From positions 1 to 38,058 of IMG/VR virus record IMGVR_UViG_3300035670_000618: a stretch of 38,058 bases of DNA; one strand, 5' to 3'. The notes under the pieces were generated by a model. The model was not told the DNA's origin. It did no database searches and was given only the letters and a program-made list of their open reading frames with translations. Positions 1-38,058 of this stretch are shown piece after piece; position 1 is the stretch's first letter; every line of letters starts with the position of its first letter. This DNA comes from a virus. The translations under genes were made by a program, and so were the position numbers.

Positions 1-144
1 GGCATCCTCCCATGCGTCAGTGGCCTCCTGCCATGTCATATCAAGCACGACCTTGCGCCAGTCATCTGTGATCAATACTACATTGCCTTCTTCAAACAAC
101 AGCGCACGAGCTTGCCTTATCTGCTGCTGCAACTGGATATCCAT
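1..144 (-). CDS. Truncated hypothetical protein (N-terminal 48 residues)
   Basis: An open frame starts at an ATG (144-142) and runs off the left edge after exactly 48 codons. It overlaps the 3' end of the HNH gene in another frame. The visible part is a glutamine-rich helix start (MDIQLQQQIRQA) followed by a short strand-like stretch (VVLITDDW) and a Trp-rich acidic helix. I do not recognise the family. Overlapping starts of this sort are normal in this genome, and the codon pattern looks protein-like, so it is probably real. The rest of the protein is outside the window, or at the right end if the molecule is circular. Confidence 0.5.
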   Translation of the reverse strand, partial: MDIQLQQQIRQARALLFEEGNVVLITDDWRKVVLDMTWQEATDAWEDA

Positions 145-412
145 CAAGTCCTATCTTTATCAGGCGTTTGGTGATGCCTAAATCATCTCGCGTCTTGTCT
201 TCATGGCACGCCTCGCATGCGCCCTGCAAGTTGTCCCTGTCATCAGTACCGCCTTTGCTTACCGGTATTATGTGGTCAACCTGCGTTGATGCCTTGCGAT
301 TGCATATCTTGCAGACAGGATCCTCAACCAGAACAACATGCCGCAGGCGCATCCATTTGCGTCCACGCGTGCGCTCATAGCGTTTGTCATTGACTCCATA
401 TCTCATCGGCAT
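92..412 (-). CDS. HNH endonuclease
   Basis: 106-residue HNH nuclease. A CxxC pair (C34, C37) is followed by the DHIIP core (D46, H47), N61 in the NLQ motif and a second CxxCH (C66, C69), which is the full beta-beta-alpha metal arrangement with zinc-binding cysteines. In many tailed phages a free HNH protein sits just upstream of the small terminase and is needed with the terminase for genome packaging; that is family knowledge. Here it is the last complete gene at the left edge while terS is at the right edge, which suggests the two are joined in the real molecule. The start overlaps the preceding gene by ten bases. It could instead be a homing nuclease, but its small size and position favour the packaging type. 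Confidence 0.88.
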   Translation of the reverse strand: MPMRYGVNDKRYERTRGRKWMRLRHVVLVEDPVCKICNRKASTQVDHIIPVSKGGTDDRDNLQGACEACHEDKTRDDLGITKRLIKIGLDGYPVAAADKASSCAVV

Positions 413-996
413 CCATTAGCCAGGCGACGACTAGCCTGGTTCTGCACTATCACGCGTGTATCTTCGGGCGCATCAAAGATGCGGCAGTAAGACTGAGGCA
501 AAGGCGTCACTGTTCCGCAATGTTCTTTGATCCAAACCGGAAACACACGTTGCAAAGAGCGCTGTTCAACCAGCTGATGATCAGCGTTCTCTCTGTGCGA
601 TTCTTCAATCCACATATCCAACAACTTAACAGCCCATTCAGAGCGCCTGAAATACATGGCAGCCGAGATGATCTCATAACCACCGAAACGTTTGGCAGCC
701 GGGCCTGTTGTTCGAAAATATAAAGCCACATCAGTCTTTATCCAATCAAAAAATAAAGGGTATGACTGCAAGACCGCATCAGCATCAAGCCAGACAATGT
801 CCTTGTGCCCAGACTCCAACAACTTCTTGCGAATGAATAACGGCTTTTGCAAGGTGTTAAGATGCCAGCTCCCCAGATCAGGAAGGCATTCGATTTCATG
901 CGAAATGTCAAAAGCATCCAAAGATTCTTTAAGTGCTTTGGCTTCAACATCATACCCGTTGCCAGCCGTATAAAATGACACGACCTTAAAAGGCAT
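403..996 (-). CDS. Putative glycosyltransferase (nucleotide-sugar transferase fold)
   Basis: About 197 residues when started at the ATG that precedes PFKVVSFYTAGNGY; the longer frame upstream lies in the previous gene and looks non-coding. The motif IVWLDADAVL carries a DxD-type metal/nucleotide-sugar site typical of GT-A transferases that act on nucleotide-diphospho-sugars. Downstream motifs such as FGGYEIISAAMYFRRSEWA and DHQLVEQRSLQRVF resemble the acceptor side of such enzymes. It is the last of four transferase-like genes at this end and overlaps its neighbours by 10-11 bases, so it is co-translated with them. Donor and acceptor cannot be deduced. The DxD and the fold-like order of motifs make the general class likely, not the exact reaction. 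Confidence 0.6.
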   Translation of the reverse strand: MPFKVVSFYTAGNGYDVEAKALKESLDAFDISHEIECLPDLGSWHLNTLQKPLFIRKKLLESGHKDIVWLDADAVLQSYPLFFDWIKTDVALYFRTTGPAAKRFGGYEIISAAMYFRRSEWAVKLLDMWIEESHRENADHQLVEQRSLQRVFPVWIKEHCGTVTPLPQSYCRIFDAPEDTRVIVQNQASRRLANGCR

Positions 997-1267
997 AATG
1001 ACCTGCAGTCTTTTTCTTATACCAACGTCGATCATACATATTTTTCTTGTTCCTGTTTTCCTTGCGCCATTGGCGGTTATACTCCAGCTTCCACTCATAT
1101 ATGCGCGCGTCGCGCACTCTCTGGTCTTCCCTATGGCATATCCAACAAAAAGATGATTTGCTACGATATCTTATCCCGTTTATGCGTCTTCTGATGCGGC
1201 TATAGGCCGGCCCCCTTCCACCGCATTTCACACAGACAAATTCATTCTCTTTACTGACCAAGGCCAT
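986..1267 (-). CDS. Small basic zinc-ribbon-like protein
   Basis: 93 residues from the ATG at 1267 (a TTG twelve bases upstream is the alternative). A CVKCGG knuckle near the N-terminus and a FCWICHRED knuckle about 30 residues later could bind one zinc. The rest is strongly basic and aromatic, with repeated W/Y/R/K (QWRKENRNKK, YDRRWYKKK), as in HNH-like or nucleic-acid-binding small phage proteins, but no His-Asn nuclease core is present. It lies between two transferase genes with short overlaps on both sides. Function unknown; nucleic-acid binding is an inference from charge and cysteines. Confidence 0.55.
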   Translation of the reverse strand: MALVSKENEFVCVKCGGRGPAYSRIRRRINGIRYRSKSSFCWICHREDQRVRDARIYEWKLEYNRQWRKENRNKKNMYDRRWYKKKTAGHYAF

Positions 1268-2036
1268 GGATTTGGTCAATATGATTTTCTATTTTACGCG
1301 CTTCCCCTTCAGCCAGTTTGTCGTTATAAACAATGGGATGTTTGCGCATGATGCCGCAGAAATACGCAAATGATTTCGGCTGCGGTAAATCTTTAACGTG
1401 ATGACTGATATGGTCAATAAAGACCTCGCGTATCATAACAACACGGCTGCCGCCCTTGACCTGTTGCCAGGTCTTTCCGGTCCAGTGATCAGCTCCCCAC
1501 AGCCAGTTTGTATCATCCATCATCCCTCCATAAAAACTGACAAAGGCTTTTGATACCAGTATCCAGCATGAGAAATCGACCTTCTTTTGCCAGATGGCCT
1601 TTTTACATTTCTCCAGGCCTGAATCGCCCTCCCTGGGCAATCCATCCTTGACTATGCCGTAAAGGATATCGTCCCCGCATGCGCTGGCGGCTTCTTCCAT
1701 TCTGCTGGCAATAATTTTATCCCAACCCATCGTCATAAATACGACATCGATGTTGATGGCCAGCACCCAGCGGCCATTGGCCTGGCGGGCCGCGAAGTTG
1801 TAGTAATCCCTGACAAAATGCTCTGAGCGATCGACGATAAAGAACCGCAGATGAAGATTCTTATAGCGTGCTTCAAGCTCGGGGATCATGGGCTTTAATA
1901 CAACGTCACATTTGTCAACGACAAGAATAATCTCAATATCATCCGGATTGGCTGTCGTTTCCTCCAGACTTTTCATAAGCCTGTGCAGTTCTTTCACGTT
2001 TTCACGAATAGGTGTCACAATGGATATTTTAGTCAT
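1251..2036 (-). CDS. Glycosyltransferase family 2-like protein
   Basis: 261 residues. It opens with the GT2 beta-strand ISIVTPIREN and continues with IEIILVVDKCD and RWVLAINIDVVFM, the position where GT-A enzymes carry the DxD metal site; here it reads INIDV, so only one aspartate is clear. A late WGADHWTGKTW segment matches the usual acceptor/catalytic WG-D region. It should transfer a sugar from an activated donor at the cytoplasmic side. It overlaps the upstream transferase by eight bases, so both are probably translated together. Target could be a virion protein, DNA or host surface glycan; the sequence does not say which. Confidence 0.72.
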   Translation of the reverse strand: MTKISIVTPIRENVKELHRLMKSLEETTANPDDIEIILVVDKCDVVLKPMIPELEARYKNLHLRFFIVDRSEHFVRDYYNFAARQANGRWVLAINIDVVFMTMGWDKIIASRMEEAASACGDDILYGIVKDGLPREGDSGLEKCKKAIWQKKVDFSCWILVSKAFVSFYGGMMDDTNWLWGADHWTGKTWQQVKGGSRVVMIREVFIDHISHHVKDLPQPKSFAYFCGIMRKHPIVYNDKLAEGEARKIENHIDQIHGLGQ

Positions 2037-2826
2037 TGAAAATATTCTCCAAGTTGAATGATTGTGATTTGGTCAACAGATCTTTATCTTCGTAAGGTTC
2101 AAACCCGTTATCAAAACGCAGATACGGCATCTTGTATTTCATTTGCCCGCGCTGGCCCCAGGCCGCTTCCAGGATTTTACGGTCATGCAAATAGGCTTTT
2201 GCAAAAGGCCTTTCCATGGACACGCCAAACTTTTGGTCATGCTTTCGGGCATGATCAAGCTCGACATAAGCATCGCCAAAGTAAAACATGCGGCCGCCAT
2301 CGTTGTAAACGCGCATCATGAGCTCATTGTCCCATTGCCCGCTTATAAAGCGCCGGTCAATCCCTCCCAATTCGTTGAAATATTCCCGGTTCATCATGCC
2401 GATGGGCGCCATCTTTGGAGCTTCCGGGCAATTAGAGAAGAAATGATGACAGGTGTTATCACAGTCTCGCCATGTGCCGTAATTCTCGCGCGTCCGGATG
2501 CAGATTACATCCTTGCGTGCGCAGTTGGCCTTCCAGAAACGGTAAGCCTTGCCGATGACATCATCCTTGAACTCGCAGTCATCAGCAATCCAGCAGATAA
2601 GCTCACCCGTGCAGGCCCTGCGGGCCGCTTCATAGGCCTGTGCCGGCTTGATATTACCGGTTTTAATATATTTGAAATCGATTTTACGTTTTGCATCCCA
2701 AAACCCTTTTTCATCAAGATTTCCGGTAAAAACGACCTCCAAATCAATCGTGTTGCCATCCAGCGAATTAAAGAGCTCTGGCCAAAGATTAGATCTTATG
2801 CTTGAAGCAAATAAACTCACCTGCAT
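2029..2826 (-). CDS. Glycosyltransferase family 2-like protein
   Basis: 265 residues. VSLFASSIRSNLWPELFNSL at the N-terminus, the donor-site strand GELICWIADDCEFKDD with clear acidic residues, and the late FNELGGIDRRFISGQWDNELMMR (the GG-D...W-D-E pattern of GT2 enzymes) support the family. HARKHDQ further on may add a metal or phosphate ligand. It overlaps the radical SAM gene upstream by ten bases and the next transferase downstream by eight, so all belong to one translational unit. Sugar and acceptor unknown. Confidence 0.75.
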   Translation of the reverse strand: MQVSLFASSIRSNLWPELFNSLDGNTIDLEVVFTGNLDEKGFWDAKRKIDFKYIKTGNIKPAQAYEAARRACTGELICWIADDCEFKDDVIGKAYRFWKANCARKDVICIRTRENYGTWRDCDNTCHHFFSNCPEAPKMAPIGMMNREYFNELGGIDRRFISGQWDNELMMRVYNDGGRMFYFGDAYVELDHARKHDQKFGVSMERPFAKAYLHDRKILEAAWGQRGQMKYKMPYLRFDNGFEPYEDKDLLTKSQSFNLENIFND

Positions 2827-4469
2827 ATCAATTCCCTCTCAATTTTTTTAAAATTATTTTTTCTGGCATGGATAACTTCCTCAACCGGATTATGCCCTTT
2901 GCCAAAATATTTAAGATACAAAACCTCTTCCGGCTCAAAATAGATGCCGTCAATCAGGTCGCAACGACCGCGGCCGTGCAAAATATCTTCAACCTTCTGT
3001 TCAAGATAAGCCGTCATGGAATTCTTCATTGTTATTTGATACAGACAGTAATCCATGATCTTTTGTGGACAAAAATCCAGTAATTTAAAGGAATAATAAA
3101 GTTGAATCATCCATGAAAGGACAGCTGCGCGCTTCCACTCCTTGCGGGACATTGTATTTGTGCCGACAACTATTTTTTCTTGTTCGATCGGATAAAGCGG
3201 CCGACAATGAGCGGGTGTCAGCGGAACATCGACTGTTTCTATTCCATGCACTTTCAAATAATTTTCCTCTGCCATGCGTGTCGCTGGAAGACACTCACAA
3301 AAATAAACAAACAGCTGGTTGCCGTGGCTCATGGTTTTCAGCAAACCATCTTTGAAAGATTGATAAGTCTCTCCCGGAAGGCCTAAAATCAATTCAGAAT
3401 AGACCGGGATACCGGCTGCGTCATATTTGGCTTGCATTTTTTCAAAAAAATCATCTTTAATGTTTTTACGGCCTATAAGATCCAGAGAATACGGATTGCG
3501 CGTCTGTGGAGATATCGTTACCGATTTTGTCAGTCTGGCTTCGGCCAGTATCGTTGCCGCATCAAAAATGCTTTCTTCAGCGTTTTTTCCGTAACAAACC
3601 CTGAACTTCTCAGGATAACCATAACGCATTTTGACATCGGCATATATCCGGGCGATCTCGATATCCCGCGGAAACATCCCAAAATTTCCATCCGCGCAAA
3701 AAACATACGGTATTTTATTTATTCCCATCCACTCCGCTTCTTCCCTGACGAAATCCAGGGAATGAAACTGAACGTGCTTACTGCCTTTGCCCCAAAAACA
3801 ATAAGCGCATTCAAACGGGCATCCTCTGTTTGTTTCAATAATAGCCTGGCTGCCTTCAATCCCGTCAAAAACTCCTGTCACATAGGGCGACGGGACGTCA
3901 TCCAGCCTCTGGATTGGCGCATCTATCCCGGAAATGGCCTTTAAAAACTGCGCCTCTCCCTCTCCATGTATGATTTCAGCACCGGCAAAATTGACCTGGG
4001 CAGCTGAAGGACCGCCAAAAATGATTCGGCATTGAGGATATTCTTTCTTGATCTCTCTGGCCAAATTTATGGAAAAGTTAAGGTTCCAGAGACTTACAGA
4101 AAAAGCGGCAATGTCGGGATTGTCTGCCGGCTGGTTAATTATAAAAGACCAGCTTGGAAGATATTTTTGAGCAAAGGAGACCAGCAATCCCGAAGCAAAA
4201 GGAAAATACCTCATACATCCCGGCATCTCCAGCTGGCGCTCATATAAAAATACTTTTTTTGGCTGCATCGAACGGATCATCCCCGGTTTTATGCCCACAT
4301 AAATATCCCAGTGATCAGGACAAAAAAAGAAATGGCGCTTGTCTTTGGCCACATGACCGACTGCTTCTTGACCACATTCACAGCAGACCCACCTGTCCAC
4401 ACCTTCTGTCCTTGAAAAGTTTGTAATCGTGCTGCCATTTATCGCTCCGGCCGCTTGAGTGTGTTTCAT
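2817..4469 (-). CDS. B12-binding-type radical SAM protein
   Basis: About 550 residues. The order is: a cysteine-rich N-terminus (CCEC at 29-32, CPDH at 50-53, possible zinc site), a Rossmann/B12-binding-like region (CRIIFGGPSA near 147-156, then HGEGEAQF), and a radical SAM core with the 4Fe-4S motif CPFECAYCFWG (C217, C221, C224). Family knowledge: such proteins cleave S-adenosylmethionine to start radical methylations or rearrangements, often in antibiotic or glycan pathways. ELILGLPGETYQSF is the usual core strand of this class. The annotated start overlaps the upstream transferase gene by 92 bases; a GTG at residue 23, behind an AAGG-type site, is an alternative that keeps the cysteine cluster. 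A radical SAM enzyme inside a phage tail operon is unusual. Confidence 0.85.
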   Translation of the reverse strand: MKHTQAAGAINGSTITNFSRTEGVDRWVCCECGQEAVGHVAKDKRHFFFCPDHWDIYVGIKPGMIRSMQPKKVFLYERQLEMPGCMRYFPFASGLLVSFAQKYLPSWSFIINQPADNPDIAAFSVSLWNLNFSINLAREIKKEYPQCRIIFGGPSAAQVNFAGAEIIHGEGEAQFLKAISGIDAPIQRLDDVPSPYVTGVFDGIEGSQAIIETNRGCPFECAYCFWGKGSKHVQFHSLDFVREEAEWMGINKIPYVFCADGNFGMFPRDIEIARIYADVKMRYGYPEKFRVCYGKNAEESIFDAATILAEARLTKSVTISPQTRNPYSLDLIGRKNIKDDFFEKMQAKYDAAGIPVYSELILGLPGETYQSFKDGLLKTMSHGNQLFVYFCECLPATRMAEENYLKVHGIETVDVPLTPAHCRPLYPIEQEKIVVGTNTMSRKEWKRAAVLSWMIQLYYSFKLLDFCPQKIMDYCLYQITMKNSMTAYLEQKVEDILHGRGRCDLIDGIYFEPEEVLYLKYFGKGHNPVEEVIHARKNNFKKIERELICR

Positions 4470-5040
4470 CTGCCGCTATCCCGGTGCAAGGATGAAAATG
4501 CACCAGCCCCGCTTCCTGGCAGAAATAAAACCTCTCCAGCCTGCTGGCCAGTAATCCCAGTTCCATGTCTGCGTAAAAGTGCTGATAACCTTCAAAAAAC
4601 AAAGTCCGGTCAAGCCTCTCGTTAAAGAATTTTTTACCTACAAGCATGTAAGCGTAAGGCACTTTTTGTTTCTCAAGCATGTTGACAATGTTAAAACCCA
4701 CAACACCATCGCTGTCCGGATAACGATATAAAAGCGCGTTGACAGCCTTTTCTATGGCTTTGGGCATGAAGATAATGTCATCTGTGAGAAAAAGGATATG
4801 TGAATCAAAATGGCTTAAAGCAGCCAGTGAGTTTTGTATAACAACGGGATGACCAGGTCCGTAAAATATAGATATGTTCTTTTTTTCGGACTCTTCTTCA
4901 TCTAACCAAACATCGCCTTTTTTTACAGCCCCGATCAGGATCCGGGCGTTTTCATAATCGATAGAGCGCAAACAGTTTCTGAGTCGTTCAGGCCGTCCGG
5001 TTGTGGGAATTGTGATTGTGACAGCATGATTTTTCGTCAT
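4378..5040 (-). CDS. Glycosyltransferase family 2-like protein
   Basis: 220 residues. It starts with VTITIPTTGRPERLRNCLRS, the standard GT2 opening. HILFLTDDIIFMPKAI carries the DD donor/metal site. Later GYQHFYADMELGLLASRLER matches the acceptor-side D-E region of GT2 proteins. It begins three bases after the tail fibre stop, so it is cotranscribed with the fibre, and its 3' end overlaps the radical SAM gene. A role in modifying the fibre or another virion part is suggested only by this position. Confidence 0.78.
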   Translation of the reverse strand: MTKNHAVTITIPTTGRPERLRNCLRSIDYENARILIGAVKKGDVWLDEEESEKKNISIFYGPGHPVVIQNSLAALSHFDSHILFLTDDIIFMPKAIEKAVNALLYRYPDSDGVVGFNIVNMLEKQKVPYAYMLVGKKFFNERLDRTLFFEGYQHFYADMELGLLASRLERFYFCQEAGLVHFHPCTGIAADETHSSGRSDKWQHDYKLFKDRRCGQVGLL

Positions 5041-5043
5041 AGC

Positions 5044-5961
5044 TTAATATCCAAAAACAATAAAATCATAAACTCTAGGCTGTGATGTCCCGTCGCTTTT
5101 TAGGTAAAAGTAAACATCGTAAATTTGTCCATCGGTAAGGCTTGAAACATCAAGAGTATTTGTTAACCATTCATAGCCCGTTCCGTTCTTTGATACTTCC
5201 GAGGTCAATCCTCCCACGTATAATTCACCGTATCCAATACCGGAACCAGCGGCGTTTTGATAATTGATATAAAACTTGAGCGTATTGATCCCGGCTGTTT
5301 TATAAAATTTGGTATTAAAAACCTGTGCGTATCCAGTTTGAACAGTGCTGGCAAACCAAAAGATCTTATCTATAGCAGTCCCGTTCACATTCCATCCGTA
5401 ATTAATGCTTTGAATATAATACCCATGCCATTCCATGACGGTAGTTACTGGAATTGAAAGAGCTGACCATGCTCCATCACCCCTTAAAAAATTAGCAGAT
5501 GACGGTGTCCCGCTTCCCAGGCTGGCAGGGGCCAGCAAATTACTTTTTTTGAGTTTCTTTTTGGCGTAAGATGCTGCGCTGTCTTCGATTAAAACAATAT
5601 CGTTATCAACCGGCGTTGTTTTTTCCGTTAAGGCGTTAACTTCTCCGGCTGTCGATTTGGATATCTTTGTGTCCGCGTAAGTCTTGGTGGCTTTTTGGGT
5701 AGCTATTTTGCTGTCCGAATTGGCCGCCAGCGTGCCATCGGTGTCGGTTGAATTCAGGGCCACCTCATCCCAACCATCATCAGCGTTTGTGCGCTGTTTC
5801 AAGATGCCTGTGGACGTATCAAACCAAAGCATGTTGGGAAAAGTAACTGCCGGCTCTGTTGCCCCAGCGTTACAGCTGGCAATGGCTTGCAAAACAGAGT
5901 TAAGATCAGCCCGGAATACGGCCCCGGCCGCGTTATCCATTTGATAATCATGTTGGCTCAT
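5044..5961 (-). CDS. Tail fibre protein
   Basis: 305 residues. The N-terminal part (DNAAGAVFRADLNSVLQAI, then NMLWFDTSTGILKQR) is the attachment domain common in phage tail fibres downstream of a J-like tip protein. The middle contains short repeated helical/triplex-like segments (KIATQKATKTYADTKIS, LAPASLGSGTPSSANFLRGDG). The C-terminal 130 residues are rich in Tyr, Gly and Asn with beta pattern (YYIQSINYGWNV, GYGELYVGG) and probably form the receptor-binding head. It starts eleven bases after the tail tip gene. No chaperone peptidase domain is present. Base use is like its neighbours. Confidence 0.8.
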   Translation of the reverse strand: MSQHDYQMDNAAGAVFRADLNSVLQAIASCNAGATEPAVTFPNMLWFDTSTGILKQRTNADDGWDEVALNSTDTDGTLAANSDSKIATQKATKTYADTKISKSTAGEVNALTEKTTPVDNDIVLIEDSAASYAKKKLKKSNLLAPASLGSGTPSSANFLRGDGAWSALSIPVTTVMEWHGYYIQSINYGWNVNGTAIDKIFWFASTVQTGYAQVFNTKFYKTAGINTLKFYINYQNAAGSGIGYGELYVGGLTSEVSKNGTGYEWLTNTLDVSSLTDGQIYDVYFYLKSDGTSQPRVYDFIVFGY

Positions 5962-5971
5962 TTAGCCCTCC

Positions 5972-8900
5972 TTAGGCGATTTGGTCAGCATCTATCCCAA
6001 GTTCACTGACCACAATGTTATAATCCTGACTGTCTACGGTTAATTCGACCTTGAATTGAAAAGCCCTGGCCTCAAACTCTGCGCTGTCCAAACGTTCCCA
6101 CTGGCTCCAGCTGAGCGGAGACCCTTCCGGATCATCATCTGTATGGCGCACAAAAATCCGCGCGTCGCCTCCGGCCTGCAGGACCCCGTCAAAATCTTCC
6201 CAGCTGTCTATCGGATCCGTGCGGCCGTCAACCGTGTCGCTGATATTATATGCCGCTACTGCGATACGGGTCGTCAGCCTGACGCGCGAGACTGTCAAAA
6301 AGTCGAACCCGTTGGCAAATGTGTATGTCCCGGTAAGTACGCGCGGAGACCCTTCGGTCAACCTTAAATTTCCGGCATCTTCTTCTGTGTTGTCATGCGT
6401 CCCCAAAAACGATGACGCTTCATCAAGAGTGTTAACATTTACAAATTCGTGCACACTGGCCTGCTTGGTCGTCACTGTAGTTACTTCTTCCGAAGGTGTT
6501 CCGTCAACATCGTAGACCCGGGCCAGATATGTTCCCGGCTTTAACGGCAAAACAGCAAAAAGCGTTCTGGCGCGAGCGGACTGACCGATGGTTACGCTGC
6601 CTCCCCATGTGGCACCTTCAGAAAGCGACGAATGCCGGAAAACGACCTCTCCCCCGAAAAGAACGTCCAGCTCAGCCGGCTTGTCCCAGCGGATCATGGC
6701 CTGCGCGCCAAAAACCGAAATGGTCATATTTGACAATGGTGACGGGGCTGTTGACCTGCCGACCACTCTATGACTGGAAATCGTTGTCCATGGCCCGGGC
6801 AATCGGCCAGGCACAACAAAACGCAACCGGATGTCCCATTCTTCTCCTGTGCGCACGTCACCAATAAAGACATGGCCCGCGGTCATCTCTTCGATAAAAG
6901 CCGGCGCGTAAGGTTCAGCTGTGGACGATGGCCGCATCTGCACGCGCAACTCCGGTTCAACACCAAATAATTCTTTGTTAAGCGGATTAAATCCGATCCC
7001 GATCCTCACCTTGAGCGTCCCGGTTGAGCTGATGACCATGGCGCTTTCATCAGAAACAATATTTTTGATAGTTGGAGCGGGTATTTCAACCAGAGGCGTT
7101 ATTTTAGTCACAAATTCCGGAATGGTTTCTGTATCCGCGGTATAAATGGCCTCCCGGTAAGGGACAGCAATCATCTGCGCTTTAAGATTGCTCGATGGTG
7201 CCTGAGAAATAATAAGCGCGTCATCGGATTCTTCGCCAAAAATTCCAAATCCGAACATGTTGCCAATAGCAATGGCGGCCTCGGCAGGTGAGCCTATACC
7301 GCTGACCGGCTCTGTAAAAGTCAGAGACTTTGATGTCCCGGCTACAGTATCCACCTGAGCGCTTAACGATGGATTTTCCAGTGTCCTGATGATAACGCCG
7401 TATGTCTTGCCGGCTTCCATGGTGATCTCTTCATCCAGCTCGATGCCCGTTACATCAGCGCCATCCAGCACAAGGCCCTTGATACGGCCAAAATAAAGAC
7501 CAACCAGAATGACGTCATGCGTAATGGTTACCCTCTGCCCGCGCCGGTAGGTCATAAACTCCATGTCCTGGCCAAAAGACCAGCGCTCCGGCTGATTCAA
7601 GGCCTGTGCCAGGCGAAACCTCCCCAGCCTGTAGATCTGATCAGGATCCGTCACTCCCGGAAGTTCCAGCGATTCAAACACTGTGGCGTTTCCGTCATCG
7701 TACCCATCACGGTAGACCCGGCGTTCATCAAACGTGTAGCCTTCATCTTCGTTTGGAAACTGGATCCGGAAACCGTGCGGAGCATTTAAAAAGAACTTTT
7801 GTGCCTTGAAATCAAAGCTGTTGCGCGGAGTTATATAACTGACAGGAGTTGCCTGCGGCCGGTCAATAGCAACCGACCATTTGCCATCAATCTGGGTTGG
7901 TGCCGCGCGGCCGGCAGCCGCCACATCTGCCAAAACGTCCCAGACTGAGCCCTGAAAATCACGGATCATGTTGAACGTAAAGCCTTTCTCATCACAAAAC
8001 TCGTGCCAGTCCTGCAGTGTGTCCAGATCAAGGCGCGCGTCAGCCATCGGATTGGCCATAGCGTTGCCCTGCAGCACATGCCGGAACAAAGAAGCCGGGT
8101 TCTGCGTGGCCCGCTCGATCCATGTTTCTGTCTCCGCGTCCCAATCCATACAAACCGTTGTCACAAGCCCGTTGAACTGGTCCACAATGCCGTTTAACTG
8201 GTCTGTGGCCTGGATAACCAAAGCCGTGGCCGCTACCGGGACCGGTGAATTGATCGGGTCATCATTGGTTATTGTCCGCAAGGCAGTCCAATTGGCCACA
8301 TCGTAAATTTGTGTCGAGCTGGTGTCAGCTGACGTCCGGCGCATACGGATTTCATATTGTCCGCGCGATGAGACAGCCCAGCGGATCCCGTGGCGGATAG
8401 CTGATGTGCGGCTCTGGGTAAAGGTCACGCTGTTTAAATCACTGCCGCTTTTATTCAGCCATTCCGCGTTGGCTGTGGTCTGGAATTTTGGATCCGTCGT
8501 GTCGATTTTAAGCCAGGGGCTGGATCCTGCTTCACGGTATTCGATTTCCAATGTAACGCTGGCCGGGGCCCGCGCTCCCACATCGTCGTACTCAACCAAA
8601 CCGTAAGGAAAAGTGATATCTATCCCCAATTCATCGGCATAAACCGTGCTGGTGCGCGATATCCATCCGGCATCATAAGACAAAAGGACCGTAAAATCCT
8701 GCTGGTTGATGGCAGACGGAAAAAGCGTAAAAGGCTCATCGGTATCGTAACCCTCACGATGTTCCATCTTCACACCTTCAAATTCGCTGATGGGCGTTTC
8801 TCCGATCTTCAGGCTGGTAAGGTCGATGCTCAGCGGTCCAATACCCCAGACAAACAGCATCCGGATAAACTGTTTGTCTCCAATGATTTCCGTGTAAGGC

Positions 8901-9487
8901 TTTGAGCCTAAAGGAGGCGTGGAACGGTATTTTCCAAGGACCTGCGGGACCGGACTGAACGGGCTCAGGCTATTGCGCGCGCCGTTAATAAACAGCGTCG
9001 GGCTGTCTGTGGTCCCGGATGTGCTGGAAAGAGAATCCAGCTTTGGCTGTTTGATAGGGATAAGCGCGTTAACGGCCAGCATCCCAACAGTTGTAACGAC
9101 AGCTGCGATAACGGCACTTGATACAGCGAATAAAGTGGTCCCAGCTTGACCAAGGGCCCACCACTGTCCTGTCATCACAGCAACTGCCATAACGGCGATC
9201 ATCGCCACAGTGCGAAGAACGTCTTTTTCTCCTCCACCTCCTCCACCCATGGGAACAGGATAGGCCCTCACCTCTACCAGATCACCGGATAAAGGTTTTA
9301 CGGTATGCCATTGATCCCGCGGTATAACACGGCCTTTGACAAACGCTGTGGCGTGCCTCACCTGCTTTTTGTCAGGCTGGGCCTGCTCCACCATCTCCTG
9401 GAGCGTGATTCCCTCCTCAAACTCCATCCGTTTCTGTTCAACTTTGAACGGATGCAGGACCGCGGTCATTTTGACTATGCCAGGCAT
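5972..9487 (-). CDS. J-like tail tip / host-specificity protein
   Basis: About 1171 residues from the ATG at 9487, chosen because longer starts lie inside the NlpC/P60 gene; the two overlap by 13 bases. The first 95 residues look like the ubiquitin/beta-grasp TAPI-type domain (VLHPFKVEQKRMEFEEGI). A glycine run (PMGGGGGGEKD) and a long hydrophobic stretch (VAMIAVMAVAVMTGQWWAL, then AVIAAVVTTVGMLAVNAL) follow, as in tip proteins of many siphophages. The remainder holds gp27-like hub repeats and fibronectin-like domains near the C-terminus (PLSNMTISVFGAQAMIRWD). It forms the distal tail tip that contacts the host. Length agrees with the family. Confidence 0.88.
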   Translation of the reverse strand: MPGIVKMTAVLHPFKVEQKRMEFEEGITLQEMVEQAQPDKKQVRHATAFVKGRVIPRDQWHTVKPLSGDLVEVRAYPVPMGGGGGGEKDVLRTVAMIAVMAVAVMTGQWWALGQAGTTLFAVSSAVIAAVVTTVGMLAVNALIPIKQPKLDSLSSTSGTTDSPTLFINGARNSLSPFSPVPQVLGKYRSTPPLGSKPYTEIIGDKQFIRMLFVWGIGPLSIDLTSLKIGETPISEFEGVKMEHREGYDTDEPFTLFPSAINQQDFTVLLSYDAGWISRTSTVYADELGIDITFPYGLVEYDDVGARAPASVTLEIEYREAGSSPWLKIDTTDPKFQTTANAEWLNKSGSDLNSVTFTQSRTSAIRHGIRWAVSSRGQYEIRMRRTSADTSSTQIYDVANWTALRTITNDDPINSPVPVAATALVIQATDQLNGIVDQFNGLVTTVCMDWDAETETWIERATQNPASLFRHVLQGNAMANPMADARLDLDTLQDWHEFCDEKGFTFNMIRDFQGSVWDVLADVAAAGRAAPTQIDGKWSVAIDRPQATPVSYITPRNSFDFKAQKFFLNAPHGFRIQFPNEDEGYTFDERRVYRDGYDDGNATVFESLELPGVTDPDQIYRLGRFRLAQALNQPERWSFGQDMEFMTYRRGQRVTITHDVILVGLYFGRIKGLVLDGADVTGIELDEEITMEAGKTYGVIIRTLENPSLSAQVDTVAGTSKSLTFTEPVSGIGSPAEAAIAIGNMFGFGIFGEESDDALIISQAPSSNLKAQMIAVPYREAIYTADTETIPEFVTKITPLVEIPAPTIKNIVSDESAMVISSTGTLKVRIGIGFNPLNKELFGVEPELRVQMRPSSTAEPYAPAFIEEMTAGHVFIGDVRTGEEWDIRLRFVVPGRLPGPWTTISSHRVVGRSTAPSPLSNMTISVFGAQAMIRWDKPAELDVLFGGEVVFRHSSLSEGATWGGSVTIGQSARARTLFAVLPLKPGTYLARVYDVDGTPSEEVTTVTTKQASVHEFVNVNTLDEASSFLGTHDNTEEDAGNLRLTEGSPRVLTGTYTFANGFDFLTVSRVRLTTRIAVAAYNISDTVDGRTDPIDSWEDFDGVLQAGGDARIFVRHTDDDPEGSPLSWSQWERLDSAEFEARAFQFKVELTVDSQDYNIVVSELGIDADQIA

Positions 9488-9894
9488 CGATACACACCTT
9501 TCAGCCGTTTGGCCCACATAACGCTGTTTAAACGCTCTATAACAGTCCCCACGGTCTTTTCGCAATGAAGGAACTCTCTACGGTTAATCATCATGCCAAC
9601 GTGCAACAGGCCTCCTCCCAGCGTAAATAGCGCCACATCTAACGGCATATAGCGGCCGTCTTTGACCTCTGCCCACTGGCGCTTTTGCTCATCGATCAGC
9701 TTGTTCAAGATCTTGCGGCTGCCCGGACTATTGCCAGGATCAGGATACTCGTCGAGATAATCCGGAAGCTCTTTGCCCAAGACTTCGCGATAGGATACAT
9801 ACGGCACTGCCCAGCAGTCCCAGCCTGAAAAATCCCGGCCCTTTTCCCTAAACGGAACTTTAAGCGCATCTTTCACAAATTCCTGTATGGTCAC
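9475..9894 (-). CDS. NlpC/P60-family tail peptidase
   Basis: 139 residues, starting at a GTG that overlaps the upstream stop (GTGA). The catalytic cysteine lies in FSGWDCWAV (C27) and the histidine in LLHVGMMI (H98), in the spacing of NlpC/P60 peptidases. Family knowledge: the enzyme cuts peptidoglycan stem peptides and is carried at the tail tip to help DNA entry, like lambda gpK. It sits directly before the J-like gene, as expected. There is no signal peptide, consistent with a virion part. Confidence 0.88.
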   Translation of the reverse strand: MTIQEFVKDALKVPFREKGRDFSGWDCWAVPYVSYREVLGKELPDYLDEYPDPGNSPGSRKILNKLIDEQKRQWAEVKDGRYMPLDVALFTLGGGLLHVGMMINRREFLHCEKTVGTVIERLNSVMWAKRLKGVYRCLA

Positions 9895-10352
9895 AGGATC
9901 CCCCTGTAATTGGCCGGGCTGAACGTATAGGCCGGATATGGCTCTCTGGTCAGGTCTTCGAAGTTAATATCCGCGTCCACGCTTAAAGCGTCGTAGCTGA
10001 CATTGGTCATGACCATCCCGGGAAACTCCATCTCCACAACATCCGGCGTTTCCTGCCGGACAACAGATATGGTCACGCTTGGCGGAGTTGAAATAGACCG
10101 GATAGCCTGTCCGATCTCGCGCGAAACATTGCTGATGCTCAGTTTTGCAACGGGCGGCGAATTTTCTTTTGAGTCCGGAAGGACAATGTCAAAGGGAAAT
10201 CCAATATAAACATCCCCGTTGGACGTGATATTTGCTTTGTTATTTGCAACGAGGATCGGGGTGGAAAGGTCGGCATGCTCGATCTTCAGCAAAACCAGCG
10301 GCAGATTGCTTGCGTTTTGCCAGGCGTCCTGTTTAAGATTGTCTGTTATCAT
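9891..10352 (-). CDS. DUF1833-type distal tail protein
   Basis: 153 residues, ATG overlapping the upstream stop (ATGA). The sequence has the beta-rich pattern of DUF1833 proteins (PLVLLKIEHADLSTPILVANN, YIGFPFDIVLP, ISNVSREIGQAIRSI, PAYTFSPANYRGI), which occur between the tape measure and the NlpC/P60 protein in many siphophages and correspond in position to lambda gpL. It is probably a baseplate or tail-tip component. I assign the family from the motif set and position, not from a search. Confidence 0.75.
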   Translation of the reverse strand: MITDNLKQDAWQNASNLPLVLLKIEHADLSTPILVANNKANITSNGDVYIGFPFDIVLPDSKENSPPVAKLSISNVSREIGQAIRSISTPPSVTISVVRQETPDVVEMEFPGMVMTNVSYDALSVDADINFEDLTREPYPAYTFSPANYRGIL

Positions 10353-10714
10353 GGCAAAATTTCAATTTCAAAATCGGCCATCCATAAACGGTCATTCGGG
10401 CTTGATGCCGGCTTGACACACTTCCACTCCGGCTTGCCTTTAAATCGCATATCGGCTGTCGCGTCTGTTTTGGGATGCTTCCAGGTAAAAGACAGCGCGC
10501 CCTGCTGCAGGGTCGTGCGAAAGAACGCGTCAAAAATGACCAGCTGGGCCCCGGTCAAGACCAGCGGACCCTTGGCCACCTGGCTGATGGCCGTGAATCT
10601 GTTTCTGACCGATGCCGGCCCGGAGTCCATGGACGTGGTTAAACGGCTTTCGTCATCCTTGACACTGGTGTTTGCCAGAAAGTTTTGCGGTAAGGTTGCG
10701 GGCCAGTCTGCCAT
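10349..10714 (-). CDS. Distal tail protein (gpM-like position)
   Basis: 121 residues when begun at the ATG at 10714, which has GAGAGG six bases upstream; the longer frame runs into a terminator hairpin and is unlikely. The protein starts ADWPATLPQNFL, a typical opening of small siphophage tail proteins, and contains LTGAQLVIFDAFFRTTLQQG and FTWKHPKTDATADMRFKG, a beta-sandwich-like pattern found in lambda gpM-type proteins. It is the first gene behind the plus-strand lipoprotein and terminator, so it may need its own transcription start or readthrough. Confidence 0.65.
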   Translation of the reverse strand: MADWPATLPQNFLANTSVKDDESRLTTSMDSGPASVRNRFTAISQVAKGPLVLTGAQLVIFDAFFRTTLQQGALSFTWKHPKTDATADMRFKGKPEWKCVKPASSPNDRLWMADFEIEILP

Positions 10715-10724
10715 ATTTACCTCT

Positions 10725-10769
10725 CCAAAATAAGAAAGCCCAACACCGGCCAATGAGCAGGTATTGGGC
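10725..10769 (-). terminator. Intrinsic terminator-like hairpin before the distal tail genes
   Basis: On the minus strand GCCCAA-ACC pairs with GGT-TTGGGC (10738-10769, one mismatch) and is followed by TTTCTTATTTT (10737-10727). It lies just ahead of the ribosome site of the gene at 10714. It closely resembles the hairpin at 35616-35657, also in layout. Confidence 0.6.
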
Positions 10770-10786
10770 TGTTTAAATTAAACTCT

Positions 10787-10815
10787 TGTTCCCCGTCGAG
10801 AGCAAAAGCCAGTAA
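10787..10815 (-). other. Conserved stem-loop upstream of a terminator (copy A)
   Basis: On the minus strand CTCT-CGACGGGGAACA-AGAG forms a small hairpin 20 bases before the terminator at 10725-10769. The core TCYCGACGGGGA recurs at 35682-35692 before a very similar terminator. I infer a repeated structured leader or antiterminator element; function is unknown. Confidence 0.35.
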
Positions 10816-10846
10816 ATCTTAACTTATAATGCTATTCTACAAATAT

Positions 10847-10875
10847 TTGACATTTTTCTACATTTACGGTATTCT
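10847..10875 (+). promoter_or_regulatory. Promoter for the plus-strand lipoprotein gene
   Basis: TTGACA (10847-10852), a 17-base spacer and TATTCT (10870-10875). The predicted start of transcription falls at or next to the ATG at 10882, which would give a leaderless message. An alternative -10 TATAAT lies at 10825-10830 but has no good -35. No ribosome-binding site is visible before the ATG, consistent with a leaderless start. Confidence 0.5.
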
Positions 10876-10881
10876 TCAGAC

Positions 10882-11256
10882 ATGAAAACAACCATTAAAT
10901 GCCTGAATTTGCTGATTCTCATTATCCTCTCCATCGGACTGTCTTCCTGCGCTTCTAATTATTACTGGGCCAGCGTTCATCCATCCTGGAATCCTCCACA
11001 AGGTGGAGAGTACGCGGTAGCTCAATGCAAGGCAAAATCTGAAATGGTTTACGCTCCTAACCCTTTTGATGAAGCCTTCAAAAGAAAAGAAATCTACAAT
11101 AAGTGTATGGAAGCTTTCGGTTACGCATTGCAAAAGCCTCCAAAAGATGTTATCTCTCCCGAAGGTCATGCACGTATTAAAGCCACTCAAGAAAAGTTTA
11201 GAAAAGAAAAGCTTGAAACTTTTAATTTCAAAAACAATTCTTCCACAGTAAAATAA
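10882..11256 (+). CDS. Plus-strand lipoprotein (moron candidate)
   Basis: 124 residues. The N-terminus is a lipoprotein signal (KTTIKCLNLLILIILSIGL, lipobox LSSC with the acylated cysteine at 23). The mature part has two further cysteines (AQCKAKSE, NKCMEAFGY) and a basic, helical C-terminus. It is the only convincing plus-strand gene in the window, lies between the tape measure and distal tail genes, and has its own promoter. This is the usual layout of a moron, a gene expressed independently of the phage lytic operon. Lipoproteins in this position in other phages can block superinfection or alter the host envelope; that role is inference. It is more A+T-rich than its neighbours. Confidence 0.85.
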   Translation: MKTTIKCLNLLILIILSIGLSSCASNYYWASVHPSWNPPQGGEYAVAQCKAKSEMVYAPNPFDEAFKRKEIYNKCMEAFGYALQKPPKDVISPEGHARIKATQEKFRKEKLETFNFKNNSSTVK

Positions 11257-11275
11257 TACTTTTTTATTCATCTGC

Positions 11276-13027
11276 TTATCTTTTTGTCAATGTCTGTCCA
11301 AGCCCAAACGTATTTTTAAGACTTCGGTGCGTTTTGCTTCCAGGCTTATTGATATTACCGGCCACGGCCTCATCAATGTAAATATTGATCCTCTCCATGC
11401 CGTTATCCTGCTGGGTTTCCTGCCGGGCCTCTGTGCCAGGTGGAGTATAAATATTAATCTCTGTTTTTGTTCCGCCTGTGCTCCTCACCCCAAGATCTCC
11501 GGACGATGTGCGCATTAGCGGCAGGATGGCCTCTTTCCCGGCTTCTCCAGCCAATCCGCGCTTCCCTCCGGTCATGGGAAAAGAAATTGGTCCATCGATA
11601 ACTCCGCCTGACGCAAAAGGTACGTAAGAAAATACATTACCTTTTGCTGATCTTATTGTCATATTTTGCACATTAGTAGGAGGTGTATATGTATTAACTC
11701 CACCGCCAAACCTTGAAACCTGCTGGGAATAACTTAACCCTCCTCCGGCAAACATTGAGCTTATCGCGTCAGCCAAAGGTTGGGTAATTGTTTTGCGCAG
11801 TAATATTTTCTCAATATCCTGTGCCAACCCCAACAAAACATCATGAAATCTTTTGCCTTCAATAATCGCACCTTCGAATGCTGACTGAAAAGAATACCCC
11901 AAATCGACCGCGACTTTATTTAACTGGCTGGTGTATGACGACTGCTTGATGGTCATCGTATTGGCCGCGTCTATCTTCTTGCTGATATCGTCCCAGGCCT
12001 TCATCGAGGCCTTGTTAAACGTATCGCTATCAATAGCGCCCTCCCTGAGGAGTTCGTTATAGCCTTTTATAGTGTCGTTATATTTTTCAAGGTCCGTCCT
12101 TGATTCCAACTGAAGCTTTAAACCGTCTTCTCTTAGCTTATTTTTTCTTTCCTCTACGGCAATTTGCTCCTCCATCGACTCTGTAAATGTCTTTGTTGCT
12201 TCCGCAGCCTGTTGGGTTGACTGCTCATAAATCTTGGCCGCCTGCTCATACTGCCCCATCCTCATCAGAGCATCGTAAGCCTCTTTTTTACCGCGTTCAT
12301 CCACAACGTTGGTAAAAAAATCCAGAGTCGATGAAAGAACGGCAATTTTTATCCCCTCAATGGTTTTGGCCATCTGCTTAAACTTGTCGTTGATGCGATC
12401 GGCCTTTTCCGCCAGGCTGGTAGAAATAGTGTTACCGTACTTGTCCGACTCCTCCGTCAGGCGTTTTATCCCGTCACTGCCCTCATTAAGCAACGGTATC
12501 ATCTGCGCACCGCTGCGACCGAATAATTCCATGGCCATGGCTGACTTGGCAACGCCATCCGGCATTTTTGAAAAATTTGCGGCAACCTCTGTCAATATTT
12601 CCGTGCTTGACTTTAACAATCCGTTAGAGTCGCGCACCGATATTCCCATGGAAGAAAAAGCTTTGTTGTTCTCGTACGCGGCCTTATTCATCCTTGAAAT
12701 AGACGTGCTCAGGTTTTCCATGGACACATCCGACATGTCCGCGGCATAGCCCAAACGGGACAACTCTTCTGCGGTCATGCCCAGAGTCTTGGCCAGCTTC
12801 CCCATGTCTTCGGTTTTGTCCAGGGTTTGTTTAAGCGCAGCGGCGAAACCGGTAGCGCCAGCGATCAGAGCGGTGGTGAGAACAGCGGAATTGAATTTGG
12901 CGGCTTTGGATATCCTCGTCAGCTCTTTTTCAGCTTGCCAGGCGGCCTTATCCATGGCCGTGGTAAATGAGGTTGTGTCAGCGCTCAAAAGAACATTTAA
13001 GCTTCCCAATGATCCCAGGCTACTCAT
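11276..13027 (-). CDS. Tail tape measure protein
   Basis: 583 residues. LNVLLSADTTSFTTAMDKAA is the family start, followed by a hydrophobic segment (AVLTTALIAGATGFAAAL) and the typical MGKLAKTLGMTAEELSRLGYAA and AMELFGRSGAQMIPLLNEG motifs. The centre is long helical, and the C-terminus ends in the lambda gpH-like SFPMTGGKRGLAGEAGKEAILPL block. Family knowledge: it sets tail length and enters the host membrane at DNA ejection. At 583 residues it predicts a short tail, roughly 85-90 nm by the 0.15 nm per residue rule. It follows the frameshifted chaperone by one base, as expected. Confidence 0.9.
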   Translation of the reverse strand: MSSLGSLGSLNVLLSADTTSFTTAMDKAAWQAEKELTRISKAAKFNSAVLTTALIAGATGFAAALKQTLDKTEDMGKLAKTLGMTAEELSRLGYAADMSDVSMENLSTSISRMNKAAYENNKAFSSMGISVRDSNGLLKSSTEILTEVAANFSKMPDGVAKSAMAMELFGRSGAQMIPLLNEGSDGIKRLTEESDKYGNTISTSLAEKADRINDKFKQMAKTIEGIKIAVLSSTLDFFTNVVDERGKKEAYDALMRMGQYEQAAKIYEQSTQQAAEATKTFTESMEEQIAVEERKNKLREDGLKLQLESRTDLEKYNDTIKGYNELLREGAIDSDTFNKASMKAWDDISKKIDAANTMTIKQSSYTSQLNKVAVDLGYSFQSAFEGAIIEGKRFHDVLLGLAQDIEKILLRKTITQPLADAISSMFAGGGLSYSQQVSRFGGGVNTYTPPTNVQNMTIRSAKGNVFSYVPFASGGVIDGPISFPMTGGKRGLAGEAGKEAILPLMRTSSGDLGVRSTGGTKTEINIYTPPGTEARQETQQDNGMERINIYIDEAVAGNINKPGSKTHRSLKNTFGLGQTLTKR

Positions 13028-13584
13028 TTATTTCACCTTATTTTTCACAACCAGATGCGCGAACATGGACTTGAGCTTACCGGTATTTTCTTTGATCTCA
13101 TCTGGCGGATTATTTTTAATGTCCCTGTATGCCATCCATTCCGTGAGCTCTGAGCTTGATATTTCACGGAGCAATTTTCCAACGGTCATCCCGAGTTTCT
13201 CCGCCAAAAAAAAATAAAATTGCCGCTCGGGCCGGCTTAAGAGTTTTTTTTGTGGTCCTCAAGCGCTTCTTCGGTGATGCTGTTGAGCCTGTTGGCAACC
13301 TGGCAAATCCTGTCCAGACTTTTAAATCCAAGTCTTGTGACAACCGGGATATCCTTTTCCGTGAACATGGCATTGCCGTTTTCATCGACAACGGTGGCAA
13401 CGACCAGTTTGGCGCGTGGACTGACCAGGCGCTTCTGGCTGTCGCGCTCGTTGAGCGATTGTTCCCACATATCTCGGCCTTCTCCGGTCATTTCGGAGAC
13501 GATAACATCACCATCCCATTCAGGAATACGCACGACTTCGGTCTTTAGTTTTGTTTTTGCGGTTATTTGATCTTTGGATAACAT
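13028..13584 (-). CDS. Tail assembly chaperone, -1 frameshift product (lambda gpGT-like)
   Basis: The chaperone frame stops at 13237, but a -1 frame is open across that stop and continues to TAA at 13028. After a slip on A AAA AAC (13249-13243) it reads LLSRPERQFYFFLAEKLG, then MTVGKLLREISSSELTEWMAY and so on for about 70 residues. GMTVGxLL...ELTEWMA is the recognised T-domain pattern of phage tail assembly proteins. The stop is followed one base later by the tape measure ATG, the standard place. Family knowledge: the longer product made at low frequency recruits the tail tube protein to the tape measure. An internal ATG at 13178 is an alternative way to make the T part alone. Confidence 0.85.
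13237..13584 (-). CDS. Tail assembly chaperone, short product (lambda gpG-like)
   Basis: 115 residues, starting MLSKDQITAKTKLKTEVVRI and ending EEALEDHKKNS. The acidic, mixed pattern (PEWDGDVIVSEMTGEGRDMWE, LVVATVVDENGNAMFTEKDI) is that of small siphophage tail chaperones which lie between tail tube and tape measure. It coats the tape measure during tail assembly and is not in the virion. The last codons form the slippery site for the longer product. Confidence 0.85.
   Translation of the reverse strand: MLSKDQITAKTKLKTEVVRIPEWDGDVIVSEMTGEGRDMWEQSLNERDSQKRLVSPRAKLVVATVVDENGNAMFTEKDIPVVTRLGFKSLDRICQVANRLNSITEEALEDHKKNS
13243..13249 (-). other. Programmed -1 ribosomal frameshift site
   Basis: On the minus strand the zero frame reads CAC AAA AAA AAC TCT TAA. 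A AAA AAC is a classical bacterial slippery heptamer, and a stop follows two codons later. The GC-rich stretch AAGCCGGCCCGAGCGGC just downstream can fold and may stimulate the slip. Confidence 0.8.
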
Positions 13585-13614
13585 GACGGATCCTTTATGT
13601 TATTTATTCCGGAG

Positions 13615-14025
13615 TTAAGATTCCAGAATCGATCCGGAGATCTCAATGGTGCAGCTGCCCTTGACGACGCCGTCAACACCGCCGGAAATAGGAACGGCTG
13701 TAACAAATCCGTTGAACGTCCAGTAGCTTCCGTCAGAAAACGTCAGCTTGAAGGGCGTGATAGCGCCTGAAGCCTTGGCCGTGCGCAGCGCGGCATGGAC
13801 CGTGTTGTCCGGAATAAAATTCATTTCGAACGTCAGCTGGCCGTTGTCCTGCAGGCCCATGCGCTTTTCCTTGGCCGTGCTGCTTAAATCCGTGACATCG
13901 ATGACCTGGGCAGAGCCGCCCGGTCCGCTGAACGAATTGATCTCCGGGATGGTTTGATACGTGACCGGCGAACCCGAGCCGATCCCCAGCGTTGTCCCCT
14001 GGGCGGGTATTGCGGATGAACTCAT
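13615..14025 (-). CDS. Major tail tube protein
   Basis: 136 residues. IPAQGTTLGIGSGSPVTYQ and the motif DVTDLSSTAKEKRMGLQDNG belong to lambda gpV/HK97-type tail tube proteins, as does the C-terminal FSDGSYWTFNGFVTAVPISG. It polymerises in rings around the tape measure. Unusually, it is separated from the neck genes by 15 kb; the chaperone and tape measure follow directly as normal. AGGAGG lies before the ATG. Confidence 0.88.
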   Translation of the reverse strand: MSSSAIPAQGTTLGIGSGSPVTYQTIPEINSFSGPGGSAQVIDVTDLSSTAKEKRMGLQDNGQLTFEMNFIPDNTVHAALRTAKASGAITPFKLTFSDGSYWTFNGFVTAVPISGGVDGVVKGSCTIEISGSILES

Positions 14026-14065
14026 ATTTGTCCTCCTGTTTTAAAATTTCTTCCTGTTACCATAC

Positions 14066-14281
14066 TTACAAAACCGCCAACGAGTTCAAGTCTTTTCTGA
14101 CGGAAATGCCCTGCGGCGCTTTATCCATCTTCCCGCGCTCTAGCCTGTATTTCCGGTTAGCTTGCCGGTGGCGGTCATCCAGGCAGTTGGGGCAGTATTT
14201 CTTGCGCTTTTTGTGGTTGGCGTGAATGACCGGATAGTAAAACACCCGACGGCATTGTTTACAGCGCGCCGTCTTCATCAT
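14066..14281 (-). CDS. Small zinc-ribbon protein
   Basis: 71 residues from the ATG at 14281, which overlaps the preceding stop. CKQCRRVFYY and YCPNCLDDRH give two CxxC knuckles for one zinc; the rest is basic. The C-terminal RKDLNS codons are part of a 20-base exact repeat also found after terL. Probably nucleic-acid binding; no defined function. Confidence 0.65.
   Translation of the reverse strand: MMKTARCKQCRRVFYYPVIHANHKKRKKYCPNCLDDRHRQANRKYRLERGKMDKAPQGISVRKDLNSLAVL
14079..14098. repeat. 20-bp direct repeat, copy 1
   Basis: The sequence AACGAGTTCAAGTCTTTTCT (plus strand) occurs exactly here, inside the 3' end of the small zinc-ribbon gene, and again at 35738-35757 in the same orientation. 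It contains the TPsi-loop-like string GTTCAAGTC. Confidence 0.85.
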
Positions 14282-14685
14282 ATCTTGTCCGCCTTTAAAG
14301 CAGGAGGCCCGGAAAATTTGCTTATCCACAAAAGCACCATGGCGTCTACCAGCCTGTACTTTTCAACAGACAAGCAAGACGACCCGTCCTCTGCTATTAA
14401 CGTGACTAGAAAGCCGCTAGACGTCCCGGATATGTTTAGCGAGCGCCTTGGGAAATCCTCCATGATCTCATCTGCCATGGGCGCCTGAAGCATGCTGAGC
14501 TCATCAGATACCCGGCCCAGGCTGTACTTAAAATTCGCGTGCTCATGCGTCCACCAGCAAAAAGCGGTTTTTTTGGTCCAGCCGGCCGCCTTCAGCCGCT
14601 TGGCATCATCCAGCATCACCACATACCGCTGCATGAACTGACATGACCAGTTTTCTCCGCTAAAAGCTATCGGGCGATCTTTCAT
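14278..14685 (-). CDS. Hypothetical protein
   Basis: 135 residues; the ATG overlaps the upstream stop (ATGA). It contains AKRLKAAGWTKKTAFCWWTHE, a Trp-rich helix-like stretch, and a beta segment LVTLIAEDGSSCLSVEKYRL. The end (LVDAMVLLWISKF) looks helical. I do not recognise a family. It lies in a run of accessory genes between the RT and the tail tube. Confidence 0.65.
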   Translation of the reverse strand: MKDRPIAFSGENWSCQFMQRYVVMLDDAKRLKAAGWTKKTAFCWWTHEHANFKYSLGRVSDELSMLQAPMADEIMEDFPRRSLNISGTSSGFLVTLIAEDGSSCLSVEKYRLVDAMVLLWISKFSGPPALKADKI

Positions 14686-15062
14686 TTAACACCTACCAGA
14701 ATCCACGGAGGAAGCGGCTGTTCTTTTTCTTTTGATTTCCACAGGTGCAGGCAATAAGGATGGTTGTTCACGTAGTCGCTCTTCGGCGGGTGTATCTGTA
14801 TAACGGCCTCGTCCTCGTCCCAGAACATGTCTTTAATCCTGCACATCTCATCCCACGTTGGGCACCGGTTCGGCAGCGAGATTGAAACGTGTTCCCAACC
14901 CGATCCAACCTCTGGACCAATAGCTCCGCTTGAAAGAACGACCGCTGTTTTTCCGCTTGCCATCGGTATCTTGAATGCTCCGGTCATTCCGTAATCGTCA
15001 GATGACGCAAACTCTCCGTTTCTGATCCTGAACCGGTTTATCTGCTTAGATGACTTTTTCAT
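14682..15062 (-). CDS. Hypothetical protein (phage accessory)
   Basis: 126 residues. After a basic start it has FKIPMASGKTAVVLSSGAIG and WEHVSISLPNRCPTWDEMCR, then EAVIQIHPPKSDYVNNHPY and LHLWK. This order (W-E-H-V-S, C-P-T-W-E-E-M, H-P-P, N-H-P-Y-C-L-H-L-W) is one I associate with a widespread uncharacterised phage protein; no enzymatic function is known to me. ATGA overlap with the next gene indicates co-translation. Confidence 0.7.
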   Translation of the reverse strand: MKKSSKQINRFRIRNGEFASSDDYGMTGAFKIPMASGKTAVVLSSGAIGPEVGSGWEHVSISLPNRCPTWDEMCRIKDMFWDEDEAVIQIHPPKSDYVNNHPYCLHLWKSKEKEQPLPPWILVGVK

Positions 15063-15087
15063 GACTTATTTTCTCCAGCAACAATAT

Positions 15088-15303
15088 TTAAATCAACTGC
15101 ACGTCCGATATCTCGTCCTTGTTGATGACCCGCACGCACCGCGGCCGGTCGCAAGCTACCAGCGTTTTTCTTTTTCTGTACCATGGGCCTGCCGTCTGCT
15201 CCTCGATGACCACGGCGTTCTTGTACACATACACCCACGTCTGGTCAACAGACACCCTGTCGGCTGCTATCTCTTCGCCATCTATCGTCGTCACCGTAAA
15301 CAT
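15088..15303 (-). CDS. Small hypothetical protein
   Basis: 71 residues starting MFTVTTIDGEEIAADRVSVD. The pattern is all beta (TWVYVYKNAVVIEEQ, KTLVACDRPRCVRVI) with two cysteines. It could be a small beta-barrel. No family recognised. It lies 25 bases upstream of the next gene in the run. Confidence 0.6.
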   Translation of the reverse strand: MFTVTTIDGEEIAADRVSVDQTWVYVYKNAVVIEEQTAGPWYRKRKTLVACDRPRCVRVINKDEISDVQLI

Positions 15304-15420
15304 ATTGCCGCTTTTAATACCCCAAAGTCGATCCCGGCGTTACCGCTGTTGGCACGCTTGGAATGCCTACAAGGCGAAGATCGAAGGCCGCGCCTCCAGC
15401 CTGATCCCTGGGGATGAGAA
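15304..15420 (-). other. Gap between RT cassette and accessory genes
   Basis: No gene with a normal start. A minus-strand open frame across it ends with VGIPSVPTAVTPGSTLGY but has no ATG, GTG or TTG near its beginning, so it looks like a remnant of a truncated gene. I checked it for a template repeat resembling the DUF1566 gene end and found none. Confidence 0.4.
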
Positions 15421-15528
15421 TTAATGTTTAAGAGCATTTATTACCGCAAAAACCACACTGGTCCAGAAGACCGCCATAATTAAAAACATTAAGCACCAGA
15501 CAAAAACAGCTGTCCTGTCATAACGCAT
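15421..15528 (-). CDS. 35-residue membrane peptide behind the RT
   Basis: An ATG at 15528 with AGGAGG seven bases upstream overlaps the RT stop by eleven bases. The peptide has one strong membrane segment (VFVWCLMFLIMAVFWTSVVF) flanked by a basic start (RYDR) and a short basic tail (LKH). Position and ribosome site support translation coupled to the RT. Function unknown. Confidence 0.55.
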   Translation of the reverse strand: MRYDRTAVFVWCLMFLIMAVFWTSVVFAVINALKH

Positions 15529-16627
15529 CGCTCAAACCTCCTGTTAAAATTGATACCTTTTGCTTTAACCGGTACGTGTTGGCAAATTTGAAGTGACCGG
15601 CATACGAAGACAGCGTGGCCTTGAATTTTTGCAGATCTTTTGCTTCCGAGGTCACGAACTCTCTTATTTTTTGCTTAAGGTTATTTAATACCCTGCGCCG
15701 GACAAGGATATAGTTATGGCGAATGATGTATCCAAGAAAATCGATTCCGGAAGATACGGGCAGGAGCTTGTGCCTTTTAGGATGCAGCTGAAGCTTTAAT
15801 CGTGATTCAACAAATAACTTTATCTGTTCCTTAAATCTCAGCAACTCATCCCAGTCACTGCTGACGATCACGAAATCATCGACATAGCGCAGGTAGTAAT
15901 GCGCCTTCAGTTCGTGCTTAACATACTGGTCCAACTCATTGAGATAGACGTTGGCGAAGAACTGACTGGTGAGATTCCCTATCGGCAGACCGCGTTTGTT
16001 GTTCTTCCCGAACAGGCTTTTGTTTGGAGGAACCTGCGCTAACAGATCCCTGTCCCCTCTTGAGACGTAGAGCTTGGTGCAGTCCCAAAAAAGAACGGTT
16101 TTGATCAGCCACAGTATATCCGGATCTTTGACGTGCTTTTTGAGCAATGAGAAAAGGATATCTTTGTCGATCGATGTAAAGAAGTCCTTGATATCCAGCT
16201 GCAGATAATAGGCGCGTAAATTCCCGTTGTGCGTTATCTTCCTAAGGAACGACTGAAGACGTGTGACAGCCTGATGCGTGCCTTTACCGATCCGGCAGGC
16301 GTAGGAGTCGTGAATAAAGATCGACTCCCATATCTTCTCCAGCTCGTGCACCAAAACATGATGTACAACCCGGTCTTTAAAATCAGCCGCAAATATTTCC
16401 CGGAGCTTTGGCTTCTTGGCCGCAAACAAAATAGAGCGCGAAGGATGGTAAGTTTTATTTTTAAGACTGGTTTCGAGCTCAAGGATTCTTTCACCGGCGT
16501 TGATCTCGAATTTAAGCGCGTTATTGGTGCTGCGCTTGTTCCTTCGGCAATCAAGATACCGCTGGTAAATATTACGATATGAGAACACGCTGCTTGAATC
16601 GCTGGCTGGCACGCACGGGACGCACAT
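15518..16627 (-). CDS. Reverse transcriptase, DGR type
   Basis: Up to 369 residues. The RT palm is complete: YLQLDIKDFFTSIDKD (motif A, about 142-156), RGLPIGNLTSQFFANVYLNE (motif B, 212-231) and RYVDDFVIV (catalytic YVDD at 248-251). The IGNLTSQ version of motif B, rather than the QGxxxSP of group II introns, is diagnostic of diversity-generating retroelement RTs. So are the start (YQRYLDCRRNKR), AADFKDRVVHHVLVHELEKIWE, and the end SYAGHFKFANTYRLKQ. There is no maturase or endonuclease domain, so it is not an intron. The first 55 bases overlap the DUF1566 gene in another frame; the ATG at 16627 lies inside its A-rich region, and a GTG at 16588 is an alternative. The enzyme should make mutagenised cDNA from a template repeat. 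Confidence 0.9.
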   Translation of the reverse strand: MCVPCVPASDSSSVFSYRNIYQRYLDCRRNKRSTNNALKFEINAGERILELETSLKNKTYHPSRSILFAAKKPKLREIFAADFKDRVVHHVLVHELEKIWESIFIHDSYACRIGKGTHQAVTRLQSFLRKITHNGNLRAYYLQLDIKDFFTSIDKDILFSLLKKHVKDPDILWLIKTVLFWDCTKLYVSRGDRDLLAQVPPNKSLFGKNNKRGLPIGNLTSQFFANVYLNELDQYVKHELKAHYYLRYVDDFVIVSSDWDELLRFKEQIKLFVESRLKLQLHPKRHKLLPVSSGIDFLGYIIRHNYILVRRRVLNNLKQKIREFVTSEAKDLQKFKATLSSYAGHFKFANTYRLKQKVSILTGGLSDAL

Positions 16628-17033
16628 AATTGTCGTTGTCCTTATTGTTGTTGTTCACGTTGCCGTTATTGAAGCCCACGCACCACGCGCAGTCATCGTA
16701 ACGCGCTTGCGTTGTTCCAGACCAGTACCATGATGTTTTCGTATCTGGAAAGATATCCGTGTTGGTTGCCGGTTCCTTGCGCGAATAATCCACAAGCGAC
16801 TGAAGCTCGTTGACCTCAGGCAGACGGCCGCCCAACTTTGCGCAATAAGCCTGTGCATCTTCAAAGTCCATCTCCGATCTAGACGTTGGGCCCCACTCAA
16901 TTCCGCACAGCTTGTCTCGCACCCATCCGTCTTCGAGCTTCTGAAACCTGTTAGGATCGCTGAGCAGTTTTAAGAATGGACTGACAATTTCTTCGACCTT
17001 TGTTTTTATTTTTTTCTCATCTTTTCTTTTCAT
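16572..17033 (-). CDS. DUF1566 / C-type-lectin-like protein, likely DGR target
   Basis: 153 residues. A basic helical N-terminus is followed by the DUF1566 (Lcl C-terminal) pattern: LPEVNELQSLVDYSRKEPA, then SWYWSGTT (about 101-108), AWCVGF and YVRPVRAS near the end. This is the fold used as display scaffold by DGR target proteins. Residues 121-136 carry nine asparagines, all AAC or AAT. Residues 112-120 are Tyr, Asp, Cys and Gly codons (TAC, GAT, GAC, TGC, GGC) that differ from AAY only at the adenines, the signature of adenine mutagenesis. It has no signal peptide. The end overlaps the RT gene. Its 3' region may be the variable repeat or the template itself. Confidence 0.82.
   Translation of the reverse strand: MKRKDEKKIKTKVEEIVSPFLKLLSDPNRFQKLEDGWVRDKLCGIEWGPTSRSEMDFEDAQAYCAKLGGRLPEVNELQSLVDYSRKEPATNTDIFPDTKTSWYWSGTTQARYDDCAWCVGFNNGNVNNNNKDNDNYVRPVRASQRFKQRVLIS
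16605..16733 (-). repeat. Candidate DGR variable/template repeat region
   Basis: This covers codons 101-143 of the DUF1566 gene. On the minus strand the stretch 16670-16626 is almost entirely AAY codons separated by GGC, GTG, AAG and GAC, and is followed by the invariant-looking TATGTGCGTCCCGTGCG. No second copy was found by reading the window, so whether it is a variable repeat or a template repeat is open. Confidence 0.5.
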
Positions 17034-17065
17034 GTTTCTCTCCTTGACAGTTATTGAATTTTAAA

Positions 17066-17440
17066 TTATTTCGCGCACAAATGTTCAGATTTGACTTCAT
17101 CCACAATATCAATCAGCTGCTGACGCTGCTCGTCGCTTAAAGCGTCGTAACTTTTCCCGGCCATCGCCTTTAAGGCCAAAATCTGGTTATCGTCAAAATT
17201 ATCCGGATGATTGCGAATATAGTTTTTCGCGACCTTAAACCTCTCCAGCAAATCTTTATCTTCGCTTTTGCGCTGTGACTTCTTGCCTTTGGCCTTCACG
17301 GCAAAGGTTTCCGGCTCGGTTTCAAGCCCAGCTTTTCCATCAAGGCTTTGACAGTGCTTGCAAATATCCTGATTCGAGCATTCCATGACCTCGTCCGAGC
17401 TAAAGTGCCGGCATACTTTTTGATGGATACAATTCGACAT
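17066..17440 (-). CDS. Hypothetical Cys-rich N-terminus, helical C-terminus
   Basis: 124 residues with GGGGG before the ATG. The first 35 residues hold six cysteines and two histidines (CIHQKVCRHF, ECSNQDICKHCQSL), a likely zinc-binding knuckle. A basic linker (KAKGKKSQRKS) and a helical half (LLERFKVAKNYIRNHPDNF, DEQRQQLIDIVDEVK) follow. It sits directly upstream of the DUF1566 gene, where DGRs often carry the accessory gene avd, but it does not look like Avd. Unknown function. Confidence 0.6.
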   Translation of the reverse strand: MSNCIHQKVCRHFSSDEVMECSNQDICKHCQSLDGKAGLETEPETFAVKAKGKKSQRKSEDKDLLERFKVAKNYIRNHPDNFDDNQILALKAMAGKSYDALSDEQRQQLIDIVDEVKSEHLCAK

Positions 17441-17455
17441 ACTGTCCCCCTTCGT

Positions 17456-17539
17456 TTAATCGGCGCCTTCCCAGGTGCCTGTTCTTACCGCCTTGGCCTC
17501 TTCTTTGCTGACCGGCCTGTCTTCAGTCCATTTGCTCAT
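17456..17539 (-). CDS. 27-residue hypothetical peptide
   Basis: The ATG at 17539 overlaps the stop of the previous gene (ATGA) and TAA ends it 16 bases before the next ATG. The sequence begins MSKWTEDRPVSKEEAKAV, hydrophilic and charged. Tight coupling on both sides suggests translation; no function known. Confidence 0.4.
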   Translation of the reverse strand: MSKWTEDRPVSKEEAKAVRTGTWEGAD

Positions 17540-18183
17540 AGCTCAGCCTCGATCTCTTTAAACACATCCATCGCTTTCTTGAGCAGCTCCTGACTGACCA
17601 TTTTTAACGCTGACGCTTCCCGCTGGAATAACCGGACAGAGTTGATAAACGTGCGCGCGGCTTTACAGCGGCGCTCCTCTTTTTCCTCTTCCGGATCCGG
17701 CTTCTTGCGTTCTGCGATCATGTTCTTCATGGCCGTCCTGACTTCGGACGCCGGCCGGCCTTTATCAAACACCAGGCGCCGCAGGTCCGCGTAGTCCTGC
17801 TTTGACAGCTCCTTGCGAAACCTGGCTGAACGCAGGACATTGATCGCGTCAAGCTCCGGAATGGCGCAAGGGTCTTTCGATAACGCGTCAGCCTTTAAAA
17901 ATTGCGCTTCGTTGTGTTCCAGAAACGCGTAGCATTTGACCATCTTCATGGCCGCGGGTTTACGGATCCCGACTTCCCTCTCCGCGTAGTGTTCAAACCT
18001 CTCAAATCCCCAGTATTCGTAAAGCTTGTCGCGCCAGATCGTGTATAAAACCTGCGCGCCCCGGACCCAGGTGGTCTTCATTTCCCGGGAACCGTTTAAC
18101 ATGAGCTCCCGCAGTTCCTGGCTGGTGGGATTGTTAAGTTTTTTTAGTTTGCTGATGCGCTCTTCTTCATCGATCACTGACAT
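17536..18183 (-). CDS. Hypothetical helical, DNA-binding-like protein
   Basis: 215 residues from the ATG at 18183, which overlaps the RusA-like stop by ten bases; the longer frame upstream is a shadow of that gene. It has a charged start (DEEERISKLKKLNNPTSQEL), a middle YAEREVGIRKPAAMKMVKCY that reads like a helix-turn-helix, and a long basic/acidic coiled tail (ERKKPDPEEEKEERRCKAAR). The pattern resembles small phage DNA-binding proteins of the replication region. I do not recognise the exact family. Confidence 0.65.
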   Translation of the reverse strand: MSVIDEEERISKLKKLNNPTSQELRELMLNGSREMKTTWVRGAQVLYTIWRDKLYEYWGFERFEHYAEREVGIRKPAAMKMVKCYAFLEHNEAQFLKADALSKDPCAIPELDAINVLRSARFRKELSKQDYADLRRLVFDKGRPASEVRTAMKNMIAERKKPDPEEEKEERRCKAARTFINSVRLFQREASALKMVSQELLKKAMDVFKEIEAEL

Positions 18184-18548
18184 ACGTCCTCCCTGGCTTC
18201 TTCGATGGTGACTTCCGTTTCCGGATGTTCTCCCCGCTCCATTTCGATGTGTATTTTTGCCCACTGCGCGTCGTCCCGGGTGATGAACGTGCGCTTTAAA
18301 GCGTCGGTAATATACTTCGTGCCTCCGATGTAGTTGTCCTGGTCCCTTAGCCTGGCATCCGTGAACTTTAGCCGGTAGGTGATACTGACTGGATTCGTAA
18401 AAACCAGCCTTCCTGACCTGGTCCATACGGAGAGCACAAACAGGTCCCACGTCTCCTGCTCACTGGCCCGCCTGACCCAATGCTGACGCAGCATCTTGTT
18501 TAACGATGGCGGCAACTTCGGGACCGTAAACTTAATCCGCTGTGACAT
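18174..18548 (-). CDS. RusA-like Holliday junction resolvase
   Basis: About 124 residues from the ATG at 18548; an in-frame ATG at 18557 is possible. The core LRDQDNYIGGTKYITDALKR has the paired aspartates of RusA-type resolvases (DxDN then D), and ITRDDAQWAKIHIEMERG gives the second acidic pair. PPSLNKMLRQHWVRRA at the N-terminus is the usual opening. It should cut four-way DNA junctions during phage recombination or replication. It overlaps SSB upstream and the unknown gene downstream. Confidence 0.78.
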   Translation of the reverse strand: MSQRIKFTVPKLPPSLNKMLRQHWVRRASEQETWDLFVLSVWTRSGRLVFTNPVSITYRLKFTDARLRDQDNYIGGTKYITDALKRTFITRDDAQWAKIHIEMERGEHPETEVTIEEAREDVCQ

Positions 18549-18894
18549 GTTGATCATCTTCCCCCTGCTTTCGCCCGACAAACTGGACGCTTTCGGCGTA
18601 GACCCGTGTTTTGCTCTGCTTCTTGCCCTCCGCGTCTTCCCACCGGTCCTGAATAAGCCGGCCGATGACCACGCAGGGCGACCCTTTGCGCAAGTAATCC
18701 CGGCACAACTCAGCCAGCCGCCCCCAGGCAATAACCGCGATAAATACGACATCTTCTTTCTTCTCTCCGCTGGCGCTCTTCCAGCGGCGGTTAATCGCCA
18801 CGCTAAACTCCGCCAGGTGTGAATCCTGGTTGATGGTCTTAAAGTCCGGGTCCCTTGTTAAATTTCCGCCGATGATAACGTTGTTAATATTCAT
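18532..18894 (-). CDS. ssb: Single-stranded DNA-binding protein
   Basis: 120 residues. MNINNVIIGGNLTRDPDFK, LAEFSVAINRRWKS, EDVVFIAVIAWGRLAELCRDYLRKG and CVVIGRLIQDRWED form the full OB fold of bacterial SSB. The tail is short and ends GEDDQHVTAD; the usual DDDIPF tip that binds host replication proteins is missing, perhaps because the last codons overlap the resolvase gene. It protects single-stranded DNA during replication and recombination. Confidence 0.93.
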   Translation of the reverse strand: MNINNVIIGGNLTRDPDFKTINQDSHLAEFSVAINRRWKSASGEKKEDVVFIAVIAWGRLAELCRDYLRKGSPCVVIGRLIQDRWEDAEGKKQSKTRVYAESVQFVGRKQGEDDQHVTAD

Positions 18895-19049
18895 CTTTCC
18901 TCTCCGATCACGGTTTTGTGATAGTAGTTATGCTGACTATCTGTGCCTTCGTATTCGCAGTGCTGAAAGCTTGCAGCACGAATTTGATAAAACCCGCATC
19001 CTCGCCAAACTCCTTTGACAAGCTGATTATTCTTCCCATTGGATTCCAT
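18891..19049 (-). CDS. Small hypothetical protein
   Basis: 52 residues from the ATG at 19049. It overlaps the upstream gene by 23 bases and the SSB start by four. The sequence (VKGVWRGCGFYQIRAASFQH, then CEYEGTDSQHNYYHK) has two cysteines and three histidines and could bind a metal. No family recognised. The short, tightly coupled layout supports translation. Confidence 0.45.
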   Translation of the reverse strand: MESNGKNNQLVKGVWRGCGFYQIRAASFQHCEYEGTDSQHNYYHKTVIGEER

Positions 19050-19461
19050 CGCTTCCGGCAATAATCTCATCGACATCAATCCCAAATTCCCGAAGCTTGC
19101 CGGCCACAACCGCGGCGCGTTCTGTTTCTTCGTGGCTCAACAAGGTTTTATGCTGTTCTGTAAGAAACCGGACGTTTGACATGTTTTGGCCCTGAATTTT
19201 GGTTTTTCGGTTCAACCAATCTCCGCCCTCGTGGCTGTCGTGCCAATAATCTTTGTTTTTTTCCTGAAATTCCCTCTTGCCTTTTTCGTCGCGCAGTAAA
19301 AAATAAGCCTCGACTAAAACCGGCTTCTTCGGTTCATGACGTAAATTAAATATGCTGATCCGGTCGGCAACCAGCATGGCGTTTCTAATCTCAAACTCAT
19401 CGGTCCCGCCATAACGTTTCAAAAGATCTGTCCATTCGTTGGCTGTTTCAAGCACTGGCAT
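19027..19461 (-). CDS. Hypothetical protein of the replication module
   Basis: 144 residues from the ATG at 19461 (a TTG six bases further upstream is the other option). It has KPVLVEAYFLLRDEKGKREF and NRKTKIQGQNMSNVRFLTEQH, then a helical end EETERAAVVAGKLREFGIDV. The start overlaps the replication initiator. I do not recognise the family. Position between initiator and SSB suggests a part in DNA replication. Confidence 0.6.
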   Translation of the reverse strand: MPVLETANEWTDLLKRYGGTDEFEIRNAMLVADRISIFNLRHEPKKPVLVEAYFLLRDEKGKREFQEKNKDYWHDSHEGGDWLNRKTKIQGQNMSNVRFLTEQHKTLLSHEETERAAVVAGKLREFGIDVDEIIAGSDGIQWEE

Positions 19462-20266
19462 CTTCAACCCCTTTCTGAGCTTCTTTCACGGCCGCTTCAT
19501 AGGCAGATTCGCCCGCCGTCTTTGGCTTATCGTCCCGATACCGCATTTCCAACACCTTGATAAAATTTGTGTCATTCTCAATCAGCCAGTCCAATGTGAC
19601 TTTCCACCCTCGGTTATTAACCCCTAAGCAAAAAGGTTGTTGTGCAATAGCGTCCAAAATCATTTTGAATTGCTTGAAAGATTCCTGGGAAAAACGAAGC
19701 TTGAGTTTATCCCTGCGCTTACCTGTAATTTCGCGTGTTTTTGAAAGCTCAGGATGATCTTCACAAAACGAATTCCAGGCAATGAGGGTGGACTTTTCAA
19801 AGTCCACATAACTTAACTTAACTTCTCTTAACTTCTCTTCTCTTAACTTCTCTTCTCTTAGGCGCGAGTCATCATCGAGGCCTCGCTGAGCATTCGTCGA
19901 ATGTTCGTCGAATGTTCGTCGAATGTTCGCCGAGTCCTCGCTACAGGCTGGCGGGGCTGGTAATTTTGATTGGCTCGGCCTATCTATCCTCTGATGCTTC
20001 ATGAAGTTACGTGTAAAACCGTAACTTTGGCCATCATAAACATACCATTGCACTTTTTTGGCTACTTCCTGTTTTAGCCGTATGATGTCGATTTTATTGT
20101 CATAAGGGAATATCTGAGACTTTAAAAGACTGTCATGGGCCTTAAACCGCCCCTCATCATCTGAAAAGTTCCAAATACCGATGTAAAACAACCGTGCCTG
20201 GAAAGACCAATGCCCTATTTCCTCATCACTCCAGAATTCCGGATCAATCACCCGTTTTCTTGCCAT
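19448..20266 (-). CDS. Replication initiator (lambda O / replisome-organiser-like)
   Basis: 272 residues. The N-terminal 105 residues (DPEFWSDEEIGHWSFQARLF, WNFSDDEGRFKAHDSLLKSQ, KHQRIDRPSQSKL) are the winged-helix DNA-binding domain of phage replication organisers. A linker (about 111-152) is encoded by tandem repeats, and the C-terminal domain (LIAWNSFCEDHPELSKTREI and KLKLRFSQESFKQFKMILD) should bind the host helicase or its loader. As no DNA polymerase is seen, the phage probably recruits the host replisome. The iterons inside the gene are described separately. Confidence 0.78.
   Translation of the reverse strand: MARKRVIDPEFWSDEEIGHWSFQARLFYIGIWNFSDDEGRFKAHDSLLKSQIFPYDNKIDIIRLKQEVAKKVQWYVYDGQSYGFTRNFMKHQRIDRPSQSKLPAPPACSEDSANIRRTFDEHSTNAQRGLDDDSRLREEKLREEKLREVKLSYVDFEKSTLIAWNSFCEDHPELSKTREITGKRRDKLKLRFSQESFKQFKMILDAIAQQPFCLGVNNRGWKVTLDWLIENDTNFIKVLEMRYRDDKPKTAGESAYEAAVKEAQKGVEDASA
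19811..19932. other. Putative replication origin with iterons inside the initiator gene
   Basis: On the plus strand three 11-bp direct repeats TTCGTCGAATG (19893-19925) plus a partial fourth form iterons; each contains the palindrome CATTCGTCGAATG. Next to them, at 19811-19860, is a strand-asymmetric A+T-rich run built of CTTAACTTCTCTT-like units. Iterons beside an A+T-rich tract within the linker of the initiator gene is the layout of lambda ori. Confidence 0.65.
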
Positions 20267-20277
20267 AAACTACCTTT

Positions 20278-20652
20278 CTAGATCATCGTCATTTGGCCGG
20301 TTTTGTCTTCCTTGAATAATGACTGGCTATACCCTTTTTCTTCAGCCTGGATGCGCGCGGTTTTGCGCTGGATGCGGTAGGTATCAAGCATGTCAAAAAG
20401 CTCTTGCTTGAACGTTTGCAGGTGATCTCTGACCTCATCTGAGTTCGCCGGGATGTAATAACCATGCGGCTTGTCCTTGGATGAACCGATCAGCCGGCCA
20501 TCTTTGCGAAGTTTTCTAATCACACTGTTGATTTCTCTAAGGCTGGAATTAAACTTTTCGGCCAGGGCGGCCGCTTTGCAGGCTTTGACTCTTCCGTAGC
20601 AATTTAACTGCAAATACTCTGTGATGCGTACCTGTAAAATATCGTCAACCAT
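20278..20652 (-). CDS. Winged-helix DNA-binding protein
   Basis: 124 residues from the ATG at 20652. A helix-turn-helix (CKAAALAEKFNSSLREINSV then IRKLRKDGRLIGSSKDKP) has the wing G-R-L-I-G-S and would bind DNA. The C-terminal half is a helix (LFDMLDTYRIQRKTARIQAE). It lies just ahead of the initiator gene and is probably a regulator or helper of replication. It ends 12 bases before the initiator ATG. Confidence 0.7.
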   Translation of the reverse strand: MVDDILQVRITEYLQLNCYGRVKACKAAALAEKFNSSLREINSVIRKLRKDGRLIGSSKDKPHGYYIPANSDEVRDHLQTFKQELFDMLDTYRIQRKTARIQAEEKGYSQSLFKEDKTGQMTMI

Positions 20653-20674
20653 AACCAAACTTAAACAGCGATCA

Positions 20675-20923
20675 TTAATTAAATTCTTTACAGCGGGCCT
20701 TGCCGGCCAGAATCAATATGCTCTTGTAAAAGCGCATCTTTCCTGTTGAAACCTGCCAGGCTAAATACTTGATCAACCTGGACTTATCAATCTTGTTTGC
20801 AAATGCCGCTTTTTTATTCGTTACCGTCGGTTGGCAGGTATTCACGGCTTCCTCCAACTGCTTAACTTGGGTTCGCATCGGGTGCAAATATTCATGTTTT
20901 GCCCGTCGTGACTTCTCCCGCAT
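20675..20923 (-). CDS. Small basic hypothetical protein
   Basis: 82 residues from the ATG at 20923; a TTG directly after the previous stop would add three. Very basic, helical (REKSRRAKHEYLHPMRTQVK, DKSRLIKYLAWQVSTGKMRF). Could bind nucleic acid. Not recognised. Confidence 0.55.
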   Translation of the reverse strand: MREKSRRAKHEYLHPMRTQVKQLEEAVNTCQPTVTNKKAAFANKIDKSRLIKYLAWQVSTGKMRFYKSILILAGKARCKEFN

Positions 20924-20932
20924 ACTGAACAA

Positions 20933-21109
20933 CTAGGCATAATTAGCGCCCCTTTCCGCAATAAATAATTTGCGGTTAATATGCTCAAAAACATCAGAAA
21001 CCTGTCGCTCTCGATATTCGCGGTGAGAGCCTTCTGTATATCTGCATTTCACGCAGAACCTTAATCCGGGCAAAACTTCTTTAATCCCATGCCTACACTT
21101 TTTTCCCAT
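20933..21109 (-). CDS. 58-residue cysteine-motif protein
   Basis: The ATG at 21109 lies inside the end of the lysin gene (17-base overlap). KKCRHGIKEVLPGLRFCVKC contains C-x2-H and FCVKC, a possible zinc site; the rest is a charged helix. A longer frame upstream is a shadow of the lysin. Function unknown. Confidence 0.55.
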   Translation of the reverse strand: MGKKCRHGIKEVLPGLRFCVKCRYTEGSHREYRERQVSDVFEHINRKLFIAERGANYA

Positions 21110-21623
21110 GACGCGGCCTCCTCTCTGCAAAAAAGACATGGTCCTTATGCCGGTAAACCTCAACACAACTACCCGCCCAGCACGGCTGGCCAAACGCCTT
21201 GACGTTCTCGAAATACCACGCGCCCCTGGTGTAATTGGTATGCGCTGATTCGCGCCATGCCTTGCGGGCCTGCGCCCATACCCAGGCCGGCTGTTTGTTG
21301 ACGTGCTTCGCTTTGTACCCGTAAAAGCCCTTGGTTGACCCTCTCCTGCGTAATACCTCGGCCACGCATATCATCCCGTGCTCGCCCTGGTTGGCCGCTT
21401 CTCCAATGATGGCCCGGACAGCCTGCTCTTCGGTTACTGCGGCCTGCGCGGCCCTTGGCCACAGCAACAGGATCAGAATCGACACAGCCACCCGAACCGT
21501 TACCATGACGGCTGAGTAAACCTTGTCCGCCTTCATGTCCTCAATGGTTTCGCACATCGAGCAGGTGCACATCGCCTTGCGCTTCTGCTTCCATCCCCAT
21601 TTGTTCCTGATTTCAATATTCAT
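21093..21623 (-). CDS. Cell-wall hydrolase, SleB-like (candidate endolysin)
   Basis: 176 residues. Family motif AVRAIIGEAANQGEHGMICV (about 68-87) includes the catalytic glutamate E75 of SleB-type hydrolases, and VAEVLRRRG continues it; GAWYFENVKAFGQPCWAG follows as usual. Residues 37-62 are a hydrophobic segment ending RAAQA-AVTEEQ, so the protein is exported or anchored by a Sec or signal-anchor-release element and would not need a large holin. The N-terminus before it is cysteine-rich (CTCSMC). The start at 21623 has a weak ribosome site and overlaps a tiny upstream frame (ATGA). It should cut peptidoglycan at lysis. Confidence 0.82.
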   Translation of the reverse strand: MNIEIRNKWGWKQKRKAMCTCSMCETIEDMKADKVYSAVMVTVRVAVSILILLLWPRAAQAAVTEEQAVRAIIGEAANQGEHGMICVAEVLRRRGSTKGFYGYKAKHVNKQPAWVWAQARKAWRESAHTNYTRGAWYFENVKAFGQPCWAGSCVEVYRHKDHVFFAERRPRHGKKV

Positions 21624-21730
21624 AGGCCAACCCCCATAAATAAAAAAGGAACATGGTCATTGTGCGCGGTTGGACGCACAGGGTTTCCCCTTCTAACCAT
21701 GTTCCCTTTACTTTTGACTTTTTCTTGCAT
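21620..21730 (-). CDS. 36-residue frame coupled to the lysin
   Basis: The ATG at 21730 follows GAGG by about seven bases and the frame ends TGA overlapping the lysin ATG. The start is basic (QEKVKSKGNMVRRGNPVRPT) and the end hydrophobic (PFLFMGVGL). The terminator hairpin at 21637-21705 lies within it, so it could be a leader peptide or accidental. I rate it as possible only. Confidence 0.3.
   Translation of the reverse strand: MQEKVKSKGNMVRRGNPVRPTAHNDHVPFLFMGVGL
21637..21705 (-). terminator. Terminator-like hairpin before the lysin gene
   Basis: On the minus strand GGAACATGGT (pairing 21705-21696 with 21657-21648) encloses an inner TGTGCG/CGCACA stem and is followed by TTTTTTATTT. The ten-base outer stem is perfect. 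It stands 14 bases before the lysin ATG, so lysin expression would need readthrough or antitermination. Confidence 0.6.
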
Positions 21731-21748
21731 CGCCAACCTCAATGCTTT

Positions 21749-21792
21749 ATAAATAAAAAAACCGACCATATTACTAAGTAATACGGTCGGTT
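21749..21792 (-). terminator. Strong intrinsic terminator
   Basis: On the minus strand AACCGACC-G-TATTACT pairs with AGTAATA-T-GGTCGGTT (21792-21760, one mismatch) and is followed by TTTTTTATTT. A small hairpin with ATCCG-GCA-CGGAT lies just upstream. It ends transcripts from the two promoters near 22.0 and 22.4 kb. Confidence 0.75.
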
Positions 21793-21966
21793 CGTAAGAC
21801 GTGGGAATATCCGTGCCGGATCCCCAACTATTTACTGTTCATTTTTCCGCTATCGCATAATATCTTGTCCTGTCAACCCATCATATATTATAGGAAGTTG
21901 CCAAGGCTTTTGAAAAGCGCCTTGAAGGCGCTTGCGATATGGAACCAACCGTGTCTAAAAAGAACT
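21749..21966 (-). ncRNA. Candidate small RNA (about 215 bases)
   Basis: The promoter at 21973-22001 would start transcription near 21966 and the strong terminator at 21749-21792 would end it. Within lie the inverted repeat AAGCGCCTT-C-AAGGCGCTT (21933-21915) and the ATCCG/CGGAT hairpin. No protein of normal size fits. An RNA regulator is an inference from promoter, structure and terminator only. Confidence 0.35.
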
Positions 21967-21974
21967 GACATCAT
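21888..21974 (-). CDS. 28-residue amphipathic peptide
   Basis: ATGATG at 21974-21969 behind AGAGGTG, stop TAA at 21888. The sequence (MSVLFRHGWFHIASAFKALF, then KSLGNFL) is an amphipathic, basic and aromatic helix, similar in kind to small membrane-active peptides. The -10 box of the nearby promoter overlaps the ATG, so it could only be translated from the upstream regulator transcript. Could be chance. Confidence 0.3.
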   Translation of the reverse strand: MMSVLFRHGWFHIASAFKALFKSLGNFL

Positions 21975-22001
21975 TAAAACACCTCTGTTTTTTGCTGTCA
22001 A
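21973..22001 (-). promoter_or_regulatory. Minus-strand sigma70-type promoter
   Basis: TTGACA (22001-21996), 17-base spacer, TTTAAT (21978-21973). It overlaps the last codons of the ribbon-helix-helix gene and points into a gene-poor stretch ending in a terminator. Confidence 0.55.
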
Positions 22002-22387
22002 TGCTTTTTTAGCATTTTTTCTTTCTTCCATAAATTCCATACAAACTGATTTTTCATCAGCCCGGCAATAGATCCCGGAAACTTATGGAAGTGATGATCG
22101 GCCGCGGTATTTCCCGACAATACTGAAACGTCTTTTTCGACGCGTTTCGCGACTGGTTCCGCTTTTATCTCGCCGAGATGACGCATCACCTCGTATTGTA
22201 TCATCTGTTTAAGCGAATAAGTTGTATTCAGCCTGGCCTCGATCGCTTCATTGATCCAGTGCCCGACCGGCCGCGCCGGCTTGTTTGCCGTACAGGCCTC
22301 GATAATTCTTACATACCTCTCCAACGGTATATTAAGGGTAAACTTTTTAATTTTGTCATCGGATGTTGTGTTGTACTCCTTCCCCAC
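21998..22387 (-). CDS. Ribbon-helix-helix (Arc/CopG-like) regulator
   Basis: 129 residues from a GTG at 22387 preceded by GAGGAGG. KKFTLNIPLERYVRIIEACT is the beta strand and first helix of an RHH domain, and RPVGHWINEAIEARLNTTYS the second helix. The C-terminal half is variable and basic. It should bind DNA as a dimer. It has its own near-consensus promoter and is placed between the small lysis-region genes and the lysin, so it probably controls one of these units, perhaps itself. Confidence 0.72.
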   Translation of the reverse strand: MGKEYNTTSDDKIKKFTLNIPLERYVRIIEACTANKPARPVGHWINEAIEARLNTTYSLKQMIQYEVMRHLGEIKAEPVAKRVEKDVSVLSGNTAADHHFHKFPGSIAGLMKNQFVWNLWKKEKMLKKH

Positions 22388-22416
22388 TGTTTTCCTCCTC
22401 TTGCACGGGTTGTCGA

Positions 22417-22445
22417 AATATATACGGGGTTTTGTTGTTTTTCAA
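22417..22445 (-). promoter_or_regulatory. Near-consensus sigma70 promoter for the RHH gene
   Basis: TTGAAA (22445-22440), 17-base spacer and TATATT (22422-22417). Transcription should begin near 22410, giving a leader of about 23 bases that contains the GGAGG site. The rest of the gap 22388-22523 holds nothing else I can identify. Confidence 0.7.
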
Positions 22446-22523
22446 GGGCTCATGTGGGGACTGGAAGTATAACATCCCGTTATTCCGACGTCAAATAAGA
22501 GAAAGTGGCAGGATGGAGAAATT

Positions 22524-22976
22524 TTAAAGTGAGATGAAGTAACGCCAATATTCTTCGATCTTGTCGCGGTTTTCAGAATTTGGAAGTTTTTTGTTGAGCG
22601 CCCACCATGCCGTTGCCAAAACAACGATTCTAATGGCCGCCACGGGCCACAGGGCGGGCTGTATGGAGAGAACTGGCAGCCAGGCGGCTCCTGCCATCAA
22701 CCCGCTGAAGAAAAGGTTGTCATAGCCAAACAGCCAGTCCCAATAGGTCGAAAAAGCGGCCCATGACAGGCCAAATATCATAACGTATGCCCACCATCTA
22801 TCCGGATGCCAGCCAGTCAAAAGAATCGTGGCGATAACGATAATTACCGAACAACCGATATCCCGCCATTTAGTGTCCAGCAGATCCTCATACCATTGGC
22901 CGTTGCGTCCGGCCCCGCCCATGCGGCCGAAGATCCCGGATAACGCGGCAAGGCAAAGCAGTATAATCGCCGTCAC
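22524..22976 (-). CDS. Integral membrane protein
   Basis: 150 residues from a GTG that overlaps the upstream stop (GTGA). About four hydrophobic helices: TAIILLCLAALSGIFG, SVIIVIATILL, WWAYVMIFGLSWAAF, and VAAIRIVVLATAWWAL, with a glycine-rich loop GRMGGAGRNGQW between the first two. In this place a holin-like role is possible but is not shown by any motif. It is the last gene of the tightly coupled series and is followed by the RHH promoter region. Confidence 0.65.
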   Translation of the reverse strand: MTAIILLCLAALSGIFGRMGGAGRNGQWYEDLLDTKWRDIGCSVIIVIATILLTGWHPDRWWAYVMIFGLSWAAFSTYWDWLFGYDNLFFSGLMAGAAWLPVLSIQPALWPVAAIRIVVLATAWWALNKKLPNSENRDKIEEYWRYFISL

Positions 22977-23188
22977 TTGGGCTGCTCCTTTGGCGCGCAA
23001 AACCAGCCTTCAGGCACGTCCATGCGGCCCTGGGCGATATTGCCGTCAGATTCCTTGACCCATATCTTGGCATTGCGCACGGTTTGACGCAGCTGGATCA
23101 TCTTGCCTTCCGGCACGTAGACTGTCCGGGTAAACATTGTGCAGCCGGCCAGCATGAAAGTTACAATTAATGTAAGGATTATGCGCAT
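22973..23188 (-). CDS. Small lipoprotein (possible outer-membrane spanin)
   Basis: 71 residues; the ATG overlaps the preceding stop as TGATG. The signal RIILTLIVTFMLAGC has a perfect lipobox (LAGC). The mature part is short and charged (VYVPEGKMIQLRQTVRNAKI, then WVKESDG). Size, lipobox and place between small membrane genes fit an outer-membrane spanin, but an inner-membrane partner is not obvious. Confidence 0.65.
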   Translation of the reverse strand: MRIILTLIVTFMLAGCTMFTRTVYVPEGKMIQLRQTVRNAKIWVKESDGNIAQGRMDVPEGWFCAPKEQPK

Positions 23189-23340
23189 CACCAGCCTTCT
23201 TTCTTGATGCGATCCTGAAACGCCTTGTCATCATCGTCTTTAACAGCGTCTGAGGTCTTTTTGCCCATAAAAATGTACTGGAAAAGGCGCGTGCCCAGTT
23301 GCACCACGGCATCTCTCAGCCAGCCCCAGGCGTCGTTCAT
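23188..23340 (-). CDS. 50-residue hypothetical protein
   Basis: ATG at 23340 overlaps the upstream stop (ATGA), stop TGA joins the lipoprotein start. An amphipathic N-terminal helix with tryptophans (NDAWGWLRDAVVQLGTRLFQ), then YIFMGKKT and an acidic/basic tail (KDDDDKAFQDRIKKEGW). Perhaps membrane-associated. Function unknown. Confidence 0.6.
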   Translation of the reverse strand: MNDAWGWLRDAVVQLGTRLFQYIFMGKKTSDAVKDDDDKAFQDRIKKEGW

Positions 23341-23558
23341 GCGCCTACCTTATCATTGCCGTACTCCTTGTCCTCAATGGCGCACAAGGTTCTCAGCGTA
23401 TCGATAATCGGCTGGACTGTGGCGTCGTCCCATTTATTGGGTGTGACAGCGACCTTGTCCTCGATTTTGTCCAGGAGGCCATCGACAAGCTCCCTGACTG
23501 TTTCCGGATCGACCTTCTTTAAAAGCTCCCTGAGTAACGCTCCGATTAATGCTTGCAT
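23337..23558 (-). CDS. 73-residue hypothetical protein of the lysis region
   Basis: The ATG at 23558 has GGAGG seven bases upstream, so it is preferred to the longer frame. ALIGALLRELLKKVDPETVR and ELVDGLLDKIEDKVAVTPNK are amphipathic helices; LDKIEDKV...DDATVQPIIDTLR is a pattern I associate with small conserved phage proteins near lysis genes. No function known. Confidence 0.65.
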   Translation of the reverse strand: MQALIGALLRELLKKVDPETVRELVDGLLDKIEDKVAVTPNKWDDATVQPIIDTLRTLCAIEDKEYGNDKVGA

Positions 23559-23568
23559 ACTTCCTCCT

Positions 23569-23682
23569 TTATTGTTCAACTCCGCATTCCAAACAGACCC
23601 GTTTGCCTCTAACTGGTTTAAACGTCTTTGAGCCACACGCCTTGCAGACGCCGTGTTTGAGCTTACCCTTTTTGACTAGCAT
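23569..23682 (-). CDS. 37-residue zinc-ribbon protein
   Basis: ATG at 23682, TAA at 23571-23569, with GGGAAGGGAAG upstream. Two knuckles, CKACG and CLECG, sixteen residues apart form a minimal zinc ribbon on a basic background (KKGKLKHGV, KPVRGKR). It overlaps the upstream gene by 20 bases. It is far shorter than usual gene-calling limits but has a complete motif. Confidence 0.6.
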   Translation of the reverse strand: MLVKKGKLKHGVCKACGSKTFKPVRGKRVCLECGVEQ

Positions 23683-23911
23683 CTTCCCTTCCCGTCGCAA
23701 TTAAATGTCTATGTTCCAGCCGCAGAATCAAATCGGAAATCAGCTTGGGTAATTTGTTTGTTTCGACTTCCGCCAACGCTGTATATCCGGAATTAAATCG
23801 CTCAATGGCGGCCTTCACTATCTCTTTAATATCCCTCGCCGCTGACACGTCTTTCAGGGTCTCATCGTGGCAGTATTGGGCGAGTGAGCATTTAACGCAG
23901 TCTTCGCTCAT
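23663..23911 (-). CDS. 82-residue Cys-containing helical protein
   Basis: The ATG at 23911 overlaps the previous stop (ATGA); a GTG nine bases upstream is possible. A cysteine cluster SEDCVKCSLAQYCHDE is followed by helices (AARDIKEIVKAAIERF, NKLPKLISDLILRLEHRHL). The Cys/His group could bind a metal. Unknown family. Confidence 0.6.
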   Translation of the reverse strand: MSEDCVKCSLAQYCHDETLKDVSAARDIKEIVKAAIERFNSGYTALAEVETNKLPKLISDLILRLEHRHLIATGREDASQKG

Positions 23912-24051
23912 CGTTTGCACTCCGTTTCACCGTTGCAGATATCATGCAGGCACAGGAACCCAGAGCATCCGCAGTACCCGGCATCAATGCACCGCAGGCC
24001 ACAACCGTTCAAGGACAGACAGATCAATATGATAAGCAGTAATGTTTTCAA
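23908..24051 (-). CDS. 47-residue cysteine-rich lipopeptide
   Basis: TTG start at 24051 overlapping the beta-helix gene's TGA. The signal KTLLLIILICLSLNGC has a lipobox-like L-N-G-C, and the short mature part holds six more cysteines (CGLRCIDAGYCGCSGFLC). It resembles disulphide-rich small lipoproteins. It may serve as a very short outer-membrane spanin or be host-derived; no proof for either. Confidence 0.5.
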   Translation of the reverse strand: MKTLLLIILICLSLNGCGLRCIDAGYCGCSGFLCLHDICNGETECKR

Positions 24052-25442
24052 AACGTCACCCCCGTGGCTGTAACTCCGGTTACTGTAAACCCTGTCCCCG
24101 TTGGAGGCGGAGGAGGAGCGTCAAACGTCAATGTTGAATGAGCGTCCTGACCCGTTGCCGCTTTCCACGATGCAAATTGTGAAGTCGTATAAGCCGTTGA
24201 CGGATTGACGACATACGCAAACAAATCCGACGCCATATCTGTAGCGTAATAATTGTTGTAATCAATAACGACCTTGGAGATGTCCTCAGCACGGTAGAAG
24301 CCGATGTATTTCGCTCCCTCGTAATCTGAGCCTAAATCCGCACCACCGTAGAAGTTGTTGTACCGGATGTAGATATTCGACGCCGTGCAATCATCGCCCC
24401 ATGTGTAGAACGCCGCTGAAACGCTCGTATTCCATTTCTGGTCTTGAGCATCGCTCCACCCTTCACCGATATGCGTTGCGGTGTTGTATTCCAGATAAAT
24501 ATTGCTGGCCGTACTGCTTGCTTGCCCCAACGTCCATGTCAACGGGTTCTCGGTGTAATCAAACGTGTTGTTGCGGACATATAGGTTAGATTGAGTAACG
24601 CTTGTCGCAGACGATTCTATTGACACGCCGACCTCGAACGTCTGGGACACCGTATTGTATTCAATATTGACGTTGGAATTGCTATCGTTTAATTCGATAC
24701 CGTTGCCGTACCGAGTGACTCCAAAATCAACGCCCCAGATGCCGTGGTCAATGCCCCCGACATACCGGACGTTATTGCTGAGGATATTGATATGGTTCGC
24801 CCCGTGCATATAGATGCCGTGCATCCCGGCGTAGCGGATATCAAGGTTTTGGACTGTGATATAAGACCCGTCATAGATAATGACACCGTGGGCAGGAAGA
24901 CCAAGATACACCGCCCCCCATTTGGTCACAGGATTGGCGTCAGCGTAAAGTCTTATCTGCCCCGTTCCTGCGGTATTCCACCAGAAATCTCCGTTGGTAT
25001 TCAACCCTCCGGACGTTTGCTCTTTCTTTCCGGTACTGGTTTCCTCACCCAAAATCATTATTCCGCAGTCGTTCCTGTCGGCAAAGTTGGCGTTGGTTAT
25101 TGCCCAGACGTTGCTTCCTAAATCCGTCCAATCGCCAGTTGACGTGGATTTGACAGCGGTAATTATCTTGGGATTCTCCCCTGTCCCGTATGCGCTGATG
25201 ATGGTATCGCCTCCTGACGCGCCTGAGCAGGGAGCCAAATACCCATAGAACGTATCGCCTTTATGGAGCAGATAAGTGTTTCCGGCACTACAGGCTGAGT
25301 TTATCTTTGAAAGCGATGCCCACGCCGTAGCCTCAGACGTTCCAGCCGCACCGTCATTCCCACCTGTCTTGATGTAATACGTCGTCGCCCATGCGGTATG
25401 GGTAATGAGCAGGAATAGAATTGAAAGGATATACTTTTTCAT
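24048..25442 (-). CDS. Sec-exported right-handed beta-helix protein
   Basis: 464 residues. A clear signal peptide (KKYILSILFLLITHTAWA-TTYY) is followed by the YYIKTGGNDGAAGTSEATAW opening of pectate-lyase-like proteins and many parallel beta-helix rungs (HGVIIYDGSYITVQNLDIRY, HINILSNNVRYVGG, SNVNIEYNTVS, NLYVRNNTFDYT, NIYIRYNNFYGG). It may bind or degrade polysaccharide; no catalytic residues are certain. The end (PPPPTGTGFTVTGVTATGVT) is a linker-like tail without an anchor. ATGA overlap upstream. A signal peptide is odd for a virion protein. Confidence 0.78.
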   Translation of the reverse strand: MKKYILSILFLLITHTAWATTYYIKTGGNDGAAGTSEATAWASLSKINSACSAGNTYLLHKGDTFYGYLAPCSGASGGDTIISAYGTGENPKIITAVKSTSTGDWTDLGSNVWAITNANFADRNDCGIMILGEETSTGKKEQTSGGLNTNGDFWWNTAGTGQIRLYADANPVTKWGAVYLGLPAHGVIIYDGSYITVQNLDIRYAGMHGIYMHGANHINILSNNVRYVGGIDHGIWGVDFGVTRYGNGIELNDSNSNVNIEYNTVSQTFEVGVSIESSATSVTQSNLYVRNNTFDYTENPLTWTLGQASSTASNIYLEYNTATHIGEGWSDAQDQKWNTSVSAAFYTWGDDCTASNIYIRYNNFYGGADLGSDYEGAKYIGFYRAEDISKVVIDYNNYYATDMASDLFAYVVNPSTAYTTSQFASWKAATGQDAHSTLTFDAPPPPPTGTGFTVTGVTATGVTF

Positions 25443-25780
25443 TTAAACATCTTTGTTGCAATAAATGTAATAACGCCGACCGCTCCCGTCCACATGGCGA
25501 GCTTAATCTGCACAGACATAATCTCTTTCTTCATGTCTTTACATTCCTGATGGAACTCAAGGGTCATTCCTTCGTGTTCACGCTTCAGGTCTTTAAGGTC
25601 TTGGTCGAGTTGAAGCATCCTTGCGGCGTGGACGGTGCATTGGCGGTCGTCGAGCTTTTTGAGGATAGCATCGAGCTTGTCCCTCATTTCTTTATGATGC
25701 TCAAGGGTTCTGGTCTTGAAATCTTCTAACAGTGCTATTCTCGTTTCGATGGTCTGTTGATGCTGTTGCTGTTCATCCAT
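25439..25780 (-). CDS. Coiled-coil protein with C-terminal membrane helix (XhlA/holin-like)
   Basis: 113 residues. A long charged coiled coil (ETRIALLEDFKTRTLEHHKE, LQLDQDLKDLKREHEG) ends in a single membrane helix (LAMWTGAVGVITFIATKMF). This is the layout of haemolysin XhlA-type and other holin-associated phage proteins. The C-terminal anchor and cytoplasmic coil could assist lysis. The stop overlaps the beta-helix gene start. Confidence 0.62.
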   Translation of the reverse strand: MDEQQQHQQTIETRIALLEDFKTRTLEHHKEMRDKLDAILKKLDDRQCTVHAARMLQLDQDLKDLKREHEGMTLEFHQECKDMKKEIMSVQIKLAMWTGAVGVITFIATKMFK

Positions 25781-25789
25781 AGCTGTCCT

Positions 25790-26878
25790 TTAGTAATGTA
25801 TTTTCATTCCGCCAAATCGTCCGCCACCGAGGACGGAGGAGGTTAATCCTGCTGGTGCTGATGCAACGTATTCATCCGCCCCGATGTCCCATGTGCCTGA
25901 ACGGGTTGTGCCGTCTATATCAGTGGTGAAGGTGCCGGAGAGGTCTGATCCAGCGTTTATTGCAGATGTATCAGATGTTGAAAGATGATAATTATTCCCA
26001 GTTTTATTTATAAAAGTTAGCGCAGACTCAAAAACATTACTTCCTGCTGTAAGTCCGCTAGCAACATCTGTTAAATCAGTAAGATTTGTTGCTTGAGTAT
26101 CTATTGTTCCCTCAACATCTGCTGTATCATCTTGAAAAATATTGTTTTTTATAGTTATTGTTGGGTTTCCACCTATTCTTATGCCTTTTGTAGAATTTAT
26201 AAAAGTATTATTATAAATATTTAATGGATTCGAATCGTAATCTGTGGCTATGCAAACATTTGTTGAACTTGTTCTTTTCCAATTATAAAAAACATTATTA
26301 TAAATAAGGACATTCCAGTCCTTATCACCGACGTATATGCCTGTTTGAGCTCCTGTTCCTGAATCCCATTGAGTTGAGTCTTTTAGAATACAGTTTTTTA
26401 TTGTCGCCAAATTTCCGCTCGTACCTACACCGGTCGCTAAATTGATACCATACCTTGAAGATGAACCACTAGGGTAAGCGTTCTTTTCGAGTCTTAATCC
26501 ATCAATAATTAAATATATTGAATATCCAACAGTGAACCATGCTGCACCGTCAGAGAAATACATCAAATATGTATTGTTTTTCCAAGTTCCGTCATGCCTC
26601 GCATCACCCGTCGTCGCTATCGTCAAGTTATTGGTAGCGTCCGTCGTTATCCCCGAAATTCCCACCGCTGTCGTATCTGCTGACGACCATGTGCCGGAAA
26701 TCGTTATCGTTATCGGACTTGTCGGAGAAGCGCAATCTGTTTCAACTGTGGTAACAACGGTATTCAGCACATTGCTGTCGCACCCTGATGGACATACCGT
26801 ATAGGCGTAATTACACGCCGAATGTGCCAGAGCGCACGACATTGAAAGAATGAGACTACTTAGTAATAATTTCTTCAT
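25790..26878 (-). CDS. Sec-exported beta-helix protein
   Basis: About 362 residues from the ATG at 26878, chosen because the signal peptide KKLLLSSLILSMSCALAHSA starts there; the gene overlaps the previous one by 23 bases. After it comes CNYAYTVCPSGCD and beta-helix rungs (YSIYLIIDGLRLEKN, LATIKNCILKD, NVLIYNNVFYNWK, NPLNIYNNTFINS, PTITIKNNIFQD). The segment INAGSDLSGTFTTDIDGTTR and IGADEYVAS is the typical last rung of beta-helix proteins with a DIGADEY end. It finishes with GGGRFGGMKIHY. Extracellular sugar binding is a fair guess. Local A+T content is high. Confidence 0.75.
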   Translation of the reverse strand: MKKLLLSSLILSMSCALAHSACNYAYTVCPSGCDSNVLNTVVTTVETDCASPTSPITITISGTWSSADTTAVGISGITTDATNNLTIATTGDARHDGTWKNNTYLMYFSDGAAWFTVGYSIYLIIDGLRLEKNAYPSGSSSRYGINLATGVGTSGNLATIKNCILKDSTQWDSGTGAQTGIYVGDKDWNVLIYNNVFYNWKRTSSTNVCIATDYDSNPLNIYNNTFINSTKGIRIGGNPTITIKNNIFQDDTADVEGTIDTQATNLTDLTDVASGLTAGSNVFESALTFINKTGNNYHLSTSDTSAINAGSDLSGTFTTDIDGTTRSGTWDIGADEYVASAPAGLTSSVLGGGRFGGMKIHY

Positions 26879-27488
26879 CAACCAACGCCTTTTCAACGGA
26901 TAAAATTTTTGCAGTAATCTCGGCTTTGTAGGCACTGACATCCTTCTCCGCCACGACAAGAACATCCTTCCCGGTGAACGTTATCGAATCGACTACTGAG
27001 GCGGAAATAGCATATTTCCTGTCCCTGACCTGTTCAGCTTTTTGTCCCGTCACATTGACCACCGTATAATCGCCACTTACTGCGCTATCTGAAATCGAAA
27101 TCGCATGTTCTTCAGCGAACGCAATAACTTCTTCTTTGGTCATATCCTTTTTCTCTTCGACTACTTCACAAGTTTTATCAGCGCAAAACTCTGCTACTTT
27201 TTCTGGCCTAATAAGCCAATCTTCTGTTTGCGTTATCGTCTCCGTAAGCGGTTCAAGCCATACCCGTGCTTCTTCCACGGGAACCTTTGGCAATTTGATA
27301 ATTTGAAATGTCGGAGCTTTACACACCTTGCAAGTTCCTTCCCAATCATGTCCATCAGCTTCGACTTGGATAATATCGCCTTTGCGATTACAGAGCTTAT
27401 CGGCACAGCTGTCTTTAGCCATGATAAGAAGCTCCGCACTCCACGCCGGACTTGCCATCAATAAGAATATTAAAACCAATGCTTTCAT
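26856..27488 (-). CDS. Sec-exported hypothetical protein
   Basis: 210 residues from the ATG at 27488, with GAGGTGAT upstream. Signal peptide KALVLIFLLMASPAWSA. The first mature segment has cysteines (CADKLCNRKGD, CKVCKAPTF, CADKTCEVVEE) that may form disulphides. The second half is made of two alpha/beta repeats (VIAFAEEHAISISDSAVSGD). The family is not known to me. It lies between two other exported proteins, which suggests a joint role outside the cytoplasm. Confidence 0.65.
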   Translation of the reverse strand: MKALVLIFLLMASPAWSAELLIMAKDSCADKLCNRKGDIIQVEADGHDWEGTCKVCKAPTFQIIKLPKVPVEEARVWLEPLTETITQTEDWLIRPEKVAEFCADKTCEVVEEKKDMTKEEVIAFAEEHAISISDSAVSGDYTVVNVTGQKAEQVRDRKYAISASVVDSITFTGKDVLVVAEKDVSAYKAEITAKILSVEKALVDEEIITK

Positions 27489-27489
27489 A

Positions 27490-29610
27490 TCACCTCGCCG
27501 CACAAGTTATCCCCGTTCCGCTTGCATAGCAATAATGCGTTGATGTGTAAATGTAGGTGTCGATTTCAATACTCCCGGCAACATCAAGCGTCCGTGTCGG
27601 AGTAGTTGAGCCAATCCCCACGTTGCCAGCTGATAAGGTATAAATTGCATTATCAACTGTTAATACTTGACTGCGCATCGTTCCTATGACATACAAGGCA
27701 GAAGTAGCAACCGCTGTCCCTATTCCGACATTCCCTGAGAAGTACGAAGGCGACGTCCCGCTTATCTCCAGCCTTGCAGTAGGAGATGAAGTCCCAATCC
27801 CCACATTCGTCTTGCCGTAGATAACACCATCAATCGTTAATCCCTGAGAGTAGACCGAACCATCGACTTCGAGCTTGTAGATTGGAGCGGAGGATCCGAT
27901 GCCGACATTCGCCGAGTTATACGATATCGCCGACCCTGCGGAGCCTGACCATTGGCTCGTTGACGGCCAGCTTGTATTCGTTACTCCTCCAAGCCTAATT
28001 CCTCCTATGGCGACATCTAATGCCGCCGCAGGATTGCTTGTTCCTATTCCGACATTTGTTTTCCCGTAAATCACTCCATCAATGGTTAGCCCCTGACTGT
28101 ATAAAGAACCGTCCACTTCGAGCTTGTATCTTGGGCCAGAGGAACCGACCCCCACATTGCCTGTAAAATGAGGATTAGCCAGCGGAGCATAACTCGCTAA
28201 ATCCGTGTCTAAGGCGTAAATCCCCATGTCGATATCGTTGACCGTCAACGTGATATTAGAAGATAACGCCTTGCTGTTGACCGTCCGTGTTAATGGAACG
28301 TAGGTTGAGGATGCTGTTGCTGATGTCAGATAAGCACCTAAATCCGCAGGCTTAGTTACATTAGCGATATTCGCTCCGTTGCCATAAAGCGTTTGCCCAT
28401 AAATTGAGCCATCGACTTGCAGTTTATAATTCGGGACGGTTGTGCCGATACCGATATTCGTGCCGTTATAAATGAATCCGTCTACACCATCAAGAACTCC
28501 AGCATTATTAAACTGTATCTGTGAGCTTGAACCTCCGGGAGTACCTGAAGATGAACCAGTATTGTCTGCCGCACACGCCCACGCTGACCCGTTCCATTTG
28601 AGCGTTTCGCCGCTGTTACAGGTTTCTATCAGCCCGAATTTGGTTGAGTCGGTAAGAAGTAACCCTCGATTTGCAGTTGCGGTGTAGGTCGTGTTGGTAT
28701 CCGTCGGCGTTCCGCAAGTCAACGTATCACCGACCGCTAAAACATACTGCCCAGCAGAACAGGCTGAAGGATAGCTGTTATGCGTTGTCCATGTGCTGTC
28801 TGATGCAACCGCTGTTAAATATCCCATGCCCGTCCACGGTGTGCCTGTCACATACCCCGCAGACGCATGATTGCCCCATCCATAGGCCGTATTCCAATTC
28901 GCCGAATTGTTTGTTATCGACGTGCCCCATGCCGAGCCGGTGGATAAGGGGATGCCAGCACCTGGGTAAATCATGGCGTCAATCGTGATGTTGCCAGTTA
29001 AAGCCTGCCCGTTGACTGTTCTGGATGTGGGGACGTATCCCGAAAGACTTGCGGTTGTGGCGTAACTTACTAAATCTGTCGGTTTTGTTACGTTGGCGAT
29101 GTTTGTTCCGTTGCCGTAGATCGTGTCGGCGTATAGCGTGCCATCGACTTCTAATTTGTAGCCAGGCGCTGCGGTTCCCACGCCAACGTTGCCGGATGAC
29201 AGCGCATAAAGCACGTTATCAATCGTCAGCGCCTGGCCGTAAATCGAGCCGTCAACTTCCAATTTATACCGCGGCGCGGTTGTGGCGATGCCGACATTAC
29301 CGGTAAAATGCGGTCCCGCCAAGTTGGCTTTCAGGTCTAAAGCGCTTTGCAGGTCTGTCTGGTCCGATAAAGTCCCGGTTATCCCTCCCCACGCTCCGCT
29401 GGCTCCTGCCACAACCATGTCATCGATGCGATCCAAAGCTTTTTGGACAGTGTTGTCTGATTCTTCAAGATTTGTGCCAAAACTTGCGGTATTGACACGG
29501 ACATCCTGCGCCTTCTGTTGATACTGGGCCAGCGCGGAAGAACACAATAAAAAAAAGATAATAAACGCCGCTTTAACTCTTTGCGTAATACGCGACAAAC
29601 TTGTCAACAT
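27490..29610 (-). CDS. Sec-exported fibre-like repeat protein
   Basis: 706 residues. A signal-like start (RVKAAFIIFFLLCSSALA-QYQQ) is followed by about nine copies of a tail-fibre-type unit NVGIGTxxPxYKLEVDGSxY, some with GNGxNIANVTKPxDL between them. Such units trimerise in fibre proteins and are also common in surface proteins of environmental bacteria. The usual C-terminal peptidase/chaperone is absent; the end (YTSTHYCYASGTGITCAAR) has two cysteines. A Sec signal is unexpected for a virion fibre, so it may be displayed on the host or be a fibre whose start is elsewhere. It overlaps the tail completion gene by 38 bases. Confidence 0.72.
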   Translation of the reverse strand: MLTSLSRITQRVKAAFIIFFLLCSSALAQYQQKAQDVRVNTASFGTNLEESDNTVQKALDRIDDMVVAGASGAWGGITGTLSDQTDLQSALDLKANLAGPHFTGNVGIATTAPRYKLEVDGSIYGQALTIDNVLYALSSGNVGVGTAAPGYKLEVDGTLYADTIYGNGTNIANVTKPTDLVSYATTASLSGYVPTSRTVNGQALTGNITIDAMIYPGAGIPLSTGSAWGTSITNNSANWNTAYGWGNHASAGYVTGTPWTGMGYLTAVASDSTWTTHNSYPSACSAGQYVLAVGDTLTCGTPTDTNTTYTATANRGLLLTDSTKFGLIETCNSGETLKWNGSAWACAADNTGSSSGTPGGSSSQIQFNNAGVLDGVDGFIYNGTNIGIGTTVPNYKLQVDGSIYGQTLYGNGANIANVTKPADLGAYLTSATASSTYVPLTRTVNSKALSSNITLTVNDIDMGIYALDTDLASYAPLANPHFTGNVGVGSSGPRYKLEVDGSLYSQGLTIDGVIYGKTNVGIGTSNPAAALDVAIGGIRLGGVTNTSWPSTSQWSGSAGSAISYNSANVGIGSSAPIYKLEVDGSVYSQGLTIDGVIYGKTNVGIGTSSPTARLEISGTSPSYFSGNVGIGTAVATSALYVIGTMRSQVLTVDNAIYTLSAGNVGIGSTTPTRTLDVAGSIEIDTYIYTSTHYCYASGTGITCAAR

Positions 29611-30181
29611 TATCCCCTCCTTCAGGAGCGACTGTGAAACTGATACCTGACCTGTCCACCGCCTCGGTATACTGGGTCCCGCTTTCGATAAGCGATCCGT
29701 TTTTAAACACCAGCAACGTACCCTCTCTAAACAAGCTCGGGAATGTAAAAATAGTCGTTACCCCATCGCCATCAAAGGTATGCGTCACATATTCCAGTAT
29801 TGGATTCATAGCCCCTCCGTCGAAAACTGACCAGATTGTAAATTCGGTTACGACACTATAATTAAGCGTTTCCAGATCCTGCTCATCACGCTGGGATACC
29901 GTAACAACTTTTATGCCAGCGGTTGCTATAAGCGTGTTTCTGACAGCCTGCGCCAGCACCTGGGCCATAAGATAGCTGGAGGCCCAGCAATTAACCGTCA
30001 TTCGGCAGATATCAATCCCGCTGTCACCGCTCAAACTGTTAACGGGTTCAAGTGTCATTTCATAAACAACAGATGGCAAGGCAGAATTAAGCGGCATTCT
30101 GACCGGATATACTCTTCGTCTAACAATGGCATAAACATCGGCACTGTTGATCATGGCGTTATAAACCTGTATCTGGATCAC
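29573..30181 (-). CDS. Tail completion protein (DUF3168-like) fused to a fibre-like domain
   Basis: 202 residues from a GTG overlapping the previous stop. The first 125 residues (YNAMINSADVYAIVRRRVYP, AVRNTLIATAG) match the neck/tail completion family of gp17/DUF3168 type. About 78 more residues (THTFDGDGVTTIFTFPSLFR, LLVFKNGSLIESGTQY) form a short fibre-like beta domain usually found in surface proteins. The fusion makes the protein longer than usual. It is the last neck gene before the exported block. Confidence 0.75.
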   Translation of the reverse strand: MIQIQVYNAMINSADVYAIVRRRVYPVRMPLNSALPSVVYEMTLEPVNSLSGDSGIDICRMTVNCWASSYLMAQVLAQAVRNTLIATAGIKVVTVSQRDEQDLETLNYSVVTEFTIWSVFDGGAMNPILEYVTHTFDGDGVTTIFTFPSLFREGTLLVFKNGSLIESGTQYTEAVDRSGISFTVAPEGGDNVDKFVAYYAKS

Positions 30182-30615
30182 GGTGTTTCCCTCACCAGTT
30201 TCTCGATTTTGGTCTTGAGTACCTGCTTGATAGTGTCCATCGCCTGGATCTTCCTGCTTTCAAAGGCAGGGCGGATAAACGGCCGTGGATCCACGGCTTT
30301 CCCGGACCGGTCTTTGTGGCCGAACTCAATCCAGCTCCAGTAATAAGCATCAAGATTACGCTTTTGCATCTTCTTGCCATGTCTGGCCCCCAAAATATAT
30401 CTTTCCGCGTAAGGATTGGGCTTGGTCAAGCGTTTGATGTACAGTGATTTTCTTAGCGTACCGGTTTTGACCGGGACCCGGGCCATGGCATCTTGTTTAA
30501 TGACCTTGGCGCCGGCTGCAAGAGACGATCGAAGCGCCTTGAGGCTGATCTTGGGCCCCAAAGAAATCATCTTCTTTTCGAGCTCTTTAAGCCCCTCTAC
30601 CTTAATACTCATCAT
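30178..30615 (-). CDS. HK97 gp10-like neck protein
   Basis: About 145 residues with several possible ATGs (30615, 30612; also 30627). KVEGLKELEKKMISLGPKI, KQDAMARVPVKTGTLRKSLY and YYWSWIEFGHKDRSGKAVDP followed by RPFIRPAFESRK are the standard motifs of HK97 gp10-type proteins. It joins tail to neck. GTGA overlap downstream. Confidence 0.88.
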   Translation of the reverse strand: MMSIKVEGLKELEKKMISLGPKISLKALRSSLAAGAKVIKQDAMARVPVKTGTLRKSLYIKRLTKPNPYAERYILGARHGKKMQKRNLDAYYWSWIEFGHKDRSGKAVDPRPFIRPAFESRKIQAMDTIKQVLKTKIEKLVRETP

Positions 30616-30616
30616 C

Positions 30617-30955
30617 TCAGGCATCACGCACCCCTTCCGAGCACATGAGCTGCAGCTCCTGATGGTATTCCTGCGGATCGATAACGCTTTTTATCGCGTA
30701 ATACCGCGAACCGTAAACCACGCGCATTCCGCTGGCCACGTCATTGCGATAGCGAATCCGGATTCTGGCCGTAATCTCGCTTTGCACCTGCTGCTGGGCC
30801 CAGAACTCGCGGCCGGATATCGGCTCCACAGCGGCCCATACAGTGGCTAGCGTTTCCCAAGTATAAATCGGGGCGCCGTACTCATCCGCGGCCGGAGAAC
30901 CAGTCACTTGCCTCTCGATAACCACGCGCTTGTTAATACTGCCCGCTTTTAACAT
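30617..30955 (-). CDS. Head-tail adaptor protein
   Basis: 112 residues from the ATG at 30955. INKRVVIERQVTGSPAADEY, PIYTWETLATVWAAVEPISG and RYYAIKSVIDPQEYHQELQL are the pattern of SPP1 gp16/HK97 gp7-type adaptor proteins, made mainly of beta strands. It closes the head and binds the tail. The start overlaps the connector stop as TGATG. Confidence 0.88.
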   Translation of the reverse strand: MLKAGSINKRVVIERQVTGSPAADEYGAPIYTWETLATVWAAVEPISGREFWAQQQVQSEITARIRIRYRNDVASGMRVVYGSRYYAIKSVIDPQEYHQELQLMCSEGVRDA

Positions 30956-31533
30956 CAAATTCCCATCCCCAAACGATAAATAGATAAAAGGCGTTCCAGC
31001 GTTGGATTAACCATAAACTGCCCTTTGAGCTGGGCTTCCCGGTTGTCATACATATCCGTGATCATCATGAGCATGGCTGTTTTGATAGTTTTTGGAAGGA
31101 CTTCGGATAACACCGGAGACCCTCCGGGATAGTATCCGGCCTGATAAACGACACGGACCGAATCCGCGCAGTCATAAGCCACCGGCCAGCTGGCTGCCGG
31201 AACGATCATGGCAGGCTCGGCGTCGCTAACGACATAATCAGCCGCGTCCATGGTGGTTTCGACATTTTCGCTATCGAGATATTTAAGGGACGTGACGCTG
31301 ATAAGCGGACAACGCAGAACCAATGGTCCGTTATTAATGGGAAATCCGGCTTCGCGCAGTTCCAGCGTTTGTACGCCTATCGCGCGGCCCAGATACTCCT
31401 CACACCACTGCCGGGCTGCAGTAATGAGACTTTCAATAAGCGCTTCTTCCGATGACCCAAACTCCGCGCGCGCAAACTCTTCGACTTCAGCTACAGTAAT
31501 GATTTCATCCGGTGCAGTAATGACTTTCAACAT
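30955..31533 (-). CDS. Head-tail connector (phiE125 gp8 / HK97 gp6-like)
   Basis: 192 residues. VAEVEEFARAEFGSSEEALI, ITAARQWCEEYLGRAIGVQT and LRCPLISVTSLKYLDSENVE are the hallmark of the phiE125 gp8 family; the C-terminus IKTAMLMMITDMYDNREAQL is its final helix. It forms the ring below the portal. The start overlaps the preceding gene by seven bases. Confidence 0.9.
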   Translation of the reverse strand: MLKVITAPDEIITVAEVEEFARAEFGSSEEALIESLITAARQWCEEYLGRAIGVQTLELREAGFPINNGPLVLRCPLISVTSLKYLDSENVETTMDAADYVVSDAEPAMIVPAASWPVAYDCADSVRVVYQAGYYPGGSPVLSEVLPKTIKTAMLMMITDMYDNREAQLKGQFMVNPTLERLLSIYRLGMGI

Positions 31534-32123
31534 AATGCGTCCTCAAGTTTAAGCCTGGGAAAACATTCCAGGGCCGTTTCTCGCGTTGCGTTAATGACCT
31601 CTATCCCTTCAGCCTTGAGATGTTCAGCCAACACTTGCATTTTTTTTACCCATGTCCTGACAGGACAATCGCGGTTTAATTCTCCTGGATGATCACCGTG
31701 CCAATGTTTCTTTCCGTCGGAACTGTATTTCATGTCAAACCCCAACAGGACAATGCGCGCCGAGCCAAAGAGATAAGACAGGTTGATCATTTGGTAACCG
31801 CCGTTATTGCCGGTGTAAATCACGTCTTCTTTGGAAAGACCCGGCTGGTCACTGCTGGCGATATGATGCAGGCCGTACAGCTTTGCGGCCCTGGCATCCT
31901 GCGTCCATAATTCGCCTTTGAAAGATCCTGAAACTTCCGGAAGATACTTTTTCCACCAGTCTTCGTCACAGGCATAAAGCACATCTGCCCATAGGGCCAG
32001 CTGAAAACTCGTGTTTATGACCGCGACCTTTTGGGCTTGTGATACGTTGTCTTTTTCCCGCCATTGTCTGACGAGCTCGCAGTCTGACCCTGTGAGACTG
32101 GGGCCGCTGGCAATGATGACCCA
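31527..32123 (-). CDS. Conserved phage protein without a normal start codon
   Basis: The frame reads WVIIASGPSLTGSDCELVRQ, then NTSFQLALWADVLYACDEDW, and further YQMINLSYLFGSARIVLLGF and HWHGDHPGELNRDCPV, a pattern I know from phage proteins near the connector with a Rossmann/transferase-like start. The conserved part begins at 32123, yet there is no ATG, GTG or TTG between the upstream TGA (32180-32178) and a GTG at 31982, which would remove the ASGPSL motif. It overlaps the gene at 32015-32326 in the +1/-1 frame. Either an unusual start (ATT at 32114) is used, a frameshift joins the two genes, or the sequence has an indel. Confidence 0.6.
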   Translation of the reverse strand, partial: WVIIASGPSLTGSDCELVRQWREKDNVSQAQKVAVINTSFQLALWADVLYACDEDWWKKYLPEVSGSFKGELWTQDARAAKLYGLHHIASSDQPGLSKEDVIYTGNNGGYQMINLSYLFGSARIVLLGFDMKYSSDGKKHWHGDHPGELNRDCPVRTWVKKMQVLAEHLKAEGIEVINATRETALECFPRLKLEDALC

Positions 32124-32326
32124 GCTTGACTCTCGCCGGCGGGTAAGGGAAAAGACGACGGCTTTCCAGCGTCGCCCTCAACGCGAGACGGCCTGGCGGG
32201 GATTTCCCGCGCCAGGCCGCTCGCTATGAGATGCTTCGCGTATTTATCTTCTACTTCCAGCTCTTTGCCGTGAACAACATTGCCAAGGCGGGAAGAACTA
32301 AAAGGTTTTGTGGTGATAATACGCAT
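32015..32326 (-). CDS. Small protein following the capsid gene
   Basis: 103 residues. RIITTKPFSSSRLGNVVHGK and EVEDKYAKHLIASGLARE are the family part, seen in small proteins just behind HK97-type capsids. From about residue 50 it is a Ser/Pro/Gly-rich tail with a basic end (KKTTYHKPKRSRS) which overlaps the next conserved frame. The tail may be partly or wholly the product of a frameshift or may be real. Confidence 0.6.
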   Translation of the reverse strand: MRIITTKPFSSSRLGNVVHGKELEVEDKYAKHLIASGLAREIPARPSRVEGDAGKPSSFPLPAGESQAGSSLPAAPVSQGQTASSSDNGGKKTTYHKPKRSRS

Positions 32327-32350
32327 GGACTTTCCTTTTCATTGAGCCGG

Positions 32351-33541
32351 TTATACAGTCAAAGCGCCGTAACGAACCGCCGCCGGGAGCAATCCACCCA
32401 ACACGCCACGCTTCTCGGCGCTGATGGTGATCAGGCCCTTCTGCGCGTTCGTGTCGTCCTGGGGATACATCTCCACGACCGTCTCCTGCCGCGTCAGATA
32501 CAGGAACGCGATATTGAACGCCGCCGCCAGAAGCTTGTTGGCCGTCATGTTTGACGACAGAGCAACAGGCTTGCCCCAAAGAGTCGGAATAATTTGGCCA
32601 AACGGAGATCCGACCAAATAATTCTTGTTGTCGTCCTTGAGTCTTTCGATCCCGCCCCATGTTGCCGGGTTCATGATGACACCATTGGCCGGGAAGCCAG
32701 CCGCGTCAAGCGCGCGAAACGCCCGGTTGGCGGAATCGATGGCTGTGTCTCCTGACGTGGGAGTAAACGCGGTATAGTTCGGAGATGTCAGCATGCCGAT
32801 GAGATCGTGCGTGCCCGTTCCGGTGATGATCTGAGCATCTTCCTTGACGTCGATCGCATAACGCAGGCGATTTTCGACGTAAGCGACGACTGCCGGGGCA
32901 TCCGCAAGAACCTGCTTGCTGATCTTGAGGAACGTGGCGATTGTCTTGACCGGGGCATCATACAACTCGAACGTGATGATGCTTTCAGCTCTCGCAGCGC
33001 CTTCTGCGGCACCAGCGGCATTGTTCGTGAAAACAAGCTCGCGGGTAAACTCGACAGAGTTGCTGCTTGTGTTGCCGGTTCCGATCAGGTCTTTGGCACG
33101 CAGGGGAACAAACGCGCCACCGATGATCCCGCGCCGATCAGCAGGCGTAAGAACGTCGTTGTTGTCCGCTGGACTGCCAGACTGGCCGGTGATGGTATTT
33201 GCCCGAACGCTGAAACCGTTCTTTAAAACGATGCGGCAACGGTTTGACTGGCCGGACGCGAACGATTTGAAGGACTGGTCTTCGACGATGATATTGCCGA
33301 AAGACTTTGGAGCTTCCTTTCCGCTTACGATGTTTTTGACCATCTTCTGCTCAAGCTCAACAAGGCGATCTGCCTGAGCCTGAACAGCGGCCGCAGCTTT
33401 CTCGGCAACCGCAACAGCCTTGGCCAAAGTTTCCTTTGTACCATTTTCATGCTCCGTCACCATGGCCTTGATGGCCTCGTTAGCGGCAAGCTGGGCCAGC
33501 TTGAACTCTTCAAAAGCTGCTTTCAATTCCTGTGGATTCAT
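32351..33541 (-). CDS. Major capsid protein (HK97 fold)
   Basis: 396 residues. A helical scaffold-like delta domain (LKAAFEEFKLAQLAANEAIK to KMVKNIVSGKE, residues 5-75) is followed by the HK97 core: VLTPADRRGIIGGAF, LFLKISKQVLADAPAVVAYV-type helix, GTGTHDLIGMLTS, WGGIERLKDDNKNYLVGSPF and TLWGKPVALSSNM. The protease gene before it should remove the delta domain. Length matches the family. Confidence 0.93.
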   Translation of the reverse strand: MNPQELKAAFEEFKLAQLAANEAIKAMVTEHENGTKETLAKAVAVAEKAAAAVQAQADRLVELEQKMVKNIVSGKEAPKSFGNIIVEDQSFKSFASGQSNRCRIVLKNGFSVRANTITGQSGSPADNNDVLTPADRRGIIGGAFVPLRAKDLIGTGNTSSNSVEFTRELVFTNNAAGAAEGAARAESIITFELYDAPVKTIATFLKISKQVLADAPAVVAYVENRLRYAIDVKEDAQIITGTGTHDLIGMLTSPNYTAFTPTSGDTAIDSANRAFRALDAAGFPANGVIMNPATWGGIERLKDDNKNYLVGSPFGQIIPTLWGKPVALSSNMTANKLLAAAFNIAFLYLTRQETVVEMYPQDDTNAQKGLITISAEKRGVLGGLLPAAVRYGALTV

Positions 33542-33554
33542 AATTTTCTCCTTT

Positions 33555-34394
33555 TTAATTTTTCATGGCCTGAATAAGGCCGTTGACTTCTTCCGCGGTC
33601 CAATCCTCAGCGCCGGCTTCACGCGCGGCAGGATCGGCTGCATCACGCATACCGGCCCGGTTGAAGACTTCTTCCCGCTCTTTTCTCGAAAGCCCATGCA
33701 AAGCCAGCGCCATTTCAATCGTGCGCCTGGCCATAGCCTTGGCTTTTTTTTCATCCCCGGCATTATCTGCCGTTTTGATATTGATGATTTCTTCGGCAAA
33801 GCCCTGGTCAACGGCATCCTGGGCGTTAAGCCAGGTCTCCTTGTCCATGAGCTTCTCAACGTCTTTCGCGTCCCGTCCGGTGCGTGCCGCGTAAAGATCA
33901 CGCATGGAACTGTCAAAAACCCCAAATGTGTCAGCAGCGTTTGACATGTCGTGACGGTTGCCTACCACCATGCCCCACGCGTTGTGGATCATTAAAAAAC
34001 CGACCTGTGATATTTTTATCGTGTCGCCGGCCATGGCGATAACGGAGGCGGCTGAAGCCGCGAGACCCATAACATTGACAGTCACTTTTCCTTTGTGCTC
34101 CGCCAAAAGGTTATAGATCGTCGCGCCTTCAAAAAAATCACCGCCGGGAGAGTTAATGTTGACAACGACGTCTTTATCATTTCCAATCGAACGCAGAGCC
34201 CCGGACATGCGTTTGGCGGTAAAGCCTTCGCCAAAATAATCAGCTCCGATAACGTCAAAAACGTTGATCACGTTATCTTTATCCTCAGCTTTAACCAGTG
34301 TCTTGTCCCAGCGCGCCAGGATGCTTTCGTGTATCCTGTTTTTTGCCGAATTAAACTTTGCCTGCGTCAGCAGGGGCAGTTGTTTTTTGCTCAT
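33555..34394 (-). CDS. ClpP-like head maturation protease
   Basis: 279 residues. NINSPGGDFFEGATIYNLL is the ClpP oxyanion region, GLAASAASVIAMAGD (nucleophile S114) and MIHNAWGMVVG (H137) give the catalytic Ser and His, with a later Asp. Family knowledge: it cuts the capsid delta domain in the prohead. The start overlaps the portal gene by 44 bases, as often seen. The C-terminal 75 residues are a charged tail. Confidence 0.93.
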   Translation of the reverse strand: MSKKQLPLLTQAKFNSAKNRIHESILARWDKTLVKAEDKDNVINVFDVIGADYFGEGFTAKRMSGALRSIGNDKDVVVNINSPGGDFFEGATIYNLLAEHKGKVTVNVMGLAASAASVIAMAGDTIKISQVGFLMIHNAWGMVVGNRHDMSNAADTFGVFDSSMRDLYAARTGRDAKDVEKLMDKETWLNAQDAVDQGFAEEIINIKTADNAGDEKKAKAMARRTIEMALALHGLSRKEREEVFNRAGMRDAADPAAREAGAEDWTAEEVNGLIQAMKN

Positions 34395-35601
34395 TAGGCA
34401 GCCCTCCGTTCTCCAGATAAATCAGTTGACGGTCAATATATCGATGGTCTCCGCTAGGATCCGGGCTCAGGCCCTCATCCTCACGGCATTCGTTGGGCGA
34501 TTTGATACCATTACGGATAGCGACCTGGTATCCTTCGTAACGGCTCTTTTCATCACCCCGCAAAAGCTCATCAAAATCAAATTCCGGGACAATGGTTTCC
34601 CGGTCGGCAATATCAATCAGCCTCACGCTGATGCTGTTTTCAGTGCGGCCGGTGTATGGTTTAAGCCCCAGCTTGTACCAGCCGCGAATAATTTCAGTTA
34701 TGCCGGATCCCCACACCGTTGAAGCGGACATGTCGTTGATCAATACGGACGGGACTCCAAAAAACCGCGCGATGTCCTCCGTCTGGAATTTGCGGCTCTC
34801 AAGCAGCTGGACATCCCTGGGATTCATGGAAATCTGCTGATACTGCATGCCGGCCTCCAACACGCGCAGCGTGTCATCGCCGCCGTCTTGCAGATCCTGA
34901 AAATTTTTCTTAATAGCTATGCGCTGTTCAGGTTTCAAAACCTTGTCGATAGTCAACACGCCAGCGGCCTTAAATCCGCTGTTGGCCATCTTGTTGACCC
35001 GGTCTTCCGCGCTGATAGCGATCCCCAGACTGTTGCGGGCCTGGTCCAGCGGCGACAGTCCGACTATGCCATTTCCAAAAAGCTTCAGATGCCAAACGTT
35101 TTTTTCAGCCAGAAACATTAAATTGTTTCCGTCGGTATACTTGTAAACAACGTCTCCGTTTTTTTCCAGGACGACTTCAGTTTGCGACGTCATCATCGGC
35201 AAAAGCGAGATAATCTGTCCGTTGGAACTGCGTTCAATAGCGCAGTAGGCATTCCCGCGAAAAGCCAGCTGGGACATGATGGTTTCAAGAAACTCAACCC
35301 GGGTCATGTAGCGGTTAGGCCTCCAGTTAAGCAGCCGGTATAACGGGTAATCATTGGCAAGGTCCTTGCTCACAATCTTGCCGCGCGCGTTTTTTTTGAC
35401 CTTGTAAAAACTGATCGGAAGGCCGGCCACGGTTTCCGAAATAATACGCACACAGGCAAAGACCGCGGATAACTGCATCGCGGTTTCGTCCGTAACGGTG
35501 CGTGTGGTCATCCGCCCGCTGGATGGCTCAAGGATTTGAGTTCCTGGCACGCGTCTGAAGAGATTGCCCCAGAGTGTTGACCAACTGCGCCACACTGCCA
35601 A
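34351..35601 (-). CDS. Portal protein (HK97 family)
   Basis: 416 residues. AMQLSAVFACVRIISETVAG, FLETIMSQLAFRGNAYCAIE and HLKLFGNGIVGLSPLDQARN, then DIARFFGVPSVLINDMSAST and RYEGYQVAIRNGIKSPNECR, are standard HK97 portal motifs. Twelve copies form the DNA entry ring. The ATG at 35601 follows the terminator by 15 bases and has GGAGGAAG upstream. Confidence 0.92.
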   Translation of the reverse strand: MAVWRSWSTLWGNLFRRVPGTQILEPSSGRMTTRTVTDETAMQLSAVFACVRIISETVAGLPISFYKVKKNARGKIVSKDLANDYPLYRLLNWRPNRYMTRVEFLETIMSQLAFRGNAYCAIERSSNGQIISLLPMMTSQTEVVLEKNGDVVYKYTDGNNLMFLAEKNVWHLKLFGNGIVGLSPLDQARNSLGIAISAEDRVNKMANSGFKAAGVLTIDKVLKPEQRIAIKKNFQDLQDGGDDTLRVLEAGMQYQQISMNPRDVQLLESRKFQTEDIARFFGVPSVLINDMSASTVWGSGITEIIRGWYKLGLKPYTGRTENSISVRLIDIADRETIVPEFDFDELLRGDEKSRYEGYQVAIRNGIKSPNECREDEGLSPDPSGDHRYIDRQLIYLENGGLPNEQKTTAPADAGKV

Positions 35602-35615
35602 ATCTTCCTCCTTAA

Positions 35616-35657
35616 ATAAAAAAAAGCCCCAAACCTGCCCTGCTGCAGGTGTGGGGC
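35616..35657 (-). terminator. Intrinsic terminator between terL and portal
   Basis: On the minus strand GCCCCA-ACCTGC pairs with GCAGGT-TGGGGC (35657-35626, one mismatch, loop of six) followed by TTTTTTTTATTT. The hairpin is strong and directly precedes the portal ribosome site. Confidence 0.75.
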
Positions 35658-35681
35658 TGTGCTCACAAATGGCGCTGTCCG

Positions 35682-35702
35682 TCCCCGTCGGGATAAACAG
35701 CT
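35682..35702 (-). other. Conserved stem-loop upstream of a terminator (copy B)
   Basis: On the minus strand CTGTTTATCCCGACGGGG, then ACGGACAG can fold with a CTGT/ACAG stem and a CCC-GAC-GGG tip. The core CCCGACGGGGA matches the core at 10787-10804 (TCGACGGGGA), and both lie just before a similar terminator. Confidence 0.35.
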
Positions 35703-35708
35703 TGTCGC

Positions 35709-35732
35709 CTATGCAAATTTATATTTGCATAG
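35709..35732. repeat. Perfect inverted repeat behind terL
   Basis: CTATGCAAAT-TTAT-ATTTGCATAG, a ten-base perfect stem with a four-base loop, A+T-rich. It may be an operator or an RNA hairpin in the terL 3' region. No T run follows on either strand. Confidence 0.75.
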
Positions 35733-35737
35733 TGGTA

Positions 35738-35757
35738 AACGAGTTCAAGTCTTTTCT
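35738..35757. repeat. 20-bp direct repeat, copy 2
   Basis: Identical to 14079-14098 and in the same orientation, six bases beyond the terL stop codon. On the minus strand both copies read the codons AGA AAA GAC TTG AAC TCG in a frame that encodes RKDLNS. Confidence 0.85.
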
Positions 35758-35762
35758 AGTGA

Positions 35763-37481
35763 TTATCGCAAAACCAACGGGTCGTTGATAAAGTCGTCTA
35801 TGTTGCCTTCTAGGTCGTCTTCTTTAATTTTGATGCCGATAGCCATCAGAAGTGCTGTCATGTCATCTATCTTGTCCGCGCTTTTCTTTTTGTCCGGCGC
35901 CATGTTCATGTTCTTGTCGGTGCGCGCGACCAGATTGGACGCGCACCAGGTGAGCACTGGATCGCCGCCATGCCGGAACTTTCTAGCATAGTAAGATTCC
36001 TCGAAATGCTTCATGGCCGGATGATAAGATTTCGGACCCTGAATAAACGGCACCATCTCAATGCTCTCGTTAGAAAGCTTGGACGCTATCTGTGCCGAGT
36101 TCCAGGTGTCATAACCTATCTTTTGGATATCAAACTGGTTGCGGCATTCAACGATCTTGTCAAAAATCATGTCGTAGTTTGTGACTTCGCCTGGCGTTTC
36201 GATAAGATAGCCGGCCCTAACCCAGCCGGCATACGGGACAAGGTTCCGGTCCGCGCGGATCTTGACAGTGGTCTGCGGTACCCAGCGCCAGCCGATCGTG
36301 TAAATGATTTCTTTCATCTCCCAGATCAAACGGAAAGATGCCAGGTCGCGGGTGCTGGCCAGGTCCAGCGCTCCGTAGCACGGGTATTCCTTAAGCTCAT
36401 CTAAGGGGATCTCACCAGAGCAGGCTTTCCATTTCTGCAGATCGATCCACCCGGTGGCGGTTGAGCTCTGGCGGTTCATGCGCTTGATGAGAAACTCCGA
36501 ATGGCGGCCGGGCATGGCCTTGGCCTCGATCGCGTCTTTTCTCAGGGCGTTAAGCAGCAGCGGGTTGGCCGCAATAAGCGGATTGGCTTTCTCCCAGATG
36601 GCTTCGTCAAATTCATCGTCCGCCGGAGTTTTTGTTTCCCTGTCTTCGTCGTCGATAGCGTAAATAACCGCCAGAAAGTGGTCGGCCTCGATGACGCCCT
36701 GCAGGACCTGCTTGGCGAAATGACGGGTCTCCGGCCACGGTCCCGGGGTCTCGTATCCTTCTGTGGTCGTAAATAAAAAAAGCGGGTTGCGGCGCGCTCC
36801 GGCCGCTGACTGAAGGACGTTTAAAAGGTCATGCGTTTTATGCGCGTGGATTTCATCCAGGATGATCCCCGAAGGATTAAGCCCGTCTTGCGTGGATGCC
36901 TTGGCGTTGATGCAGCGCATCTGCCCGCCGTTCTGATAGCAGGCAATGGCCCGGGTAAAAGATTCAAGGTCAAAGGCGGAACGGATATCCGGCGTGCGGT
37001 CCACCATGCGCTTGGCAACACGGAACACGATCGCCGCCTGGTCTCCGGTTGTCGCCGCTGAAATAACTTGCGGACCCTTTTCGCCCTCCATGGTCAGGCA
37101 GTACAGCCCAACAGCGGCGGCCAGCGTGCTTTTAGCGTTCTTGCGGGCGATGGCAAACAGCGCGGACGTAAAGCGGCGAGTTCCGTCGGTCTTTCGGAAT
37201 CCGAAAAGGTTACAGATAAAAAATATCTGAAATGGTTCGAGAGTAATTGTGTCTGTTTTCCACGCGCCTTCGACGTGCGGAAGATGGGAGATAAACTCGC
37301 AGGCGCGCGCGGCCTCGACTTCTGAATAATAAAACTGGCAGCTTTTTTGTGCCGAACGGTCCAGGTCGTTTAAAAACCTTTTGCAGGCAAGCTTGACCCA
37401 TTTTCCGAATCTATTCCGGTTCTGTTTCTGCGTCGATGACCGGGCGTAATCCCTTGCTATCTTCGTCCAATCCATTGTCAT
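35763..37481 (-). CDS. terL: Terminase large subunit
   Basis: 572 residues. LEPFQIFFICNLFGFRKTDG leads to the Walker A motif ARKNAKST (112-119), Walker B GIILDEIHAH (205-214) and the nuclease acid in CYGALDLASTRDLASF; KIGYDTWNSAQIASKL and SADKIDDMTALLMAIG complete the HK97-type terminase (Terminase_1) pattern. It pumps and cuts DNA at the portal. It overlaps terS by 71 bases; ATGs at 37481 and 37475 are both possible. The stop is followed by a 160-base gap with a repeat, two hairpins and a terminator. Confidence 0.94.
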   Translation of the reverse strand: MTMDWTKIARDYARSSTQKQNRNRFGKWVKLACKRFLNDLDRSAQKSCQFYYSEVEAARACEFISHLPHVEGAWKTDTITLEPFQIFFICNLFGFRKTDGTRRFTSALFAIARKNAKSTLAAAVGLYCLTMEGEKGPQVISAATTGDQAAIVFRVAKRMVDRTPDIRSAFDLESFTRAIACYQNGGQMRCINAKASTQDGLNPSGIILDEIHAHKTHDLLNVLQSAAGARRNPLFLFTTTEGYETPGPWPETRHFAKQVLQGVIEADHFLAVIYAIDDEDRETKTPADDEFDEAIWEKANPLIAANPLLLNALRKDAIEAKAMPGRHSEFLIKRMNRQSSTATGWIDLQKWKACSGEIPLDELKEYPCYGALDLASTRDLASFRLIWEMKEIIYTIGWRWVPQTTVKIRADRNLVPYAGWVRAGYLIETPGEVTNYDMIFDKIVECRNQFDIQKIGYDTWNSAQIASKLSNESIEMVPFIQGPKSYHPAMKHFEESYYARKFRHGGDPVLTWCASNLVARTDKNMNMAPDKKKSADKIDDMTALLMAIGIKIKEDDLEGNIDDFINDPLVLR

Positions 37482-37971
37482 TGCCGGATGCCTTTAAGCG
37501 TTTAAACGGGTTGTCTTTCTTGACCGGGCCGGCGACCTGCACACGCAGGCGGGCGGCCGGAGTCATACCCAGCTGCGCGGCATAAGTTACCATGTCAGCG
37601 GCGTAGCGCCGGCTGATGGTCAAAAGCGGGTTGGTGACTTTGGTGCCGGCCGTGGCGCCGTCAGACAAGAACATCTGCGACACGCTTTTTTCTTCCAGCG
37701 CCTTTAGTTCTTTTTCCGCCTGGCGCCATTTGACCACGCTGTAGCAATAGGCCGATAAGATCGCCTGGTCTTTCTCTTCCAGTATCCGACTGTCTTTCAA
37801 CAGCTTGATTGTCATCCGCCAGACCTTGCGCTCATCTGTCCCGAAATGCTTGGGGCATCTGGGTAAGCTGAAATCTTTGTTCAGCTCTTCAGCCGCCTCT
37901 TTTGTTATCGGTAACTTCCCGGAAAGCATCTTTAATGCCTTGTTTTTTGGTATCGGTCCGCGTGCGCCCAT
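37411..37971 (-). CDS. terS: Terminase small subunit (P27 family)
   Basis: 186 residues. It opens MGARGPIPKNKALKMLSGK and continues PRCPKHFGTDERKVWRMTIK and AILSAYCYSVVKWRQAEKEL, with LGMTPAARLRVQV near the C-terminus, the pattern of phage T7/P27-family terminase small subunits. It recognises the packaging site and hands DNA to TerL. The DNA just upstream (37972-38005) is A+T-rich; no clear -35/-10 pair is visible there. Confidence 0.9.
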   Translation of the reverse strand: MGARGPIPKNKALKMLSGKLPITKEAAEELNKDFSLPRCPKHFGTDERKVWRMTIKLLKDSRILEEKDQAILSAYCYSVVKWRQAEKELKALEEKSVSQMFLSDGATAGTKVTNPLLTISRRYAADMVTYAAQLGMTPAARLRVQVAGPVKKDNPFKRLKASGNDNGLDEDSKGLRPVIDAETEPE

Positions 37972-37999
37972 ATAAGTAATATTATTTTAATTTATTAAT

Positions 38000-38058
38000 T
38001 TATTCTAACCGTTTGCGTTTGGGCCACTTCCAGAAACCCGGTTTCGCAAAAAAATGGG
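38000..38058 (-). CDS. Truncated gene, last 18 codons
   Basis: At the right edge a frame ends with AKPGFWKWPKRKRLE and TAA at 38000, followed by an A+T-rich gap to terS. The Trp/Lys/Arg-rich end looks protein-like. If the genome is circular it may be the end of the gene cut at the left edge, but the frames do not meet without one or two missing bases. Confidence 0.3.
   Translation of the reverse strand, partial: HFFAKPGFWKWPKRKRLE

Follow-up and report, generated by a model that had tools for sequence, protein, structure and literature searches.

The window analysed here is the whole of virus record IMGVR_UViG_3300035670_000618 (38,058 bases), in which a terminal repeat is absent. On its minus strand a gene for a C-type-lectin-like protein is followed by a gene for a reverse transcriptase (RT), and the two ORFs overlap by 56 bp (Table 1). 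A preliminary description of this DNA had proposed just such an arrangement, i.e., a lectin-like gene with an adenine-codon C-terminus overlapping an RT of the type found in diversity-generating retroelements (DGRs, which are hypermutation cassettes), and had recognised a DUF1566 pattern in the first gene and DGR motifs in the second. All of this could be confirmed: the first gene matches the Lcl_C family, nine of its codons 122–135 are AAC or AAT (AAY), and the motifs LPIGNLTSQ and YVDD are present in the RT. The lectin is 58% identical to the lectin bearing a variable repeat (VR) at locus L131 (IMGVR_UViG_3300031227_006324), and its Lcl_C domain, with the repeat at the 3' end of the gene, is that of a lectin-like DGR target. 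Its C-terminal sequence, ASQRFKQRVLIS and stop, continues beyond the usual stop codon of VRs and into the 5' region of the RT gene.

Table 1. Features of the lectin-RT locus (positions in the window).
Feature	Positions	Strand	Remarks
Lcl_C (DUF1566) C-type-lectin-like target gene	16572..17033	-	153 aa; Lcl_C PF07603, E=1e-25
VR-type (lectin-coding) 5' flank	16713..16772	-	Ungapped flank counts and lectin protein match
Single hybrid VR/TR repeat	16602..16712	-	5' limit approximate, residue 108; aligned to TRs/VRs of seven relatives
Template-like core, residues 122-135	16629..16670	-	Nine AAY codons, none mutated
TR-type 3' flank (spacer/RT 5' end)	16542..16601	-	Ungapped flank counts
DGR-type reverse transcriptase	15518..16627	-	369 aa; RVT_1, E=3e-22; LPIGNLTSQ, intact YVDD

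Judged by its sequence, the RT is a DGR RT, an assignment that rests on the adenine-specific repeats of its relatives, the tree of 63 RTs being one without a non-DGR outgroup. The RT nests in a clade of eight (support 100) whose other seven members all have adenine-specific pairs of template repeat (TR) and VR, and within it forms a sister pair with the RT of L131 (71% identity, support 97), so that the DGR assignment made at the outset holds. The best match by sequence among solved structures was an entry set headed by 8ub7 (E=3e-42, compared to 8.5e-17 for LtrA). This entry, named just "Reverse transcriptase", we take to be the DGR RT of BPP-1.

Peptide patterns of the lectin gave no confirmed relative in the viral contig collection, and relatives were obtained through the RT instead, from viral and genome collections. 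Each was screened for a template, before or after the RT, that recurs at a second place with differences at the adenines of the template. Adenine-specific TR/VR pairs were found in 181 of the 209 RT relatives, with the VR upstream of the TR and on the same strand in 174 of the 209, and a wider search of the unpaired loci recovered pairs in several more. All seven relatives with at least 60% RT identity were paired and had avd between the nearest VR and the TR, i.e., the layout of the nearest clade is VR-avd-TR-RT. The TR of this group reaches into the RT gene: in 106 of 126 close relatives its end falls 0–45 nt beyond the extrapolated start of the RT (median 25.5 nt). Some loci were organised in other ways. 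Three contigs from CPR MAGs (L068, L075 and L079) have the order VR-RT-TR, with the VR shortly before the RT, unlike the clade of the window. At L110 (1286-2434) a VR-bearing lectin and avd lie upstream of a DGR RT and avd reaches the RT start, as if the TR had been lost; an adenine-specific TR was not found at this locus. Two different DGRs (L002 and L029) are carried by one 75-kb viral contig, IMGVR_UViG_3300029286_003689.

Aligned with the repeats of its relatives, the repeat at the lectin-RT junction reads as a hybrid, target-type on its left side and template-type on its right side and in its position. It ends (16602) 26 nt inside the RT ORF, compared to the median of 25.5 nt given above for TRs. 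Of the 60 nt that follow it, 44 are identical to the TR flank of L131 and only 19–22 to the VR flanks of the same locus. By these ungapped counts (gapped identities did not discriminate) the TR flank was favoured over the VR flank for the 3' side in L131, L132, L135, L133, L003 and L051, and neither was clearly favoured in L002. Over the 60 nt on the 5' side the situation is reversed, with 26–38 identities to VR flanks and 21–26 to TR flanks; each of the seven relatives has the VR flank as the closer one, though in some the difference is small. The VRs of the relatives mostly end in AGCCAGTGA or similar, with a stop codon; the repeat of the window resembles TRs here, with AGCCAGCGATTC in this place. 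When the spacer and the 3' end of the repeat were folded as RNA, their stability did not exceed that of shuffled sequences, in the window and L131 alike.

The core of the repeat also resembles that of a template. Besides the nine AAY codons, codons 122–135 include one AAG and two GAC. Among 160 comparable VRs (those whose TR has at least nine AAY codons, all of them diversified since pairs with fewer than three adenine mismatches were excluded), at least three of the last nine AAY codons were changed in every one, and in none was the set intact. With the VR mutation rate of 0.57 at AAY adenines, the probability of finding 18 unmutated adenines is ~2.5e-7. Two details of the preliminary description had to be abandoned here. 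The RT start codon does not lie inside the A-rich region, its ATG being located just 3' of the AAY cluster (16670-16629), in the conserved 3' end of the repeat. The reading of residues 112–120 as mutated AAY codons was dropped as weak, because L131 has the TGC of 118 natively in its TR and L133 has a GGT in its TR where residue 120 would stand.

Compared to its relatives, the locus is missing the 3' end of the VR with its stop codon, avd and the 5' flank of the TR. A search of both strands of the window with mismatches at adenines left free detected no second copy of the repeat, in agreement with the earlier remark that there is no separate template repeat in the window, and the contig holds a single repeat where a DGR has a separate TR and VR. 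The sole match to a repeat partner, 40 nt at 13650, had four mismatches at positions other than adenine and looks like a chance match. The accessory protein Avd was also missing from the window by tblastn with the Avd proteins of two relatives; its absence had already been noticed. All seven nearest relatives do have avd. Beyond the window, the TR pattern with adenine positions free had no match in the viral and genome contig collections (viral_contigs and genome_contigs), and the same phage was not found elsewhere, either by an exact 26-mer of the RT or by a megablast of phages.

The partner repeat and avd might be located elsewhere, in phage sequence that the contig lacks or in the host, and a contig that may not be circular leaves some room for this. 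However, a relative found through the terminase (terminase relatives are ~70% identical), G008 (L232; 39,943 bases), has structural genes collinear with those of the window, at roughly 40–70% protein identity, and in it the two genes at the ends of the window (the terminase small subunit and the gene at 92-412) are only ~250 bases apart. The window is therefore near full genome length with little sequence missing, which makes a partner elsewhere in the phage unlikely, and the pattern scans of the viral and genome collections did not reveal one either. We consider a partner elsewhere improbable. The preliminary description had left three alternatives, and two of them fared badly: a partner outside the window for the reasons just given, and a template serving a target elsewhere because no target was found in the window or in the scans of viral and genome contigs. 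The third, that template and target have become one, fits best, given the target-type 5' side of the repeat and its template-type 3' side and position. No DGR RT match was found in G008, indicating that the DGR cassette is a variable module of this phage group. The genes of window segment 14066-19448, located between the major tail protein and the replication initiator and including the lectin and RT genes, had no match in the collinear G008, so that the segment can be taken as a variable region of the group. Elsewhere in the window (27700-29300), imperfect direct repeats of 60–119 nt are found within a tail-fibre-like gene of 706 aa (27490-29610).

DGR ancestry, a hybrid repeat and the absence from the contig of avd and of a partner are what the locus presents. 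Very probably the repeat is a join of VR and TR, whether real or made in assembly. The first of these origins, a real recombinational deletion that joined the VR at the 3' end of the lectin gene to the TR before the RT, has in our view close to an even chance. On this reading the cassette derives from a DGR of the Avd/Lcl_C type whose VR and TR recombined through their homology. Such a join would delete the 3' end of the VR with its stop codon, avd and the 5' flank of the TR (~0.6–1.1 kb in relatives; in L131 the distance from VR start to TR start is ~0.6 kb if one counts from the nearer lectin gene and ~1.1 kb from the more distant one), and its product would be a lectin ending in a template-like Asn-rich loop and running straight into the RT. 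The intact RT ORF counts against a real deletion, unless the event was a recent one.

The same join could have been made by the assembler, connecting the lectin side of the VR to the RT side of the TR of an ordinary VR-avd-TR-RT cassette, either by way of words common to both or because rare variants of the VR were collapsed onto the TR, which is constant. This is a distinct possibility, somewhat below even, and we give the two origins about equal weight. In its favour, the virus contig lacks terminal repeats, the RT is intact and the cassette otherwise normal, and hypervariable VRs would naturally form bubbles next to a TR that stays constant. TR and VR have an exact run of at least 21 nt in common in 92% of the pairs of the relatives, and in 43% when only the 5' half is counted, the part that must hold the switch. 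On the other hand, shared runs of at least 33 nt in the 5' half were present in only 7% of the pairs, and the fusion was not seen in any of the 197 relatives that have at least 800 nt of upstream sequence, most of them metagenomic contigs. The fusion is thus rare whatever its cause, and there is no independent case of it. A full-text search of open-access papers found no described VR-TR fusion. We infer only tentatively, at just under even chances, that the join belongs to the phage DNA rather than to the assembly.

There are two further readings of the single repeat. The 3' end of the lectin mRNA might be template and target at once, rewritten in place by the RT, a reading favoured by the template-type core and 3' flank of the repeat and its co-orientation with an intact RT. 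Adenines once lost would however be irrecoverable, yet the AAY core is intact; avd, required in BPP-1 in the assays described in PMC12875486, is missing, and all close relatives keep separate repeats. We regard this self-templating as highly improbable, and a real lineage with a single-repeat DGR that mutagenises itself, without Avd or with an Avd from another element, as slightly more improbable still. The last reading takes the fused repeat for the ancestral state that gave rise to two-repeat DGRs. It would be the simplest conceivable layout, but the window is nested among two-repeat relatives in the RT tree, which rejects it, and we give it practically no credence. The fusion either arose in this lineage as a derived loss or was made in assembly, and it is no evidence that a new functional arrangement exists.

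With Avd, the TR 5' flank and a separate template all missing, the cassette is probably inactive if the VR-TR join is real. In the E. coli reconstitution of the BPP-1 DGR described in PMC12875486, inactivation of RT, Avd or TR brought editing to ~1e-9. Reverse transcription was described there as being terminated by a motif within the avd 3' end. The window is without the whole left side that BPP-1 uses, and an inactive cassette would be the likely outcome. Most likely the cassette belongs to a well-known system and is either broken or misassembled. Its best name is a collapsed DGR, because descent from a DGR is recognisable but two defining features, the pair of repeats and Avd, are lacking. 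If the join is real, recombination between repeats would be a simple off-switch for DGRs, deleting avd and leaving the target fixed with the loop of an unmutated template. A join made in assembly would be a warning that a VR can be fused to a TR in metagenome contigs, so that a DGR appears to have no template. In both cases, a lectin frame running into the RT, a TR-type 3' flank and an intact AAY core provide a signature for surveys of RTs without a detectable template.

Among the loci compared, that of a Nealsonbacteria MAG contig (L059) is like the window in that the lectin adjoins a related RT (54% identity) with no avd between them, and unlike it in that the lectin ORF is closed by a stop codon of its own and the VR core is diversified. 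The contig starts inside the lectin gene and the diversified VR ends just before the DGR RT (1-1472). A TR was not found in the 6.4 kb of this locus examined, which may be a second template-less case or a cut contig with its TR off the contig. The DGR of Bordetella phage BPP-1 has an RT homologous to that of the window (32% identity to brt) and a target of the same C-type-lectin-like class. It differs from the window by its avd and its separate TR and VR, which were required for activity in the experiments described in PMC12875486. The closest counterparts are the canonical Lcl_C-target DGRs of phages and uncultured bacteria, for example that of L131. It still has avd and a TR apart from the VRs of its two lectin genes, whereas the window shows a single hybrid repeat and lacks avd. 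It is like the window in RT and lectin sequence (at the identities given above), in the type of lectin target and in a TR that overlaps the RT start at the same offset as the window repeat.
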